This document shows positions 1 through 64,000 of a stretch of 64,000 nucleotides of DNA, one piece after another. Under the pieces are notes generated by a model, which saw only the letters and a program-made list of their open reading frames with translations, did not search any database and was not told the origin of the DNA. The first letter of the stretch is position 1, and each line of letters begins with the position of its first letter. Source of the stretch: Chlamydoabsidia padenii (Eukaryota; Mucoromycota; Mucoromycetes; Mucorales; Cunninghamellaceae); the NCBI GenBank assembly GCA_025330725.1, contig JAIWND010000002.1, positions 806,001 to 870,000 on the forward strand. Direction: 5' to 3'. A program made the translations under genes and the position numbers.

Positions 1-465
1 ATGTGTTTGAGGGTGGTGATGGTGATTGTCTTGGTGAAGGTAGTTCTTGATGTTGATGTGGTGGAGTAGGTGATGATACAAGTGATGGTACAGGAGAATG
101 TTCCAAAGGATGATCTAGAATAAGAAACTCGGTTAGTTTTCCTGTTATTCCAAAACCATATATGTTACCTCTTGACCATGTAATGATGTCTGACCAAAAC
201 CGACCATTGTTTTCAAGCATACGACTGATTCTTCTTTTATGTGCTTCAATGGTTTGGTCGTCTTGATGGAAGGGGTCACCATAGGTAATAGTTGAGTGGT
301 CTTTGGTTGTATGGTCTTCTTTAGTGATATAATCATATTCATGGAATAGTATGACAGGACTAAAGATCCGCAGTTGTTGCTAAGAATAGGAGGAAGAAAG
401 CAAGTTTAGTATAATGATTATTTTGACAAGTAAAAGTCTTGACTTACCTTTGTTTCAGTAGACAT
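1..465 (-). CDS. Unrecognised protein, 5' part only (runs off the window)
   Basis: Two exons can be read: 465..448 (start MSTETK) and 379..1, joined in phase 0 by a GTAAGTC...TTCTTAG intron (447..380). The frame stays open to base 1, so the C-terminus lies outside the window. About 130 visible residues show a charged N-terminal half (a D/H/T-rich stretch, then a basic helix-like stretch with RRISRMLENN and a W-x6-W pair), followed by a Pro/Ser/His-rich tail that looks disordered. I do not recognise a domain. The CGGGATTTGAA element lies about 340 bp upstream (809-819). The splice sites and the intron-spanning frame support a real gene; the function is unknown. Confidence 0.55.
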
Positions 466-2414
466 TGTTTCTATTGGAGTCGTTTTTTAGTATGAGTAAT
501 AGTGTAATTGTAACTTGTGACAAGATGTCAAAAAAAAAAAGGAGTAATGAATTCACAGCAAGTAAAAGAAGAGGCAGGTAGGATAGTATGAAAGGACAAG
601 TTGAATGTAATTTAGTATAGTGATGGTTAACGACTTTTTTTATATAAAAAGAGTAAATGTATCAAAAGTAAGAAAGAAGAGAAAGAAAGAGGAAAAATAT
701 GACACAATTAGGAAAGGCTGAGCCCTTTAAAAAAAATCGACCTTTCCTATTTTATTGGGGGAGAGAGCGACAAATCTAAAATCGTGGGGGAGAGAGAGAA
801 GAAGTTGGCGGGATTTGAAAAGGGAGCACTTGAGTAACACCTGATCAAAACTGACAGAGACAAAAAAGAGATCATATGAGTGATCAATCCAGTAACATGT
901 TCTACAAGTTACAAACAATCAAGAACAAACATGTTATTACTATATTATTTTTCTACAAAGACAATGAGAATGATTTCAAAATTAAAATCAAGAAAGGAGG
1001 GGGATAAAGTTACTTTGACATCGGTCGGGATTTGAATATTCAACTTGGTTGTACGCTTGGGCCATCTGATGAATGTGCCAATTATGAAATAAGGAAAAAC
1101 AAAAGTTTCTCACACGATGAGGGAAAAGTCATCATATAAAAAAAAACTTTCTATACTATCAAAAGGTTAGTGAATTTACATATCTTTATCCAATGAAAAT
1201 GAGATCCATAGCTTGGTTATAGTGGGGAGGGATCTATCAAAAGAACAAGAAAAGCTATGGATGATAGTTTCCCTTATCATGATATACTAGAAATTCCCAT
1301 CGTTTATAATGGTGATGGGAACAAGTCATTTAAGGCCAAATGTTAAATAAGAAACAGTGGCCGTGGACGGATATGGACTTGCACAACGAGGGGGAAGATC
1401 GGGGTATGAACTCTGAAAGTGCTCGGGACAGCAAAAAATCCCATCACATGGTTTCGTTTCATCAGTGACTTTTTCTCTCACTCTCTCCTTTTCAGATTGA
1501 CTAATATGGAAAGGCGACCAAAGAGACACCGTCTTCTTTTCCAACTTGGAGGATGATACGCCCGAGGAAAGAGAGAGAGAGAGAAAAGTCAAATACATGC
1601 AGATCATGTATAGTGTGCTTCAGGTTACTGAATGGTAGAATATGACTATTCATATCAATACAACACCATACTTTTTTTTTCCATCAGGCAAGTCGTCCTT
1701 TCTGGCAAACACAGAGTCTTTTCCTGAATCCTATCTATCACCATCTCGTTTTTCATGCAGATCGTAACTCCGATCCCCTTTTTTGGAAGCAGGGTTATAA
1801 CATGCAAATCATATTTCTCTTCTTCATCCACTCTCATCCATTGTACTGTTACCATTCTTAAACAAGAAATATTAATTATTGAACCAGCTCGGGATAAATT
1901 GGCTTGTGAAAGGACCATGGATCTCCTTACAAATCATCAAACCAAAAGGCTTTTTCTTTTTTGAATCATGTTCAGATTCTACGTGCCAAAGAAGTCTACC
2001 TTTTTTTCAAAAACAGACACATGTACCTACCACCAAAGAATAAAAACGTAGAATTCATGAAATAATCCTTTGTACAGACAAGTATTTCTATTGTTCTTTG
2101 TACTGGATCGTCGTCTATTTCCGAGCAAGTAATTTCGAAACCCGATGTCCATGCCCTGAGTCTCCGTATATAACCCTTTACGGCCCACAAAAAAAAAAAA
2201 AAAGACCATAGCCCATCATACATAATACCACCCCTCTGTTACCACATTCTAGTACATATATAATAAAAAATTTGATTGATATCATATATGTTTTATTGAT
2301 TTTTTGTGTAAGTATGTTTAAAAGAAGAGGGAATTGTCTAAAGGGGACTAGCTAATAATAATAATAATAAAAAAGAGATACAAATACAAAAAGGGAAGAG
2401 ATGTTGATTTCATA
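466..2414. other. Intergenic spacer, no gene seen
   Basis: About 1.9 kb between the start of the edge gene and the 3' end of SDH4. Only short open frames occur (up to 93 codons, on the minus strand near 1326-1607), with no domain, no splice-supported extension and low-complexity translations. It contains two exact CGGGATTTGAA words (809-819 and 1026-1036), several A/T homopolymers and a short (TAA)n tract near 2354-2370. I see nothing else that can be supported. Confidence 0.5.
809..819 (+). promoter_or_regulatory. Recurrent upstream word CGGGATTTGAA
   Basis: Exact copy within GGCGGGATTTGAAA, about 345 bp upstream of the unknown edge gene (start 465, minus strand). See the finding on this motif for all copies. 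Confidence 0.45.
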
Positions 2415-3157
2415 TTAAGCAGTCCAGAGTCGTTGAATGGCTTCGGTCAAACCTACATCGTTTGTATTGAATTCATAGCAGCCCCAAATAGTCAAAGCCA
2501 TGGATGCCTTGAGAGACCACATGGCAGCCATGTAGCCACGAGGATAGACACGTTTGGGAATATAATCGGTAATGCAGGAATCAAAGCCCATGTAGATATG
2601 ATAAGGAAGCACCACACTGAGTAAGCCATCCACCACTGGATGAGCACCATACACGAATTGAGTGCTCAACAATGGTACTAGCGCCACCACCGAAGCTCGT
2701 TCCAGATTCCAATGATTCGCACCAAATGCATACCCGATTTCCGCCTTTTTCAAACGCTTTTCCCGTTCTTCGTAGGTTTCTATAAAAGAGATAGAGAGAG
2801 AGAGAGTGTGTGTGTAAGGGTTCGATTAGTTCATAGGGTATTGTGCTGTTTTGATCTATTACCTTTAGGTTTATCTTCTTCTTCCACAGCCTTCACAAGA
2901 TCATCATTAGCGGCAGTGGTATTAATGGGTTCAGTATTGGTGGTGGTGGAAGTCAAAGTACTGGCAGGTGTTCCAGTGACAGTTTTGGCAGTTTCTGGTT
3001 GTTTTATGGCTAGTAAAAGTAAAAATCAAGATTAGTTCAATATATCACTATTCGTTTTCAAGATTCACTTACCAGAGTAGGATCGACGCATCAAGTTGGA
3101 CATGGGTTGTGTCCGTAAAGGAAGCTTAGGTAAAGTATGAGAAAAGTGTCGAAGCAT
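2415..3157 (-). CDS. SDH4: Succinate dehydrogenase membrane anchor subunit (CybS, SdhD-like)
   Basis: Exons 3157..3073, 3009..2863 and 2779..2415 give 198 residues. The N-terminus (MLRHFSHTLPKLPLRTQ) is a basic mitochondrial presequence, followed by a T/S-rich linker. The C-terminal about 115 residues match the CybS family: a GANHWNLERA stretch, then hydrophobic helices with the YGAHPVVDGLLS and PYHIYMG histidine regions expected near haem b and the quinone site, and a third helix ending near NTNDVGLTEAIQRLW. The family anchors the SdhA/SdhB dimer of complex II in the inner mitochondrial membrane and passes electrons to ubiquinone. The first ATG of the spliced frame was chosen because it supplies the targeting peptide. 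It is divergent from the DTW-domain gene, with starts 164 bp apart. Confidence 0.9.
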
Positions 3158-3321
3158 GATTAGATTAGTTTATGAAAGGAGCAAGAGAACAAGCGAAAAG
3201 GAAAAAGAAAAGAAAAAAAAAAAAAACTGTTTATAAAGTGACGGCTGCCTTTGAAAAATAAAAATCAACCTGGGGAAAAAAAAAATCTTTTCACCTTTCT
3301 CTTTCACTTTTTTTTTTAACC

Positions 3322-4292
3322 ATGGATCGAAAAAGAGAACGCTCACCTTCTTCAGCACCCATGTCTGATCTCCAGATTGACGACGATACTATTCTTCACA
3401 ACACAAGCGACCGACATAAATGCCCTAAATGTGAAAAGACAGTAAAGTACTTTTGTTACCGTTGTTTTGACGTGGTGGGTATGGATCGGTCTCAGGTGCC
3501 TACCGTCAAACTGCCTGTCCACCTAGATGTGTAAGTATCAAGATACAAAGAAAGAGAAAGGACAAAACTAATGACCTTTTATTATAGGATCAAGCATGAA
3601 AGGGAACTCGATGGGAAATCAACAGCTATCCATGCTCGTGTCCTTGCTCCTGATAATGTCACTTTATACGGCTACAATCAAATCCCCACCTATGACCAAC
3701 CCGAACGCACCTTACTCCTCTTCCCTGGACCAGTAAGTATCAAAAAGAACAGCAACAACACATCTTCTTCCAACTCTTTTTTTTATTTTATTTTATTTTT
3801 ATTTTTTTATTTTTTTGCATGTAGAATGCCAAAACGTTGAAGGAAATCCCTAGAGAATCATTTGACAGGATCGTGGTACTGGACGGCACATGGCGGCAAG
3901 CCACTCGTATGGCTCGTGAAGCACCTCAACTCCAAGGTCTACAACAAATCACTATTGCTCCTCGCAAGACCCAATTCTGGCGATTCCAACAAAAGAGCGA
4001 AAACCATCTAGCCACCATCGAAGCCATCTATTATACCTACCGCGAATACGCCGAAGCTTACGAACAAGGGGATTACCATGGCCAATACGACAATCTCATG
4101 TATTACTACCGCTTCTTTTACCACTTGATCCAGGACAGGTATCGCCAGAATCACGACAGGACGTTTAATCGTCGACATCGTCAGGATTATATTCAGTATG
4201 ATCAAGGGAACAAGAAACAAAAGGTACAAGGCGATCAAGATGGGGATCAACAAAGTGATGAAGACGCTACCAAGGTGGATACTTCCTCTTAG
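3322..4292 (+). CDS. DTW-domain tRNA-uridine aminocarboxypropyltransferase (DTWD1-like)
   Basis: Exons 3322..3530, 3588..3732 and 3825..4292 encode 273 residues. The N-terminal third has a C-x2-C...C-x2-C zinc-binding knuckle (KCPKCEK...FCYRCF). The core carries the family signature as VVLDGTWRQATRM (the D-x-T-W motif), followed by a QFWRF stretch and an H-L-A-T-x-E-A helix typical of DTW proteins. The C-terminus is basic, then acidic and Gln/Asp-rich, probably disordered and possibly nuclear. The family transfers the 3-amino-3-carboxypropyl group of S-adenosylmethionine to uridine in the tRNA D-loop (acp3U). Closest in architecture to human DTWD1; the exact target position is inferred. The second intron carries a long T-rich tract. 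Confidence 0.85.
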
Positions 4293-4493
4293 TATAGTTA
4301 ATAGATTTATTTGTATATAGTATAGGATCTTTGTAATAGAATAAATTAAAATAAAATGGGATGATTCATGCAACTAGATGGATTGGATGTCATTTAAAAG
4401 AAGACAGGATTTTATTCAAGGGGAGTTTTATAAAAAGTAATAGGTAAATCATACAATATAAAAGTAGGGTGTAATAATTAACGGGGGGGGGAT

Positions 4494-6363
4494 CTACTTT
4501 TTAGTGGGTGGGTTAAGATCACAAGCATGAGGATGTTTGGCACAATACTTGGGTTGATTAGGAATAGCAGCAATACCACGGGCTTGAAGACGATAAACCC
4601 AATCATTGAAACGAGGTTGAACTTCAGCCAACGTACGGCGATTGTTCTTCTTATCATAAGGACCAGACCAAAAGATTTCGGCACCAGCAGCCGTACGAGG
4701 CCAGAGTTTCATATCCAACACAGTAGGACCGGATTGTTCAGACCATAAAGCCAATTCGACACCAAGGACTTTACCAGGATGATTCTTGGAAACACCATAG
4801 GTAGGATCAAAGGTATAAATACGCTGCCATGTCTATCAAAAAAAAAAAAAAAAAAAAAGGAGAGGGGGGGGACATGAGTTAACCAATGATTCTTTCCTAC
4901 CCCTGGTTTGTGTACATACCTTATAAGGAGCACACCATGATCCACCAACACCACCATAGTTAAACACATCGTCAGGTGTTTGTTGTTGAGTAGGGCTGAT
5001 ATAACGTTCATCATCACCAACCCATCCTACCAAAGAAAAAAAAAAGGGGGTGGGAGCAATTAGCTTTGATCATTCCCCATCCATTCATCTAGTACTTACC
5101 ACCATTGCCGCAATCCAAATAAAAGTAATCATTGCTGGTAATGATCACATCATGACCCTTGGAAGTGTAGTTCCCAGCAGGATTGTTCCAGACCTGGACA
5201 ATGACATTCTTATCAAAACTGGCGCCATGACTAGTAGCAGCATTAACAGGATCTTCCCAAATGACAGGACGTTTCTTGGTGTTCTTCTTGACATAATCAA
5301 AGATCTTCTTGGTCCATTGCACCCAGAGTTCATCCGTGGTCAGATTGTGTTTCTTGAGATAATCACTTACTGCCTTGTCTTGTTCCCAGCATTTACCGTT
5401 GATTTCATCACCACCAGTATGATAAAGCGTGTCCGGGAACACATCCGTCGCTTCCTTGATGAGATCCTTGACAAGCTTAAGACCCTTTTCACTAATCGGG
5501 TTGAGTTGACCAGCAGGAGGTTCGGCAGCCAAAGGACCCCAGAATTGGTTGGTACAAGTCATCACGTCAGGATGGGATTCACCAATCACAGCAGTATGAG
5601 CAGGCATATCGATTTCCACATACACACGCACGCCACGAGATTGGCCATACTTGATAATCTTTTGCACGTCTTGAGGAGAGTAAGTTTCCTTCTTGGAATA
5701 GGCACCCTTTTCCGATAGTTCAGGATGAGACTTGAAGACCAGTGGCCAGGATTGAGAGTCGGTAGCGTGCCAGTGGAGGACATTCATCTTGTTGTACGCC
5801 AATGCATCGATGGTACGCAGCAGATCAGAAACAGGGTAAAAGTTACGAGATGTGTCCAAAGAGATACCACGATGGCCATAGGAAGGGCTGTCTTGAATGG
5901 TCGCCGTATGCACCACAGAGCCATGATGAGAATGGGTCACCAATTGAGAAAACGTTTCCAAACCACGCAGAGCACCCACCCAGGTTGGTGCCGTCAATGT
6001 GGCTGCGCCGCCATGAGAAGGTACATCCAATTGGTATGATTCATCCACATCAATATCCAGCTTGACATGGTTGTTTTTCACTTGGAGCTTGAGTTGTCGT
6101 AGTTCATTTGTCTTCTTGAGGGGGGCCGGTTCGTCATAGGGGACTTGAACAGGTTCCCATTTTTCTTTCTGGATCAACTTTGTATATCGTGTGGCGGCTT
6201 CCTTGAGGTGAGTATTTTGAGCACCAATGATCTTGAAATCATGAGATAGGGCTGCACCATGGCCGGTCCATTTGACTTGTTGAGGAATAGGGAAGAGGAA
6301 GGTGTCAGCATCAACCGCACAAAAGAGTAAGGCAGCAGAAGCAATGGCAAATGAGATTTTCAT
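4494..6363 (-). CDS. Secreted beta-N-acetylhexosaminidase (GH20)
   Basis: Exons 6363..5100, 5026..4920 and 4832..4494 give 569 residues. The start encodes a cleavable signal peptide (MKISFAIASAALLFCAVDA). An N-terminal GH20b-like domain precedes the catalytic barrel, with RGISLDTSRNF, LHWHATDSQSWP, EIDMPAH and the catalytic pair in HTGGDE (D319/E320). The C-terminal part has DCGNGGW and ELALWSEQ, the usual aromatic -1 subsite regions. Enzymes of this family release terminal GlcNAc/GalNAc, in fungi mainly from chitin oligosaccharides during wall turnover. The length matches fungal relatives (about 550-620). The second intron contains poly(A/T) runs. A TTTCAAAACCCGAC variant of the recurrent upstream word lies about 115 bp before the ATG. 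Several Asn-X-Thr/Ser sites suit a secreted glycoprotein. Confidence 0.93.
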
Positions 6364-8886
6364 AATGGAAGAAGGAATGGGAGGTGGGTTAAAAAAAAAA
6401 AAAAAAAAAGTGATAAGGAGAGGAAAGAAAAGAGAAAAAAAATGAAAAATGAAAAATGAAATTTATACTCATGACATTTCAAAACCCGACCATCCGGGTC
6501 TGGTGAACCCTGAGACCCTGTCTCAAGTAAGAACAAGTTATCAGATCAATGTCATTTGGAATGACAATAATGATAATCATAAAATAATAATTCTATCACC
6601 CTGAATAACCATATGATTTTACTTTGATGAAAAGTATCCTCTTGACTCGATTGATTCCAGGGTGCATTTACTAGGATCCAGGGCAAACACTTTATGCTTG
6701 CTTGGACGATAAGTTACACAAGATTTATTACTATCATGTAATACTATTCCAACCTTACAAACAGCCCCATTTTTTCTCACCTGAACCTACTTTTATATAA
6801 AGTTGGTCTCAAGAAGAAAGGCACAACTCGAGCTGGAAAGGGAATTTGACTTTGCTGTTAATGATTTGAGAAAAGTACCTACTTTATCATTCAATGGGAT
6901 CCTTCACTTTCAACAAAAGATAACGTAATCCAAATACTACATTAACGTGAGCAATAAAGACAACCAAAAAACAAAACTGGTTATGAAGCAGGTGGAGTAA
7001 ACCTCTTTAAGAAGTGGTCTTACATAAAAAACCGATACATTTGTTAAAGTTTTCCATGCACCAATGAGACAAACAAAACCCTGTTTTTGGACCCTTTTTG
7101 GATAGATTATACAACAAGAATCTTTTTTTTTATTGACATTTAAACAATAAACCCTCTTTTTTTTCACAGGATCTAATAAACTAATATACTATCATATCTA
7201 TTTCTATACCTATGCCTATATCTAGTATGTAAAAAAAAAGAGAGAGAGAGCTGTAAACCCGCCAGTTGTAGGATGATATCACTTGTCCATACCCAGTGTT
7301 CACCTTTAGAATATCAAATCAAGGGTTCCTGTAGTACAAGCCCCTTTTGGTGTGTGTGGGAAGCCAGCCGATCGTTCCATTGATGAGAGGTGCCTTTCCT
7401 ACTTTTCCAAATTGTCATTAGATAATAATCCTGGTGTGTACCCCTTAGTTCCAACTATTCCTATCACAACTTAAAAAAAAAAGAAGAAGAGGTCAGATTG
7501 TCTTTTTCTTATCTTTTCTTACATCGGGGTGGAAAGATGACCTTTGGCTGTCGTCCGTCATGATAGTTCTATCAAAGAATAATGGATGAATACGTGTTGT
7601 TGTTTTATTTGATAGTTGTCTACGTACCTAGCATTGTCCAAGAATGGGGGGGGGAGTCATCATTACCTACTTGATTAGTTAGAGTCGTGGAATGATGAAT
7701 AATATAATGACAAAGAGTTAGGGGTCACTGAGTAATCCTAATTTAAGATGAAGTTTGTTAGGTGCGGAGGAAAAAGTAAAGGAAGAAAGAAAGTAGGGGG
7801 AGAAATGAGATACTTTGGTTTTCGGACAAATCGGCGTTTGAAATCACTGACAAAAAATACCTTTCAGCCTTGTTCCTTGTCATCGCTTTTTCTTTCCACT
7901 TTTTAATACTCTTCCGACCATTGGATACAGTGTTTTCTCAACTCACTGATTACAGTATATGGCTCTCCACCGAATATAACTTCTTCGACTCATGGCATTG
8001 GTCAATGCTCTTCTTCCATTTTTATGAACATGGGGCACTCTCCTTCCTAGGGGAGGACTGGTTTTGGTTATTGTAAACTCATCAGGACTTGATGTAACGC
8101 CATCTTCTATTACTGATAGATTCGTAGGGTATGGTCATTCTCAAGCAGCGACAATACTATCTATAGTCTATATTCCACCAATTAAAGATCATGTCTTGGT
8201 TCCATCTTCATTCTAAGGTGGACGATAACCATGCAGTGTAAAGGTAAAAAAGGTCGATTGTCATCCAAAAATAGAAACTGACCTTGAATTATTATGAAGC
8301 AGGTCGGCCTCATTAAGACTCTGATACCCTCTACGTTGGTATGGATCACCAGTGAATATATCTCAATGGAAAAGGTAACTGTATAAAAGTAAAGTGGGGA
8401 TCGAGATACTAACCAAGTCTCTCTCTCGCTTTTTTTTTTGTCAGTAACAGTTAATATATCAAAAGCCCTCACAAGACTCAGCATCAAGGACGGTGGCGGG
8501 GATATTACTAGTCAACCAAGTGGTGTAAACAAGACGCTTAAACTGATAGGATGGAAGGACAAGGATGCAGTGACAGTTCCTCTAGTATGTGTGTCTTCTT
8601 GAATACGGACTTGCCTCTCTCACTCTAGTAAACTGATAATGCTTCCCTTGATCAGATCCCCCCTCCCGGAAACACCCTGGGAAAGTTTAAACTAGATACT
8701 ATCATTTGTTACAATAGTGTTATTATAATAATTACTTTAATCAATAAAGAACATCTTTTACTGACCACAAAAATAGGCCTGCGGGATAATTTTGAAATCC
8801 CGTCGGATAAAAAAGGGGCATCAAGTGTTTTTACTCTTTCTTGCCTCTCTTCCTGTTTTTTTTTTAAAATTCCCACTGGCTCTTCA
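6364..8886. other. Intergenic spacer between divergent genes
   Basis: About 2.5 kb separating the divergent hexosaminidase and AKR1-like genes. Short frames exist (for example 7870-8076 on + and 8182-8487 on -), but they lack domains and convincing splice extension. The AKR1-proximal end carries an inverted repeat of CGGGAT/ATCCCG arms around 8782-8803. Homopolymer runs are frequent. No RNA gene or transposase was seen. Confidence 0.5.
8782..8803. promoter_or_regulatory. Inverted repeat of CGGGAT upstream of AKR1-like gene
   Basis: Arms CGGGAT and ATCCCG flank a 9-base AT-rich centre, about 84 bp before the ATG of the ankyrin/DHHC gene. One arm extends as TTGAAATCCCG, a near match to the recurrent upstream word CGGGATTTGAA read on the other strand. 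A binding-site role is inferred from position and symmetry only. Confidence 0.4.
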
Positions 8887-11210
8887 ATGATGGATAAATA
8901 TCAGGAACACGATATACAGCCTCTATTACTACATGATATTGATGACAACACAGTGGTTGACGCATATGACTCACACCAACAATCCTCTACTATTCTTCCA
9001 CCTCCATCAACACCAGTACAAGGTAAAAAAAGAAAAAGAAAACTGTAACATTATGGAATAGACCTTGGACTAACTTGCCTTTTCATTACTATCATACTAG
9101 AAATTACGATATTCGAGGCCTCTCATCAAGGGTCTTTAATCTTGATACGACATTTACTGGAATCTGGCAAGGCTTCGGTGCGTGATACCGACGGGACCGG
9201 TGTGTCGGCACTTCATTACGCCGCTTTGGGCAACCATGCTGATTGTATAAAGTACTTGATTGACCAATGTGCAGACATTGACTTTATGGGCGGCCAAGTC
9301 CCTGCTACAGCTCTACATTGGGCGACAAGGTAAGCAAAGCCTATATATATATATATATATAAAGTGTACTAATATGTTTTGTACGTTTTACCAGGTCAGG
9401 GTGTATAAATGCTGTCCATCGATTGATAACGGAAGGCGCGAATCCACTATTAACAGACGGACAAGGCTACAATGCGCTCCACCTCGCGGTACATTCAGGC
9501 AATGCTATTCTCGTCATGTATTTACTCTATGGCGATACCAAATTGGATGTGGATTCTAGGGACAGGGATCAACATACAGCATTAATGTGGGCGGCCTACA
9601 ATGCGGACGAACCATGTATGGAAGTCTTGTTACGATCGGGTGCTGATGTCCATGCTACGGATCAAACTCAATTGACAACTTTACACTGGGCGGTGGCGAA
9701 AAGTGATGTGGCATGTATGCGTCTTCTCTTGTCTCGTGGAGCTGCGTTGGACGTGGTGGATGATCAGGGTAAAACTGTCATGGATCTTGTCAAAGATATG
9801 AAAGTGGAAAAGAAATGGAATCAGGCTATTAGTCAGGCTCAATCTTTACTTTATCCCGAAACAAAGGTAAAAAGAAATGAATGATCAAGTATTAAGGACT
9901 CACCTTCTTCCTTTAAATTCAATAGAGACGGAATGCATCCATGATCCTATGTCTCCCTTTTATTGTTCTACCGCTGATTCTTTACACATTGACTATCTTC
10001 CCGTGGCATCTCTCTCTCTTAATGGTCTTGATTGAATCCTTGGTGATGCATATGACAGTGGTCCATTTCTTACTTCCTGCTCCAGTACCCGAAGAACTGA
10101 TCAAATCGCCTTATCTTACTGGTATTTTCCAATCATCTGCTCTTTGGGTGCTTTTAAATTGGGCATGGACGGTGGCTAGAGGTAACAAACAAAAAGAGGG
10201 GGGGTGGGGAGTTGATATAGAGCCAATCTTATCAACTTTTTTCTTTTCATATAGGAACCTCTCATCTTTTGATTCTCAATTTTACCTTTATCATCACCTT
10301 TGTGGTTGCAATGTCGGCTTTTTACAAGGCGGTGCTGGTGGATCCAGGATTCCTTGATCATCAGTTGACATTTGATGAACAACGGGATGTTATTTTTGAA
10401 TTGGCGGACAAGGCGTCACTCGATCAGCGACATTTCTGTATCACTTGTATGGTAAGGATAAAACTATACTTTTAAAACACCTCTTTAACATCTTTTTTTA
10501 ATCTTACTTGTAGATCAAGAAACCTTTGCGATCAAAACATTGTAAACGCTGTAACCGATGTGTAGCAAAGTTTGACCAGTAAGTTATAATATGGATATAG
10601 AAAGCATCATCATTAATGACTGTATGTTTTTATAGTCATTGTCCTTGGATATTTAACTGCATTGGCGTACGCAACCATCGGCTGTTTATTATCTTTTTGA
10701 TCCATGTGGTCATTTGCATATCAACCTACTTGGCCCTGTGTTACTATTGTAAGTATTACCTTTTCCTTATCAAAAACATTAAACTCATCTTTCCTCCTCC
10801 TCTCTCTATCACAAATAGATCTAGACAGCTCTGCACCACCACCTACTTCCTCTTCAGTATCATGCAAACTCGGTGCCACAGCCTGTGGGTACTTTGCCTA
10901 TGATGCCTTCACTTTCTCCCTTGGATTATGGGCTGCCTTCCAATGGATCTGGGTGACCATGCTTCTGGTGGTTCAACTCTATCAAATCACAGCCGCCCTC
11001 ACCACAAACGAAAACGCCAATGCACAACGCTATGCCTACCTTCATCGTCATCAACCTGCCAGGGGTTGCTTCTTTCGACGACATCAGACCGGTCATGTAT
11101 TTGATGAAGGTTGTTGGAATAACTGTTTAACCTTTTGGACAAAGCCTGCCTCGGTTTGGTATTCACTCTATGCCATCCCTGATAAACCTTTGGCAGATGA
11201 TCGTGTATAA
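8887..11210 (+). CDS. AKR1: Ankyrin-repeat DHHC palmitoyltransferase (Akr1/HIP14 type)
   Basis: Eight exons (8887..9022, 9101..9329, 9395..9866, 9926..10181, 10255..10451, 10514..10578, 10636..10748, 10819..11210) give 619 residues. Residues about 45-275 are ankyrin repeats (GVSALHYAALGNH, GYNALHLAVHSGN, HTALMWAAYNA, LTTLHWAVAKSD). Four hydrophobic segments follow, then VDPGF, the Cys-rich domain with D451-H-H-C454-P-W, and two more membrane segments with TTNE (TTxE motif) after the last one. This is the six-helix topology of Akr1/HIP14 enzymes, which S-acylate cytosolic cysteines at Golgi/endosomal membranes. The DHHC codons are split by an intron; reading through the exon end falsely gives DQ. 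Either of two adjacent ATGs (8887, 8890) could start. Slightly shorter than most Akr1 proteins (about 700). Confidence 0.93.
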
Positions 11211-11497
11211 ATGGCCCTTTTTACTACTTGTTACTATACCCCTTCCCCTATCACTTTTGATTGTATATTTGCTACTTTATTAAACTTTTTATAATATATC
11301 AATAAAAACCAACTACTTGTATAATAACTCTTATGCCCCACATTTTACATAATAGATAACAATGGATATAAAGACATAGTTTTATTTGGATAACATTACA
11401 ATAATAAAAAAAAAGGAGGGATGGGAATAATAGACTACCTAAACAATGATGAGTAATAATACAGTAAAGAGCTACAAACTAGATGGACTAAATGAAG

Positions 11498-13215
11498 CTA
11501 TTCGTCCTGTTCTTCAATTTCAGCTAGATGGTTACTTGATTGCCTTGAGATGGTATATCCGGTGAATCCTGAAGACGTGGTGGGATCGTCTTCATGTCGA
11601 CGTAAAAAGTTGGATCGAGAAGGTCGTTTCTTACCCCTTTTCTCATACCAAGCCAATTTTAATTTACCCACAAAACCTCCACCGGAATGTTCAATGTCTG
11701 GTAGGGGTTGATCGGTATTGGGATGGTCTCTTGTGGATACTAGATAGTTTCAAGAATAAAGAATAAAAATTAGGTCACGAGTTTTTTTTTAAAAAAAAAA
11801 ATATGTGCATTGTAGATCGAGATCAAACATATAAATATCACTCACTTTTTTTTTTTTTTTTTTTTTTTTTTCATTTTACATTGTTACTTACCTTGAGGAG
11901 ATACTGGTTCATTTGAAGGATCCCAAGTAGGCAAGTCCGCCAGAGGCACCATATCATCATCTTCATTTACAGGATGGGAAGAAGGTGGTTGAGGGTGAGA
12001 TGCACCAGTGTTTGAGGTATTGTTATTCATGTGGTCAGGAAGAGGTGAAGAGTCCAGTGATGATGAGTGAGTAGGCGATTCGCACGTGGTCGATACTTCC
12101 GCATCCAGATCAGAATAAGTACGGCAAATGGGACATTGGAATCCAGGATAACATTGTAGTAATGGTCGAATACACTTGAAATGATAAGTATGAGCGCAGG
12201 GTGAGACAAAGAGACCTTGTTGTGGTGCTAAAGCATACCTATATTATAAAATGCAAATATTTCGTTAGTTTATTTATAAGCACTTGTAAGCATGTATCAT
12301 GTCACTTACAAGCATATGCAGCACTCTTCTATTTCTCCTGGAGTAGGACTGGATAATAAACTGCTGCTGTTGTTGTTGTTGTTAATGTTGTTTTTATTAG
12401 GTTGTGTTGTCAGTTGGTTTGACGATGATGATATAGATGATGATGATGATGTTGATGATGATGTAGTTAAACCAGTAGAGAAGCAGCTATTTACTGAGCA
12501 TGATTGTTGTTGTTGTTCCTGAGTAAGCCGGCGAATATATTGGAATGCTGACATATTGAATGAAGTAGATCGTGCTCGTCTTGTTTTATTGACTTCAAAT
12601 CGCATCTTGACTGATCGATAGATTTCCTCCACCCCACCTTGATAATCCACCCCAAGCTGCACAATGTCACCATCCTTGATTTCATGCGCCTGACTTTCTT
12701 GATTGGGAGGACAGATCCGGGTATGATTCAAAAAGGTACCAGACGATGATTTGGTATCCCTAATAAACAGCTAGGGTAGAAGGGATGTAAGATACCATCA
12801 AGTTTATTATCCTTTTTACCTTTCCATTTTCCACCCATAGTTCACAATGAGACCTTGATACCACTTTTGTTTTGAATGAGATTTGAGTTGCCGAAGGTGT
12901 ACGATCAATAAAGCGTCCAATCTTGATAATCACCGAAGGGGCTAGGTCGCGGTCAAAGATATCAAATATCAAACTACGGCTGGGGTTTTCAATACTAGGT
13001 ACAATCCGTACATGGACCGTGTTGTTTGTTGTGGGTGCCAAGTTGTTCATTGTCGACCGTCGTTGACTAGTGACATTAGTCGTCGGGCCGCCAGAGAGAG
13101 ATCTTGAGAATCGGCGTAAACCAGGGAATGATCGATGGAGACTGTGGCTTCGTTCATGAGAAGGTTCTTCGTATTGGGTTGGAGGGATCATTAACATACA
13201 CATAGCATCACCCAT
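11498..13215 (-). CDS. dma1: FHA-RING E3 ubiquitin ligase, Dma1-like
   Basis: Exons 13215..12820, 12770..12310, 12238..11892 and 11739..11498 give 481 residues. The FHA domain (about 70-190) shows IGRF, VVSRSHCELW and SSSGTFLNH, the phosphothreonine-binding loops. A polyQ/polyS/polyN linker of about 80 residues precedes a RING finger (residues 282-324: CICL...CAHTYHFKC...CPIC). The tail is Ser/Pro/acidic. FHA-RING order with a single RING is that of fungal Dma1/Dma2 and human CHFR/RNF8. These ligases read phospho-epitopes and delay mitotic exit or septation under spindle stress. The function is inferred from architecture. It is convergent with the AKR1-like gene, with 287 bp between stops. 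A GGCGGGGCTTTAAAA variant of the recurrent upstream word lies about 80 bp before the ATG. Confidence 0.85.
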
Positions 13216-14452
13216 CGTTGTTGTTTATATAAAGTGAGACAAAGAATCAATAAAAAAAAAAGAAAAAAAAGAGAGAGAAAGAAAGGTAGGAATGGCGGGG
13301 CTTTAAAATTGAGCGACGGGAAGTCTTTTATACTTTAAAGGCGTATAGGTGGGAAATAGTGGCTCTACAAATCTTTCCCGCCCCACACGGTGGGAACTTG
13401 TCAATGTCCTCTCACCTGGTAAAAACAATAAAGATAATGATAAATCACAGGTAAGCAAGATGACATGATCCTCTTCGATCACATGTAAGGCACAGAGAGC
13501 TTTTTTTTTTTTTTTGCAAGCAACAAAGAATCGAATTCATCTCCGCTTGTTTGCATTGTATTCCATTTTAGGCACAACGCTTCCTATGACATCTTACTTT
13601 TGATTTGTTCTGAACAGATGCATTCGATAGATGGTGTGGTTTTTTTTTTTTATTCTCTTTGTGTGATACATACAAAACCGCATGACATAATGTCATTTGC
13701 AGATGATGTTTCAATCCTGACAGAAGTCTCCCCCCCCGAGAATATGTATAAAAGCTCAAGTGTATTTTCAAAACCCGCTCTCTGGGATCTCTGCATGAAA
13801 CCTACCATCCTCTTTTCCTTATGTGGACCATTGTGCTTAGAGGGAATGGATCACTGTTATCTTTTATCAAACAAATGATCAAGGAGATAACCATGTTCTT
13901 TGTGTTACAGAAGCGGGAATTGAAGTATACCGGAAAGGAACAAATCAAGACAATCACTGTATTACTGCCCAAAACCTTCTTTTTATAGATCAAGGAGTCT
14001 GTCTTCTTTCCCCTTGTTTGCCATGTTCATCATTGTATCGGCACGTTTTCTTCATTAATGAGTGAAAAGGATGAAACCCAGTGAGGAAAGAGAACAGGTT
14101 CTTTTTTGCTTCAGTTGGGTGAAAGAAGGGGGGTGGTCCATGTCCACGCGGTGTCACCGAAATCTTTATTTTTTTTTCTTTCTCACTCATACATTACTTC
14201 TCCCCCTTGAATTCATCTATTGAACCAGGTTTTTCTGCTGAGCTAGCACGTTGAGCACTACTAGATATTACATTATTGTAAGGTGGCAATGAACTCCTTG
14301 ATCTCTCCTTTGTCAAAGAACAGAAAAAAAAAAGAAATTGAATCGCCGATTCAATGTTTTGATTTTTTGCATATATAAAGTAAAACAAACTTGTACCTTT
14401 TTTTTTTTTTTTTTTTTTTTTTCATTATCAACCCAATTCCTTTCCTTACCAA
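13216..14452. other. Divergent intergenic spacer
   Basis: About 1.2 kb between divergent genes. Open frames (for example 13600-13878 +) have no recognisable content. It holds T-rich tracts, a TTTTCAAAACCCGC word at 13765-13778, and a perfect 19-bp palindrome at 14337-14355 close to the secreted-protein gene. A run of about 24 T lies between the palindrome and the ATG. Confidence 0.5.
14337..14355. promoter_or_regulatory. Perfect 19-bp palindrome upstream of secreted-protein gene
   Basis: ATTGAATCGCCGATTCAAT is perfectly self-complementary apart from its central base, and ends 97 bp before the ATG at 14453. The size and symmetry suit a dimeric transcription factor site; no factor can be named from sequence alone. 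Confidence 0.45.
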
Positions 14453-15312
14453 ATGCAATTCAAATTCACCACTCTCTTTTTCCTTGTCTTGAGTCTTTGT
14501 GCTTATACCACCTGGGCCCTTCCTCATTCCAATGAACTGGCGGACTCGGGATCATTCGCGGAACACCTTTCCGGCCAATTAGTGAAAAGAACAAAGTACC
14601 CAGTGGCAGGTGATGCAGATCTTGCTGCGAAAATTATGGTGGCTGTCAAAGCCAAGGTCAAGGCTGACATTGTGGCAAAAATCTCTGCTTCGGTAAAGCT
14701 TGCTACCTAACTAGCCATCATAAACTCACCTTTTCTATTTTTAGGTTTCTGAAAAGATCAAGGCTTCTTTAGATATCAAGGTCAAAGCATTGGGTGGTAT
14801 CATTTCATTGGGAGATGCCAAAATCACTGCACGTCAAACTGCCGCCATTAAAAAAATCCAAGGCAAGTACGAGCGGCGAATGAAAATGCAAAACGCCAAA
14901 CTTACCCCCTTCCTTTATTTATATAGCCAAACTCGATGCCTCGATCGAGGCCAGTTTACAAGCGGAAGTCTACGCTTCCATCGAAGCCGATTTACTTAAA
15001 GTGCTCAAGAAACATAAGAAATGTTCTCAGGCTGATTTACTCAAGATCCTCATTGATCTCGAAGCCAAGTTGATTGCTAAACTCAAATTGAAATTGCCCA
15101 AGATCTGTGCCGGGCTCAAGGCGACCATCCAAGCCTCGGTAGATGCCTGTATCAAGGATCTTCAAATCAATATTCCTTTGATTTTGTCGGTCAAGATTAA
15201 CTCGAGCTTCAAATTAGGTGTCGCCATCAAAGCATGTGTGGATGTTGCGGTCAAGGTGTGTGCGGATCTCGATGCTAAAGTATGTGCCAAAGCCATATTA
15301 GGTCTCCTCTAG
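14453..15312 (+). CDS. Secreted Ala/Lys/Val-rich helical protein, function unknown
   Basis: Exons 14453..14692, 14745..14862 and 14927..15312 give 247 residues. The N-terminus is a clear signal peptide (hydrophobic FFLVLSLCAYTTWA), followed by a possible dibasic processing site VKR near residue 46. The rest is built of short amphipathic blocks with alternating A/I/V/L and K/D residues (AKIMVAVKAKVKADIVAKIS, KLIAKLKLKLPK, AVKVCADLDAKVCAKA). The mature part has six cysteines, all in the last about 85 residues, compatible with three disulphides. The second intron uses a GC-AG pair (donor GCAAGT at 14863); splicing there is needed to keep the frame. I recognise no family. A secreted structural or surface protein is only a guess. 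Confidence 0.75.
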
Positions 15313-16027
15313 TTTTTTTTTGTTTGTTTCTCTTTATCCTTGTTGTAGCTGTTTAGATTAGAAACCCCTTCCCACTGTCTTTTTAATAAATGTTTATGTT
15401 GTTTTAACTCCTTTGAATTATGTGGCGGGCGGGATTTCAAATATTATGTTGAAACCCAGAGCATGAATGAAATTCCAATACCCGACACCTGGGAACCTCG
15501 TGCATGAAAGAATGTTCAACATCCGATCATTCAAACCCCGTGCATGAAAATAACATTCATGCATTCAAATCAATTAATTTCAATCACAACCATCATGCAA
15601 AAACCGAGGTATAGTGAGAAAAAAAAAGCCCGATACTTTTCGAGCTAACGATTGGTTTCTATGAAAGAATGAGGGATCTATTTTTAGACAGATTTGACTC
15701 TTTTGCATTAGACAATTTGAATATGGACCATTCATAATACTAAATAGACACACTTTTGACAGATATACTAAAAAACCGTTTTTATATTATAGATGACGAT
15801 TGTTAAAAGTTCTTTATTGATGTTTTGTATATAGAAGAGGGGGAATATATGTTGGAAGATGTATAAAAAAAAAAAAAAGAAGAAGAAAGACGCATAATGT
15901 AAAGCAAAGAGGGAATGGGACAAGACTATGAATAATAACCAGTAGAATCAGTCATACCATCGACAATAGATAAAATGTATATATGTATGTATGTAAAAAA
16001 AAGGAGTGTAGTATAGATGATAATAAT
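15313..16027. other. Convergent intergenic spacer with GCATGAA-rich repeat remnant
   Basis: About 0.7 kb between convergent genes. At 15424-15441 a GGCGGGCGGGATTTCAAA word is followed within about 140 bp by four GCATGAA/TCATGCA-type words. A similar association (CGGGATTTGAA then GCATGAATGA) occurs at 20871-20905, so this may be a decayed dispersed repeat. AATAAA near 15384 is a candidate poly(A) signal for the secreted-protein gene. Confidence 0.45.
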
Positions 16028-17945
16028 TTAAGATGAATTGCCCAATGTTGCCATTTCAATAATGCCTTGACCACGTTCGAATTCATAGACAACAGCCAAC
16101 AGGTGACTATTCATGGATTTGCCATCAAACAGGAAGGTATCGTTATAGCCCAAAGTATCTTGTTGAGCTTGAGGTTTCATTAGATTACATTTTGTTTCCA
16201 TATCTTCAAACACCTGGACAATACATAGATTATGGATAGCAATGTCGACTTCTTCCCAAGACTGTAATGATTTGACTCCTTTCATAAACGCATCAAAGAA
16301 TTGGTTGACATAGACAAAGCTGTACATGTATTTTTCTTCATGGATCCAAAGCGCCTGTTGCATTTCTTTTGATTCCAATACAACGTTGCCAAAGGAATAG
16401 ATCGTCGTGGTGCATTCAATCATGCGTCGATCTTTGGATTCAAAGAAGCACGTGTTGTTGAAAAAAAAGTCGTTCATGTTAAAATTTAAATCCAATTTCA
16501 TCTAAGTTCGAGTTATTAAAAAACAATGATTTCAGGTTAGTTCATGTTCTCCTTATTTTCCAAATATGGACATATATGTTATTATTATTTACCTTGGCAA
16601 ACAATGTGACATCAGTGGGGATCAATGACAGGGATGGATTGAGCTGCATTAAAGAGTTATGTCGTTCCTTGAGTAGTGTTGAAGAAGAAGCATCCTTGAA
16701 TGGCGCACAATGTGGAAGTTGAGCCAGGGTATGAGAATCACCAGATACAGATGGATTGAATGGATCAGAGACATATTCCAGATACAAACACAAGTAATTG
16801 GGCCAGAGCGGTGTACCACAGGATGAAGAAGAAGAAGGTGTGGAGGTGTTATGGCAGGGAGTCGGTAGATGTGAGTTCGTTGTTGGACCACCGAGATGGA
16901 AGGATTCAAATGGTGGTGATGTTGAAGAAGGTCTGTTGTACCCGACATAATGCTGATTTCCATTGTTGCGCATTGTTGGTTTCTGACGCCGGGTTCCGCG
17001 TTTCCATTTCCGTGTTTGTTGGTTAAAAGGGCGATTAATTGGTTCCACCATTGATTCACCAGTATTAAGTTGATATGTATTTTGTTGAGATTGATAAGGT
17101 TGCTGTAATTGTTGTTGTTGTTGTTGCTGATATGAATGCGTATAGTTTTGTAAGTGTTGTTGCTGTTGCTGTTGCTGTTGCTGTTGTTGTTGTTCAGTGT
17201 GGTTGACTGATTGAGAACCATACATGGTATTTGATGCAATCATAGAGTCAGAAGGAGTCACATTCAATCCAAAATAACAAGAGCCGACAAGTGAAGGTGT
17301 GCTGACAGAAGGATGTTGCATCAATGGATCAGTGGTTCCAACGGTAGGCATATCAGTAGATGGTGAAGAAATCCCAGATACCAGAGCAGAGGAAGATGAG
17401 GAAGGTTGACTTGAAGGTGGAGTGCCCAGACCAGAATCAAATAAAGAAGGATGCATTGTGTCGTAAAAAGGGTCCTTGATATCCAACATGGAAAGCGCAT
17501 GATCGTCTCCATACATCATATCAAACACATAGTCGGCCGGCGATGGTGATGAATGAATAGAGGATTCATCAGATGATATAGAGGCTGCAGACGTCAATGT
17601 TCCAAGTTTTCCCAATGTTAATGATGTATTAGGATGGCCGAGGAAAGCTTGTTGTTGATGTTTTTGTTGTGGTCTTCTGCCAGTCATCTTTGGTGTTTTG
17701 CGGTGTACAAAATCGTCCTCCAGATCCACAGAGTCAGTCAACAAGCGCATGACTAGCATAAAAAAAGTGATATGCATTAATATAGAGGGATTTAAAGGGG
17801 GATTAAAATAAGTGACTTACAGTGAGGATCGTTCTTTCGGGTGTTTTTCAAGACTTGTATATGAGACGAGACTTGTTTCCTTGTTCGAACTTTGGATGTT
17901 TTGCGGAAAATAAAATCCGAAATCAGTTCGTTGCGACCTATACAA

Positions 17946-17976
<31 letters not shown>

Positions 17977-18493
17977 CAGTCCATATAAAGATTGTTGTTC
18001 TTTCAAGGCCAGTGACCTGTATCTTTATTTTCTCTTACCACAAGGTTTTCCATTCACCAATATTTTACGACGGCCCAATTTAGGTATTGTTTCCAAGGCT
18101 ATAAGACAATGAAGCGAGTTAGTGAAATGCGGGTAATCAAATCATCTTGTCAGTTAGTTTACCTTCAATAAAAGCAGATTCCACTTCAGGAGGCCATACC
18201 TGCTACAAAAGGTGCAAAAATAAAAATGAGTAAAGGTCCAAAACAATAAACAATGAGTTCACTTGATACAAATAAAGCAAACTTACTTCCTCCTTGTCTT
18301 TTTCAGAATGGTGATGTGGAAGCATATGTGACTTTTTGTTGGTAAGCTTGACTTTATCAAATGAGTTGGTGAGTAGTGAGTTAGACGAAGACGATTGTAG
18401 TTGTTGCTGTTGTAAATTAGAGTTGAGAAAGGCATCTTGTCGCGATAAAGGTTTGTCATTGTTAAAGAAGAGATCTTGAGCACAAGCTAACAT
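16028..18493 (-). CDS. TEA/ATTS-domain transcription factor with C-terminal TEAD-like domain
   Basis: Exons 18493..18287, 18202..18163, 18098..18039, 17937..17821, 17752..16593 and 16501..16028 give 685 residues. The TEA domain (about 70-137, spread over four exons) has VWPPEVESAF, LGRRKILVNGKPCGRNELI and the recognition helix region RTRKQVSSHIQVL, as in TEC1, AbaA and TEAD. A long Ser/Pro/Gln linker with a 13-residue polyQ run follows. The last about 240 residues (YLCLYLEYVSDPFNP, NNTCFFESKDRRMIECTTTIYSFG, ALWIHEEKYMYSFVYVNQFF, NLCIVQVFED, LLAVVYEFERGQGI) resemble the beta-sandwich YAP-binding domain of TEADs. Fungal relatives control morphogenesis and sporulation. Exon 2 has tandem acceptors (TAGCAG), which would include or skip Gln70. 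Confidence 0.88.
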
Positions 18494-19374
18494 GGCATAT
18501 ATAAAAAGTAATGGTTCAAAGTATAAAAGGAGAGTAGAAGTTCAATAAAACTATAAGATATAAAGTGATAAAAATTATATGTGTAATATATAAAAGAATG
18601 TATAAAAGACAAAAGAAAGAAAGAAAGAAGGAAAAAAAGAGACAAGATTTTGAATTTATAATTTTCGATTCCCGCCTCAGAAGAAAAAAAAAAGGGGGGG
18701 GATAGATAGTCAGGTAGGTGTTTTTCTTTTTCGTCTGTGCATATTGAATTGGTGAAATCGTGAGATTGTGCATCACAGAAAGTCTGTGGTTTTTTTTTCC
18801 CTTGTCAGATCAATCACTCTCTTCTTAAATGAATATTACCCCTTTCGATCTAAACAATCTTGACCTATCCCTATCTATCGTACGTCCTTTTCTTTTTTTG
18901 TATAATAGACTCTCATCTATCCACACGACTGTCAAGGCATAGATCAAGTCTAACCTATTTGTTGACCTTATTTAATTTCAATGATAACTAAGGATAAAGC
19001 CATCCCCTTTAAGTCAAAGAGAAAAAAAAAAAAACAGGGGCAAAGAGTGTGTAGGCGGGATTCGAAATTTCAAGGGGAATGGAATTTGATTTGACTAAAT
19101 AGTGGTCCATTTGTCAATCGTCTTTTAACGAGGTCTAATCAATATCTAAACTGAAGAAACGAGAACTACTTTATTAATGGAAGGGAAACTAGACCCTATG
19201 ATTCATTCATCGTCATGAGAGTTGTCTTGAGGGTTTTCCACGTGTAACATAACGGGATTTGAATTGCTTTTTTTTTTTTTCCCTTTGCTTGGCTGGCCAC
19301 CCTTTTTTTTTTTTTTTTTTTTTTTTTCCTCTTTCTCTTCTTTTTCACCCCTACCTCCTTTTTTTTTTTTCACA
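18494..19374. other. Divergent promoter region of TEA factor and VTI1
   Basis: About 0.9 kb between two divergent genes. It holds TTTTCGATTCCCGCC at 18662-18676 and GGCGGGATTCGAAA at 19054-19067 (both variants of the recurrent upstream word), plus several poly(dT) tracts up to about 24 bases immediately before the VTI1 start. No gene is seen. Confidence 0.5.
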
Positions 19375-20321
19375 ATGTCAACCGAAACTGATCCTTTTAG
19401 TGGTTACGAACATGACTTTTATGCACTCCAAACAAGTTTTAACAAAACAGTGGAATCTGTAGCCTCTGCTTCGACTACCAGTAAGTACTTTATCATTAAC
19501 ATTTGACCATGCCAAGACTTAGTCCATCTCTCTGTTTAGATAATAGGAAAACTGCCGTCCAGAATGCTGAAAGGGAATTGGGTGAAGCCAATGAAATAGT
19601 AATAGACATCAAACCTGTTATACTGAATGTTATACTAACTCAATTTATTGTATTCTTAGATTGTGCAAATGGATAAAGAGCTCGCCAATACTCCCACACC
19701 TGGCCGTGTGAGACTCCAAGCAAGACTGCGACTATTGAAAGCTGAAAATGAAAAGATGAAACGGGATCTGGTAAGATAAACATAACACGCTACATACAAA
19801 ACAGGGGGGACTTGACATTATTTTTACATCTAGCGACGAGCTTCACTTTCTCCTTTGGTAAATCAAGACCGGGAAGACCTTTTATTGACAATGGATACTG
19901 ACTCTGCTGGTGATTTGGATGCATCTACTATTGATCAACGTCAACGGTTATTAAATGGAACCGATCGATTGGGTGAATCGAGTCGTCGATTGGAAGCCAG
20001 TCATCGTCTTGCTTTGGAAACTGAAAACATTGGTGTGAATATCCTCGGTACCTTGAAAGGCCAACGCGAAACTTTACTCCGAACCAGGGATACTCTAGGT
20101 GAAGCTGACTCTTATATTGATAAATCATCAAGAACACTCAAGGTCATGGCTCGACGGTACGTCTTTATAGTGTATACACTATACAATCTCATTTACTCAT
20201 CTCTCTCTTTCTCACTCTCTCTTGACATAGAATGGCGACGAACAAGATCATCATTGGTGTTATTATATTATTACTAGTAGCTATTATTATTCTAGTCATT
20301 TGGAGTAAATTGTTTTGGTGA
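19375..20321 (+). CDS. VTI1: Vti1-type Qb-SNARE
   Basis: Exons 19375..19480, 19540..19598, 19660..19770, 19834..20156 and 20231..20321 give 229 residues, the usual Vti1 length. The N-terminal half is a three-helix Habc-like bundle (FYALQTSFNKTVESVAS, AERELGEANEIIVQMDKEL, RVRLQARLRLLKAENEKMK). The SNARE motif spans about 133-198 with the zero-layer Gln in LKGQRETLLR. A single C-terminal membrane anchor (IIIGVIILLLVAIIILVIW) leaves only a few lumenal residues. Vti1 pairs with different Qa/Qc/R-SNAREs in Golgi-endosome-vacuole fusion. The ATG follows a poly(dT) tract, as in many genes of this window. Confidence 0.92.
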
Positions 20322-21139
20322 AATAAATAAAATATATTGATGTGTGATGGTGTATTTGATCTTTGGAATTTGTAACACTAAAGGGGTGGGGTAACATAAA
20401 TAAAAAAGGAAACTATTGTTTTATATAATCGGGAATAACAAAGAATGTGGAGGGGAATCATATAAATGCGTCCTTCTATAAATGTATAGATGCTGATCTT
20501 GAGAAGGGAATAAAAAGAAAACATCGATTCTTTGATGACAATCGCTGCACAAGGGGAAGGAGATGCATCTCACTTTACCCCCCCCCCTCAACACTGGGAT
20601 AAACATTTCTCATTAAACATGTATGTATTCTGAAATTGGTATACATGTCAAAACTCTTTTTGTGTTATCTATCAACTTGTCAATGTAATGACAAGAACCC
20701 TGAGAAGACTCTTCCTGAGAAGACTCTTCCCCAAAATGTTGTCAGGATGTATATATGCAGCTTTTTCCTTATGACTACATGTGTTTTGCATGATTATATC
20801 ATCTCGGCCATGTCGATTCTATTAATACATATGAAGTGTTTCCTTCGGGACATCTCTTTTTCCTAAGAGTCGGGATTTGAAATATTTGCATGAATGACAC
20901 CCTCGGGAGCCCAACTTTCCATAATGTCCCCCAAAATCATCGTATATAATGATGTACACTAATGAGGGTCTGTCAAACTAGTCATAAGCAAGTGCAAATA
21001 AACAACATGGCATATATAGCACACCGAATCAAAATATCAAGTCAGTTAAAGCAAGGTGAATAATAAAAAAGACAGAGTTTATTGGGTAAAATATGATAAG
21101 ATGCTAATAGTATGCTAAGTTTAAAGGGGAGGGGTATCA
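20322..21139. other. Convergent intergenic spacer
   Basis: About 0.8 kb between convergent genes. It contains a small tandem duplication (CTGAGAAGACTCTTCC twice, about 20699-20730) and an exact CGGGATTTGAA word (20871-20881) followed by GCATGAATGA, resembling 15424-15560. AATAAA at 20327 may be the VTI1 poly(A) signal. No gene is seen. Confidence 0.45.
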
Positions 21140-23096
21140 TCATAACTTCAAGGCTACTTGTACAGTCTGATCCACGGATGCAGCGTCCACACATTCCATT
21201 TCCAACAATTCTGTCACTTGTTCCTGTTCCAGCAGGTTGTTCTAAATAATTAAATTATAATAAAAGTGGTTGAGTAAAATATACACACTGAATTTTGATG
21301 TTACCTTCAGCTTCAGTAAAAGTTCGATCACCTTCACCCAGCCAAATCGTTCACCATATGTGGTAGGAATCCTGGACGACCTGACCTCGACAAACGAATA
21401 GCGGTCCTTGTTCATCATACGGGTTGAAGAGAGAGTCATCCTGTCATGAACAAAATGGATGCCAAACACCTGGCGTTTTAAAAACGTACTGTAAGAAGCT
21501 AGCTTGTACTTGCGCATATCAAGTTTCAAGCAGTTGGTGGTGTTGCTGATTTGATTCAAGGTGTCTTCTTCTGCGTGAATACTACTTTCATTATGGCGTA
21601 AAAAGAGTTTTTTTTTTTTTGTCAGTGATGAGAATTTTTTTTTCTTTTTTAAACCTACCCTGACGATTCAATCAGTAGCCTTTCAACGCGATCCTTGACA
21701 GATACACCAATTCCATCCAAGAGAGTTCGAAGGGGTGTGGTTGTAGGAAGACATAATGGTAGTGTATGATTTGCAATGTGAGTTTTTTCGCACCTAGGGA
21801 TAAGGATAAAATAGATGGTCAGTTCCGGGTTAACCAATAGTCTACGGTATTTTCATATTCTACTTACCAATCAAAATCCATCAAACCAGTGGCACCAGCA
21901 AAAGCTTTGAAAATAGGTATAAAGTGTTCCGAATAAGGAGTCCTTTCATTTGTTGTTTTGTTGGTGTTGATCTTTGTATTGAGGCTAAAGTCGGTCAAAA
22001 TGTACCTGACCATTTCATTGTTCATTTCTTCGTCTTTGGTGCAATCGTCGTAGCCGTTCGTCCATAAGTATCGAGGTAGTTGATCAAGTGGTAATCGTAA
22101 TGCTGAGAGGAGGAATTTCGAGGTTCCGGGGACATCACTGAGACATTTGTTGTTGGACTGTTCTTCCATGTTTTCATCGTACATTGTTCGGCTGTATGGA
22201 GTTGAGTGAGAGGCATGGTAATCCGAAAGGATAATGTCGTAGTGTGTTTTCAGCGTAGCAAAGTCAGTTTCATTGATCCTTGGTTTGTGTGGTGAAGTGA
22301 TTTTTTGCTGGGGTGTAATGTATGCGTGCGACTTTGTTTTTTTTTGAATGTGGAAGGTGTGCTATAAAAAGTAAGAGAGCCAATTAAAAACCTTTCATCC
22401 CGTTACCATCACTAATAAGTCTTAGCTTACCTTATCTGTCAAAAAAAAATCATCAATATCAGGAGTGTTGTTGTCGTCGCTGTGGTCAGATGCAGTTGTC
22501 GGTCTTTTTTCCCAAATGTTGGTGCTGTGAGAGAATGCAGGTGATTGCCGTCTTTTCCCTTTCTTGTCCTAATAAAAAGAGAAAAGCATATGTGAGTACG
22601 TCGCACCATCGCGTCAACCTCCCAAACTTACATGTGCCTGTGCCGAAGTGTTGGTGTTGGCGTTGGTAACTTCAGAATTGTTATAGTTGTTAGTTACAGC
22701 CTTGATAGTATTAGCAATGACATAGACGTCAGAGGAGGAGTTGGTTTCTTTGCTACCTGTACCCACATAGGCGTGTTGTACGTCCTTAAACTTTGGAACG
22801 TTTGCCTAAACAATAAAAAAATAAAATAAAAGGTTAGTTTATGAAGGCAGACATAGACTGTTCATATACTGCCAAGACAATAAAAATTATACTTCACTTA
22901 CCTTCCAGTTATCCAAGATTTTCTTGGCCTTATCCCGGGAAAGCTTGTTAGGGTCTTGGTCAAGAATTCGACGTAGGGTATCCTTCAGAATATATATATG
23001 GTAGGCGAAATCATGTTCAGGGTTTTCTTTTTTGATATTTTTCAAGCATTCCAGCAGATTCCAGTGGGTTGGTTTTGTCTTGAGAAAATAGTCCAT
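21140..23096 (-). CDS. Unrecognised 504-residue protein, seven exons
   Basis: Exons 23096..22902, 22805..22632, 22568..22431, 22361..21868, 21793..21659, 21581..21305 and 21241..21140 join in frame to 504 residues with consensus splice sites throughout, which argues strongly for a real gene. The N-terminus (MDYFLKTKPTHWNLLECLKN...LRRILDQDPNKLSRDKAKKILDNWK) looks like a small helical domain. A polar N/T/S-rich linker follows. The C-terminal half has ordered-looking blocks (LPRYLWTNGYDDC, HFIPIFKAFAGATGLMDFDW, LDMRKYKLASYSTFLKRQVFGIHF, YSFVEVRSSRIPTTYGERFGWVKVIELL). No signal peptide, membrane span or known catalytic motif is visible. I do not recognise the family; a lineage-specific protein is likely. 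Confidence 0.7.
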
Positions 23097-24026
23097 TGTT
23101 GAGAGGAAGAGTTGAAAGAAAAAGAAAGTTAAAAAAAAAAAAAAGGAGTTCAAATATAAACCACGACTACGCGTCACTTTTTGATGAGTGGCCAGTCGGG
23201 CATTAAGTTGTATCTAAAAAATCTCACTTTTCTTCCTTTCTTTCAAACAATAACGCGACCGTCCTCAGGTAAGTAATTTGAAGTATATAACAATATGATT
23301 GATCCCCTTTATTTTCTTTCTAGTATTTTTGGTAGATAATTTCGCAGGATGATTTGCATGGCTCTTTATTTGGTAAGTCGAAAACAAAAGTATATATGAA
23401 TGTTTTACTAATCTTTCCCTCTCTCTTTTTTTTTTGTAGTGCTAATGATGGTGCTGTCTTTTCCAAGACTTGTGATGGTGATCTATTGTTTTGATACTCT
23501 TTGGGTGTTACCGATGCTATTGTTCGACTGTATGTTCCTTGGTGCAAAGATTATGACTCGGAAGGAGACTAGCTGATTACGGTTGGCTAGGCGTCTGATT
23601 ACGGTCAGCTTCATTGATTCTTGGTTATCCGGTCAAGAAGAGTCACCTGGCAGCAAAAGGTCTTGAATATATTTTAGGACTTTTTGTGAAAAGGGTTTCT
23701 ATTCACTTCAACACATACAATAATCGTCAATGGTGTTACTTTGGATAGGTTGTGGGGTCTTCGGATACTGGATCATGGTTAGGTATTCGTCTGATTAAGG
23801 TCAGCTGCAGCCGGGACACGCTCAATTTTGAAACAATAGACATCACTCACTGGTCTTTGGAATGGATGGTACTGCCTCTTTTTATTTGGTAAGTCAAGAA
23901 AAAAAAATCATACATGAATGGATTACTAGTCACCCTTCTTTTTTTTTTTGTAGTTAAAATAGTCCAATACCGTTTATGGCTCTCACTCCTTCTGGCACTA
24001 TTTAGTTATTCTTGGACGATTCATGG

Positions 24027-24440
24027 ATCAAGTTTGGGCTGGTATACACGCATTGAAGACCATGACTTGGCATCTGGTTCTTGTGCTACCGAAAGAAAAA
24101 TATCGACACATCGACTTGGTGGAACGACGAGCATATTGGTAAGTCAAAATATACATCCTATACTTATCACACTTTTGTAGAAAAAAAAAATACTATCATG
24201 GGATACTCACCTCATCTCATTCTCTTTTGAATAGATTGATCGATTACCAGTATAGCAAAATCCTTGGGCTGTTTTATTTTATTCCTCACAATAAACTATT
24301 TTACTCCTCCTAATAAACTATTTTATTTATTCGTTGTGTTGTGCACTTGACCATGTCATTGTTTACTTGATCGTCTTTAATGTAGTAGTCTTTATTATAT
24401 AAACCCCATAACTTGGTCTCATTGTTTAATTCACTCTACA
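24027..24440 (+). repeat. Dispersed repeat, copy 1 of a decayed duplicated segment
   Basis: Shares an ordered series of matches with 26555-26850: ATCAAGTTTGGGCTGRTATACACG, the GAAGAYCATGRCTTGGCA stretch, ATGGGATACTCAC, a TAG acceptor, then TGTTTACTTGNTYGTCTTTAATGTA and TCTTTATTAT. Copy 1 keeps a 45-codon open frame ahead of a GTAAGTC donor. Confidence 0.55.
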
Positions 24441-26554
24441 CTTATCAATAGAGCATTTGCTTGGGCAAACCTTTAAAGAGGGCGGAATTCCAAATGCGGG
24501 TCAGATCCATTCCGTTAGAAAACAAAGGAAGGAATTGATCGATTGACAATTGGTTTCTACTAGTATGAGAACCATGAGGTTCAAATCTGGGGCAAATCAG
24601 TTGGTTGTTAAGATCTCCATCTTCTCTTTTATGCCATATAGACTCAGGGGCAAGTGTCGGATTTTGAAAATAAAGTATTTCATTTGAAACATTTTCCTCC
24701 TCCTCTTTCTTCTTCTTTCTTTATTCCATTCCCCCCTCCGACATTAGCTATGCACTGATCCACTCACCTTAAACGTAAATATGTTACTGGAACATCTTAC
24801 TTCACAGATGAACACCTATTCTTTAAATAGTTATGACTATCTTGACGATAATTGCTTCTTCGTTAAATGACTAACCCCCTTTTTTATTACATAGATGCCA
24901 CTCACGTAGTCTACTAAAGCAAATATCTTCAACAGACCAGTGAAGTATGGATACGACGACAATGGTCTGAATCCCTCTTGAAGGTAATCTAACTTGATAA
25001 AGCGACAATGACTCATCATTAAACATTACGTTGTTATCTATTCCATTAGGCTAAACACTCTTGCCTGGGTCTATATTAGCAAGATGTTGGATGGTAGCTC
25101 TGATGGCGGTTGTGTTGCAAAATACAGTAAGGTAAGAAGAAGAAAAGTCAGTCAGTGATTATACAATACACTAACCCCCATAGAGTGGCAATGTTGATAG
25201 TCGAAAACATAGCTCAAAAGCGGGAATGAAACAACTGACACTGTGGCAAAGCGGATGGGCAAATCTCTCTTCTGGCTGATACAACAAACTGGGGAAAAAG
25301 GTAAAACAAGCAAAAGAGAAGAAAGACGTGGTACTGTAGACCGAACCAACATCCTCATCAAGACTAATACTAATCTCCCTCCCCCTCTCTTTCTATATGT
25401 CTAGGTGGATCGGGTGATCCTAATGCCAGCAAACACAATACAGTATCTTGAACGATCTATCTGTCCAACAACATTTTTGCCAAATATCAACACAGCCCTC
25501 CTCTTCACCATTTCTTGACCAACAATCATGACCACTAGCGATCAAATAATACCTTTTGACTACTTCAACAACAAAACTCGGTGATCCTTCATTCAAAGGT
25601 GCAAGACAAGTCGTATTAATACCATGATAATTATCAACAATGACTGGCGTGACCTTGTATATGATCAAGAAGATCATTTTGGCTATCCCAAGTGCAACAT
25701 CGTCGGATGGTGATGGATGGATTAACTTACAAGACAAGTAGATGGACAAGATAAAAGGGAGCAATGGATAACGGATGGTACCAAACAATTTAATGGTCGA
25801 CTTGATCACTGGGTGTGGACTACTTTAGTATAGATAAGTAGTTTAAGTGTGGGCGTGTGGAGTGGTATTGCAATCATTGTACATAATAAAAAAGGCCATA
25901 ACCTATATCTCTCTAATTTGGATTTAGTATAGAATTATATAGTAGAATAGCTTGTATTTAACTAATAAACAACGTCTAACTAGGACTTTTTACACACTTT
26001 GTTATATTGTTTGGCGGTCTTTTGATTGATAATATCTTTAACTGCTCCTCTTTTTTGATTTCTGCCATTGGAGGACGTAGGTATTTTAGCTAGACAGCTA
26101 AATTTTGGCTACACCAGCAAAAAAAAAAAGAGCATGAATTTTACACGATTCATCATGTATATAGGTGTTATCCATCGTGATGCATAAATCATTTATGATA
26201 TGAACACCTTCTTTGATACAAGTGTTTATATTAATCAGCAAACATATGATAAAACAAGACTTTATTGACAATAAGACTAAATATAACACTATATCTACAA
26301 TAAAACTAATCTGCTACCATTGTTATCCACAAGACATCATCTTTTGATTTTACTGGACCAATGACTAATTTGACATTCATATATATCCACAAGTTGCAAT
26401 CAAGACGTGTACCATCGTCGCACTTGACCACACAATCCACCCTCGATATCCACCGCATTTGCAATAGCACCATTCTTCTTTTCAACCAAAGCCTATTGCA
26501 TTCCATTCAGAGAATGTCGTCCTTTTTCCCAGTTTGTTGTATCAGTCTTCATGC

Positions 26555-26850
26555 ATCAAGTTTGGGCTGATATACACGCTTGAAGATCATGGCTTGGCAC
26601 CTGGTTACCGTGTTGCTGAAGGAACAATGGGATACTCACATTAACTCTCTCTCTTTTTTTTTTTTTTTTTTTTTTGTATAGATTCACCGACTAGTAGTAT
26701 AGCTAAATCCTATTTAAATAATCATCCATCATTTGTTATAAACACAAACACTTCAATTTCTGTTGTGTTAGATATCTGATCATATCATTATTGTTTACTT
26801 GTTTGTCTTTAATGTAATTGTCTTTATTATTCATATAAAAAGTAAAAAAA
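26555..26850 (+). repeat. Dispersed repeat, copy 2 of a decayed duplicated segment
   Basis: Diverged copy of 24027-24440 in the same orientation, about 2.5 kb away, shortened and with in-frame stops (for example TGA directly after the ATACACGCT match). A run of about 23 T precedes its GTATAG acceptor. It looks non-functional. Confidence 0.55.
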
Positions 26851-26975
26851 AAAAAAGGGGGGGGGGAAGGTATCACATGTAATGGTGAAGACATAAATAA
26901 GTCTGTAGACTATAATAAGGGAAGGTGAAGAATACTAGACTACAGCTTGTCAATTAAGGGAGGAGAATAAGTTAT

Positions 26976-28211
26976 CTAGCAGCAAGCACCACCTTGAGTT
27001 TCTTCGCTCAAAGAGCTGTTTTGAACAGGACCTAAACGAATACCAGAAGTCTATAGATAAGAAAGGGTTAATCATGTTATACCTGTTATCCTTGATTTAC
27101 CGTATTACCTCGTTGTTTGCGAATTCACCAGCCTTGATCTTTTCATACACATTTTCCGCCGTCTTGACAAAGACTTCTTCCACATTACTTGCTGATTTTG
27201 CCGATGTTTCCAAAAAGAGAGAAATCCCATTGTCTTTTGCAAATTGTTCCGCTTCTTCATAAGTGACCTGTCGTTTGTTTTCGCCCAAATCTGATTTGTT
27301 GCCCACTAATACAATGGTGGTATTAGGATTCGCATGTTTACGCACATCTATTCCAAAGCCAAAAGGTGAGTATCAATATTTGGTGTGATTCAAGAGTTTA
27401 CCTGCTAGCCAAGTGGATATATGATCAAAGCTTTCACGTCTATTGGATTCGAATAAAGAGTTTATCAGGTCCTGATGTTTGTTAAAGGAAAAGTTTTACC
27501 TTGATATATCATAGACTAGGGAGAGAGGGATAAATTAGTACAAAAGGTAAGAATCAGTATGCAGCACTTACCTAATAAAGCACCAGCAGCACCACGGTAG
27601 TAGCTCTATAGGTTTACAAAAAAAAAAGGTAGTTAGAGAATCATAATAATGACATATATATTCGATCTTGACCCACCTGTGTAATGCTTCTAAAGCTTTC
27701 TTGTCCAGCCTAAATTAACATGGGTTTAGTTCATAGAGTATGTCTGCCTATTATCTTTTTGACTTACTGTGTCCCATATTTGCAATTTGATTTGCTTATC
27801 GTCTACAGAGATAAACCTTGTACCGAATTCGACGCTTGCAAAAGAGAAAGAGTCAGTTAGGCCAAGCACCATGCTCTTCCCTACTTACCCAATGGTGAGT
27901 TCACGTCCAGCATTAAATCGTTTATCTGTAAATTGAATCAAAAGACATGACTAGGTCAAAAAGTAAAACTTTAGTAAAAGGAGAGTTGATTTAAAACTTC
28001 ATATATTACCTTTCCAACACCTGAAAGTAGCAGCAGACCAAAGAGGATATAAAATAAGAGTCAGTCAGCTGAGAGTCGTATGCGAATTCAACATGTTTCT
28101 TACCCGAGTCACCGACAATAATGTACTAGGGAGCAAACAAGATGATGAGACTGTTAGCTTAAAATAACGCTGTATAATTATTACCTTTATGATATAGTTG
28201 TAGCTTGACAT
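26976..28211 (-). CDS. RAB2: Rab2 family small GTPase
   Basis: Eleven exons (28211..28185, 28125..28104, 28020..28010, 27950..27889, 27834..27768, 27709..27677, 27605..27572, 27515..27500, 27439..27402, 27347..27109, 27050..26976) give 207 residues. All G-boxes are present: GDSGVGKS, TIGVEFGTR, WDTAGQES, GNKSDL and ETSAKSAS. The order [34 protein letters not shown] and YEKIKAGEF...SGIRLGP fits Rab2 better than Rab4. The C-terminal CC is the geranylgeranylation site. Rab2 acts in ER-Golgi and Golgi-endolysosome transport. Exon 3 is only 11 nt and codes part of the P-loop; exon 8 is 16 nt. A GTCGGCATTTAAAAA variant of the recurrent upstream word lies about 95 bp before the ATG. Confidence 0.93.
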
Positions 28212-28364
28212 AATTTAAAAGAATGAGAAGAGAAGAGAAGAGAAAGAAGTAAAACAGGAGAGATAAATTAAGAGGAGTCGAGATTGCCAAAATCATGTGG
28301 GCCAGGTCGGCATTTAAAAATTATCTTTTTTATTTCGATTGGTTAAATTCATTCTAAAAGTACA

Positions 28365-30014
28365 CTAGATCATATCCGTCACTATTGTAGAAGAAGTTAG
28401 ACATGGTTTCATGCATATTGTTTGTTGTTATTGTTATTGTTTCCTTACCATTCATAGGCATTTCATCAATTTGGGTACTGTAATATTGTTCGATATCTCT
28501 AAGAATCTTCAAATCATCGTTCTTGACAAAGTTGATCGCCACACCTTTACGACCAAAGCGACCTGATCGACCGATTCTATGGATGTAGTTTTCTCGATTG
28601 CCTGGTAAATCATAACTTGTAACAATAACAAAAAAAAAAAAAAAAAAAAAAAAAGGTTAATTAGTTATAGTCACTCCCTTTAGTTAACTTCTTCTTTATC
28701 TTACTTGATAACCAATGACACCTGTTGTACGTCAATACCACGAGCCCATACATCTGTAGTGATTAACACCCGACTAGATTAAAAAAAAAAAAAGGAAGAA
28801 AGAAGAGAATGTTAGTCTATTTCCACTTGATCACTAGATTGATATCCTTTACTTTACCTGGCACCTTGACGGAATTCATTCATAATAGCATCACGTTCCT
28901 TTTGAGGCATTTCACCATGCATAGCAGATACTGTAAAGTTGGCTTCCCGCATTTTTTCAGTCAACCAATCAACCTATATTAAAATAAAAGAAAGAGTATC
29001 AGTAATATGAATCCATCCATCCCTTTTTTTCGATTTGCCTTATATTACCTTTCGACGAGTATTACAAAAGATGACAGCTTGAGTGATAGTCAAAGTATCA
29101 TACAAATCACACAAAGTATCAAATTTCCATTCTTCTTGTTCCACAGCGACAAAGAATTGCTTGATACCCTCCAAGGTCAATTCATCACGTTTGACCAAAA
29201 TACGAATAGGATCGGACATAAAGTTTTGAGTCATGGTGAGCACATCATGGGGTAAAGTAGCAGATAAGACGACGACCTGAGTAGAAGGTGGCAAGTGGCG
29301 ATAAATATCATAAATTTGATCCTTGAATCCCATGTTGAGTAATTCGTCAGCTTCGTCGAGGACCAACATCTTGATGTTTCGTGTACGCATGCTTCTTCGT
29401 CGGATCATATCGTAGACACGACCAGGAGTACCAGAGACAACATGGACACCGTTTTCCAACCGCCGGATATCTTCACCCACGTTCGTACCCCCAATACACG
29501 CATGGCATTGTACATTCATATAGTCGCCGAGAGCAAGTACCACACTTTGAATTTGAGTGGCTAATTCACGTGTAGGTGAGAGAATCAATGCTTGGGTTTC
29601 TCGTACCGCCGTATCAATCGTCTGGAGAACCGAGATGGAGAAGGTCGCTGTTTTACCTGTACCAGACTGTGCTTGCGCAATCACATCCCTTCCGCGAGTA
29701 ATGGGTACAATCGCTAGTTTATAGTAAGATGGTTTAGTAAAACATTTGATATAAATAATAGTCATTGTTGTTCATTTTACCTCGTTGTTGAATAGCTGAA
29801 GGCTTTTCAAAATTATACGCATAGATGCCACGAAGTAAATCTTCTTTAAGACCAATGGAATCAAAGGTAGGCACTACCTTGACCTATATAATAATAATAA
29901 AGTAACAATCATTAGAGTTTGATGTATCTATATATAGTTCGATTTATATTGGTAACTTACATTTTCAGAAGTTTCAAAGGCGAGTTTGTTGTCAGTTGAG
30001 TGATCGAATGACAT
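28365..30014 (-). CDS. FAL1: DEAD-box RNA helicase eIF4A3/Fal1
   Basis: Exons 30014..29961, 29883..29781, 29713..29049, 28973..28858, 28773..28705, 28615..28449 and 28381..28365 give 396 residues. The order of motifs is complete: Q-motif (EKPSAIQQR), I (AQSGTGKT), Ia (PTRELA), Ib (TPGR), II (DEAD), III (SATLP), and in domain 2 the [10 protein letters not shown] and [13 protein letters not shown] motifs. The sequence from [20 protein letters not shown] to [12 protein letters not shown] is close to animal eIF4A3 and ends in VTDMI, the counterpart of VADLI. eIF4A3 is the RNA clamp of the exon junction complex; yeast Fal1 acts in 18S rRNA processing. The last exon is 17 nt. Retaining the last intron would keep a frame open for about 30 residues. 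CGGGATTTGAA lies about 90 bp upstream on the minus strand. Confidence 0.95.
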
Positions 30015-30104
30015 TTGGAAGGAATAAGGGTAAAAAAAAGAGAAGGAAAGAAAGAAAGGAAAAATGAGGGAATGGCCCCTAAAATCTGAGGCTTGTCGAG
30101 GAAT

Positions 30105-30115
30105 TTCAAATCCCG
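30105..30115 (-). promoter_or_regulatory. Recurrent upstream word CGGGATTTGAA
   Basis: Exact copy on the minus strand, within GCGGGATTTGAAA, about 91 bp upstream of the FAL1 start codon and read in the same direction as the gene. Confidence 0.5.
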
Positions 30116-30145
30116 CATTTTGGCTATTTCCCTAAAAAAATCATC

Positions 30146-30630
30146 ATGCTTTTTACTTTTTTCCTCCTTTTCTTCCCACTTTTTAACTTTACTCTCGCAA
30201 AAAGGTATGTAAACTATTGAATATCCACTTGTTACTAATAAGCAATAAATTTTGTACTTTCCAATAGTTTAGTTATGATATATGATTACTTTTATTCAAC
30301 ATGGCTGACAAGATGGATTCATAATGTCATCCTACAAACAGCAGGTCAACTCCCTCCTACATGGAACTTGATTCTACAACATACCAGCATACGATAACAA
30401 CCTATGATTAAAACAAATGCTACCATCTTCACTGGATTAGAAGAAGGACAAACATTCACCAAGGAAATATGGCCAACACAGGTAATAATAATAAAAAAGA
30501 AAAGACAATGTTAACGTTTGATACCATTCTCTCGCCTTCTCTCTCTCTCTCTCTCTCTCTCTTTTCCTTTGGATAAACGGCGACTGGGTTGGAGCTCCTA
30601 CTCTATCCCACTGGATAGATATCAAGGTAA
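30146..30630 (+). pseudogene. Small secreted-protein pseudogene remnant
   Basis: An ATG at 30146 opens a signal-peptide-like segment (MLFTFFLLFFPLFNFTLA) that ends in a good donor (GTATGT at 30205). Splicing to the CAATAG acceptor (exon 30268 on) keeps the frame for 43 more residues (YFYSTWLTRWIHNVILQTAG) until TAA at 30395-30397. The same frame then stays open (TNATIFTGLEEGQTFTKEIW) to another donor at 30481. A later stretch reads GDWVGAPTLSHWIDIK, but no acceptor AG precedes it. One stop and a lost acceptor suggest a recently decayed gene. Alternatively a real 62-residue secreted peptide ends at 30397. The family is not recognised. Confidence 0.4.
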
Positions 30631-32177
30631 CTTTATCCTAAAAGATTTTTTTTTTAATACCAGTAGGTATTGGGGAATATAACTTTATATTGGTAATCGT
30701 GGCGGGACATGAAAAAAAGGAACCGAAATGTGGGGAAGTGAGAACGTCATTTGGGTTGCATATCCGGAGCCGATCCCCCTTAACCTGGCTCTATTCAACC
30801 TATAAAGTAATAATCAATCTTTTTTAATGGTTACCCATCTTCTCGAAAAAAAGAAACACATTGGCTTAATAGGTATCAAGGTAAGACAAGCGGGATATCA
30901 AAATCATCTTAATGTTTTAACTCTCTTTTAGGCACACTCGGATGGACACGTATAAACAAAAAGCAACACTGTTTTAGGTAACTGGTCATGCATATTTTAA
31001 ATCAAACACCTATTGGCGACTGGATGGCGACAAGTAACAAAAAGGATAGGGCCCCCATCGATCGACTGTAGGATTAGATATCAATTATAGTAATAGAATT
31101 CCTCCTCTCTCACCTAACTACAAAATAAAATAGTATTAAATTGAAACAAATAAAATTGCCTTTATCGATTGTAGCACTACCGGAACGCAATACCGATCTC
31201 CTCTTGATTCGGGACCAATCTCTCTTTGATGAATGAATCGATACTCATAATGATGTCATCATGATCCTTTGTTCCTTTTTCAACATCACGAGTATATAGT
31301 AAATGAATGTCTTTTTGGGTCTTTATAAATAATCAGTATAGGATTCCGTCGGTTCTCATGACATATTGTATTGTACTTCCCTTTTTCTTTTTTAGACTCA
31401 GAACACATGGTTGCATTTCTTTGCACTCCGTGTCATTCTTTTTTCTTTACTCTCCAGTGGGACAAACATTTGTATCCTAAAAAAAAAAAAAAAAAAAAGG
31501 AATGTCTCGGGTTTTGCGGCATTGATTTGACGTTCCCCTTCTTGCACCGGGTCGACTTTATGCGCCGTTCCTTCCTTCCCCCCCCCAAAAAAAAATGTGC
31601 ACAGACAATAATGGGGTCGGTCATTTCCGATACTTCTGGGAAAGAGAATCAAAGAAAGACAGTCAGAGAGTGAGAGAAGGTGAGTGAAAAGAGATTGCAG
31701 TTCATATCACGGGGTAGCCTGTACAACGATGAACGAAAAAAAAAAAAAAAAGGTTACCCCTCTCGATTTTAAAATAAAGACAATGGCTGGTAGGGTTTCA
31801 TTTCACAATGATTTACAAGTATTTGAACGGCAAAAACGGAAGATAGCAGTGACCAATCATGATCTATCATTCGGCTAACTGGGGTGAAGAGTTCATCAAA
31901 TGGAATGGAAAGATCTCCTTCGGATGGCTCAACTCCGCCGATAATTCAATTCCCGCTTTTCCGTGTAACCATAAAACGTTCACTCGGGACTAGATGCCCC
32001 CATTTATTTTTTTATTTTCTCTTTTTCTCTTTCTTTTCTCTTCTTTTTCACTTTTTTTATTTATTTATTTATTTACAACATCCTTCACATCTCTTATCTT
32101 ACCTTTTACTCTCTACTCTATTATAATAACTTTGTTCTTTATCTTTCCTTCTTAATCTAGTCTACTCTATTTATATA

Positions 32178-33426
32178 ATGTCACCTTCTACAACACCAAG
32201 TGGTAATCGAAAACATTCACAAACCCGACATTCTATAGTAGACCGATGCTCCACCATTCGCGCCTGTGAACCCTGTCGACGACGTAAAAGACTCTGTAAT
32301 GGACAAAAACCCTGCTTATTGTGTAAAACGGAATCTATTGAATGTGTCTACAGTGTTATCTCGGATCATCCTCGTGGGGTTTTTACAACCAACACAGCCC
32401 GACGTCTTAGCTCCGGGTCAGCTTGTGAAACTTGTCGTCGACGGAAAACGAAATGTGACGGAAGTAATCCTTGTGCCTTTTGCGCTGCCAACAACTTGAA
32501 ATGTGTCAATAATGCCGAACGTAGGAAACGTGCCAGTATATCTGTCACCACATCACCACCATCGTCATCATTATCAACATCACCATCATCATCTCAACAA
32601 GTATTATCACCTTCTTCTTCTTCTTCTTCTACAACAACATCACCTTTACCATCCACATCAAGGTCTTCTTCTACAATAACAAGTACTGCTTTAACTAACC
32701 AACATTCATCAACAACTCAGCCTGGTTCTGATCACGAGACGATGGATCGGATTGAAGATCGACTCAGGCGTATAGAACAACTCATGACTGTATTCAGTCC
32801 AAGCCCACTCTCACAAAGCACCATATATCCTGATAACAACAAGAACAATAATACTAATACTAACGCCAATCGACGAAATTACCGTAATAATAGCACTGCA
32901 GGCAGCCACTTTAATCTTCCACCCCACTTTGTACGTCAACAACGCCACTCGGTTCAAGGGATCGCCGTCGCCAAGGAACAACTGGAATTGAAGATCGCTA
33001 GAAGAGGTATACATATATATATATATATATACATAAAGGATGGGGATGGATGGGGTAATAAACAATGAATTTGAATGTACTCATCTTTTCTTATTTTTTA
33101 TTTTTTTATTTTTATAAATATAGCCATGTCATCCTCACCACCACAATTCGGTCATACACCCTCACCATCATCGGAACGATTACATGCAGGGGCATATATC
33201 ACACCTCCAAACAGTGGTGGGAAAAACCAACAACAACAAGCACCATCACCTCCTCCATTATCACCCGAACAATCTTCGACGATGATCAGACAAACATCCA
33301 ATCAGTCTCATCCATTGACATCATCTATGCTTAACTTGACTTTATCTCCTTCTTCCTCAATATCATCTTCTTCGAACTCATCTTCTATGCATCTTCTACA
33401 ATCCTCCTTGTCGACTCCTCTTAATG

Positions 33427-33457
<31 letters not shown>

Positions 33458-33784
33458 TGCATATAGCTCTTTTGGATCATTTAACTCTCATCAACAAAGA
33501 GATTATCATCCTATCACATCCACTGCGGTGCCTCCCATGCCAAGCCTTATGGGTAAGTTTGTCCCCCTTTTTATTTTTTTTTTACCTTCAAGGGGTTGTC
33601 ATCATGACTAACATTTTTTCTTCCACTTCCATAAATTGTTATAGATCAACTATCAAAAAGAACCTTTGTCACCAATCACTCTGATTATCCTGTAAGAACC
33701 TCTTACCCTATTTATCCACTTAGTCCTTCCCCTACTCTTCTTACTCCCACTTCATATCCCGAACCATCCTCTTTTGCACCTTAA
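32178..33784 (+). CDS. Transcription factor with two tandem Zn(II)2Cys6 clusters
   Basis: Exons 32178..33006, 33124..33552 and 33645..33784 give 465 residues. Two complete fungal zinc clusters lie 53 residues apart: Cys30-56 (C-x2-C-x6-C-x5-C-x2-C-x6-C, with RRRKRL) and Cys83-109 (same spacing, with RRRKTK). Single-cluster proteins are the rule, so the doubling is unusual. A Ser/Thr-rich region and a short predicted coiled coil (MDRIEDRLRRIEQLMTVF) follow, then Asn-, Gln- (nine Q) and Ser/Pro-rich disordered sequence. There is no fungal-specific transcription factor middle homology domain. The first intron has a (TA)n tract. Probably a nuclear DNA-binding regulator; the target is unknown. Confidence 0.85.
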
Positions 33785-34059
33785 TCTCTCTCTATCTCTC
33801 TCTTTATATCTCTATTGTTTTACTCTTTTCCTTATTATACATATATCATATCTCTTGCTATTGTCATCCCTTTATTATACACTTTTTTTTAAAAATAAAG
33901 TAACCCATAATTACTCACATCGTTTTAAATCCCGCCTGCCGCGGTTAAAAAAAAAAAAAAAAAAAGATGGCCCTGATTTTTATTTAAAGCTCCTTCTTTT
34001 TGTCTTTATTACTTTTTATCTTTTATAACTACTTTTATATATCCTATAACACACTCAAC

Positions 34060-35258
34060 ATGGAAATAGAACCATATAAACTGGAATGGGAAGCACAAGA
34101 TCACCAAGCCATTGAATCCCTTATCAGACAAAAAGAAGCAACGCCCAAGGAACTACGATGCCGCCATTTCAAAGTTAATGACGCTGAATGGACTAGTTGG
34201 ATTATGCTCGAACATTTATACAAGAAAACACCCAGTAGATACCCAACTCAAGCCCGTGGTTTGTTTACTATGCGCCAACCCAATGGTCAATATACTGTGC
34301 AAGTACGTGGCTACGACAAGTTTTTTAATCTTGGTGAAACTGACATGACAAAGGTAACAATGCACACAGACATTCATCTAAATTCCCTCGACTCACTTTT
34401 CCCCTCCCCTTATACCTATTTTAGTGGTCATCTTTGGAACAAAGAACGGTGGGTCCTTATACAATTACAAGTAAAGAAAATGGATGTATCGTTTTTATCG
34501 CTGCGACCTCAGCAACCGAACTGATCGCCACCTCCAAACACATGATCCCTACCCCTCGAGACGATCCTTCGAGTCATGGCGGAGTGGGATATCGGTGGTT
34601 GCAGCAACACTTGGCATCCGTGCACCAGACACCCAGCACTTTGGCGGGCTGGCTCAGCAAGTACCGTGTGACTCTGGTGGCCGAGCTTTGCGATGACAGT
34701 TTTGAAGAACATATCATTCCCACTACCATACCTGGACTCTACCTACATGGCATCAATTACAACACCATCACTGCACTACACACATTACCAATGACCACTG
34801 TCCAACACGTCGCACGTCATTTTGGATTCCATCCTATTCAAGCACATACTGTACAAGACATCTTCACTTTACGATCCAACCTATCAGCTATGAACGAGAA
34901 TGAATCGGAAGGTATCGTCATTCGGTGTGGTATGGACTCGGTGGATTACTTTTTCAAGGTAAAATATGATATGTATTTAATGTATCGGGAATACAGGCAA
35001 GTAACTTTAGCTATACTGGGTGGACTGGACAAGAACAAGAACAAGAAGAAACTCAAGATCCGGTTTGATAAAACTCTGTATTATATCCATTGGTTACACG
35101 ACCGTCTGATGGATCATCCCGAATGGTTTGAAGGATACTTGAACAACAAGGGAATCGTGGCTGTGCGCAAGGCTTTTGAACAAGATTGGTCTGATGGTGG
35201 TTTGGTAGGTGTTGATGTAACTCCTTTGCATGATTGGATAGAAATAGTCAAATGGTAG
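34060..35258 (+). CDS. RNL: Stand-alone tRNA ligase (Trl1-type adenylyltransferase domain only)
   Basis: Exons 34060..34353 and 34425..35258 give 375 residues. It matches the N-terminal ligase domain of fungal Trl1: RGYDKFFNLGE, the nucleotidyl-lysine motif with Lys115 in KENGC, EL in the VAELCDD motif, EGIVIR, and FFKVKYDMYLMYREYR (motif V). The frame ends at a TAG directly after the ligase domain, and no kinase or cyclic-phosphodiesterase domain follows before the next gene. Fungal Trl1 normally carries all three activities; Mucorales are reported to use a monofunctional ligase with end-healing enzymes encoded elsewhere. It seals tRNA halves after intron excision and probably HAC1-type mRNA. 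TTTTAAATCCCGCC lies about 125 bp upstream. Confidence 0.88.
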
Positions 35259-35281
35259 GAAATGTAGATTATAGGCGGCGT

Positions 35282-35292
35282 CGGGATTTGAA
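35282..35292 (+). promoter_or_regulatory. Recurrent upstream word CGGGATTTGAA
   Basis: Exact copy in the 95-bp gap between the tRNA ligase stop and the next ATG, ending 61 bp before that ATG. Its presence in so short a gap makes a promoter role plausible. Confidence 0.5.
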
Positions 35293-35353
35293 TTTGTTGT
35301 ATATATAATAAAAAAAGGGATGTTTTTGTTTGAATAGTTTTAATCTCTTCTTT

Positions 35354-35662
35354 ATGTCTTCTCTTGAACATTTGAAAAATGAACGATTGAATAGGTTTAA
35401 AGCAACGCTCAAGGAGCAAGGTGATGGATTCTCATTTGGGCTGAAACAAGCTTTTACTGTTGGTGGCGTTTTGTCGACGAATGACTTGGGTGCGTATAAA
35501 AAGGTCCTTGTCAAACCTGATTTACTCATTCTTCTCTCAATAGGACAATTATTCACCAATGAAACTATGGGCAACCATTTGGACCCTATTATTGTATCCT
35601 TTTTATTATTCTCTTTGGTTGATTGTACTGATCTCATTTGTATGGTATGTTTCCTTAAATCC

Positions 35663-35695
<33 letters not shown>

Positions 35696-36958
35696 CTTTT
35701 TGATAGAATGACAGTCGACCAGCTATACGACCACGACCACCAAGAGTACGACATCATGCCCAGCCTACCGCAGAGGTCATGTCCCAAATGTCACAAACAG
35801 GTAAACAATAATGTAGTTGACCATTCGCTATTGAACTTGACTCTCTTATCTTTCAATAGTTGAATCAAATCAGGTGGATCCTGCTGCTATTCTTCAGAAA
35901 CTCGACCCGCTTTTGACGCAGTTACACCAACACACTACTCAACAAGATTCACAACAAGCATCATCCACAGAAGAAAGATCCAAACTATTTCAAGAACTAT
36001 TGGAATTATCATTGGACGAGGTATATTAGTAGGCAATCAATCGTCATTGTAACTAACACGATTACTTGATAGATCACGGTGGCATGTCAACATTTAGAAA
36101 AGGATAATTGGATCGAAGACGCTTTGGTTGATTTATGTGATAGCTTTGGATCTATGGAAAATGTGGGTCATGCAATTGCTTCGACCGTCATTCAAGCATT
36201 GGTTTATCCTTACGTAAGAAAAAGAAGAAAAAAAAGGAAGGGCGGTCATGATGATTGTGATGTTTAACACCGTTAATCTTGTTGTAGATCGTCAAGTTGA
36301 ATACATCTTTATCAAGGTTATTGATGAACAGCCTGCTTCAATTAGGAAAAACGCATGGTAATGCTCTTTTGAATGGCCTAATCTTTCCTCTCCTCTCCTC
36401 AGATGGTAAGTTGTGAAAGACTACAATCAATGAAACTCACCTTTAGGATAATACAGACAAGAACATTCACCGATGTCAAATGGAACTAATCTCTAAATTG
36501 GCCACAAACTCTCTCAATGTCTCATCACGTACGACATTCTTAAGGTAAATCAAAAAAAAGGGGGGGCGGAATGGGGTGCATGGATGCTAACCAGAACTAT
36601 TGTTTTATTTAGATTCCTTATTTCAGGCAACCAAGACAAGGCACCCACAAGGGGAATCCATACAACCCCCTCCGAGCCAACTCTCCAACTCATAAACACA
36701 TTGTCAAGTATCTCACCGCCACTGGATCCTACTGTACTACGACAACTCATCGACATGATCTATCAGGTGGTCCAGGCACGACCCAAGGATAAGGTAGCTA
36801 TGCAGATCCTTTTGACCTTGACAAGTAAACACACACAGGCTTTGGTAGATGCACATGTGCTGGATGATCTGGAAAAAGTGGCTATTCAAAGCAACATGTT
36901 TTTAAAACGGACTGTGGTGGCTCAATTGGCATCGATTCGTAAAAAGGCACAAGAATGA
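35354..36958 (+). CDS. Helical repeat protein, possibly FANCE C-terminal-like
   Basis: Exons 35354..35644, 35707..35800, 35860..36020, 36073..36213, 36288..36405, 36457..36544 and 36613..36958 join to 412 residues. No catalytic motif is visible. The C-terminal two thirds is all-helical, with HEAT-like pairs (AILQKLDPLLTQLHQH, QHLEKDNWIEDALVDLCDSF, VIQALVYPYIVKLNTSLSRLLMNSLL, LRQLIDMIYQVVQA). It ends in VAMQILLTLTSKHTQALVDAHVLDDLEKVAIQSNMFLKRTVVAQLASI, which recalls the end of the Fanconi anaemia E fold; that match is a low-confidence impression. Within exon 1, 35490-35543 (GTGCGT...CAATAG, 54 nt) could be an additional in-frame intron. Its ATG is 95 bp after the tRNA ligase stop, with CGGGATTTGAA in between. 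Confidence 0.5.
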
Positions 36959-37340
36959 TATTTAAATGTAGATATAGATACCCCCTTTTTTTGATGTTGA
37001 TTCATAATAAAAACGCCTAATTTGTCAATTGGGGCACATTTGCATACCAAAATGTCTAAAAGGTTAAATAAAGTTGTCTAAAAAAATAAATGGCCTGATT
37101 TGGACAATGATCACTCTTTGTCAAGCTTGCATTATTGGAGACAAGTGCATTATACGTGGACCAGCCAATCATCATCAGTATGCTGTTATCATGTAGCCCT
37201 TTTGACATTTACCCATCCAACAGGGAGCAAGCGGGGTTGTAATATATTCAAAAGGTAACGAACCTTTCCCTTCCCCAAAAATCACGTAAACTGGACTCCC
37301 GGCAGGCTTTGAATTACGGGTTTACTTTGGAGTTGTTAGC

Positions 37341-37489
37341 AGAGCTCTCCTGCATCAATGGACAAGTGATGCTCATGACAAAAGTGACCACAAGCATTCC
37401 TTAGCCTTTTTCCAACAAAGTTTACATAATGGCCAATATACCAAGTCCACTGTATGGAGCAGTATAGCCTCAAGATTGTTTTACCCTGA
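37341..37489 (+). repeat. Direct repeat, copy 1
   Basis: About 149 bp repeated at 37578-37725. Both copies begin AGAGCTCT, include CAAGTGATGCTNATGACAAA and TTTACATAATGGCCA, and end CAAGATTGTTTTACCCTG. They differ at scattered bases, roughly one in eight by eye, so the duplication is not recent. Confidence 0.75.
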
Positions 37490-37577
37490 CTTTTTTTAAT
37501 AAAAGTGGCAGAATGAAAATTGACACACAAGATAAAACTTATTTCAAAACCCGCTTACTCTCGCCTGGAATCTTAAG

Positions 37578-37725
37578 AGAGCTCTACTGGCTTAATGAAC
37601 AAGTGATGCTAATGACAAAAGTGACCATGAACATTCCTTGGCCTATTTCCAACAAAGTTTACATAATGGCCATTGTATTAAGTCCATTGTATGGAGAAGT
37701 AAAGCCTCAAGATTGTTTTACCCTG
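37578..37725 (+). repeat. Direct repeat, copy 2
   Basis: Second copy of 37341-37489 in the same orientation, about 237 bp downstream. It is preceded by a TTTCAAAACCCGC word, whereas copy 1 is preceded by a degraded GCTTTGAATTACGGG version, so the duplicated unit may include that word. Confidence 0.75.
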
Positions 37726-38576
37726 TTTTTTGTTTTTAGAGACGGTTAGGGTGCATGTTGGGGAGTGCTTTTTTTTTTTTTTTTTTTTTTTTTTCAGGCG
37801 ATTTAACGGTAATCATTTCCAAGCCTGGCTGGTTTTCAAATTACTTGATTTCTGGGGGGGGGGGGAAAGGGAAAGGCTCGTCGAAAGGTGCATAATCCCG
37901 GTGGTTAAAAATCCTGTCTAGTCGTTGGCGTTATTCCCACATTATTACACACCAAACTGATCCTAATGAGCCACATGTCTGAGAGATTGGCCTTCTCTGT
38001 AAATAGTATTGGAAAGTACACCCTAAAATATACATCTCCGTTTGGTTTATTGAGATTAGTTGGTAATTGAATGAGTACTGGCGTTTCTAATTTCGGTAGC
38101 CAAGTGCGGGCGGGATTTGAACTGTTTTTTTTAATAGAGGAGGTAAAGTACCAACCGTACCATTATAAACTTGGTCTTATGGACAAGGTCTGAGAATTCG
38201 GTTATTAAGTAAAGTTAGTTGGGAATGTGATTCAGTTTCAGTGTAGCCAGTTTAATCATTAGCACTGGTTCCAAATTGAGTGAGGGTTGGTATTTATGAA
38301 TCTCTCAAGTGGAAAAAAAGTCTATGGTGGTCGGGAGTCGAATTTTATCAACCTGCATGCCTTCTGGCTACAACCTGACGTTTTTGCATGTATATAACAT
38401 AGGATCAATCATTGACATTTGATTAAACAAGTTGTACCATTTTATCGTGAAGTCAATACAAGGATTTTATTGATTTGATGAAGTATATATATAAAGTGAG
38501 ATAGATATAGTGTAAAAGTAAAAAGAGAATAAATAATGATATAGATAATATGGATAACTAAATAGAGTAGGGAATA

Positions 38577-41500
38577 CTAAGATATTGTATGGGATGCCAT
38601 GATACGTTGTAATTCCTAACCCCATCAAATAATTATAAAAAAAATTGGTCAGAATCAACCCACACCATCTTTTTTTTTTTTTTTCTTCGCGCACTTACCC
38701 TTTCCAATTCATCCAGACTGGAGAGACTTGAGCTTGGCTGTAAAGATTCTTCCACAGGCAAAAGCGAAGCATCACCACCATTTGATTGTTCGGCGGTTTC
38801 CAAAAACAAGGTAGCAAATTTGATAAGAGCCTTCAAATCAACGTCAGCCACCAATTCCACAGAGGAGCCATTCGGTGTTGTGGTGGTTGTATTAGACAGC
38901 ACCCGTTGAGTCACCAATTCCCACGCTGAATCCTTCTTCTTATTGTCGTTGTTAGCCATCAAGACGTATTGAGTTTGTTGGGGAGGTAATGGTTTGCTTC
39001 GTAAGATCCCGTGTGGTAAATACACATCCACTCCTTGATTGACGTTCCGCATCACGGCCAGTTTGGGTTGTTGAGGATCCAGCTGAAGACGTGGTGGCAC
39101 CGAATCGATAGTGAGTGATTTCTTTCGATGGAAGGTGACCAAGGCTCGTTCCAATCGTCGTAAGACCATTTCCATCTCCGTGTCAAGTTGCATCACCGGG
39201 ATGGGCGTCAAGAGAGGAGAAGTAGATGATCGTAGACTGTCAAGTTCTTCTCCTTGTTGTTTCTTCTTTTGTTGCTGTTGGTTTAATTTAAGTTGTTCTG
39301 GCGTTCCTCTATGATGTTGTGATAGGCGTGTGTTGTTACCCGAACGGGAGGATGTCGTTGTTACTTTTCGTAGTACAAATCGTTTCTCCGTCGTGTTGTT
39401 TTTGGCGTTTGTGTCATCATGTAAGACTTCCACCAGTTTACTATTGGGATTTAGATGTTTCTCTACGTAAAGTATCATAATTTGGTTAGTGGAGTATTCT
39501 ACTTCCGAGCAGATGTTAGTCTGTTTTTTTTCTTCTTCTTCTTACCTGGTCCTTGACTATTGATGGCTATGAGCATTCGGTACCGAGGAATGGGTTCTTG
39601 TCCAGGTTGTTGCAAAAGATGAAACTTTTCAAGAGCAATATCAATCAGATCAGCCACTGTTGCCATTGAGGATACCGCGATCAATTTGTCAATTTGACTT
39701 TGTGTGCCCGATGTTGCTGTGGTTGTGGATGCTAATGAATTGACTGTCGCACTGGTGGATTTTTTACGGCGCATGGAGAAGGATCCGGTAGATAGTGAGG
39801 TATAAGAACCACCGTGAATGCTATGTTTGCTGTCATTATGGTTGTTTGACGAAGAGATCCCGACGCTGTTGCTCGACACACTACGTTGTTTTCCATTGTC
39901 GCTGTTCTTTCGATCCCGTTTGGTGACATCGTTCTCGTGATACAATGAGACCTTAACATAGAGTTTCCCATCTTGCTCGTTTACCCGTTTGATGCGTTTG
40001 TGCAAGTAAAATCGAATGCTATCTTCCCCGAATTTCGTCCCTGTTCGTTTATTGCTGCTGCTGTTGTTTGCTGGTGATCCGATCCTGCCAAATTCAACAT
40101 TGGTGATTTGTTGTTTGAGACTAGATAAGGATGGCATGGGTGTTGTCAAATGAGCTGTCAAGGATTGATAAATGATCAAAGGTTTGTCTTGGGGCAATAG
40201 TGTCAATTCATCTATGGAACAACCAGAAAAAAAAAAAGTGTCAGTAATGGGTCTTTATACTTCATCTTGTTTTTTTTTTTTTTTTTTTGTATCTTTTTAC
40301 CTCCGTCATTTGGTTTAACAGATATATAGTATTCTACGCCACTACTATGTTGTTGATGTGGGTATTGAGATGGTGAGCTTGTCATAGATGATCGTTTACC
40401 CCGAGCCTTGCCTTCGATTTGGGAGATGTGGAATCGGTCCATGGCTTGTCGTAAAAGTGCTTCAGCATTTGTATGATCATACACCAAAACAGAGTTGTAG
40501 GTGGCATTAACGTTGATATTACCGGCATAAACACGCAATACTGTGGCAGAAGGATCCAGTGCGGTCATAGAAGAAGTACTTGAGGAAGCAGGGACAGTAG
40601 ATTGTTGTTGCGAGTCATCAGCAGAGATGGTGGATGAGTTGGTGGAGCCTTGATCAGATGTATTGTCCATAGGGTATGTTTGACTGCCACCGAGTTTCTT
40701 CCCATCCTGTCGTTTTCCTCTTGAGAATAAGCGTAAGAAGGACCCCCCATGTTTTTTATTCTCCTTGTCGTCTTTAAGTGTAGAGATGGGCGTCAAAGGA
40801 GTGGTGCCATTAGGTGATACAATAGGAGATGATGATGATTGTGCTGTGGTTGTCAAAGGTGTAGGTTTTGTTGGTAATTGCTTGGTCGCTGTTGTTGAAT
40901 CCTTGTTGTTCAAGTCATCGCTCGTGGTTGGTCGTGTAGCACCATTACTCGTGGTTGCGGCACTTGATGTTGTGATACGAAGACCTTGTACTTCCTCGTC
41001 TGTTGTGGTGTTGTTTGATGGTTGTTCGTCACCTTGATCCATTTCAGTGTCGCTTGTGTCCATCCCATTATCATCTTCGCTAGCCAACATGGTACTTTGA
41101 CTGTCTTCATCCACCATATCACCTTCCCATTCTTCATACGTTTCTTCCAATTCTTCGTCGTCGTCGCCCAATAAGATGATATGTGATTGATAGTAGATGT
41201 CTTTATTCATGGTAACTTGTTTACGCTGTTTTTTGCTGATCGCCTTTGCTGCTTCGTCTTCAGGATTGATATAATGGCTTGCTTGTTGGATGGCTGTTAC
41301 CTATCAACACAAATGGGTGAATAAAAAAAAAAGAGCGTGTTAGTATCCTCTTTATAGAGTCGGATCATAAAGCATACCTCGACATTTCTGTGTTTGTTAA
41401 GGCGAGCTAAACGTTCAAAGGGGGTCTAATAAAACAAGATAATATATTGGTACAAATAAAAGGACATTTCTATTGTTGTTGTTGTTTTTTTTTTAAAAAA

Positions 41501-42041
41501 AAAAAAGATGACTTACTTCGATGTTTTCAGCAGGAATATAGCCTACTTCATTTGATTTCAGTACCTTGACGAGCCACCAGTAAGAGTTACTGTCATCCAA
41601 TAGAGTGAGAGAATCCCCCTTCACCACCGACGCTTGCCCTTCCACTGTCGCTTCAAAAGTATGTAGTGTATAAACCAAATCAAAGTCAATGTTTTCATCA
41701 GGAATACTAGGTGAGGAAGTAAATGTTGAGCTATCATCGTCTTCGTCTTCGTTGGTTTCATCTTCATCATCGTCGTCGTCTTCGTCCTCGTCGTCGTCCT
41801 CGTCGTCTTCATCGTCTTCGTCATCTGGATCTAGTTCTTCTTCGCTGTTTACACCATTTTTGCCCAAATGTCCCAAAGCAACATTATCGTCGTCGTCGTC
41901 GTCGTCGTCGCCATCAACTTCGTTTTCTTCCACCGTTCGTTGGAGCCCATCTTCTTCTCGAATCGTGCTGGTATTGATGGATGGTTGCCAACGGCCTTGT
42001 TGGCGATTCAAATGTGTATTTACAAGTAATGGACTTGTCAT
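38577..42041 (-). CDS. SH3 and Ras-association domain protein, Bud14/Tea4-like SH3
   Basis: Exons 42041..41517, 41425..41378, 41300..40301, 40211..39546, 39462..38699 and 38615..38577 give 1013 residues. A very acidic D/E stretch (about 55-110) precedes an SH3 domain (about 117-180: DLVYTLHTFEATVEGQASVVKGD, SNSYWWLVKV, VGYIPAENIE) that continues into TPFERLARLNKHRN. This extended SH3 is the type seen in fungal polarity proteins such as Bud14/Tea4. Two ubiquitin-fold Ras-association-like segments follow (LRVYAGNINVNATYNSVLV...YYISVKPNDGDELTLLP, and IRFYLHKRIKRV...LYVKVSLY...KLIAVSSMATVADLIDIALEKF), separated by low-complexity Ser/Thr sequence. Probably a cytoplasmic polarity scaffold; partners are unknown. 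An upstream in-frame ATG would add about 20 hydrophobic residues, but the MTSPLLVN start is preferred. Confidence 0.8.
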
Positions 42042-42308
42042 GTTAATAATGTATATATATAATGATAGTACAATAAGATAAAATAAAAAAAGGGGATGCA
42101 AAAGACAAGAAGAAGAAAGGAAGATAATCAGGTTTTTTTCTTTTCTTTTTTTTTTTTTAATGTGGCGCCCCGCCCCAAGTGCCTCTCATCCTTATGTTAC
42201 ACAATCTTTTTATTTCCTGGACATTAAATAAAGTTCTTTGCACACCCGACACTTTTTTGAAAAAGACAAGAAGAGGATTCACGTTTATTAATTACAGACA
42301 AATATAAA

Positions 42309-45305
42309 CTACGCTAATACATTAAAATTACAAAACATGGACTGGATATAAGGGATCAATTTGGGTCGTTGTTGAGCAATCAAAGTCAATTCACGTTCGT
42401 ATGGCATAAAGTAAACATGACTTTTGGGATCCTTGGACAATTGGCGTAGCAGATGGGCCGCGACAAGAGACACCCCACGTACTGGTGATAAGTCTATGGA
42501 TGGTTTCCTGTAATTTGTTGTCATAGGTGCTGTTTTCGTTGTCGGTGAAGCAGATATGGATGAAGAGCCAGATCGAGTGGATGAGGCTGGAGAAGAAGGT
42601 GAAGATGATAAAGAGGACATGCATGATTTGGAAGTCGAGAGTGATAGCGATGCAAGAGTAGGGACCATTTCCGAAGATGAGCTTTGTTGATAGTCTTGGT
42701 GTAATCCTTCATCACCAAAATGAGTTCGAAGATGAGTGGCAATGTCGATCTTGTCGTTGAATGGTTCCAGCTTTTCACAATCGGTCCACATGCACATATC
42801 ATCACTGGAATCAATATGATCATGAAGTACGTGTCGTTGCAGTAAAATTTCGTCTTGAAATGTTTGTGAGCAATTTGTCCATTGACATAATATATCTGAT
42901 CCTATAATGTAAAAAGTGATTAAATCAAAGTGCTTTCTTTTCTTTTATGTATGTAACTTACCATCCTGTAAAATGGAGATCTTGATTTGAATTCCACGGA
43001 CGCAAGTTCCCTCCAATACAGGTCCAGTAAGTTGCTGTGATTCCTGTTGTCTGTTACCACCAAAAGCAGTAGCGGATGATGATGATAATGATGATGTCCT
43101 TGGGAAGGCTATCTTCAGCACGGTATAAAAGTCCTTGATTTTCAATGCCCGCTCGTGCCCAAATCGGATTTCGTAAAGCAGATAGATATCGTCCAAAGAG
43201 AGTACACAACTTGAATCAGCCAATTCAAACTTGTCCTTCAACCTAGTTAGTGTAATCGAATAATGTTAGTTTACATATCAAGTGTTAAATCATAGTTTAT
43301 TTGTTTTTAGTTTTACCATCCTAAACACCGATAAGGTTCATCTAATTCTTGGTAACTTGTCAGATTTGGTACACAAGGAATATCGCCATGACCAGCAAGA
43401 GGCGAGCAAGTGGATAATCTAGAGAAATCATTTCCATTTGATTCCCTCTGAGATTCTTGAGCTTGTTCTACCAAAGTCTGTTCTTCCTCCTGGACAATCT
43501 GAGGCTTGAAGAATTTTGATTTCGCCATCAAGAGAGAGACCAAGATTCCGATATCAGCACCAGAATGAGTAGTCAAAAGTTGTAGTCGAAAAGCATTTGA
43601 TATCCTGGTGTATTGATAAAGATATTCGAGAGCAGCACCAATTACTTCTTCATCATTAACCACCAACAATTGAAGGATCCGGTTGGCAGTTTGAGCAGAT
43701 CCAGGAATCAAAGCGGTTTGATTGTTCTCATTGAGCGAGAGGAGAGTCAAGACACGCATGGAACCAAGAAGTACATGTCGTTCATTCGCATACACCAAGC
43801 TAGCCAAACAAAGAATATAGTTGTCGGAAGGACCAATGTCGATATAAACAGCCACATTTTCGAGGACATCAATACAGTGAGTGTAATGGGAGGATGAGAG
43901 TACGAGATTCTTGATCATCATCTGTTTCAGTTGTGTGCTTGCCGCCAATAGTTTTGCATTTTCTTGAATAAAGGAGAAGTTTCGTAGGATATGTAAAATT
44001 TGTAAAGTGTGTTCCATCATGCATTCCGCTTCGTCGCTTTGCTGTAATGATACTTCGGCAATCTTGAGCAAAAGTTCCAGCAATAGAGGGTTCCGATCCA
44101 ATCGTAATTCTTCAGGACATTCGAATGAGATGGTAACCATGATTTGTAATGCCCATTCTACTTGAGTATGAGTTCCATATTGTAGGGCCACCAATATTTG
44201 ATCCTTTGTATTACTGTCGAATGTGGTATGTACTAGATAGAGTAGAGTTTTAGTTGGTGTTGAGAGGAAATAATCATGAGATAAAATAAAAATAAAAAAA
44301 ACAAGAAATTTACCTGGTGAATCTTCTTTGGAATGAGCATGATAAGATGGCTGGTTTCGATGGTGGAGTTCCGAGATGGAGCATTGATGAGGTTGATCTA
44401 TAATATCTCGGTCAGGAGGTGGTACAAATTGGGATGCAAATTCAACAAAGATGTCAGGTGTAAACGGTTGATCATGTACCGAGGTGCAATGATGTTGATG
44501 AGGTGAAGGATACATGATCGTATTTGGTTGTGGTTGGATATATTGTTGTTGTTGTGAAGGAGAATAGTGAATATGATGATGATGATGATGATGATTCACA
44601 GTGGGATGTTGTTGCCTTTGTCGAATCTTCTTTTTGAACGATTTCCCTGCTAATGTTGATGATTTGTGTGCATCCTATGTATACAAATAAACGAATATAT
44701 TAATCAATACCATAATAAAGATGATATAGAGAATCATAACTTACAGGTCCTAGTAGTTCAGCCGGTGGGATCCATTCTTTGCACCATATCTTTTCTTCTT
44801 CCCAGCCAATCTTATAAAAATGATGCTCTATATTAGTATTTATATGCTTACTTTTTTTTTTTTTCTTCATTTCAGAGGCTTACCAGGTTTCTTATATATA
44901 AGCCTTTCAGAATGTAGGCACTATTCGTGCAGGTGGGTGGGAATTCAAAAGCTTCACCTATTTGTTTCCAGGTACGATTCTTTGTTACCTATATGATTGA
45001 AGAAAGGAGTGATAGTTAGTAAACAGATTAGATTAGTAGCTTGTTCCTTTTATTTACTTACTTGATCAAAACCACCAGACTTGATTACAGATTGGAAGAG
45101 TTTATACAGATCTACTTTTTTCCCACCAAGAACAGGTTCTACCTGTAAAGTTGTCCTAGATAGAGAGAGAGAGAAGGTGAGACTACAATACCCTTTATGT
45201 ATTTATAATTACTTACCCCTTTGATATATGGAATTGTTTCAAGTCGTTAACAAACTGTGTATATGAGGGAGTACGTTGAATGTCGTCTATTGTAAGTTTC
45301 GACAT
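42309..45305 (-). CDS. rsc9: ARID-RFX-C2H2 chromatin remodeller subunit (Rsc9/ARID2-like)
   Basis: Exons 45305..45217, 45155..45062, 44988..44884, 44810..44745, 44674..44314, 44232..43317, 43242..42962 and 42901..42309 give 834 residues. An N-terminal ARID (about 5-115: LQVEPVLGGKKVDLYKLFQSVIKSGGFDQV, W-K-Q-I-G, LYIRNLIGWEEE) is followed by a polyHis/Gln linker, then a long armadillo-like helical region with ILQILHILRNFSF. Next is an RFX-type winged helix (WLKDKFELADSSCVLSLDDIY, KIAFPR) and two C2H2 fingers (CQWTNC...H-x4-H and CMWTDC...H-x3-H). This order is that of ARID2/BAF200 and Rsc9-type subunits of RSC/PBAF remodellers, which recruit the complex to chromatin. Nuclear location is inferred. 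The exon 4 donor position is uncertain by one base. Start chosen at MSKLTIDD, directly before the ARID. Confidence 0.87.
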
Positions 45306-46147
45306 TGCGGTAATGCGCCACAGGTACCAAATATAAAATAAATGGAAAGAAGAGGGAAGAAAGGAAAAATGTTGGGTTTGAATTTTAAGTTTGGTTTTCA
45401 AGAAAATTTACAACGCCGAGATTTGAGCCAATCATAAAGCGTCCTCTTTTTTGCTATTGTATCATCCTACTGCTTTTAATAGACCTGACTCCGTCCTATT
45501 ATAGGGAAATCCACCACTTGTTACAGAATCAAGTATAACCCATCGTGAATTGCACCGGGAAACCCCATTTCAAAATCGAGGAATCACTCTTTATACATAG
45601 TTGATTATTCCCTTTGAATGATTACTATATCATAAGGACTTTCCAAAACACTTTTGTCGATTGAAATGACTAGATTCATTTTGACAATGCATTTTTGAAA
45701 TGAAGATTTTAAATCCCGCCATGCCAGCATTTACACCTTCGCTAATACAGCATCGATGTTATACGAGGTCAAGAGGTTTTCCTGATAGACAGCTACAATT
45801 GGACAAGGTATTTAGTCACTATAATGAATACATATTCAACTTGGTACATCACAGCATCATGGAAAGCAATTGGGCCGTACAGTAGAAGCAGTATAACATG
45901 ATATCATAAAATGACATAGTGTTGAAAGGTGCCTATCAGATTGAGAGTTTTTCCATTTTAAGACTGCGCTTGGATCAATCCAGGAAACTCTTTTATTTGA
46001 TTCGCTGATTTAAATCGGGATCTGAAAAAGATCCAAGCGTGTGTAATCTTCACATGTAATCTTCAACTCCGTATAAAACAATCAATGTGGAGAAATGACC
46101 CTTGTCTTCCCTTTATTTCCTTCTTCTTCCACATATACACAACAAAA
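45306..46147. other. Divergent intergenic spacer
   Basis: About 0.84 kb between divergent genes. TTTTAAATCCCGCC at 45707-45720 and TTTAAATCGGGATC near 46007 are variants of the recurrent upstream word. A short + frame (45700-45885) overlaps it without recognisable content. No gene is seen. Confidence 0.5.
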
Positions 46148-47367
46148 ATGACCTCTACCACAAAGGAAGAGGACGCTATTCTACCTTTTGAAAAATACAA
46201 GCTTCCTCCTGTAGGTCATGCCATCTCTGGTGCGGTTGCTAGTATCCTCAGCAATCTGGTAATTTACCCAATCGATATGTAAGTTCTCTCCTCTCTCTCC
46301 TTTATGATTATCTTTACAATATTAACGATGTAGATATTTTTACTAGTGCTACAACAAGATTACAACTCGAACAAAAAAGCATCACCAGCAATAAAGACAA
46401 CAACAAGGACAGTGGATTACTTACAATGATTCAAAAGATCTATCGACAAGGTGGAATTCAAGGATTGTATCGTGGATTGGGGGCAGATAGTATAGCGACC
46501 TTATTATCCAGCTTTATCTATTTTTATTGCTACACGGCACTACGTAACCTACAGGAAAAAATGAACCGATCCATGGGCAAATCCTCTGTGGCATTAAATG
46601 TGTATCAAGAACTCTTCTTGGGTGCCGAAGCTGCCTTGATCTCCCGCTTCTTCACATCACCTGTCTCTAACATCACTACTCGCTTACAAACAGCAGCTGG
46701 TGAAAATAAACAATCATTTATGGAAGTTGCCAAGGATATCTACGAAGAAAAATCAATCACGGGCTTCTGGACAGGTAAAATAAATAAAAAAGGATGATGA
46801 TGGCAAACTCATTCATTTTGGTTTGATTAAATAGGTTACAGGGCTTCGATTGTCTTGGTATCCAATCCTTCTATCACTTACTTTGTGTTTGAAAAACTAA
46901 AGGACTTTTACTTACGTGCCAACAACAAGACTGCTCTCACCAGCTTACAAACCTTCTTATTCTCCGCTTTGGCGAAAAGTGTAGCCACCATGATCACTTA
47001 TCCCTTCATCTTTCTTCGTGCAAACATGATCGGTGGGTCCAACAATAAGAAAGATGAAAAGGGAAAGTCGAAAAAGGAAGAAGGACAACAAACTGGAATG
47101 CTCGTTTTATTGAAACAAGTGATTGAAAAAGAAGGTCTCACAGGTGTCTATAAGGTAAGAAGAAGGGAATAAAACGTACAAGTAGTAGGAAATGTTAACA
47201 TGTTTTATTATGTAATTTGATAGGGTATGAAGGCACAAATCACCAAGGGATTCTTCAACAGTGGTATTCTGTTTATGATCAAGGATTACGTGGCGACTTA
47301 TTTGACTGTAGTCTTTTATGCTTCCTACAAACTCAAAATGGCAAGACGAAACGGCACCATTCAATAA
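46148..47367 (+). CDS. Mitochondrial-carrier family protein, peroxisomal PMP47/Ant1 type
   Basis: Exons 46148..46278, 46347..46774, 46835..47154 and 47224..47367 give 340 residues. Three carrier repeats are visible, each with the P-x-D/N-x-x-T/R signature or a variant: YPIDIATTRLQ, SPVSNITTRLQT and YPFIFLRANM. Six membrane helices are expected. The order of motifs and the sequences VGHAISGAVASILSNLVIYPID, SNPSITYFVFEKLK and GMKAQITKGFFNSGILFM are typical of the PMP47/Ant1/SLC25A17 group, which exchanges ATP for AMP (or CoA/NAD in animals) across the peroxisomal membrane to support beta-oxidation. The basic loop NNKKDEKGKSKKEE in repeat 3 resembles a peroxisomal targeting segment. An upstream in-frame ATG (46085) lies in likely 5' leader. 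Confidence 0.9.
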
Positions 47368-47994
47368 TATTCTCTCGGTGTCTTTAGTATATTCTGATTA
47401 CATATAGCTCTTTATATATAGATTTGATTCATTTATTACTATGTACATATGCGCACTAGTCTTTTATTAGTGCTTCTTTTAATTAATAAACATTGTCTTG
47501 CTTATTGAATTAAAAATGATTGTGATGTGTATAAAAGAAAACTGTCTGTGGGGCTTTTTTTTTTATCTTTTTAACTATGTATATATAGAATATCTTTCGA
47601 AATATAAACAGAATGATATCATTACCTTGTATCTATGTCATCCAGGAGATTCACTTACACATGACCAAAATAGGCCATCATTACCTTTCTGGTATGTTTC
47701 ACGCGCCGCTTTAATATGCATGAATTTTTTATTTGTGTGTTTGAAACCGCCAAGCTTACATATCACCCGAGCGAAGGGAGTGATTTCAATATATATACCC
47801 ATTCTCCATACCCCCGATGGCACATCTACAGTATACAAATTTAAAAGACAGTGTCCAAATAAAAGAATGGTTTTTATTTCAGTTTTCTTGATACAACAGT
47901 CTACATATAAATAACAACTGCCCAATATATTATATAATTAAGTAAAAACAACAAAAGGGGAAAGGGATTAAATAAGAGGTATAAACATGTCTAT
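47368..47994. other. Convergent intergenic spacer
   Basis: About 0.63 kb between the 3' ends of the carrier and the histidine kinase genes. TTAATAAACATTG (about 47480) is a candidate poly(A) signal of the carrier. Overlapping short frames on both strands (47498-47914, 47638-47925) are not supported by any domain or splice evidence. Confidence 0.5.
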
Positions 47995-50900
47995 CTATGA
48001 TTTTTTGGATTGTTCGACCATCATGCGTGCCGATTGTGGGGCAAACTTCTTGATAGCTGCAATAAGATCGGGGAATCGTAAAGGCTTTGTCACATATTCA
48101 TCCTTGTAACATAGAAAAAAGGGGGTAAGTACAAAAGTTATTGGACATTTTTTTTTTTTTTTAATCTTACCATTCCAGCTTGCATACAACGATCTCGGTC
48201 ACCAATCATTGCATGTGCTGTCAATGCAATGATAGGAATACGGCCCATGTCTGAAGATTGTTCGATTTCCCGAATCTTCTGAGTCGCTTCAAACCCACCC
48301 ATCACAGGCATCTGGACATCCATAAGAATCATATCAAACGGCTGGGATTCAAATGCTTCCACCGCCAATTTGCCGTTGCCTACAATCTTGACATGGTGAC
48401 CAAACTTTTCGAGGATACGCACAGCTAATTTTTGATTCACCACATTGTCTTCAGCTAAAAGGATTTCCAAAGGCACCGTCTTGGAGGCATCACTTGGTAA
48501 TGCGGCATGACTTTCCAACGCAGGTAAGATTGCATCCGATAGGTCAGCCAAGTTGATAGGAGAGTTGATGTAACCAGTAATCCCAAGGTCAATACACAGT
48601 TTCATATTTAACAAGTGTATTTCAGGGGCAATCAGTACAATCGGAGTATAACGCAAAGGCACGATTTCACGAATCTTGTTAGCATACCGCATCTTGTCCA
48701 ATATCACCATGTCGAAGAAAGGAGCCGGCTGGTTTCTGGTAGTATTAGCATTGGCCAAATCTGTCGCTTCGGCAATAGTTGTCACCCGATAAGTTTGAAG
48801 TCCGATTTCTTGTATGCGATCCATCACACCAGTTTGATCATTCATACTATCCAGGAAGAGGACACGACGACCAGTAAATCTTTGCATCTTGGTCATGACT
48901 TCTTTCTTGGGAAGTTCGAGTCGATTGACGTTCATTGTAAAGTAGAATTGTGAGCCTCGACCATAATTGGATTCCACCCAGAGATTACCACCCATCAGTT
49001 GTACCAAGTGTTTTGAGATAGATAGACCGAGACCAGTTCCACCATATTCACGTCTAAAATCAGAATCACATATTAGTCATTGGTAAGTCTTTTTTTTTTT
49101 CTTTTCTTCCCACTACATACGTTGTACTACCATCAGCCTGACAGAAGGTGTCAAAGATGACATGGAGCTTGTCTTCTTGGATACCAATACCAGTGTCGCT
49201 AACACAGAATTCCAACCGCACATGATTGCCTTCCATTTCCACAGTTCGAGTTTGCAAGACCACTTCACCTTGGGTTGTAAACTTGACAGCATTGCCGATC
49301 AAATTGGTAATCACCTGGCGTAAGCGCAACGGATCACCAATGAGTTGATCAGGAATTGCACGGTCCACATTATAAATTAGATCCAGTTTCTTCTGATTAG
49401 CCTTGACAGCCAAAGTTTTCAACACACTAAAGATAGCCGATCGCAGAGAGAAGGGAATAGTGTCCATTGTCATACGCCCAGCTTCGATCTTGGAGATATC
49501 GAGAATGTCGTCAATGATGGTGAGTAAGCTGTTCGCCAGGCTGGATACAATCATTAGGTTTTCGCGTTGTTGTCGAGACAGTTCAGTTTCCAGAGTCAGA
49601 GACGTCATACCAATGATACCATTCATAGGAGTTCGGATTTCGTGAGAAGTGTTAGCCAAGAATTCACTCTTGGATCGATTCGCCAATTCAGCTGCTTCAC
49701 GTGCTTGTCGATTCTTTTGGATTGCATCACGTAGGGAGCCCACCATTTGATTGATCTTGGTTTTTAAAGAATCCATTTCACCCGAAGCCTCCACAGTAAT
49801 CAGTCGAGAGAAATCGTTTTCAGTTGCCGCCGCCGAAATTTGTGCAAACGCCCGGACTTGTGTTGTCAAATTCGAAGCCATCGTGTTGACATTGCTGGTG
49901 ATTTCACGCCATACACCTTCGACATCCATCACCTGTGCTTGTACACCCAGTTTGCCTTCAGTACCAACTTCACGTGCCACCCGAGTTACTTCAGAAGCAA
50001 AAGAGCTGAGTTGATCCACCATTGTATTGATCGTGTTCTTGAGTTCAGCGATTTCACCATGGACTTCGACTTCAATCTTTTTGGATAGGTCACCTTGGGC
50101 TACAGCTTTACAAACAGCAGCAATTGCACGTAGTTGGTCCGTCAAATTACTGGCCATAAGATTCACATTATCAGTTAAATCCTTCCAAGTACCATCTACA
50201 CCAACAATAGTAGCTTGACCACCAAGTTTTCCTTCGGTACCGACTTCACGAGCTACTCTGGTTACTTCAGCAGCAAACACACGTAGTTGGTCCACCATTG
50301 AATTGACAGTTTCCCTATTGAAAAAAAAAAAAAATTAGCAAACTAGACAATACAGTGAATGTATCCCATGATCGCTTACTTTAGTTGCAGAATTTCGCCC
50401 TGGACTTCCACCACGATCTTTCTAGAGAGATCACCTTGAGCCACAGCAGTAGTAACGTCCGCAATAGACCGTACCTGAGTTGTAAGATTACCAGCCATCA
50501 TGTTCACATTGTCCGTAAGATCCTTCCAGGTTCCAGCAACGCCTTGTACAATAGCTTGACCGCCGAGTTTTCCTTCTGTCCCGACTTCACGAGCAACTCT
50601 CGTCACTTCAGAAGCAAATACCCGGAGCTGATCCACCATAGAGTTAACCGTGATCTTCAAATCCAGGATTTCACCCCTAGTTTCGACATGGATCTTCTTG
50701 GATAGATCGCCATTGGCTACAGCTTTGGTGACTTCAGCAATAGATCGTACTTGACTTGTAAGGTTGGCCGCCATGATGTTAACATTGTCGGTGAGTTCGT
50801 TCCACGTTCCTGCCACGCCTTGTACAACCGCTTGGCCGCCTAGTTTTCCTTCAGTACCGACTTCTTTGGACACCCGAGTAACTTCAGATGCAAAGATTCG

Positions 50901-53900
50901 TAGTTGATCGACCATGTTATTGACAATATTCTTGAGTTCGAGAATTTCACCACCAGATTCCACTTCGATCTTTTTGGATAGATCGCCAAGCGCTACCGCC
51001 TTTGTCACCTCCGCTATAGACCGGACTTGATTCGTTAGATTCGCCGCCATGATGTTGACATTGCTAGTGAGTTCATACCAGGTACCCGCCACGCCTTTTA
51101 CTACAGCTTGTCCACCAAGTTTTCCTTCGGTCCCGACTTCTTTAGATACACGAGTGACTTCAGATGCAAAGATACGAAGCTGGTCCACCATGTCATTAAC
51201 GATATTTTTAAGCTCCAGGATTTCACCGCGAGTTTCAACTTCAATCTTCTTGGATAGATCACCCATAGCCACCGACTTGGTTACTTCTGCAATCGATCGT
51301 ACCTGAGTGGTAAGATTGGCCGCCATCTGGTTTACATTATCAGTCAGATCCATCCACGTTCCATCCACATTAGGAACCAGTGCTTGACCACCAAGTTTTC
51401 CATCAGTCCCTACTTCTTTTGCCACCCGAGTTACTTCGGCAGCAAAGACATTGAGTTGGGCCACCATGTTATTGACAGTATTTTTGAGATCGAGAATTTC
51501 ACCCCGAGCTTCGACATCAATGTTCTTGGAAAGATCACCCTTGGCCACGGCTTTTGTCACCACTGCAATCGATCGTACCTGTGTCGTAAGATTGGTAGCC
51601 ATTGTATTCACATTGTCAGTCAAATCCATCCAGGTACCAGCAACACCATGTACCATTGCTTGACCACCGAGTTTTCCTTCTGTTCCTACTTCACGGGCAA
51701 CACGAGTGACTTCAGAAGCAAAGATTCGTAGCTGATCCACCATGTCATTGACAATGTTCTTGAGTTCGAGGATTTCACCACCAGATTCCACTTCGATCTT
51801 TTTGGAGAGATCACCCAGTGCTACAGCCTTTGTTACTTCAGCAATGGATCTTACTTGTGATGTTAGATTTGCTGCCATGATGTTGACGTTATTGGTAAGT
51901 TCGTTCCACGTTCCCGCTACACCTTGTACGACTGCCTGACCACCGAGTTTCCCTTCTGTACCGACTTCTTTTGAGACCCGAGTAACTTCAGATGCAAAAA
52001 TACGTAGTTGATCCACCATGTTATTGACAATGTTCTTGAGTTCCAGTATTTCACCACCAGATTCCACCTCGATCTTTTTGGATAGATCACCAAGCGCCAC
52101 CGCCTTTGTTACTTCAGCAATCGATCGTACCTGATTCGTTAGATTAGCCGCCATGATATTTACATTGTCAGTGAGATGAAGCCATGTGCCCGCCACGCCT
52201 TCTACCATCGCTTGTCCGCCTAGTTTTCCTTCTGTACCGACTTCTTTAGACACCCGGGTAACTTCAGAAGCAAAGATCCGGAGTTGTCCTACCATGTTGT
52301 TGACAGTGTTTTTAAGATCGAGGATTTCACCACCAGATTCCACTTCGATTTTCTTCGAGAGATCACCGAGCGCCACCGCCTTTGTCACCTCGGCAATAGA
52401 ACGCACTTGTGTAGTAAGATTGGCTGCCATAGTATTGACATTGTCAGTGAGATCCATCCAGGTACCAGCCACCCCATGCACCATTGCTTGTCCACCGAGT
52501 TTCCCTTCTGTTCCCACTTCACGAGCCACACGAGTGACTTCAGAAGCGAAGATTCGTAGTTGATCAACCATATCATTGACAATGTTCTTGAGTTCGAGAA
52601 TTTCACCACCAGATTCCACTTCGATCTTTTTGGATAGATCGCCAAGCGCTACCGCCTTTGTCACCTCCGCTATAGACCGGACTTGATTCGTTAGATTCGC
52701 CGCCATGATGTTGACATTGCTAGTGAGTTCATACCATGTACCTGCCACACCTTTTACTACAGCTTGTCCGCCAAGTTTGCCTTCTGTACCAACTTCTTTA
52801 GAAACCCGAGTGACTTCGGAAGCAAAGATACGCAGTTGATCCACCATGTTATTGACGATATTCTTGAGTTCCAATATTTCGCCACGAGCTTCAACATCAA
52901 TATTTTTAGATAGATCGCCAAGCGCCACCGCCTTGGTCACTTCAGCAATCGATCGCACCTGTGTTGTAAGATTTGCTGCCATGATGTTGACGTTATTGGT
53001 AAGTTCGTTCCACGTTCCCGCTACACCTTGTACGACTGCCTGACCACCGAGTTTCCCTTCTGTACCGACTTCTTTTGAGACCCGAGTAACTTCAGATGCA
53101 AAAATACGTAGTTGGTCCACCATGTTATTGACAATGTTCTTGAGTTCCAGTATTTCACCACCAGATTCCACCTCGATCTTTTTGGATAGATCACCAAGCG
53201 CCACCGCCTTTGTTACTTCAGCAATCGATCGTACCTGATTCGTTAGATTAGCCGCCATGATATTGACGTTGTCAGTAAGATGAAGCCATGTGCCCGCCAC
53301 GCCTTCTACCATCGCTTGACCACCTAGTTTTCCTTCTGTACCGACTTCTTTAGAGACCCGAGTGACTTCAGAGGCAAAAATACGTAGTTGGTCCACCATG
53401 TTATTGACAATGTTCTTGAGTTCGAGAATTTCACCACCAGATTCCACTTCAATCTTCTTGGAGAGATCACCTAGTGCTACAGCCTTTGTTACTTCAGCAA
53501 TAGATCGTACCTGATTTGTTAGATTGGCAGCCATGATGTTGACATTGTCGGTAAGTTCATACCAGGTACCCGCCACGCCTTTCACCACTGCTTGTCCACC
53601 GAGTTTCCCTTCTGTGCCAACTTCTTTTGAGACCCGAGTGACTTCAGATGCAAAGATTCGTAGTTGATCCACCATGTTATTAACAATGTTTTTGAGTTCC
53701 AGTATTTCACCACCAGATTCCACTTCAATCTTTTTGGATAGATCACCATTGGCTACCGCTTTTGTCACTTCAGCAATTGACCGTACCTGATTCGTTAGAT
53801 TCGCCGCCATGATGTTGACATTGTCAGTGAGTTCATGCCACGTTCCTGCGACACCTTGCACCACAGCTTGTCCACCTAGTTTTCCTTCAGTACCTACTTC

Positions 53901-56900
53901 TTTGGACACCCGAGTGACTTCAGAGGCAAAGATACGAAGTTGATCCACCATATTGTTGACAATGTTCTTGAGTTCCAGTATTTCACCACCAGATTCCACA
54001 TCAATTGTTTTGGATAAATCGCCCATGGCCACAGCTTTGGTGACAGCAGCAATAGATCGCACTTGTGTTGTTAGATTCGCCGCCATATGATTGACATTGT
54101 CGGTCAGGTCCATCCATGTCCCACCCACATTCGGTACCAGGGCCTGTCCCCCTAGTTTACCCTCCGTTCCAACTTCTTTGGCAACCCGAGTGACTTCAGA
54201 AGCAAACACACGCAGTTGGTCCACCATATTGTTGACAATGTTCTTGAGTTCCAAGATTTCACCACGAGCTTCGACATCAATATTTTTAGATAGATCACCC
54301 ATAGCCACCGACTTGGTCACTTCTGCAATCGATCGTACCTGAGTGGTAAGATTGGCCGCCATCTGGTTTACATTATCAGTCAAATCCATCCACGTTCCAT
54401 CCACATTAGGCACCAGTGCTTGACCACCAAGTTTTCCATCAGTCCCTACTTCTTTTGCCACCCGAGTTACTTCGGCAGCAAAGACATTGAGTTGGGCCAC
54501 CATGTTATTGACAGTATTTTTGAGATCGAGAATTTCACCCCGAGCTTCGACATCAATGTTCTTGGAAAGATCACCCTTGGCCACGGCTTTTGTCACCACC
54601 GCAATCGATCGCACCTGAGTTGTTAAATTAGCTGCCATCGTATTCACGTTATCAGTCAAGTCCTTCCAAGTGCCGCTGACGCTCGGTACAATTGCTTCAC
54701 CACCTAGTTTTCCTTCTGTGCCGACTTCACGAGCCACCCTAGTGACTTCTGATGCAAACACCCGAAGTTGATCTACCATGTTGTTGACAGTATCTTTAAG
54801 ATCAGATATTTCACCACTGACATCGACCATAATTTTCTTGGAGAGATCGCCATTAGCCACAGCTTTAGTCACCACAGCAATCGAGCGCACTTGAGTTGTA
54901 AGATTGGTAGCCATCGTGTTGACATTGTCGGTAAGGTCCTTCCATGTTCCATCCACATTAGGCACACGGGCCTGTCCACCGAGTTTCCCATCTGTTCCTA
55001 CTTCTTTGGCTACCCGAGTGACTTCAGTAGAGAAGACGCGGAGTTGATCCACCATGTCGTTTACAGTATTCTTGAGGTCTAATATTTCACCACGAGTTTC
55101 CACATCGATCTTCTTGGAAAGATCACCCATGGCCACGGCTTTGGTAACACCTGCAATGGATCGTACTTGTGTCGTAAGATTAGCCGCCATCGTATTCACA
55201 TTGTCTGTAAGATCCTTCCATGCCCCGCCCACATCCTTGACGTTTGCTTGACCGCCAAGTTTGCCTTCCACCCCGACTTCTAGTGAGACCCTCCGCACTT
55301 CGGCTGAGAACAGTGTTAATTGATCAACCTATAATATATATATATAAAACAAATGTTAGTATGTACAAAAGGAAAAGAGAATATTTGTTTTAAGAGTATT
55401 ACCATTTGGTTCATTGTGTTTTTCAGTTCGAGGACTTCCCCTTGAGCATTAGCCTTGACTTTCTTTGTGAGATCACCACATGCGACTGCTTTGGCCACCA
55501 CAGCAATATCCCGTACTTGACCAGTAATCTTGTATGTCATCATATTCACATTGTCGGTTAGATCTTTCCATGTACCAGCCACATCCTTGACCACAGCCTG
55601 ACCGCCCAATATACCATCCGTCCCCACTTCAAGTGAGACCCGAGTAACTTCAGTAGCAAATATAGATAGCTAGATCATAAAAAAAAAAAAAAAAAAGGTT
55701 AAATTAAAAAAATCGAGTCGATTTCCCTAATTTCAGACACCTTAATTTTTAATCCATGCATTTATTCATTACCTGATCGACCATGGTATTGATAGTGTTT
55801 TTCAAATCCAGCATTTCACCTTTTACTTCTACCGTCACCTTTTTAGTCAAATCACCCCGTGCAACGGATTTTGATACTTGAGCAATGTCCCGTACTTGGT
55901 TTGTTAGATTGGTAGCCATAGTGTTTACATTATCAGTTAGTTCTTTCCATATTCCATCCACACCAGCGACCTTGGCTTGAGCACCGAGCTTTCCCTCTGT
56001 TCCCACTTCATGGGCAACACGAGATACTTCAGAGGCAAACAGATTTAGTTGGTTAACTATAAAAAATTAAATTAAAGAATGGTAATGTTAGTTCCTGTCA
56101 AATTTCAATGTCCACTGTTCCCCTTTTTTTCACACTCCCCCCATCTATGCAACTTCCTTTTCAGGTATGGTCTTGTACCACCATAACCAGAAAAAAAAGT
56201 TTTACATGAAATGAATGATTCAGAATAAACAAATTATGTACAGAGCCAGAAATTCTGTTATCATCCACATCCCCTCCTCCTACCATTTTTTGACTTACCC
56301 ATTGTGTTAAAGGTATTCTTGAGTAGCAGAGTTTCACCTTTCACCGGGACTGTCATAGCCTTGCTGAGATCACCACGAGCAATAGCAGTAGAGACATCGG
56401 CAATATCGCGGACTTGTTCCAAATGATTTCGAGTCATGCTGTTGAGATTGACGACAAATTTGTGCCATACACCTTTCATCGGACGATCGCACCTGACCTG
56501 GACACCTAGTTTACCCTTGACGGCAGTTTGTTGAGCCACATAAAGTACTTCTTCAGTGATAGATTGAAGATGATCTGCCATGGCATTGACAGCATTCTTG
56601 AGAGTGTTAATAGGAGCATTTTTAGACGTGACCTTGATGTTGCATCGTTCGTGAGTACAAGTGATCCGCTGATCGAGTTCGCCAGCAAACACCGCAGAGG
56701 CAACCTTGACCGCTTGAAGGACACAATCAGGACAGACAATATTATCGGCAGAAGTATGAGATGAGGCAGCAGGGAATGTTGAAGCATTCAAAGTAAAGTA
56801 ACTTGTGGGTGATGAGAATGATACAGGATAAGCAGAGGCAGATGATGATACAGTAAAAGGCAAAGGAGGAGTGGTCGTGGCTGTTGTTGATGAAGTCGTA

Positions 56901-57759
56901 GAAGAAGAGGCAAGTCCGGAAGCAGTTGTTGAGTAGTAGCCATTTGATGGTGAAGTGGCTATTATAAAATAAATGAGTTTTAGTTAGTATATAAAAAAAA
57001 AGTTTCAAGTTCCTACTTTATAGTGACAATAAACATACCAAAATAAGTAGATGATTGTGATACAGTAGGTAAAGGAGGGATAGATTGACATGAAGAGTGC
57101 ATTTTATCCACCAGAGAAGAATCCAGTAAAGAAGGAGGCATGTTTTCTTCAGGTGTGACATTTGTTGAATCAGTAGTGTTTGAGGACGATGTGTTATTAT
57201 GGCGTCTACGGCGAGTGGTTCGACTCTGTTCTTCGTCATCGTCCAGTTGCTCTATAAAAGGTGTTTCCACTATTTCTTCAATACCATTGGATTTGTATAA
57301 TAAATGTTGATGTTCAATGCCAATACGGTACCGCAAATTTTCTGTTTCCAGTTGTAATTGACGTTGAGCAATGTTCTTCAGGGCGGAATCCATGTAGTGT
57401 AGCATTTCCAGTTGAGCAGGATCCAGTGTTGAGTAATCAGAAGAGTTTGCATCCGGAAGGCGTTGACTAAGACAATAATCAATGTTACCTTGATCCAAGT
57501 GCCTTACCAGGTTGTGGACATACTGTATAGTGTCCATTGTTGTTGTCTTGTCGTTTGTTGGTGTGTCTTTCTTCAAGTCGTTGTTGTTGCTTTTAATGTC
57601 GTCGATAACTGAGTTGTCGCTGATTGAAGAGGTGTTGCTGCGTTCACTTCCGTTATCAGAGTTGGTATGAGAAGAAGAAGGGCTGGTATTATTAAGAGAG
57701 GAAGAATAGGGTTTTTTGTGTAAACGGGTGTGAAGATCGTCAGAAGAAGAGCGTTTCAT
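47995..57759 (-). CDS. NIK1: Giant group III hybrid histidine kinase (Nik1/Os-1 type) with 23 poly-HAMP units
   Basis: Exons 57759..57039, 56958..56299, 56056..55773, 55669..55403, 55328..50380, 50314..49121, 49053..48171 and 48102..47995 join in frame to about 3021 residues. A Ser/Asn-rich N-terminus with a short coiled coil is followed by 23 units of about 92 residues (signature GKLGGQA...[11 protein letters not shown]...[30 protein letters not shown]), then the H-box [10 protein letters not shown] (His about 2518), N-box [19 protein letters not shown]-boxes DTGIGI and GGTGLGL, a degenerate receiver-like segment, and a receiver with phospho-acceptor Asp (about 2937, LMDVQMP) and K in TKPL. 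There is no membrane span. Group III kinases are cytosolic osmosensors feeding the Hog1 pathway and targets of phenylpyrroles and dicarboximides; known members have about 5-9 units and 1100-1350 residues. Downstream wiring is inferred from family. Confidence 0.95.
50380..55328 (-). repeat. In-frame tandem array of eighteen 276-bp HAMP-unit repeats
   Basis: One exon of 4949 nt holds 18 consecutive 92-codon units with no length variation. Five further units (three N-terminal, two C-terminal) lie in neighbouring exons. Near-identical DNA blocks recur at exact multiples of 276 bp: 51877/52981 (4 units), 50991/52647 (6 units) and 51325/54361 (11 units). Protein units 8 and 12, counted from the exon start, are identical. 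This is the pattern of unequal exchange or gene conversion inside the array. Confidence 0.93.
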
Positions 57760-58692
57760 AACCTCTTCAGAATGGGAATTTAAATAAACAAATCAAGTAA
57801 ATAAAAAAGATGAAGGGAATGAAGGGAGAAGAGCGTCTAAATGACGAAGAATAATAAAGTTGAGTATATATATGGGGAGAGATATATATAAACAAGTAAA
57901 AGAGAGAGGGATTGTAGAAAATATATAAAAAGAAGAAAAAGTGAAAGAGAAAGGGGGGGGGAAGAATCAAAAGGCGGCCTAAATAAATCCAGTGTGAGAG
58001 CCCTATTTACTTTTCAAATTCCGACAATTGCCCACAAGACAGAAAGAAAATAAAGGGGGGAGGAAAGGGGGAAGGAGATTTAAGGTTAGGTGTACGGTGA
58101 CGTTATGAATGGATATTCTGTAAACTGGAACCGAGTTTCCCTTAACCACTTGACATACGCTTGGAAACTGATCTTACAAAAACACGACTTGCGTCCTGTA
58201 ACAAATGAAAAAAACGCACCTTACCTTAAACTATTGTTTGCAACAACAGCGAGTCATAATCATACGTATAAACCTCATCAGCTGATTGAGTACGAATATC
58301 ATCTGTAAGTGATCTGATCCATATAAATAAATAAAAACAAGAACGAACACAAGAGTTTCTTCATACTACACCTTTCCACCGTATCACAAGACGAGATACC
58401 ATGATGATCAAGGATCGAGCCACCTTGAACTACATATCATACGTAACGTGAACCCCAACCCTTTACTTTAAAAAGTACAAACATTATTTAACCTTTTTGG
58501 TAGGAAACAAGTCTATTGATCGTTCACATAACTGGTGGGTCGACTGCACTCTTCATCCATTTTAGGAAATCCGCCCCTTTTTGGCTGACCTGCGGGATTT
58601 GAAGTTTCATCCATTTTTTGATTCATTGCTATTTTTATTTTCTTTCCCCAACTACTTTTTTTTTTTTTTCTCTTTTAATTGACCAACTGGTA
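57760..58692. other. Divergent promoter region of the histidine kinase and the UPF0658-like gene
   Basis: About 0.93 kb. TTTTCAAATTCCGAC near 58012, about 250 bp upstream of the kinase ATG, and the exact CGGGATTTGAA at 58593-58603, 89 bp upstream of the membrane-protein ATG, are both present. A purine-rich stretch (about 57880-57965, GA and G runs) lies upstream of the kinase. The 72-codon + frame at 58090-58308 has no recognisable domain. Confidence 0.5.
58593..58603 (+). promoter_or_regulatory. Recurrent upstream word CGGGATTTGAA
   Basis: Exact copy ending 89 bp before the ATG of the UPF0658-like gene and read in the same direction. Confidence 0.5.
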
Positions 58693-60423
58693 ATGTCCAC
58701 TCATCTCGACTCTTCCTCTGACAAGCAACCTATACCCAACTTTTTATATCGTGTAGCTCATTTAACGGTAATTACAGAAACAAACAAGTGCAACAGTAAC
58801 TAACACTTTTTTTTGTTTCATAGTGGATCCGTATTAATGAATCAATACAAACAAGGCTTTATGTACTTGCGACAGTAATATCCATGATCGTCTGTACAGT
58901 ACTTGAAGCTTTAATAGCCAACACACAATCTAATGCAGCTTCCATTGTACGGTTATCAGATATAGCGGCAGGTGGAACACCCGATCTCAACAGTGCGTTT
59001 GATCACGGTAACACTCATAAAGATCCTTACATCTACATTCTGGTCTCCTTACAACGCCTAAAAGACGAAAATGTCTTTTTTGTCTTGTTTCACCTCTTCC
59101 AACTTTATCTTGGCATCGACGCAGTAAGTACAAAAAAGTATTATGTGGTGGGTAGGGTACTGACTTGCCGTTTTACCTTTTTAGATTGTCCGTCAAAGTG
59201 TAATCCAACTCATTGCTCATACTACAAACGAACTTCTTAGTGTGGTTTTTGCACTGATCCAATTGGGTGAAACTTTGACTTGGTAAGTAAAGTTGCTTTG
59301 CATTCTGGTTACATAACGACTCACTTTGCTTTATTGAAAATATGGTAGGCGATCTAAAATCTCAAGCGTGGACGATCAAACAAATGTGACCACAGATACC
59401 AGTGATTTTGCAATGGCATTAAGGTTTGAAATCGGATTGGCTGCTTCCATCTTCTTTTTGACCTGCGTCTTTGCTTACTTATGCACAAGGCTCTTGCTAC
59501 AGGTACCGTATGTTATTGATGCCTCGGGAAAGAAAAAAAACGATAATTAACTCTCTCTCTCCCTCTTTTTTATTTTTTATATAGTTTGGTTGGAATACAT
59601 ATAAACGACTCGGTGCTGACATTAAATTACAAAGTAAGTGAAGGAAATAGCGATGTTAACGGAATGACGTTCTTAGTGATAATCTTTCTTGCTCCTTTAT
59701 TTTAGTGCGATTCCGAACAGCACAGGTGTTTTTGATGATCTTGAAACTGGATGCCTTCTTCCATTTGGTCTTCTCCGTCTTTTGGTTTGTGGTGATGACA
59801 CAGGAAGGCTACTATCAACGGGATCGGGCAGCCCTGGCTTGGTATATTCTTCATCTCATACTGACGCTGATTCAAATTCCCGCTTTATTTGGTGCTCGGG
59901 ATTCCATCAGGAAGGAAAAATCTTCGGTGATGGTTGGTTTTTTGGTAATCCAAGGATTGATCATCGTTGATTTTATCATCATCCTACAACAAAGCTCAAA
60001 TTCTTGGGTCTTTTGGGTCTTGGCAGGTAATACTGGATGATGATGTGATATCGTGGAATCTAAAAACTTTTGATTGGTCCTATTTAGTCTGCCTGGCGAT
60101 ACTATTATCACTCGTAAGTACGAACCGACAGATAGCGGGATTTGAATTAACCGTCTTTTTATATTAACAATAGGTGACGATGATACTGGGCTACATGGTT
60201 GTACGAAATTTTGACAAGGGATTGAAACCACATAGTAAGTAGACGGGTTTAATGAAAGGCGCAGGTATTTAATGCAGCTAATCTGTTTGTGTAATCAACA
60301 GTACAACGCTTGTTTGATGAAAACTACCGGGAAAACTTTACAGCTACTACTCAAAAAGATAACTCTTGGGTGATCGATGACGACAATGACAATTCTGGTA
60401 GTGCACCAACAACAACATTATAG
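58693..60423 (+). CDS. Multi-span membrane protein, UPF0658 (Golgi) family-like
   Basis: Nine exons (58693..58767, 58824..59123, 59185..59282, 59349..59502, 59585..59633, 59706..60026, 60088..60113, 60174..60234, 60302..60423) give 401 residues. About seven to eight hydrophobic segments are visible (LYVLATVISMIVCTVLEALI, YILVSLQRLKDENVFFVLFHLFQLYLGI, IGLAASIFFLTCVFAYLCTRLLL, FFHLVFSVFWFVVMTQEGYY, AWYILHLILTLIQIPALF, VMVGFLVIQGLIIVDFIIIL, FWVLAVCLAILLSLVTMILGYMVV). The GWNTYKRLGAD...RFRTAQVFLMILKLD block is characteristic of fungal UPF0658 Golgi membrane proteins, whose function is unknown. Reading through the intron at 60027-60087 meets a stop, so the tiny 26-nt exon 7 is required. Intron 7 contains an exact CGGGATTTGAA (60136-60146). 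Confidence 0.8.
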
Positions 60424-61163
60424 ATGTATCAACAGTATAGTTTGTATTTTAATTAAATGTGTCTTGTGATGTGTATTGTAGCTATGTATTGCATATGTAT
60501 TATTTATCTCATTTTTATTCTACCCCTCTTCCTTTTTAATAAAGTTATAAAGCATTGTCTTCATTTGGATTCTTCTTTTTGTTTGGGGCATAGGTTTGAA
60601 ATGAAATACTTTGGTGGAATGTGGACTGATTATATATCATGGTACCATTGCATTTACCCCCTTTGACATGTTGACTATACCACCTTTTTTCTTCTTTATG
60701 ACGTAGAGTGTACTCTCCCTTGCTCGCTTACTCACTCATGATTTTTAAAGTTCAGGGTCATTTAAACCAACGGTGTTCCTAATTTGGGTGACCGAGGTTA
60801 CAACCCCGACTTGTACTACTAAAAAAACTTTTGTTTTGGTACTCCACTGGTGCACAACCTTTTTTGTGAGTCTTACATATTACACACTTGCTTATTTCTC
60901 AACTTTCTTGTTTTTCTTCCTTCTTCTTTCTTCCATTTAGTCTTCTACAGAAAATTGATTGACCAGGGCTATATTTCCCCCACTTAAGGAGAGAAAATAT
61001 ACACTACATCATAAAGAAACCACTCACTTGGCTTCTTTATCCTTCTTCTTTTTTCTTCATTCTACATATTTAACTTTTACACACTCTATACACAACAAAC
61101 CCCAAACATCGTTTCTTACTCTGACTCTCTCTTGTTCACACCTTATTTCAAACACCGCCAACA
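60424..61163. other. Intergenic spacer upstream of the ADP-ribosylglycohydrolase gene
   Basis: About 0.74 kb. AATAAAG near 60539 is a possible poly(A) signal. Short frames on both strands (60457-60666, 60959-61198) lack domains. No exact copy of the recurrent upstream word is seen here. Confidence 0.5.
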
Positions 61164-62990
61164 ATGAGAGTTCCGTCTGGATGTTCGAAAATCGATAAAG
61201 CAGACATCCTTGACAAAGTGAAAGGCCTGATATTTGGTAAGACAAAGCATATCATATTACGTAGATCCACAGCTGCCATTCATCAATACATATATACATA
61301 CATACATACATACACACTCTTCATGATCCCCATAGTACACAATTTCGATACTGCATTGTGAACTCCGACCGACCGGCACTCATCATCCCTTTTTTTTTTT
61401 TTGTAAATCAAATGATTTGATTGGTTCGACTCATTCTATGATACAATATTAGGTGCAGTCATTGGGGACAGCCTTGGAATAGCGACTGAAGGGATGACAA
61501 AAAGCCAAGTGAGTGCTATCTATGGCGAAGGTCCTATTCAATTCGGTATTGATGATGAAGGTATTCCCTTTCTGCGCGATGACTATCGATCTGCTTTTGA
61601 TGACAAGTAAGTTAGGAGTCCTTGTCGTTTTCTATAAAGGAGGCGAGCACTTTTTTTCTGCAAAACGCCCTTAAAAAGTTTAAATGGCGGGATTTGAAAT
61701 CATGTTTCAGTGCAGGGATACTAAAAACCACGGCTATCTGATTTTCCGCTTATTTTTTTTTTTTCCCCCTTTATAGTGATTTTGGCGGCGACACTGAACA
61801 ACAACTTTTAATAATCCAATCCATCATCCAAACCGGTACCTTCAACTATAAAGAATATGGCAAACTATTGCAAAAATACAGTGAATGCGGTCTACAAGGA
61901 TTACACAAGAAACCATTAGGGATTAACAAAACAAGTCAAGACGTGGTCGCACATCCTGAATTCGCAACTAATCCAGTAAGTTAAAACAAGACAAAAAGAA
62001 GAATTGTATATTGTTTAAACTAATGTTTTACTTTTATACTAAACTTAGTGGAAAGCAGCCGAAGATGTTTGGCGATCCAGCAACAAACGACGGGGACCAA
62101 GTGGAGCACTGGTGCGGGCAGCATTACTAGGTGTACCTAAATTCTGGGATGGTACAACTGTGATTGAAAACACCACCGATTGTTGCCGTCTTACTCATCC
62201 TGACCCAAGATGTATGATGTCCTGTGCGATTGTTTCAACTTTGGTGGCAAGAATCCTACGTGGTCAAGATTTGGAAAATGACGATACTGACGACGATATT
62301 AATTTAATGGCACCTTCTTTACCACCTACACCCACCTCTGCTCACCAAACAACTACCAATGGCAAAGTCAGTCTAGCACCACCACCACCACAACAACAAC
62401 AACAACATTATAACATGACACCTCCTCCTTCCTCACCACCACCAGCAGCAGCAACAACAACAACAACTAATTCATCTTGTTATCACCTTGAAACTGACCT
62501 CACTCTGATGAAACTTGTACGTAATGTGATTGATACAAACAAACGAATCCTCATTGCACCCAATACCGATCCACTCTTCCGAACCCCTGAAACCGACATT
62601 GAACTTACTAGACAGTATTATGCAACATTGGTGGAAACTTGCTCTTATTTCGAAGGTGGACGTATTGACTTTGATTTTTTAAAATTGGATTCATGGATGA
62701 CGGACAACAGTAATGATGATCAACAACGACAAGGCTCTTTTGAATGTCTTACTGCCGGGATCTACTCTTTTACACGTCGGCTTCCAGTGGGTCAAGAAAC
62801 TGAAGCATTCAAGCATATACTAATGGATTTGGTAATACAAGGTGGGGAAGCTGATACGAATGCAACGGTAGCAGGTGCTCTTATGGGTGTCAAGATTGGA
62901 TATTCTCAGTTACCTTCTGAATGGGTGGTAGGTCTCAAGCGATGGGAATGGCTGGAAGACCTGGTGGATGAATTCTGTGGTTTACTTTAG
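61164..62990 (+). CDS. ADP-ribosylglycohydrolase family protein
   Basis: Exons 61164..61236, 61453..61606, 61777..61975 and 62049..62990 give 455 residues. The fold's landmarks are in order: GAVIGDSLG near the start, the metal-binding segment NDFGGDTEQQLL (counterpart of D-D-T in DraG/ARH enzymes), GPSGALVRAALLGVP, a Cys/His-rich HPDPRCMMSCAIVSTLVARI helix, and the C-terminal GGEADTNATVAGALMGVKIGY metal motif. These enzymes remove ADP-ribose from proteins or related substrates using paired Mg ions. An insertion of about 75 residues, acidic then Pro/Gln/Ala/Thr-rich (about 245-320), interrupts the helical core and is probably a disordered loop. The substrate cannot be told from sequence. Intron 2 carries an exact CGGGATTTGAA (61688-61698). 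Confidence 0.85.
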
Positions 62991-63720
62991 TCTCTTTATA
63001 CATAGGTTAGTAGTTAGTTTACCCTTGTTTTACATATATATACTCTCATTAATGTCATCATTATCATTTTTATCATCTTTTTATCATTAGCATTTGTTTA
63101 CTATTAGTTACTCTTTTTTTTAACACTCCCTATTGCCCTCTTCTTCCTTGTACCTTGTTTATGTTTATGAAATCATCCATTTCTTACCCCCTCTCTCTCT
63201 CTTTTATTATAATTACTCTCCCTTCCACAATTCTACATAGCCCTTTTTTACTTTAGCATAATTGGTTTTTATTCAAATGCATTTGATGTAAATAAACAAC
63301 GTTTTTATTTTATCATTATAATCCATGTATCTATTATCAACTAACTAATGAAAACTATATTATCTATCCTATTCTGTATGTTGATCGTTCGATCGATCGT
63401 ATATAATTTTCACTCTTCGGCATAGTCTTGTCCATCATTACGTCAGTTCCAATGCAGCCTATGTCATAAAAAGAGGATAACGGGTTAGAATCTGGTGTCA
63501 ATGCTAAATCTGTACGCCTTCACCATTGAAGCGCCATAGGTTACACGTATTGAATAAAGGCACAACTCTTTTATTTTTTGATCTTTACCTTTAGTTAATC
63601 CATTTAAGCTTGACTTTAGAAGAAAACAATCCAGACGAGTTCATTCCAGTTGACAGTGTTTATTTTGGCAATGATTGGAGAAGGATGGTATCAAGTGCAC
63701 CCTTCAGGGATGGGAAGGGC

Positions 63721-63760
<40 letters not shown>

Positions 63761-64000
63761 GAGGGGAGACGAGGATTAGTCAAGTATGTTTTGTATTTCT
63801 GGTAGAGGTCAGTAGACCACTTGACTGTTACACCGAAAAGATTTTAAAGCAGTAGACTATAACTGTTGATACCTTCAATCGTGATGAGCTAAATTTAATG
63901 GTTTACAATGTGCAGAAGAAAGGGAAGAGAGAAGAAAAAGGAGTCGAGACGGCATGCAAATTGATTCCAGCGGGTTCTGAAAATACCTTCTCTCTCTATC
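62991..64000. other. Intergenic sequence to the window edge
   Basis: About 1 kb after the ADP-ribosylglycohydrolase gene. Pyrimidine-rich 3' flank, AATAAA near 63291, a GATCGTTCGATCGATCG palindromic patch near 63379-63398, and a 37-base poly(A) run. The + frame 63610-63855 is mostly the translated poly(A) run and is not called. Confidence 0.5.
63723..63759. repeat. 37-base homopolymer A run
   Basis: Uninterrupted A37, the longest of many A/T runs in this window. It could be a retroposed poly(A) tail, but the 5' flank shows no recognisable element. The exact length is likely to vary and may be a sequencing uncertainty. Confidence 0.85.

Follow-up and report, generated by a model that had tools for sequence, protein, structure and literature searches.

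A group III type histidine kinase of Chlamydoabsidia padenii with a poly-HAMP stalk of 23 units, and its long-stalked homologues

The DNA analyzed here, hereafter the window, is a 64,000-nucleotide stretch of the Chlamydoabsidia padenii genome (contig JAIWND010000002.1, positions 806,001 to 870,000). On its reverse strand lies a complete gene for a group III (Nik1/Os-1) type hybrid histidine kinase, the stalk of which comprises 23 repeat units of exactly 92 aa each (residues 369-2484). The best reading of this protein is an ordinary long-stalked Mucorales osmosensor and, judged by its homologues, so long a chain is an ancient feature of the lineage rather than a one-off. The spliced gene has 8 exons and 7 GT-AG introns of 65, 67, 68, 74, 80, 103, and 242 bp, all free of N, and its stop codon ends at 47995; both the span and the length of 3021 residues agree with those given in a preliminary description of this DNA. 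The features of the gene are as follows.

47995..57759, reverse strand: complete gene for a group III type hybrid histidine kinase, 3021 aa (spliced model)
57039..57759, reverse strand: exon 1, low-complexity N-terminus with RRRR at residues 183-186 (spliced model; no Pfam match)
56299..56958, reverse strand: exon 2, unit 1 and a weak first canonical half, residues 325-371 (spliced model, half-unit profiles)
55773..56056, reverse strand: exon 3, unit 2 and the start of unit 3 (spliced model)
55403..55669, reverse strand: exon 4, remainder of unit 3 (spliced model)
50380..55328, reverse strand: exon 5, units 4-20 and most of unit 21 in a single uninterrupted exon of 4949 bp (spliced model, TRF, Pfam)
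49121..50314, reverse strand: exon 6, remainder of unit 21, units 22-23, HisKA, and the start of HATPase (spliced model, Pfam)
48171..49053, reverse strand: exon 7, end of HATPase, a stretch that we take to be pseudo-receiver-like, and most of the receiver (PF02518, PF00072)
47995..48102, reverse strand: exon 8, end of the receiver (TKPL) and stop (spliced model, motif)
49744..56575, reverse strand: poly-HAMP array, 23 x 92 aa, residues 369-2484, introns counted in (spliced model, half-unit profiles)
49477..49674, reverse strand: HisKA with the phospho-accepting His, motif starting at residue 2517 (PF00512, E 1.2e-18, and motif)

Support for the way in which the exons were joined comes from a paralogue in the same genome (C18; the genome spans 34.2 Mb in 95 contigs), since its model, made in identical fashion, equals the public C. 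padenii protein P0054 letter for letter. PF00512, PF02518, and PF00072 (HisKA, HATPase, and C-terminal receiver) all score above cut-off in the window kinase, and the H, N, G1, and G2 boxes as well as the receiver motifs are all present, the H box being judged by its motif rather than by alignment against named group III kinases. The catalytic boxes and receiver are thus intact, as had been proposed. The Pfam run covered exons 1, 5, 6, and 7, in which no credible sensor domain besides HAMP was found. Elsewhere, the window encodes on its forward strand a Zn2Cys6 domain protein with two matched stretches (32178-33068), a T4-type RNA ligase domain (34434-35258; PF09511, E 2.1e-46), presumably as in fungal tRNA ligase, and an ADP-ribosylglycohydrolase domain (62112-62990; PF03747), while its reverse strand carries a family 20 glycosyl hydrolase (5089-6363) and a piece of a DEAD-box helicase (29040-29765).

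A poly-HAMP stalk of 23 units of 92 residues, each possibly a canonical HAMP paired with a divergent one, had been suggested from the letters alone, with a HAMP profile search as the proposed check; the 23 units and the two alternating halves in each were upheld. The 92-aa register is kept throughout the 23 units, TRF reports a 276-bp period at 50379-55268 (17.7 copies, score 4269), the exon 5 reading frame is open across 1649 aa, and PF00672 matches 17 stretches in exon 5 and one in exon 6. Separate profiles of the two halves, divergent (D) and canonical (C), were made from the window units and rebuilt once from homologues; they resolve the array into 24 canonical and 23 divergent halves in strict alternation (C D C D ... 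C). The first canonical half is weak (9.3 bits, E 0.0089), so the chain is counted as 46 or 47 modules. A fixed-lag check of the array found no clear higher-order repeat, with a mean identity of 0.74-0.81 at lags 1-12.

Both Pfam HAMP models, PF00672 and PF18947, match best on the canonical half, and no Pfam HAMP match was seen on the divergent half. Among NCBIfam models, the best match to the array is the Aer2 receptor, with 17 stretches that are all far under cut-off, the best of them covering 91 residues. The closest solved structures by sequence are 9trk and 9trj (~3 and ~2 such units, respectively), in which a histidine kinase is fused to Gcn4p. In the available text on CaNik1p, its nine HAMP domains are described as four pairs of 92 aa plus one single (PMC3848655). 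Resting on this description, the sub-cut-off Aer2 match, and the 9trk and 9trj matches, the divergent half is probably a HAMP-like module. Aer2 itself shares concatenated HAMP modules with the window kinase (3LNR; PMC3570549), whereas, according to the portion of that report consulted, it combines three plus two HAMPs with a PAS domain and a chemoreceptor output, and the window array stays below its NCBIfam cut-off.

The window protein has the architecture of fungal group III kinases. CaNik1p, DhNik1p, TcsC/NikA, and Drk1 share with it the HAMP pairs (of 92 aa in CaNik1p), HisKA, HATPase, and receiver (PMC3848655, in part), and the tandem N-terminal HAMP repeats of ~90 aa that serve as the group III criterion are present as its 23 units. 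The earlier assignment to the Nik1/Os-1 type therefore stands on the domains, and the tree described below groups the protein with Mucorales homologues. It differs in repeat number. The excerpts available give 5-7 repeats (PMC5159414) or five to six (PMC3848655) for described group III kinases and six HAMPs for TcsC (PMC6652806); we read 5-7 as the range of the members studied so far and not as a definition. Extended poly-HAMP regions are also mentioned, in the accessible part of one study, for the myxobacterial proteins AskA, AskB, and Amb07 (PMC7643160), which are bacterial and are set beside the window kinase by description and not by sequence. Among the titles and abstract beginnings listed in searches of open-licence papers, no description of fungal arrays of such length was found. 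Group III and gene duplication come up in a review whose scope includes Mucoromycotina kinases (PMC4965123), and a second paper mentions group III in early-diverging fungi, with the word HAMP absent from its main text (PMC5285503); the passages on these kinases seen in the two papers do not describe a long array.

The view that a chain of 23 units is exceptional was nevertheless contradicted by the genome itself and by the homologue survey that had been proposed along with it. The C. padenii genome holds two paralogues, C1 (2517 aa) and C18 (2521 aa), which share the exon plan of the window gene and have 18 units each, their middle exon of 3569 bp (vs 4949 in the window gene) being five units shorter. 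With the kinase part as query, 8000 candidates were scored, 7993 of them homologues, and the best 120 were considered, a list that includes P0054, the C18 paralogue. Eligible proteins were 0.55 to 1.75 times the query length, so the list favors long proteins: those under ~1660 residues fell outside the search, and the list can establish that long chains are common but says nothing about the absence of short ones. Unit number (counted as D units) ranges from 10 to 40 in these 120, with 14 proteins at exactly 23 units and 17 above, so that 31 have at least 23. The largest counts belong to Linderina (40, a partial entry with irregular spacing), Coemansia P0122 (39), Coemansia reversa and C. spiralis (37 each), and Kickxella (35, irregularly spaced), although counts for single proteins are uncertain owing to gene models and repeat-prone assemblies. 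The long-array homologues, from Mucorales, Mortierellomycotina, Kickxellomycotina, and some Basidiomycota, share the architecture and the unit of the window kinase and are mostly annotated as hypothetical proteins; those of Kickxellomycotina have more units than it does. One JGI protein (P0118) has 20 units and GAF domains. A tree was built from 84 of the 123 proteins, none of them a characterized kinase. There the window kinase belongs to a clade of seven rows (SH-aLRT 99); its companions are the 23-unit kinases of Absidia cylindrospora, A. repens, and Halteromyces, those of Gongronella and Hesseltinella with 21 units each, and that of Cunninghamella blakesleeana with 20.

The RRRR run near the window kinase N-terminus (window 57202-57213) is putatively nuclear-signal-like, and the first 400 residues of C1 and C18 lack any K/R run of at least three. 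Because the N-terminus of TcsC directs that protein to the nucleus (PMC11253588, from the section available) and the run is absent from the paralogues, the window kinase and its paralogues may differ in cellular location.

The unit itself is shared with bacteria. A two-unit query gave at least 580 bacterial matches, of which the best 80 loci (78 distinct) were examined. These poly-HAMP hybrid kinases are 77-82% identical to the query and show the same alternation, in 84 of 84 frames; arrays in the 70 complete frames have 3-15 units, and the proteins mostly continue for 900-970 aa after the array vs ~530 in the window kinase. Among units scoring >40 bits (717 from this bacterial sample, which was picked by similarity, and 2369 from the fungal set, which includes P0118), the same residue reaches ≥80% in both sets at 50 of the 92 columns, and the two consensus sequences agree at 75 of 92 positions. 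At five bacterial loci (L032, L071, L074, L075, and L078), the array is spread across two or three frames, due to either broken genes or sequencing errors.

Strict C/D alternation holds in 121 of the 123 proteins, so length changes occur in whole pairs. Two like neighbors appear in 11 proteins, nine of which merely have one module called twice (through a split, insertion, or small deletion), whereas the greater part of one module is missing from P0040 (Rhizopus arrhizus) and from P0055 (Kickxella), by gene-model error or real loss. Within Mucoromycotina, both ends of the stalk keep the same units and the middle varies. Window units 1 to 5 keep their N-terminal position in 57, 56, 56, 54, and 51 of the 59 rows, respectively, units 6 and 7 do so in 46 and 36, unit 22 is next-to-last in 57, and unit 23 is last in 58; the middle units have no fixed place, with a maximum of 13 rows for unit 16. 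Of all units, 23 is the only one that holds its place in each of the 10 Mortierellomycotina rows. The uninterrupted exon 5 holds units 4 to 20, among them the variable ones, and recombination at its 276-bp period would explain whole-pair steps without selection. In the C18 paralogue (L010), unit 14 of 18 is 0.89 identical both to its own unit 7 and to its C1 counterpart, while the remaining 17 same-position C1/C18 pairs have identities of 0.95-1.0; this unit looks like a mosaic from conversion between units.

Judging from substitution rates, the units are under strong purifying selection. By the Nei-Gojobori method, with part of the dS values saturated, the median dN/dS among units 4-20 is 0.075, and the ratio in ten similar pairs is 0.011-0.095. 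All 18 same-position units of C1 and C18 have dN values (0-0.067) lower than that of the C-terminal part (0.07), and 11 paired units of the window kinase and C1 have dN of 0.027-0.101 vs 0.127 for that part. As the C-terminal part includes the fast pseudo-receiver stretch, the comparison was repeated with the HisKA and HATPase core alone, using identity to the window kinase in 59 Mucoromycotina rows and 24 others. The next-to-last unit is above the core in 55 of the 59 Mucoromycotina rows (median 0.97 vs 0.88), the last unit in 52, and unit 2 in 56, while unit 1 is above in just 2 and below in 57. Rows with the last unit below the core are four Rhizopus (67-68% vs 87-91%), Zychaea_a, Lichtheimia_corymbifera_b (0.32, a match that is probably broken), and, marginally, C1; for the next-to-last unit they are Hesseltinella_a, Umbelopsis, Dichotomocladium_b (0.32, probably broken), and C1. 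Among the 24 rows of other groups, the last unit is above the core in 22, and the next-to-last is above in 8 and below in 16. Both these rows and unit 1 rule out that units are more conserved than the kinase everywhere; within Mucoromycotina, and not outside, most of the fixed units exceed the kinase core in conservation.

We consider it probable that the window gene encodes an intact Mucorales group III kinase that works as a dimeric rod in a Hog1 relay, with an old stalk altered by whole pairs. The protein would be a soluble dimer in which the HAMP modules, 46-47 in number, stack into an unbroken rod ending on the HisKA helices; at 16-residue helices and 1.5 angstrom per residue (~24 angstrom per module), 47 modules give an estimated rod length of ~110 nm. 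The kinase would phosphorylate a Ypd1-type carrier and thereby hold Hog1 quiet, and stress would shift the stack such that the kinase stops or becomes a phosphatase, which releases Hog1. No characterized Mucorales group III kinase was found among the open-licence papers surveyed, and for this reason both the pathway and the sign of the output are drawn by analogy to DhNik1, CaNik1p, and Drk1, like which we infer the window protein acts. As far as the accessible sections of these reports go, DhNik1 kinase activity restrains Hog1 phosphorylation in yeast (PMC5159414), CaNik1p stripped of all its HAMP domains leads to activated Hog1 in yeast transformants and deletion of single pairs lowers fungicide susceptibility (PMC3848655), fludioxonil makes Drk1 a Ypd1 phosphatase in vivo and fludioxonil sensitivity is lost when repeats are deleted or changed to a constitutive kinase (PMC6433957), and adjacent HAMPs are proposed to switch alternately (PMC3570549). 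An exon-by-exon search of the C. padenii genome yielded 11 HisKA matches (three Nik1-type genes among them), 24 receiver matches, and two Hpt matches, the latter being Ypd1-like genes that each have the motif HFLKGSSAAIGL. In the crop/fungus table of a fludioxonil review seen in part (PMC5159414), which concerns crops and fungi and not the kinase, sweet potato is listed next to Rhizopus stolonifer, a species with a 19-unit kinase (P0052), so the fludioxonil response is not obviously lost with a long chain. The chain itself would have grown and shrunk by whole pairs of halves, most probably through unequal recombination or conversion between the 276-bp units of exon 5, with the first units and the last two keeping their places in Mucoromycotina.

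Whether the number of units matters is where other readings diverge. In the preliminary description, such length was proposed to change the relay of signals and phenylpyrrole-type inhibitors, or perhaps to provide a graded sensor. Unit number might set the threshold, gain, or reach of a length-tuned sensor, with selection keeping a clade-specific value. Median unit numbers do differ by clade (Mucorales subfamily a 21, subfamily b 18, Mortierellomycotina 23, and Kickxellomycotina 34), all 4 rows of the window kinase's smallest clade (support 87) have 23 units even though Halteromyces lost one and gained one relative to the window, and the purifying selection on the units fits such a role. Yet subfamily a spans 12-26 units, and selection for constant length was looked for and not found: of 22 pairs chosen, 12 are non-redundant and have unmatched units, and their 47 unmatched units and summed squared net change of 53 are close to an unbiased random walk; these figures come from rough hand arithmetic, and the unit aligner may overcount unmatched units. 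We regard length tuning as unlikely. It is more doubtful still that the middle units are a neutral spacer, drifting in number and sequence, with the end units alone signaling. Fixed ends, a middle variable in number, and the random-walk-like changes are what this would predict for Mucoromycotina, but the low dN/dS of units 4-20 and of the ten similar pairs, as well as the 50 columns held alike in bacterial and fungal-set units, speak against drift in sequence.

The weakest alternative, an array inflated during assembly from a true gene with far fewer units, is very unlikely: tandem repeats are easily misassembled, and Rhizopus entries on ~9-60 kb contigs with only 10-13 units suggest that unit numbers can come out wrong (in those entries more likely through collapse), but exon 5 has no exact repeats of 200 bp (those of 180 are present), its units 4-20 differ by a pairwise median dS of 1.34 (dN 0.12), frame and register are kept in 23 of 23 units, and the 23-unit kinases of Absidia cylindrospora and A. 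repens pair with the window kinase unit by unit at 97-100% and 96-100%, respectively. Synonymous divergence between units likewise ruled out a recent tandem expansion. Few young-looking pairs occur among the ten similar pairs tested (units 11/15, dS 0.23; 7/18, 0.29; 13/19, 0.31).

A broader and more tentative possibility is that the Nik1-type stalks of early-diverging fungi, with up to ~40 pairs (the partial Linderina entry, and 37-39 in Coemansia), may be modular allosteric rods of evolvable length, which lengthen by pairs between end caps nearly invariant in Mucoromycotina and whose units are under strong selection. If true, the length of an allosteric rod would be an evolvable setting, reaching ~110 nm in the window kinase. 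The long-stalked kinases bear on two open issues, how signals pass along HAMP chains and what group III kinases sense, and widen a picture drawn from studied kinases with about 5-9 repeats or domains. Their stalks form a natural series, from 10 to 40 similar units and with 18, 18, and 23 in the three paralogues of a single genome, in which the effect of chain length can be tested.
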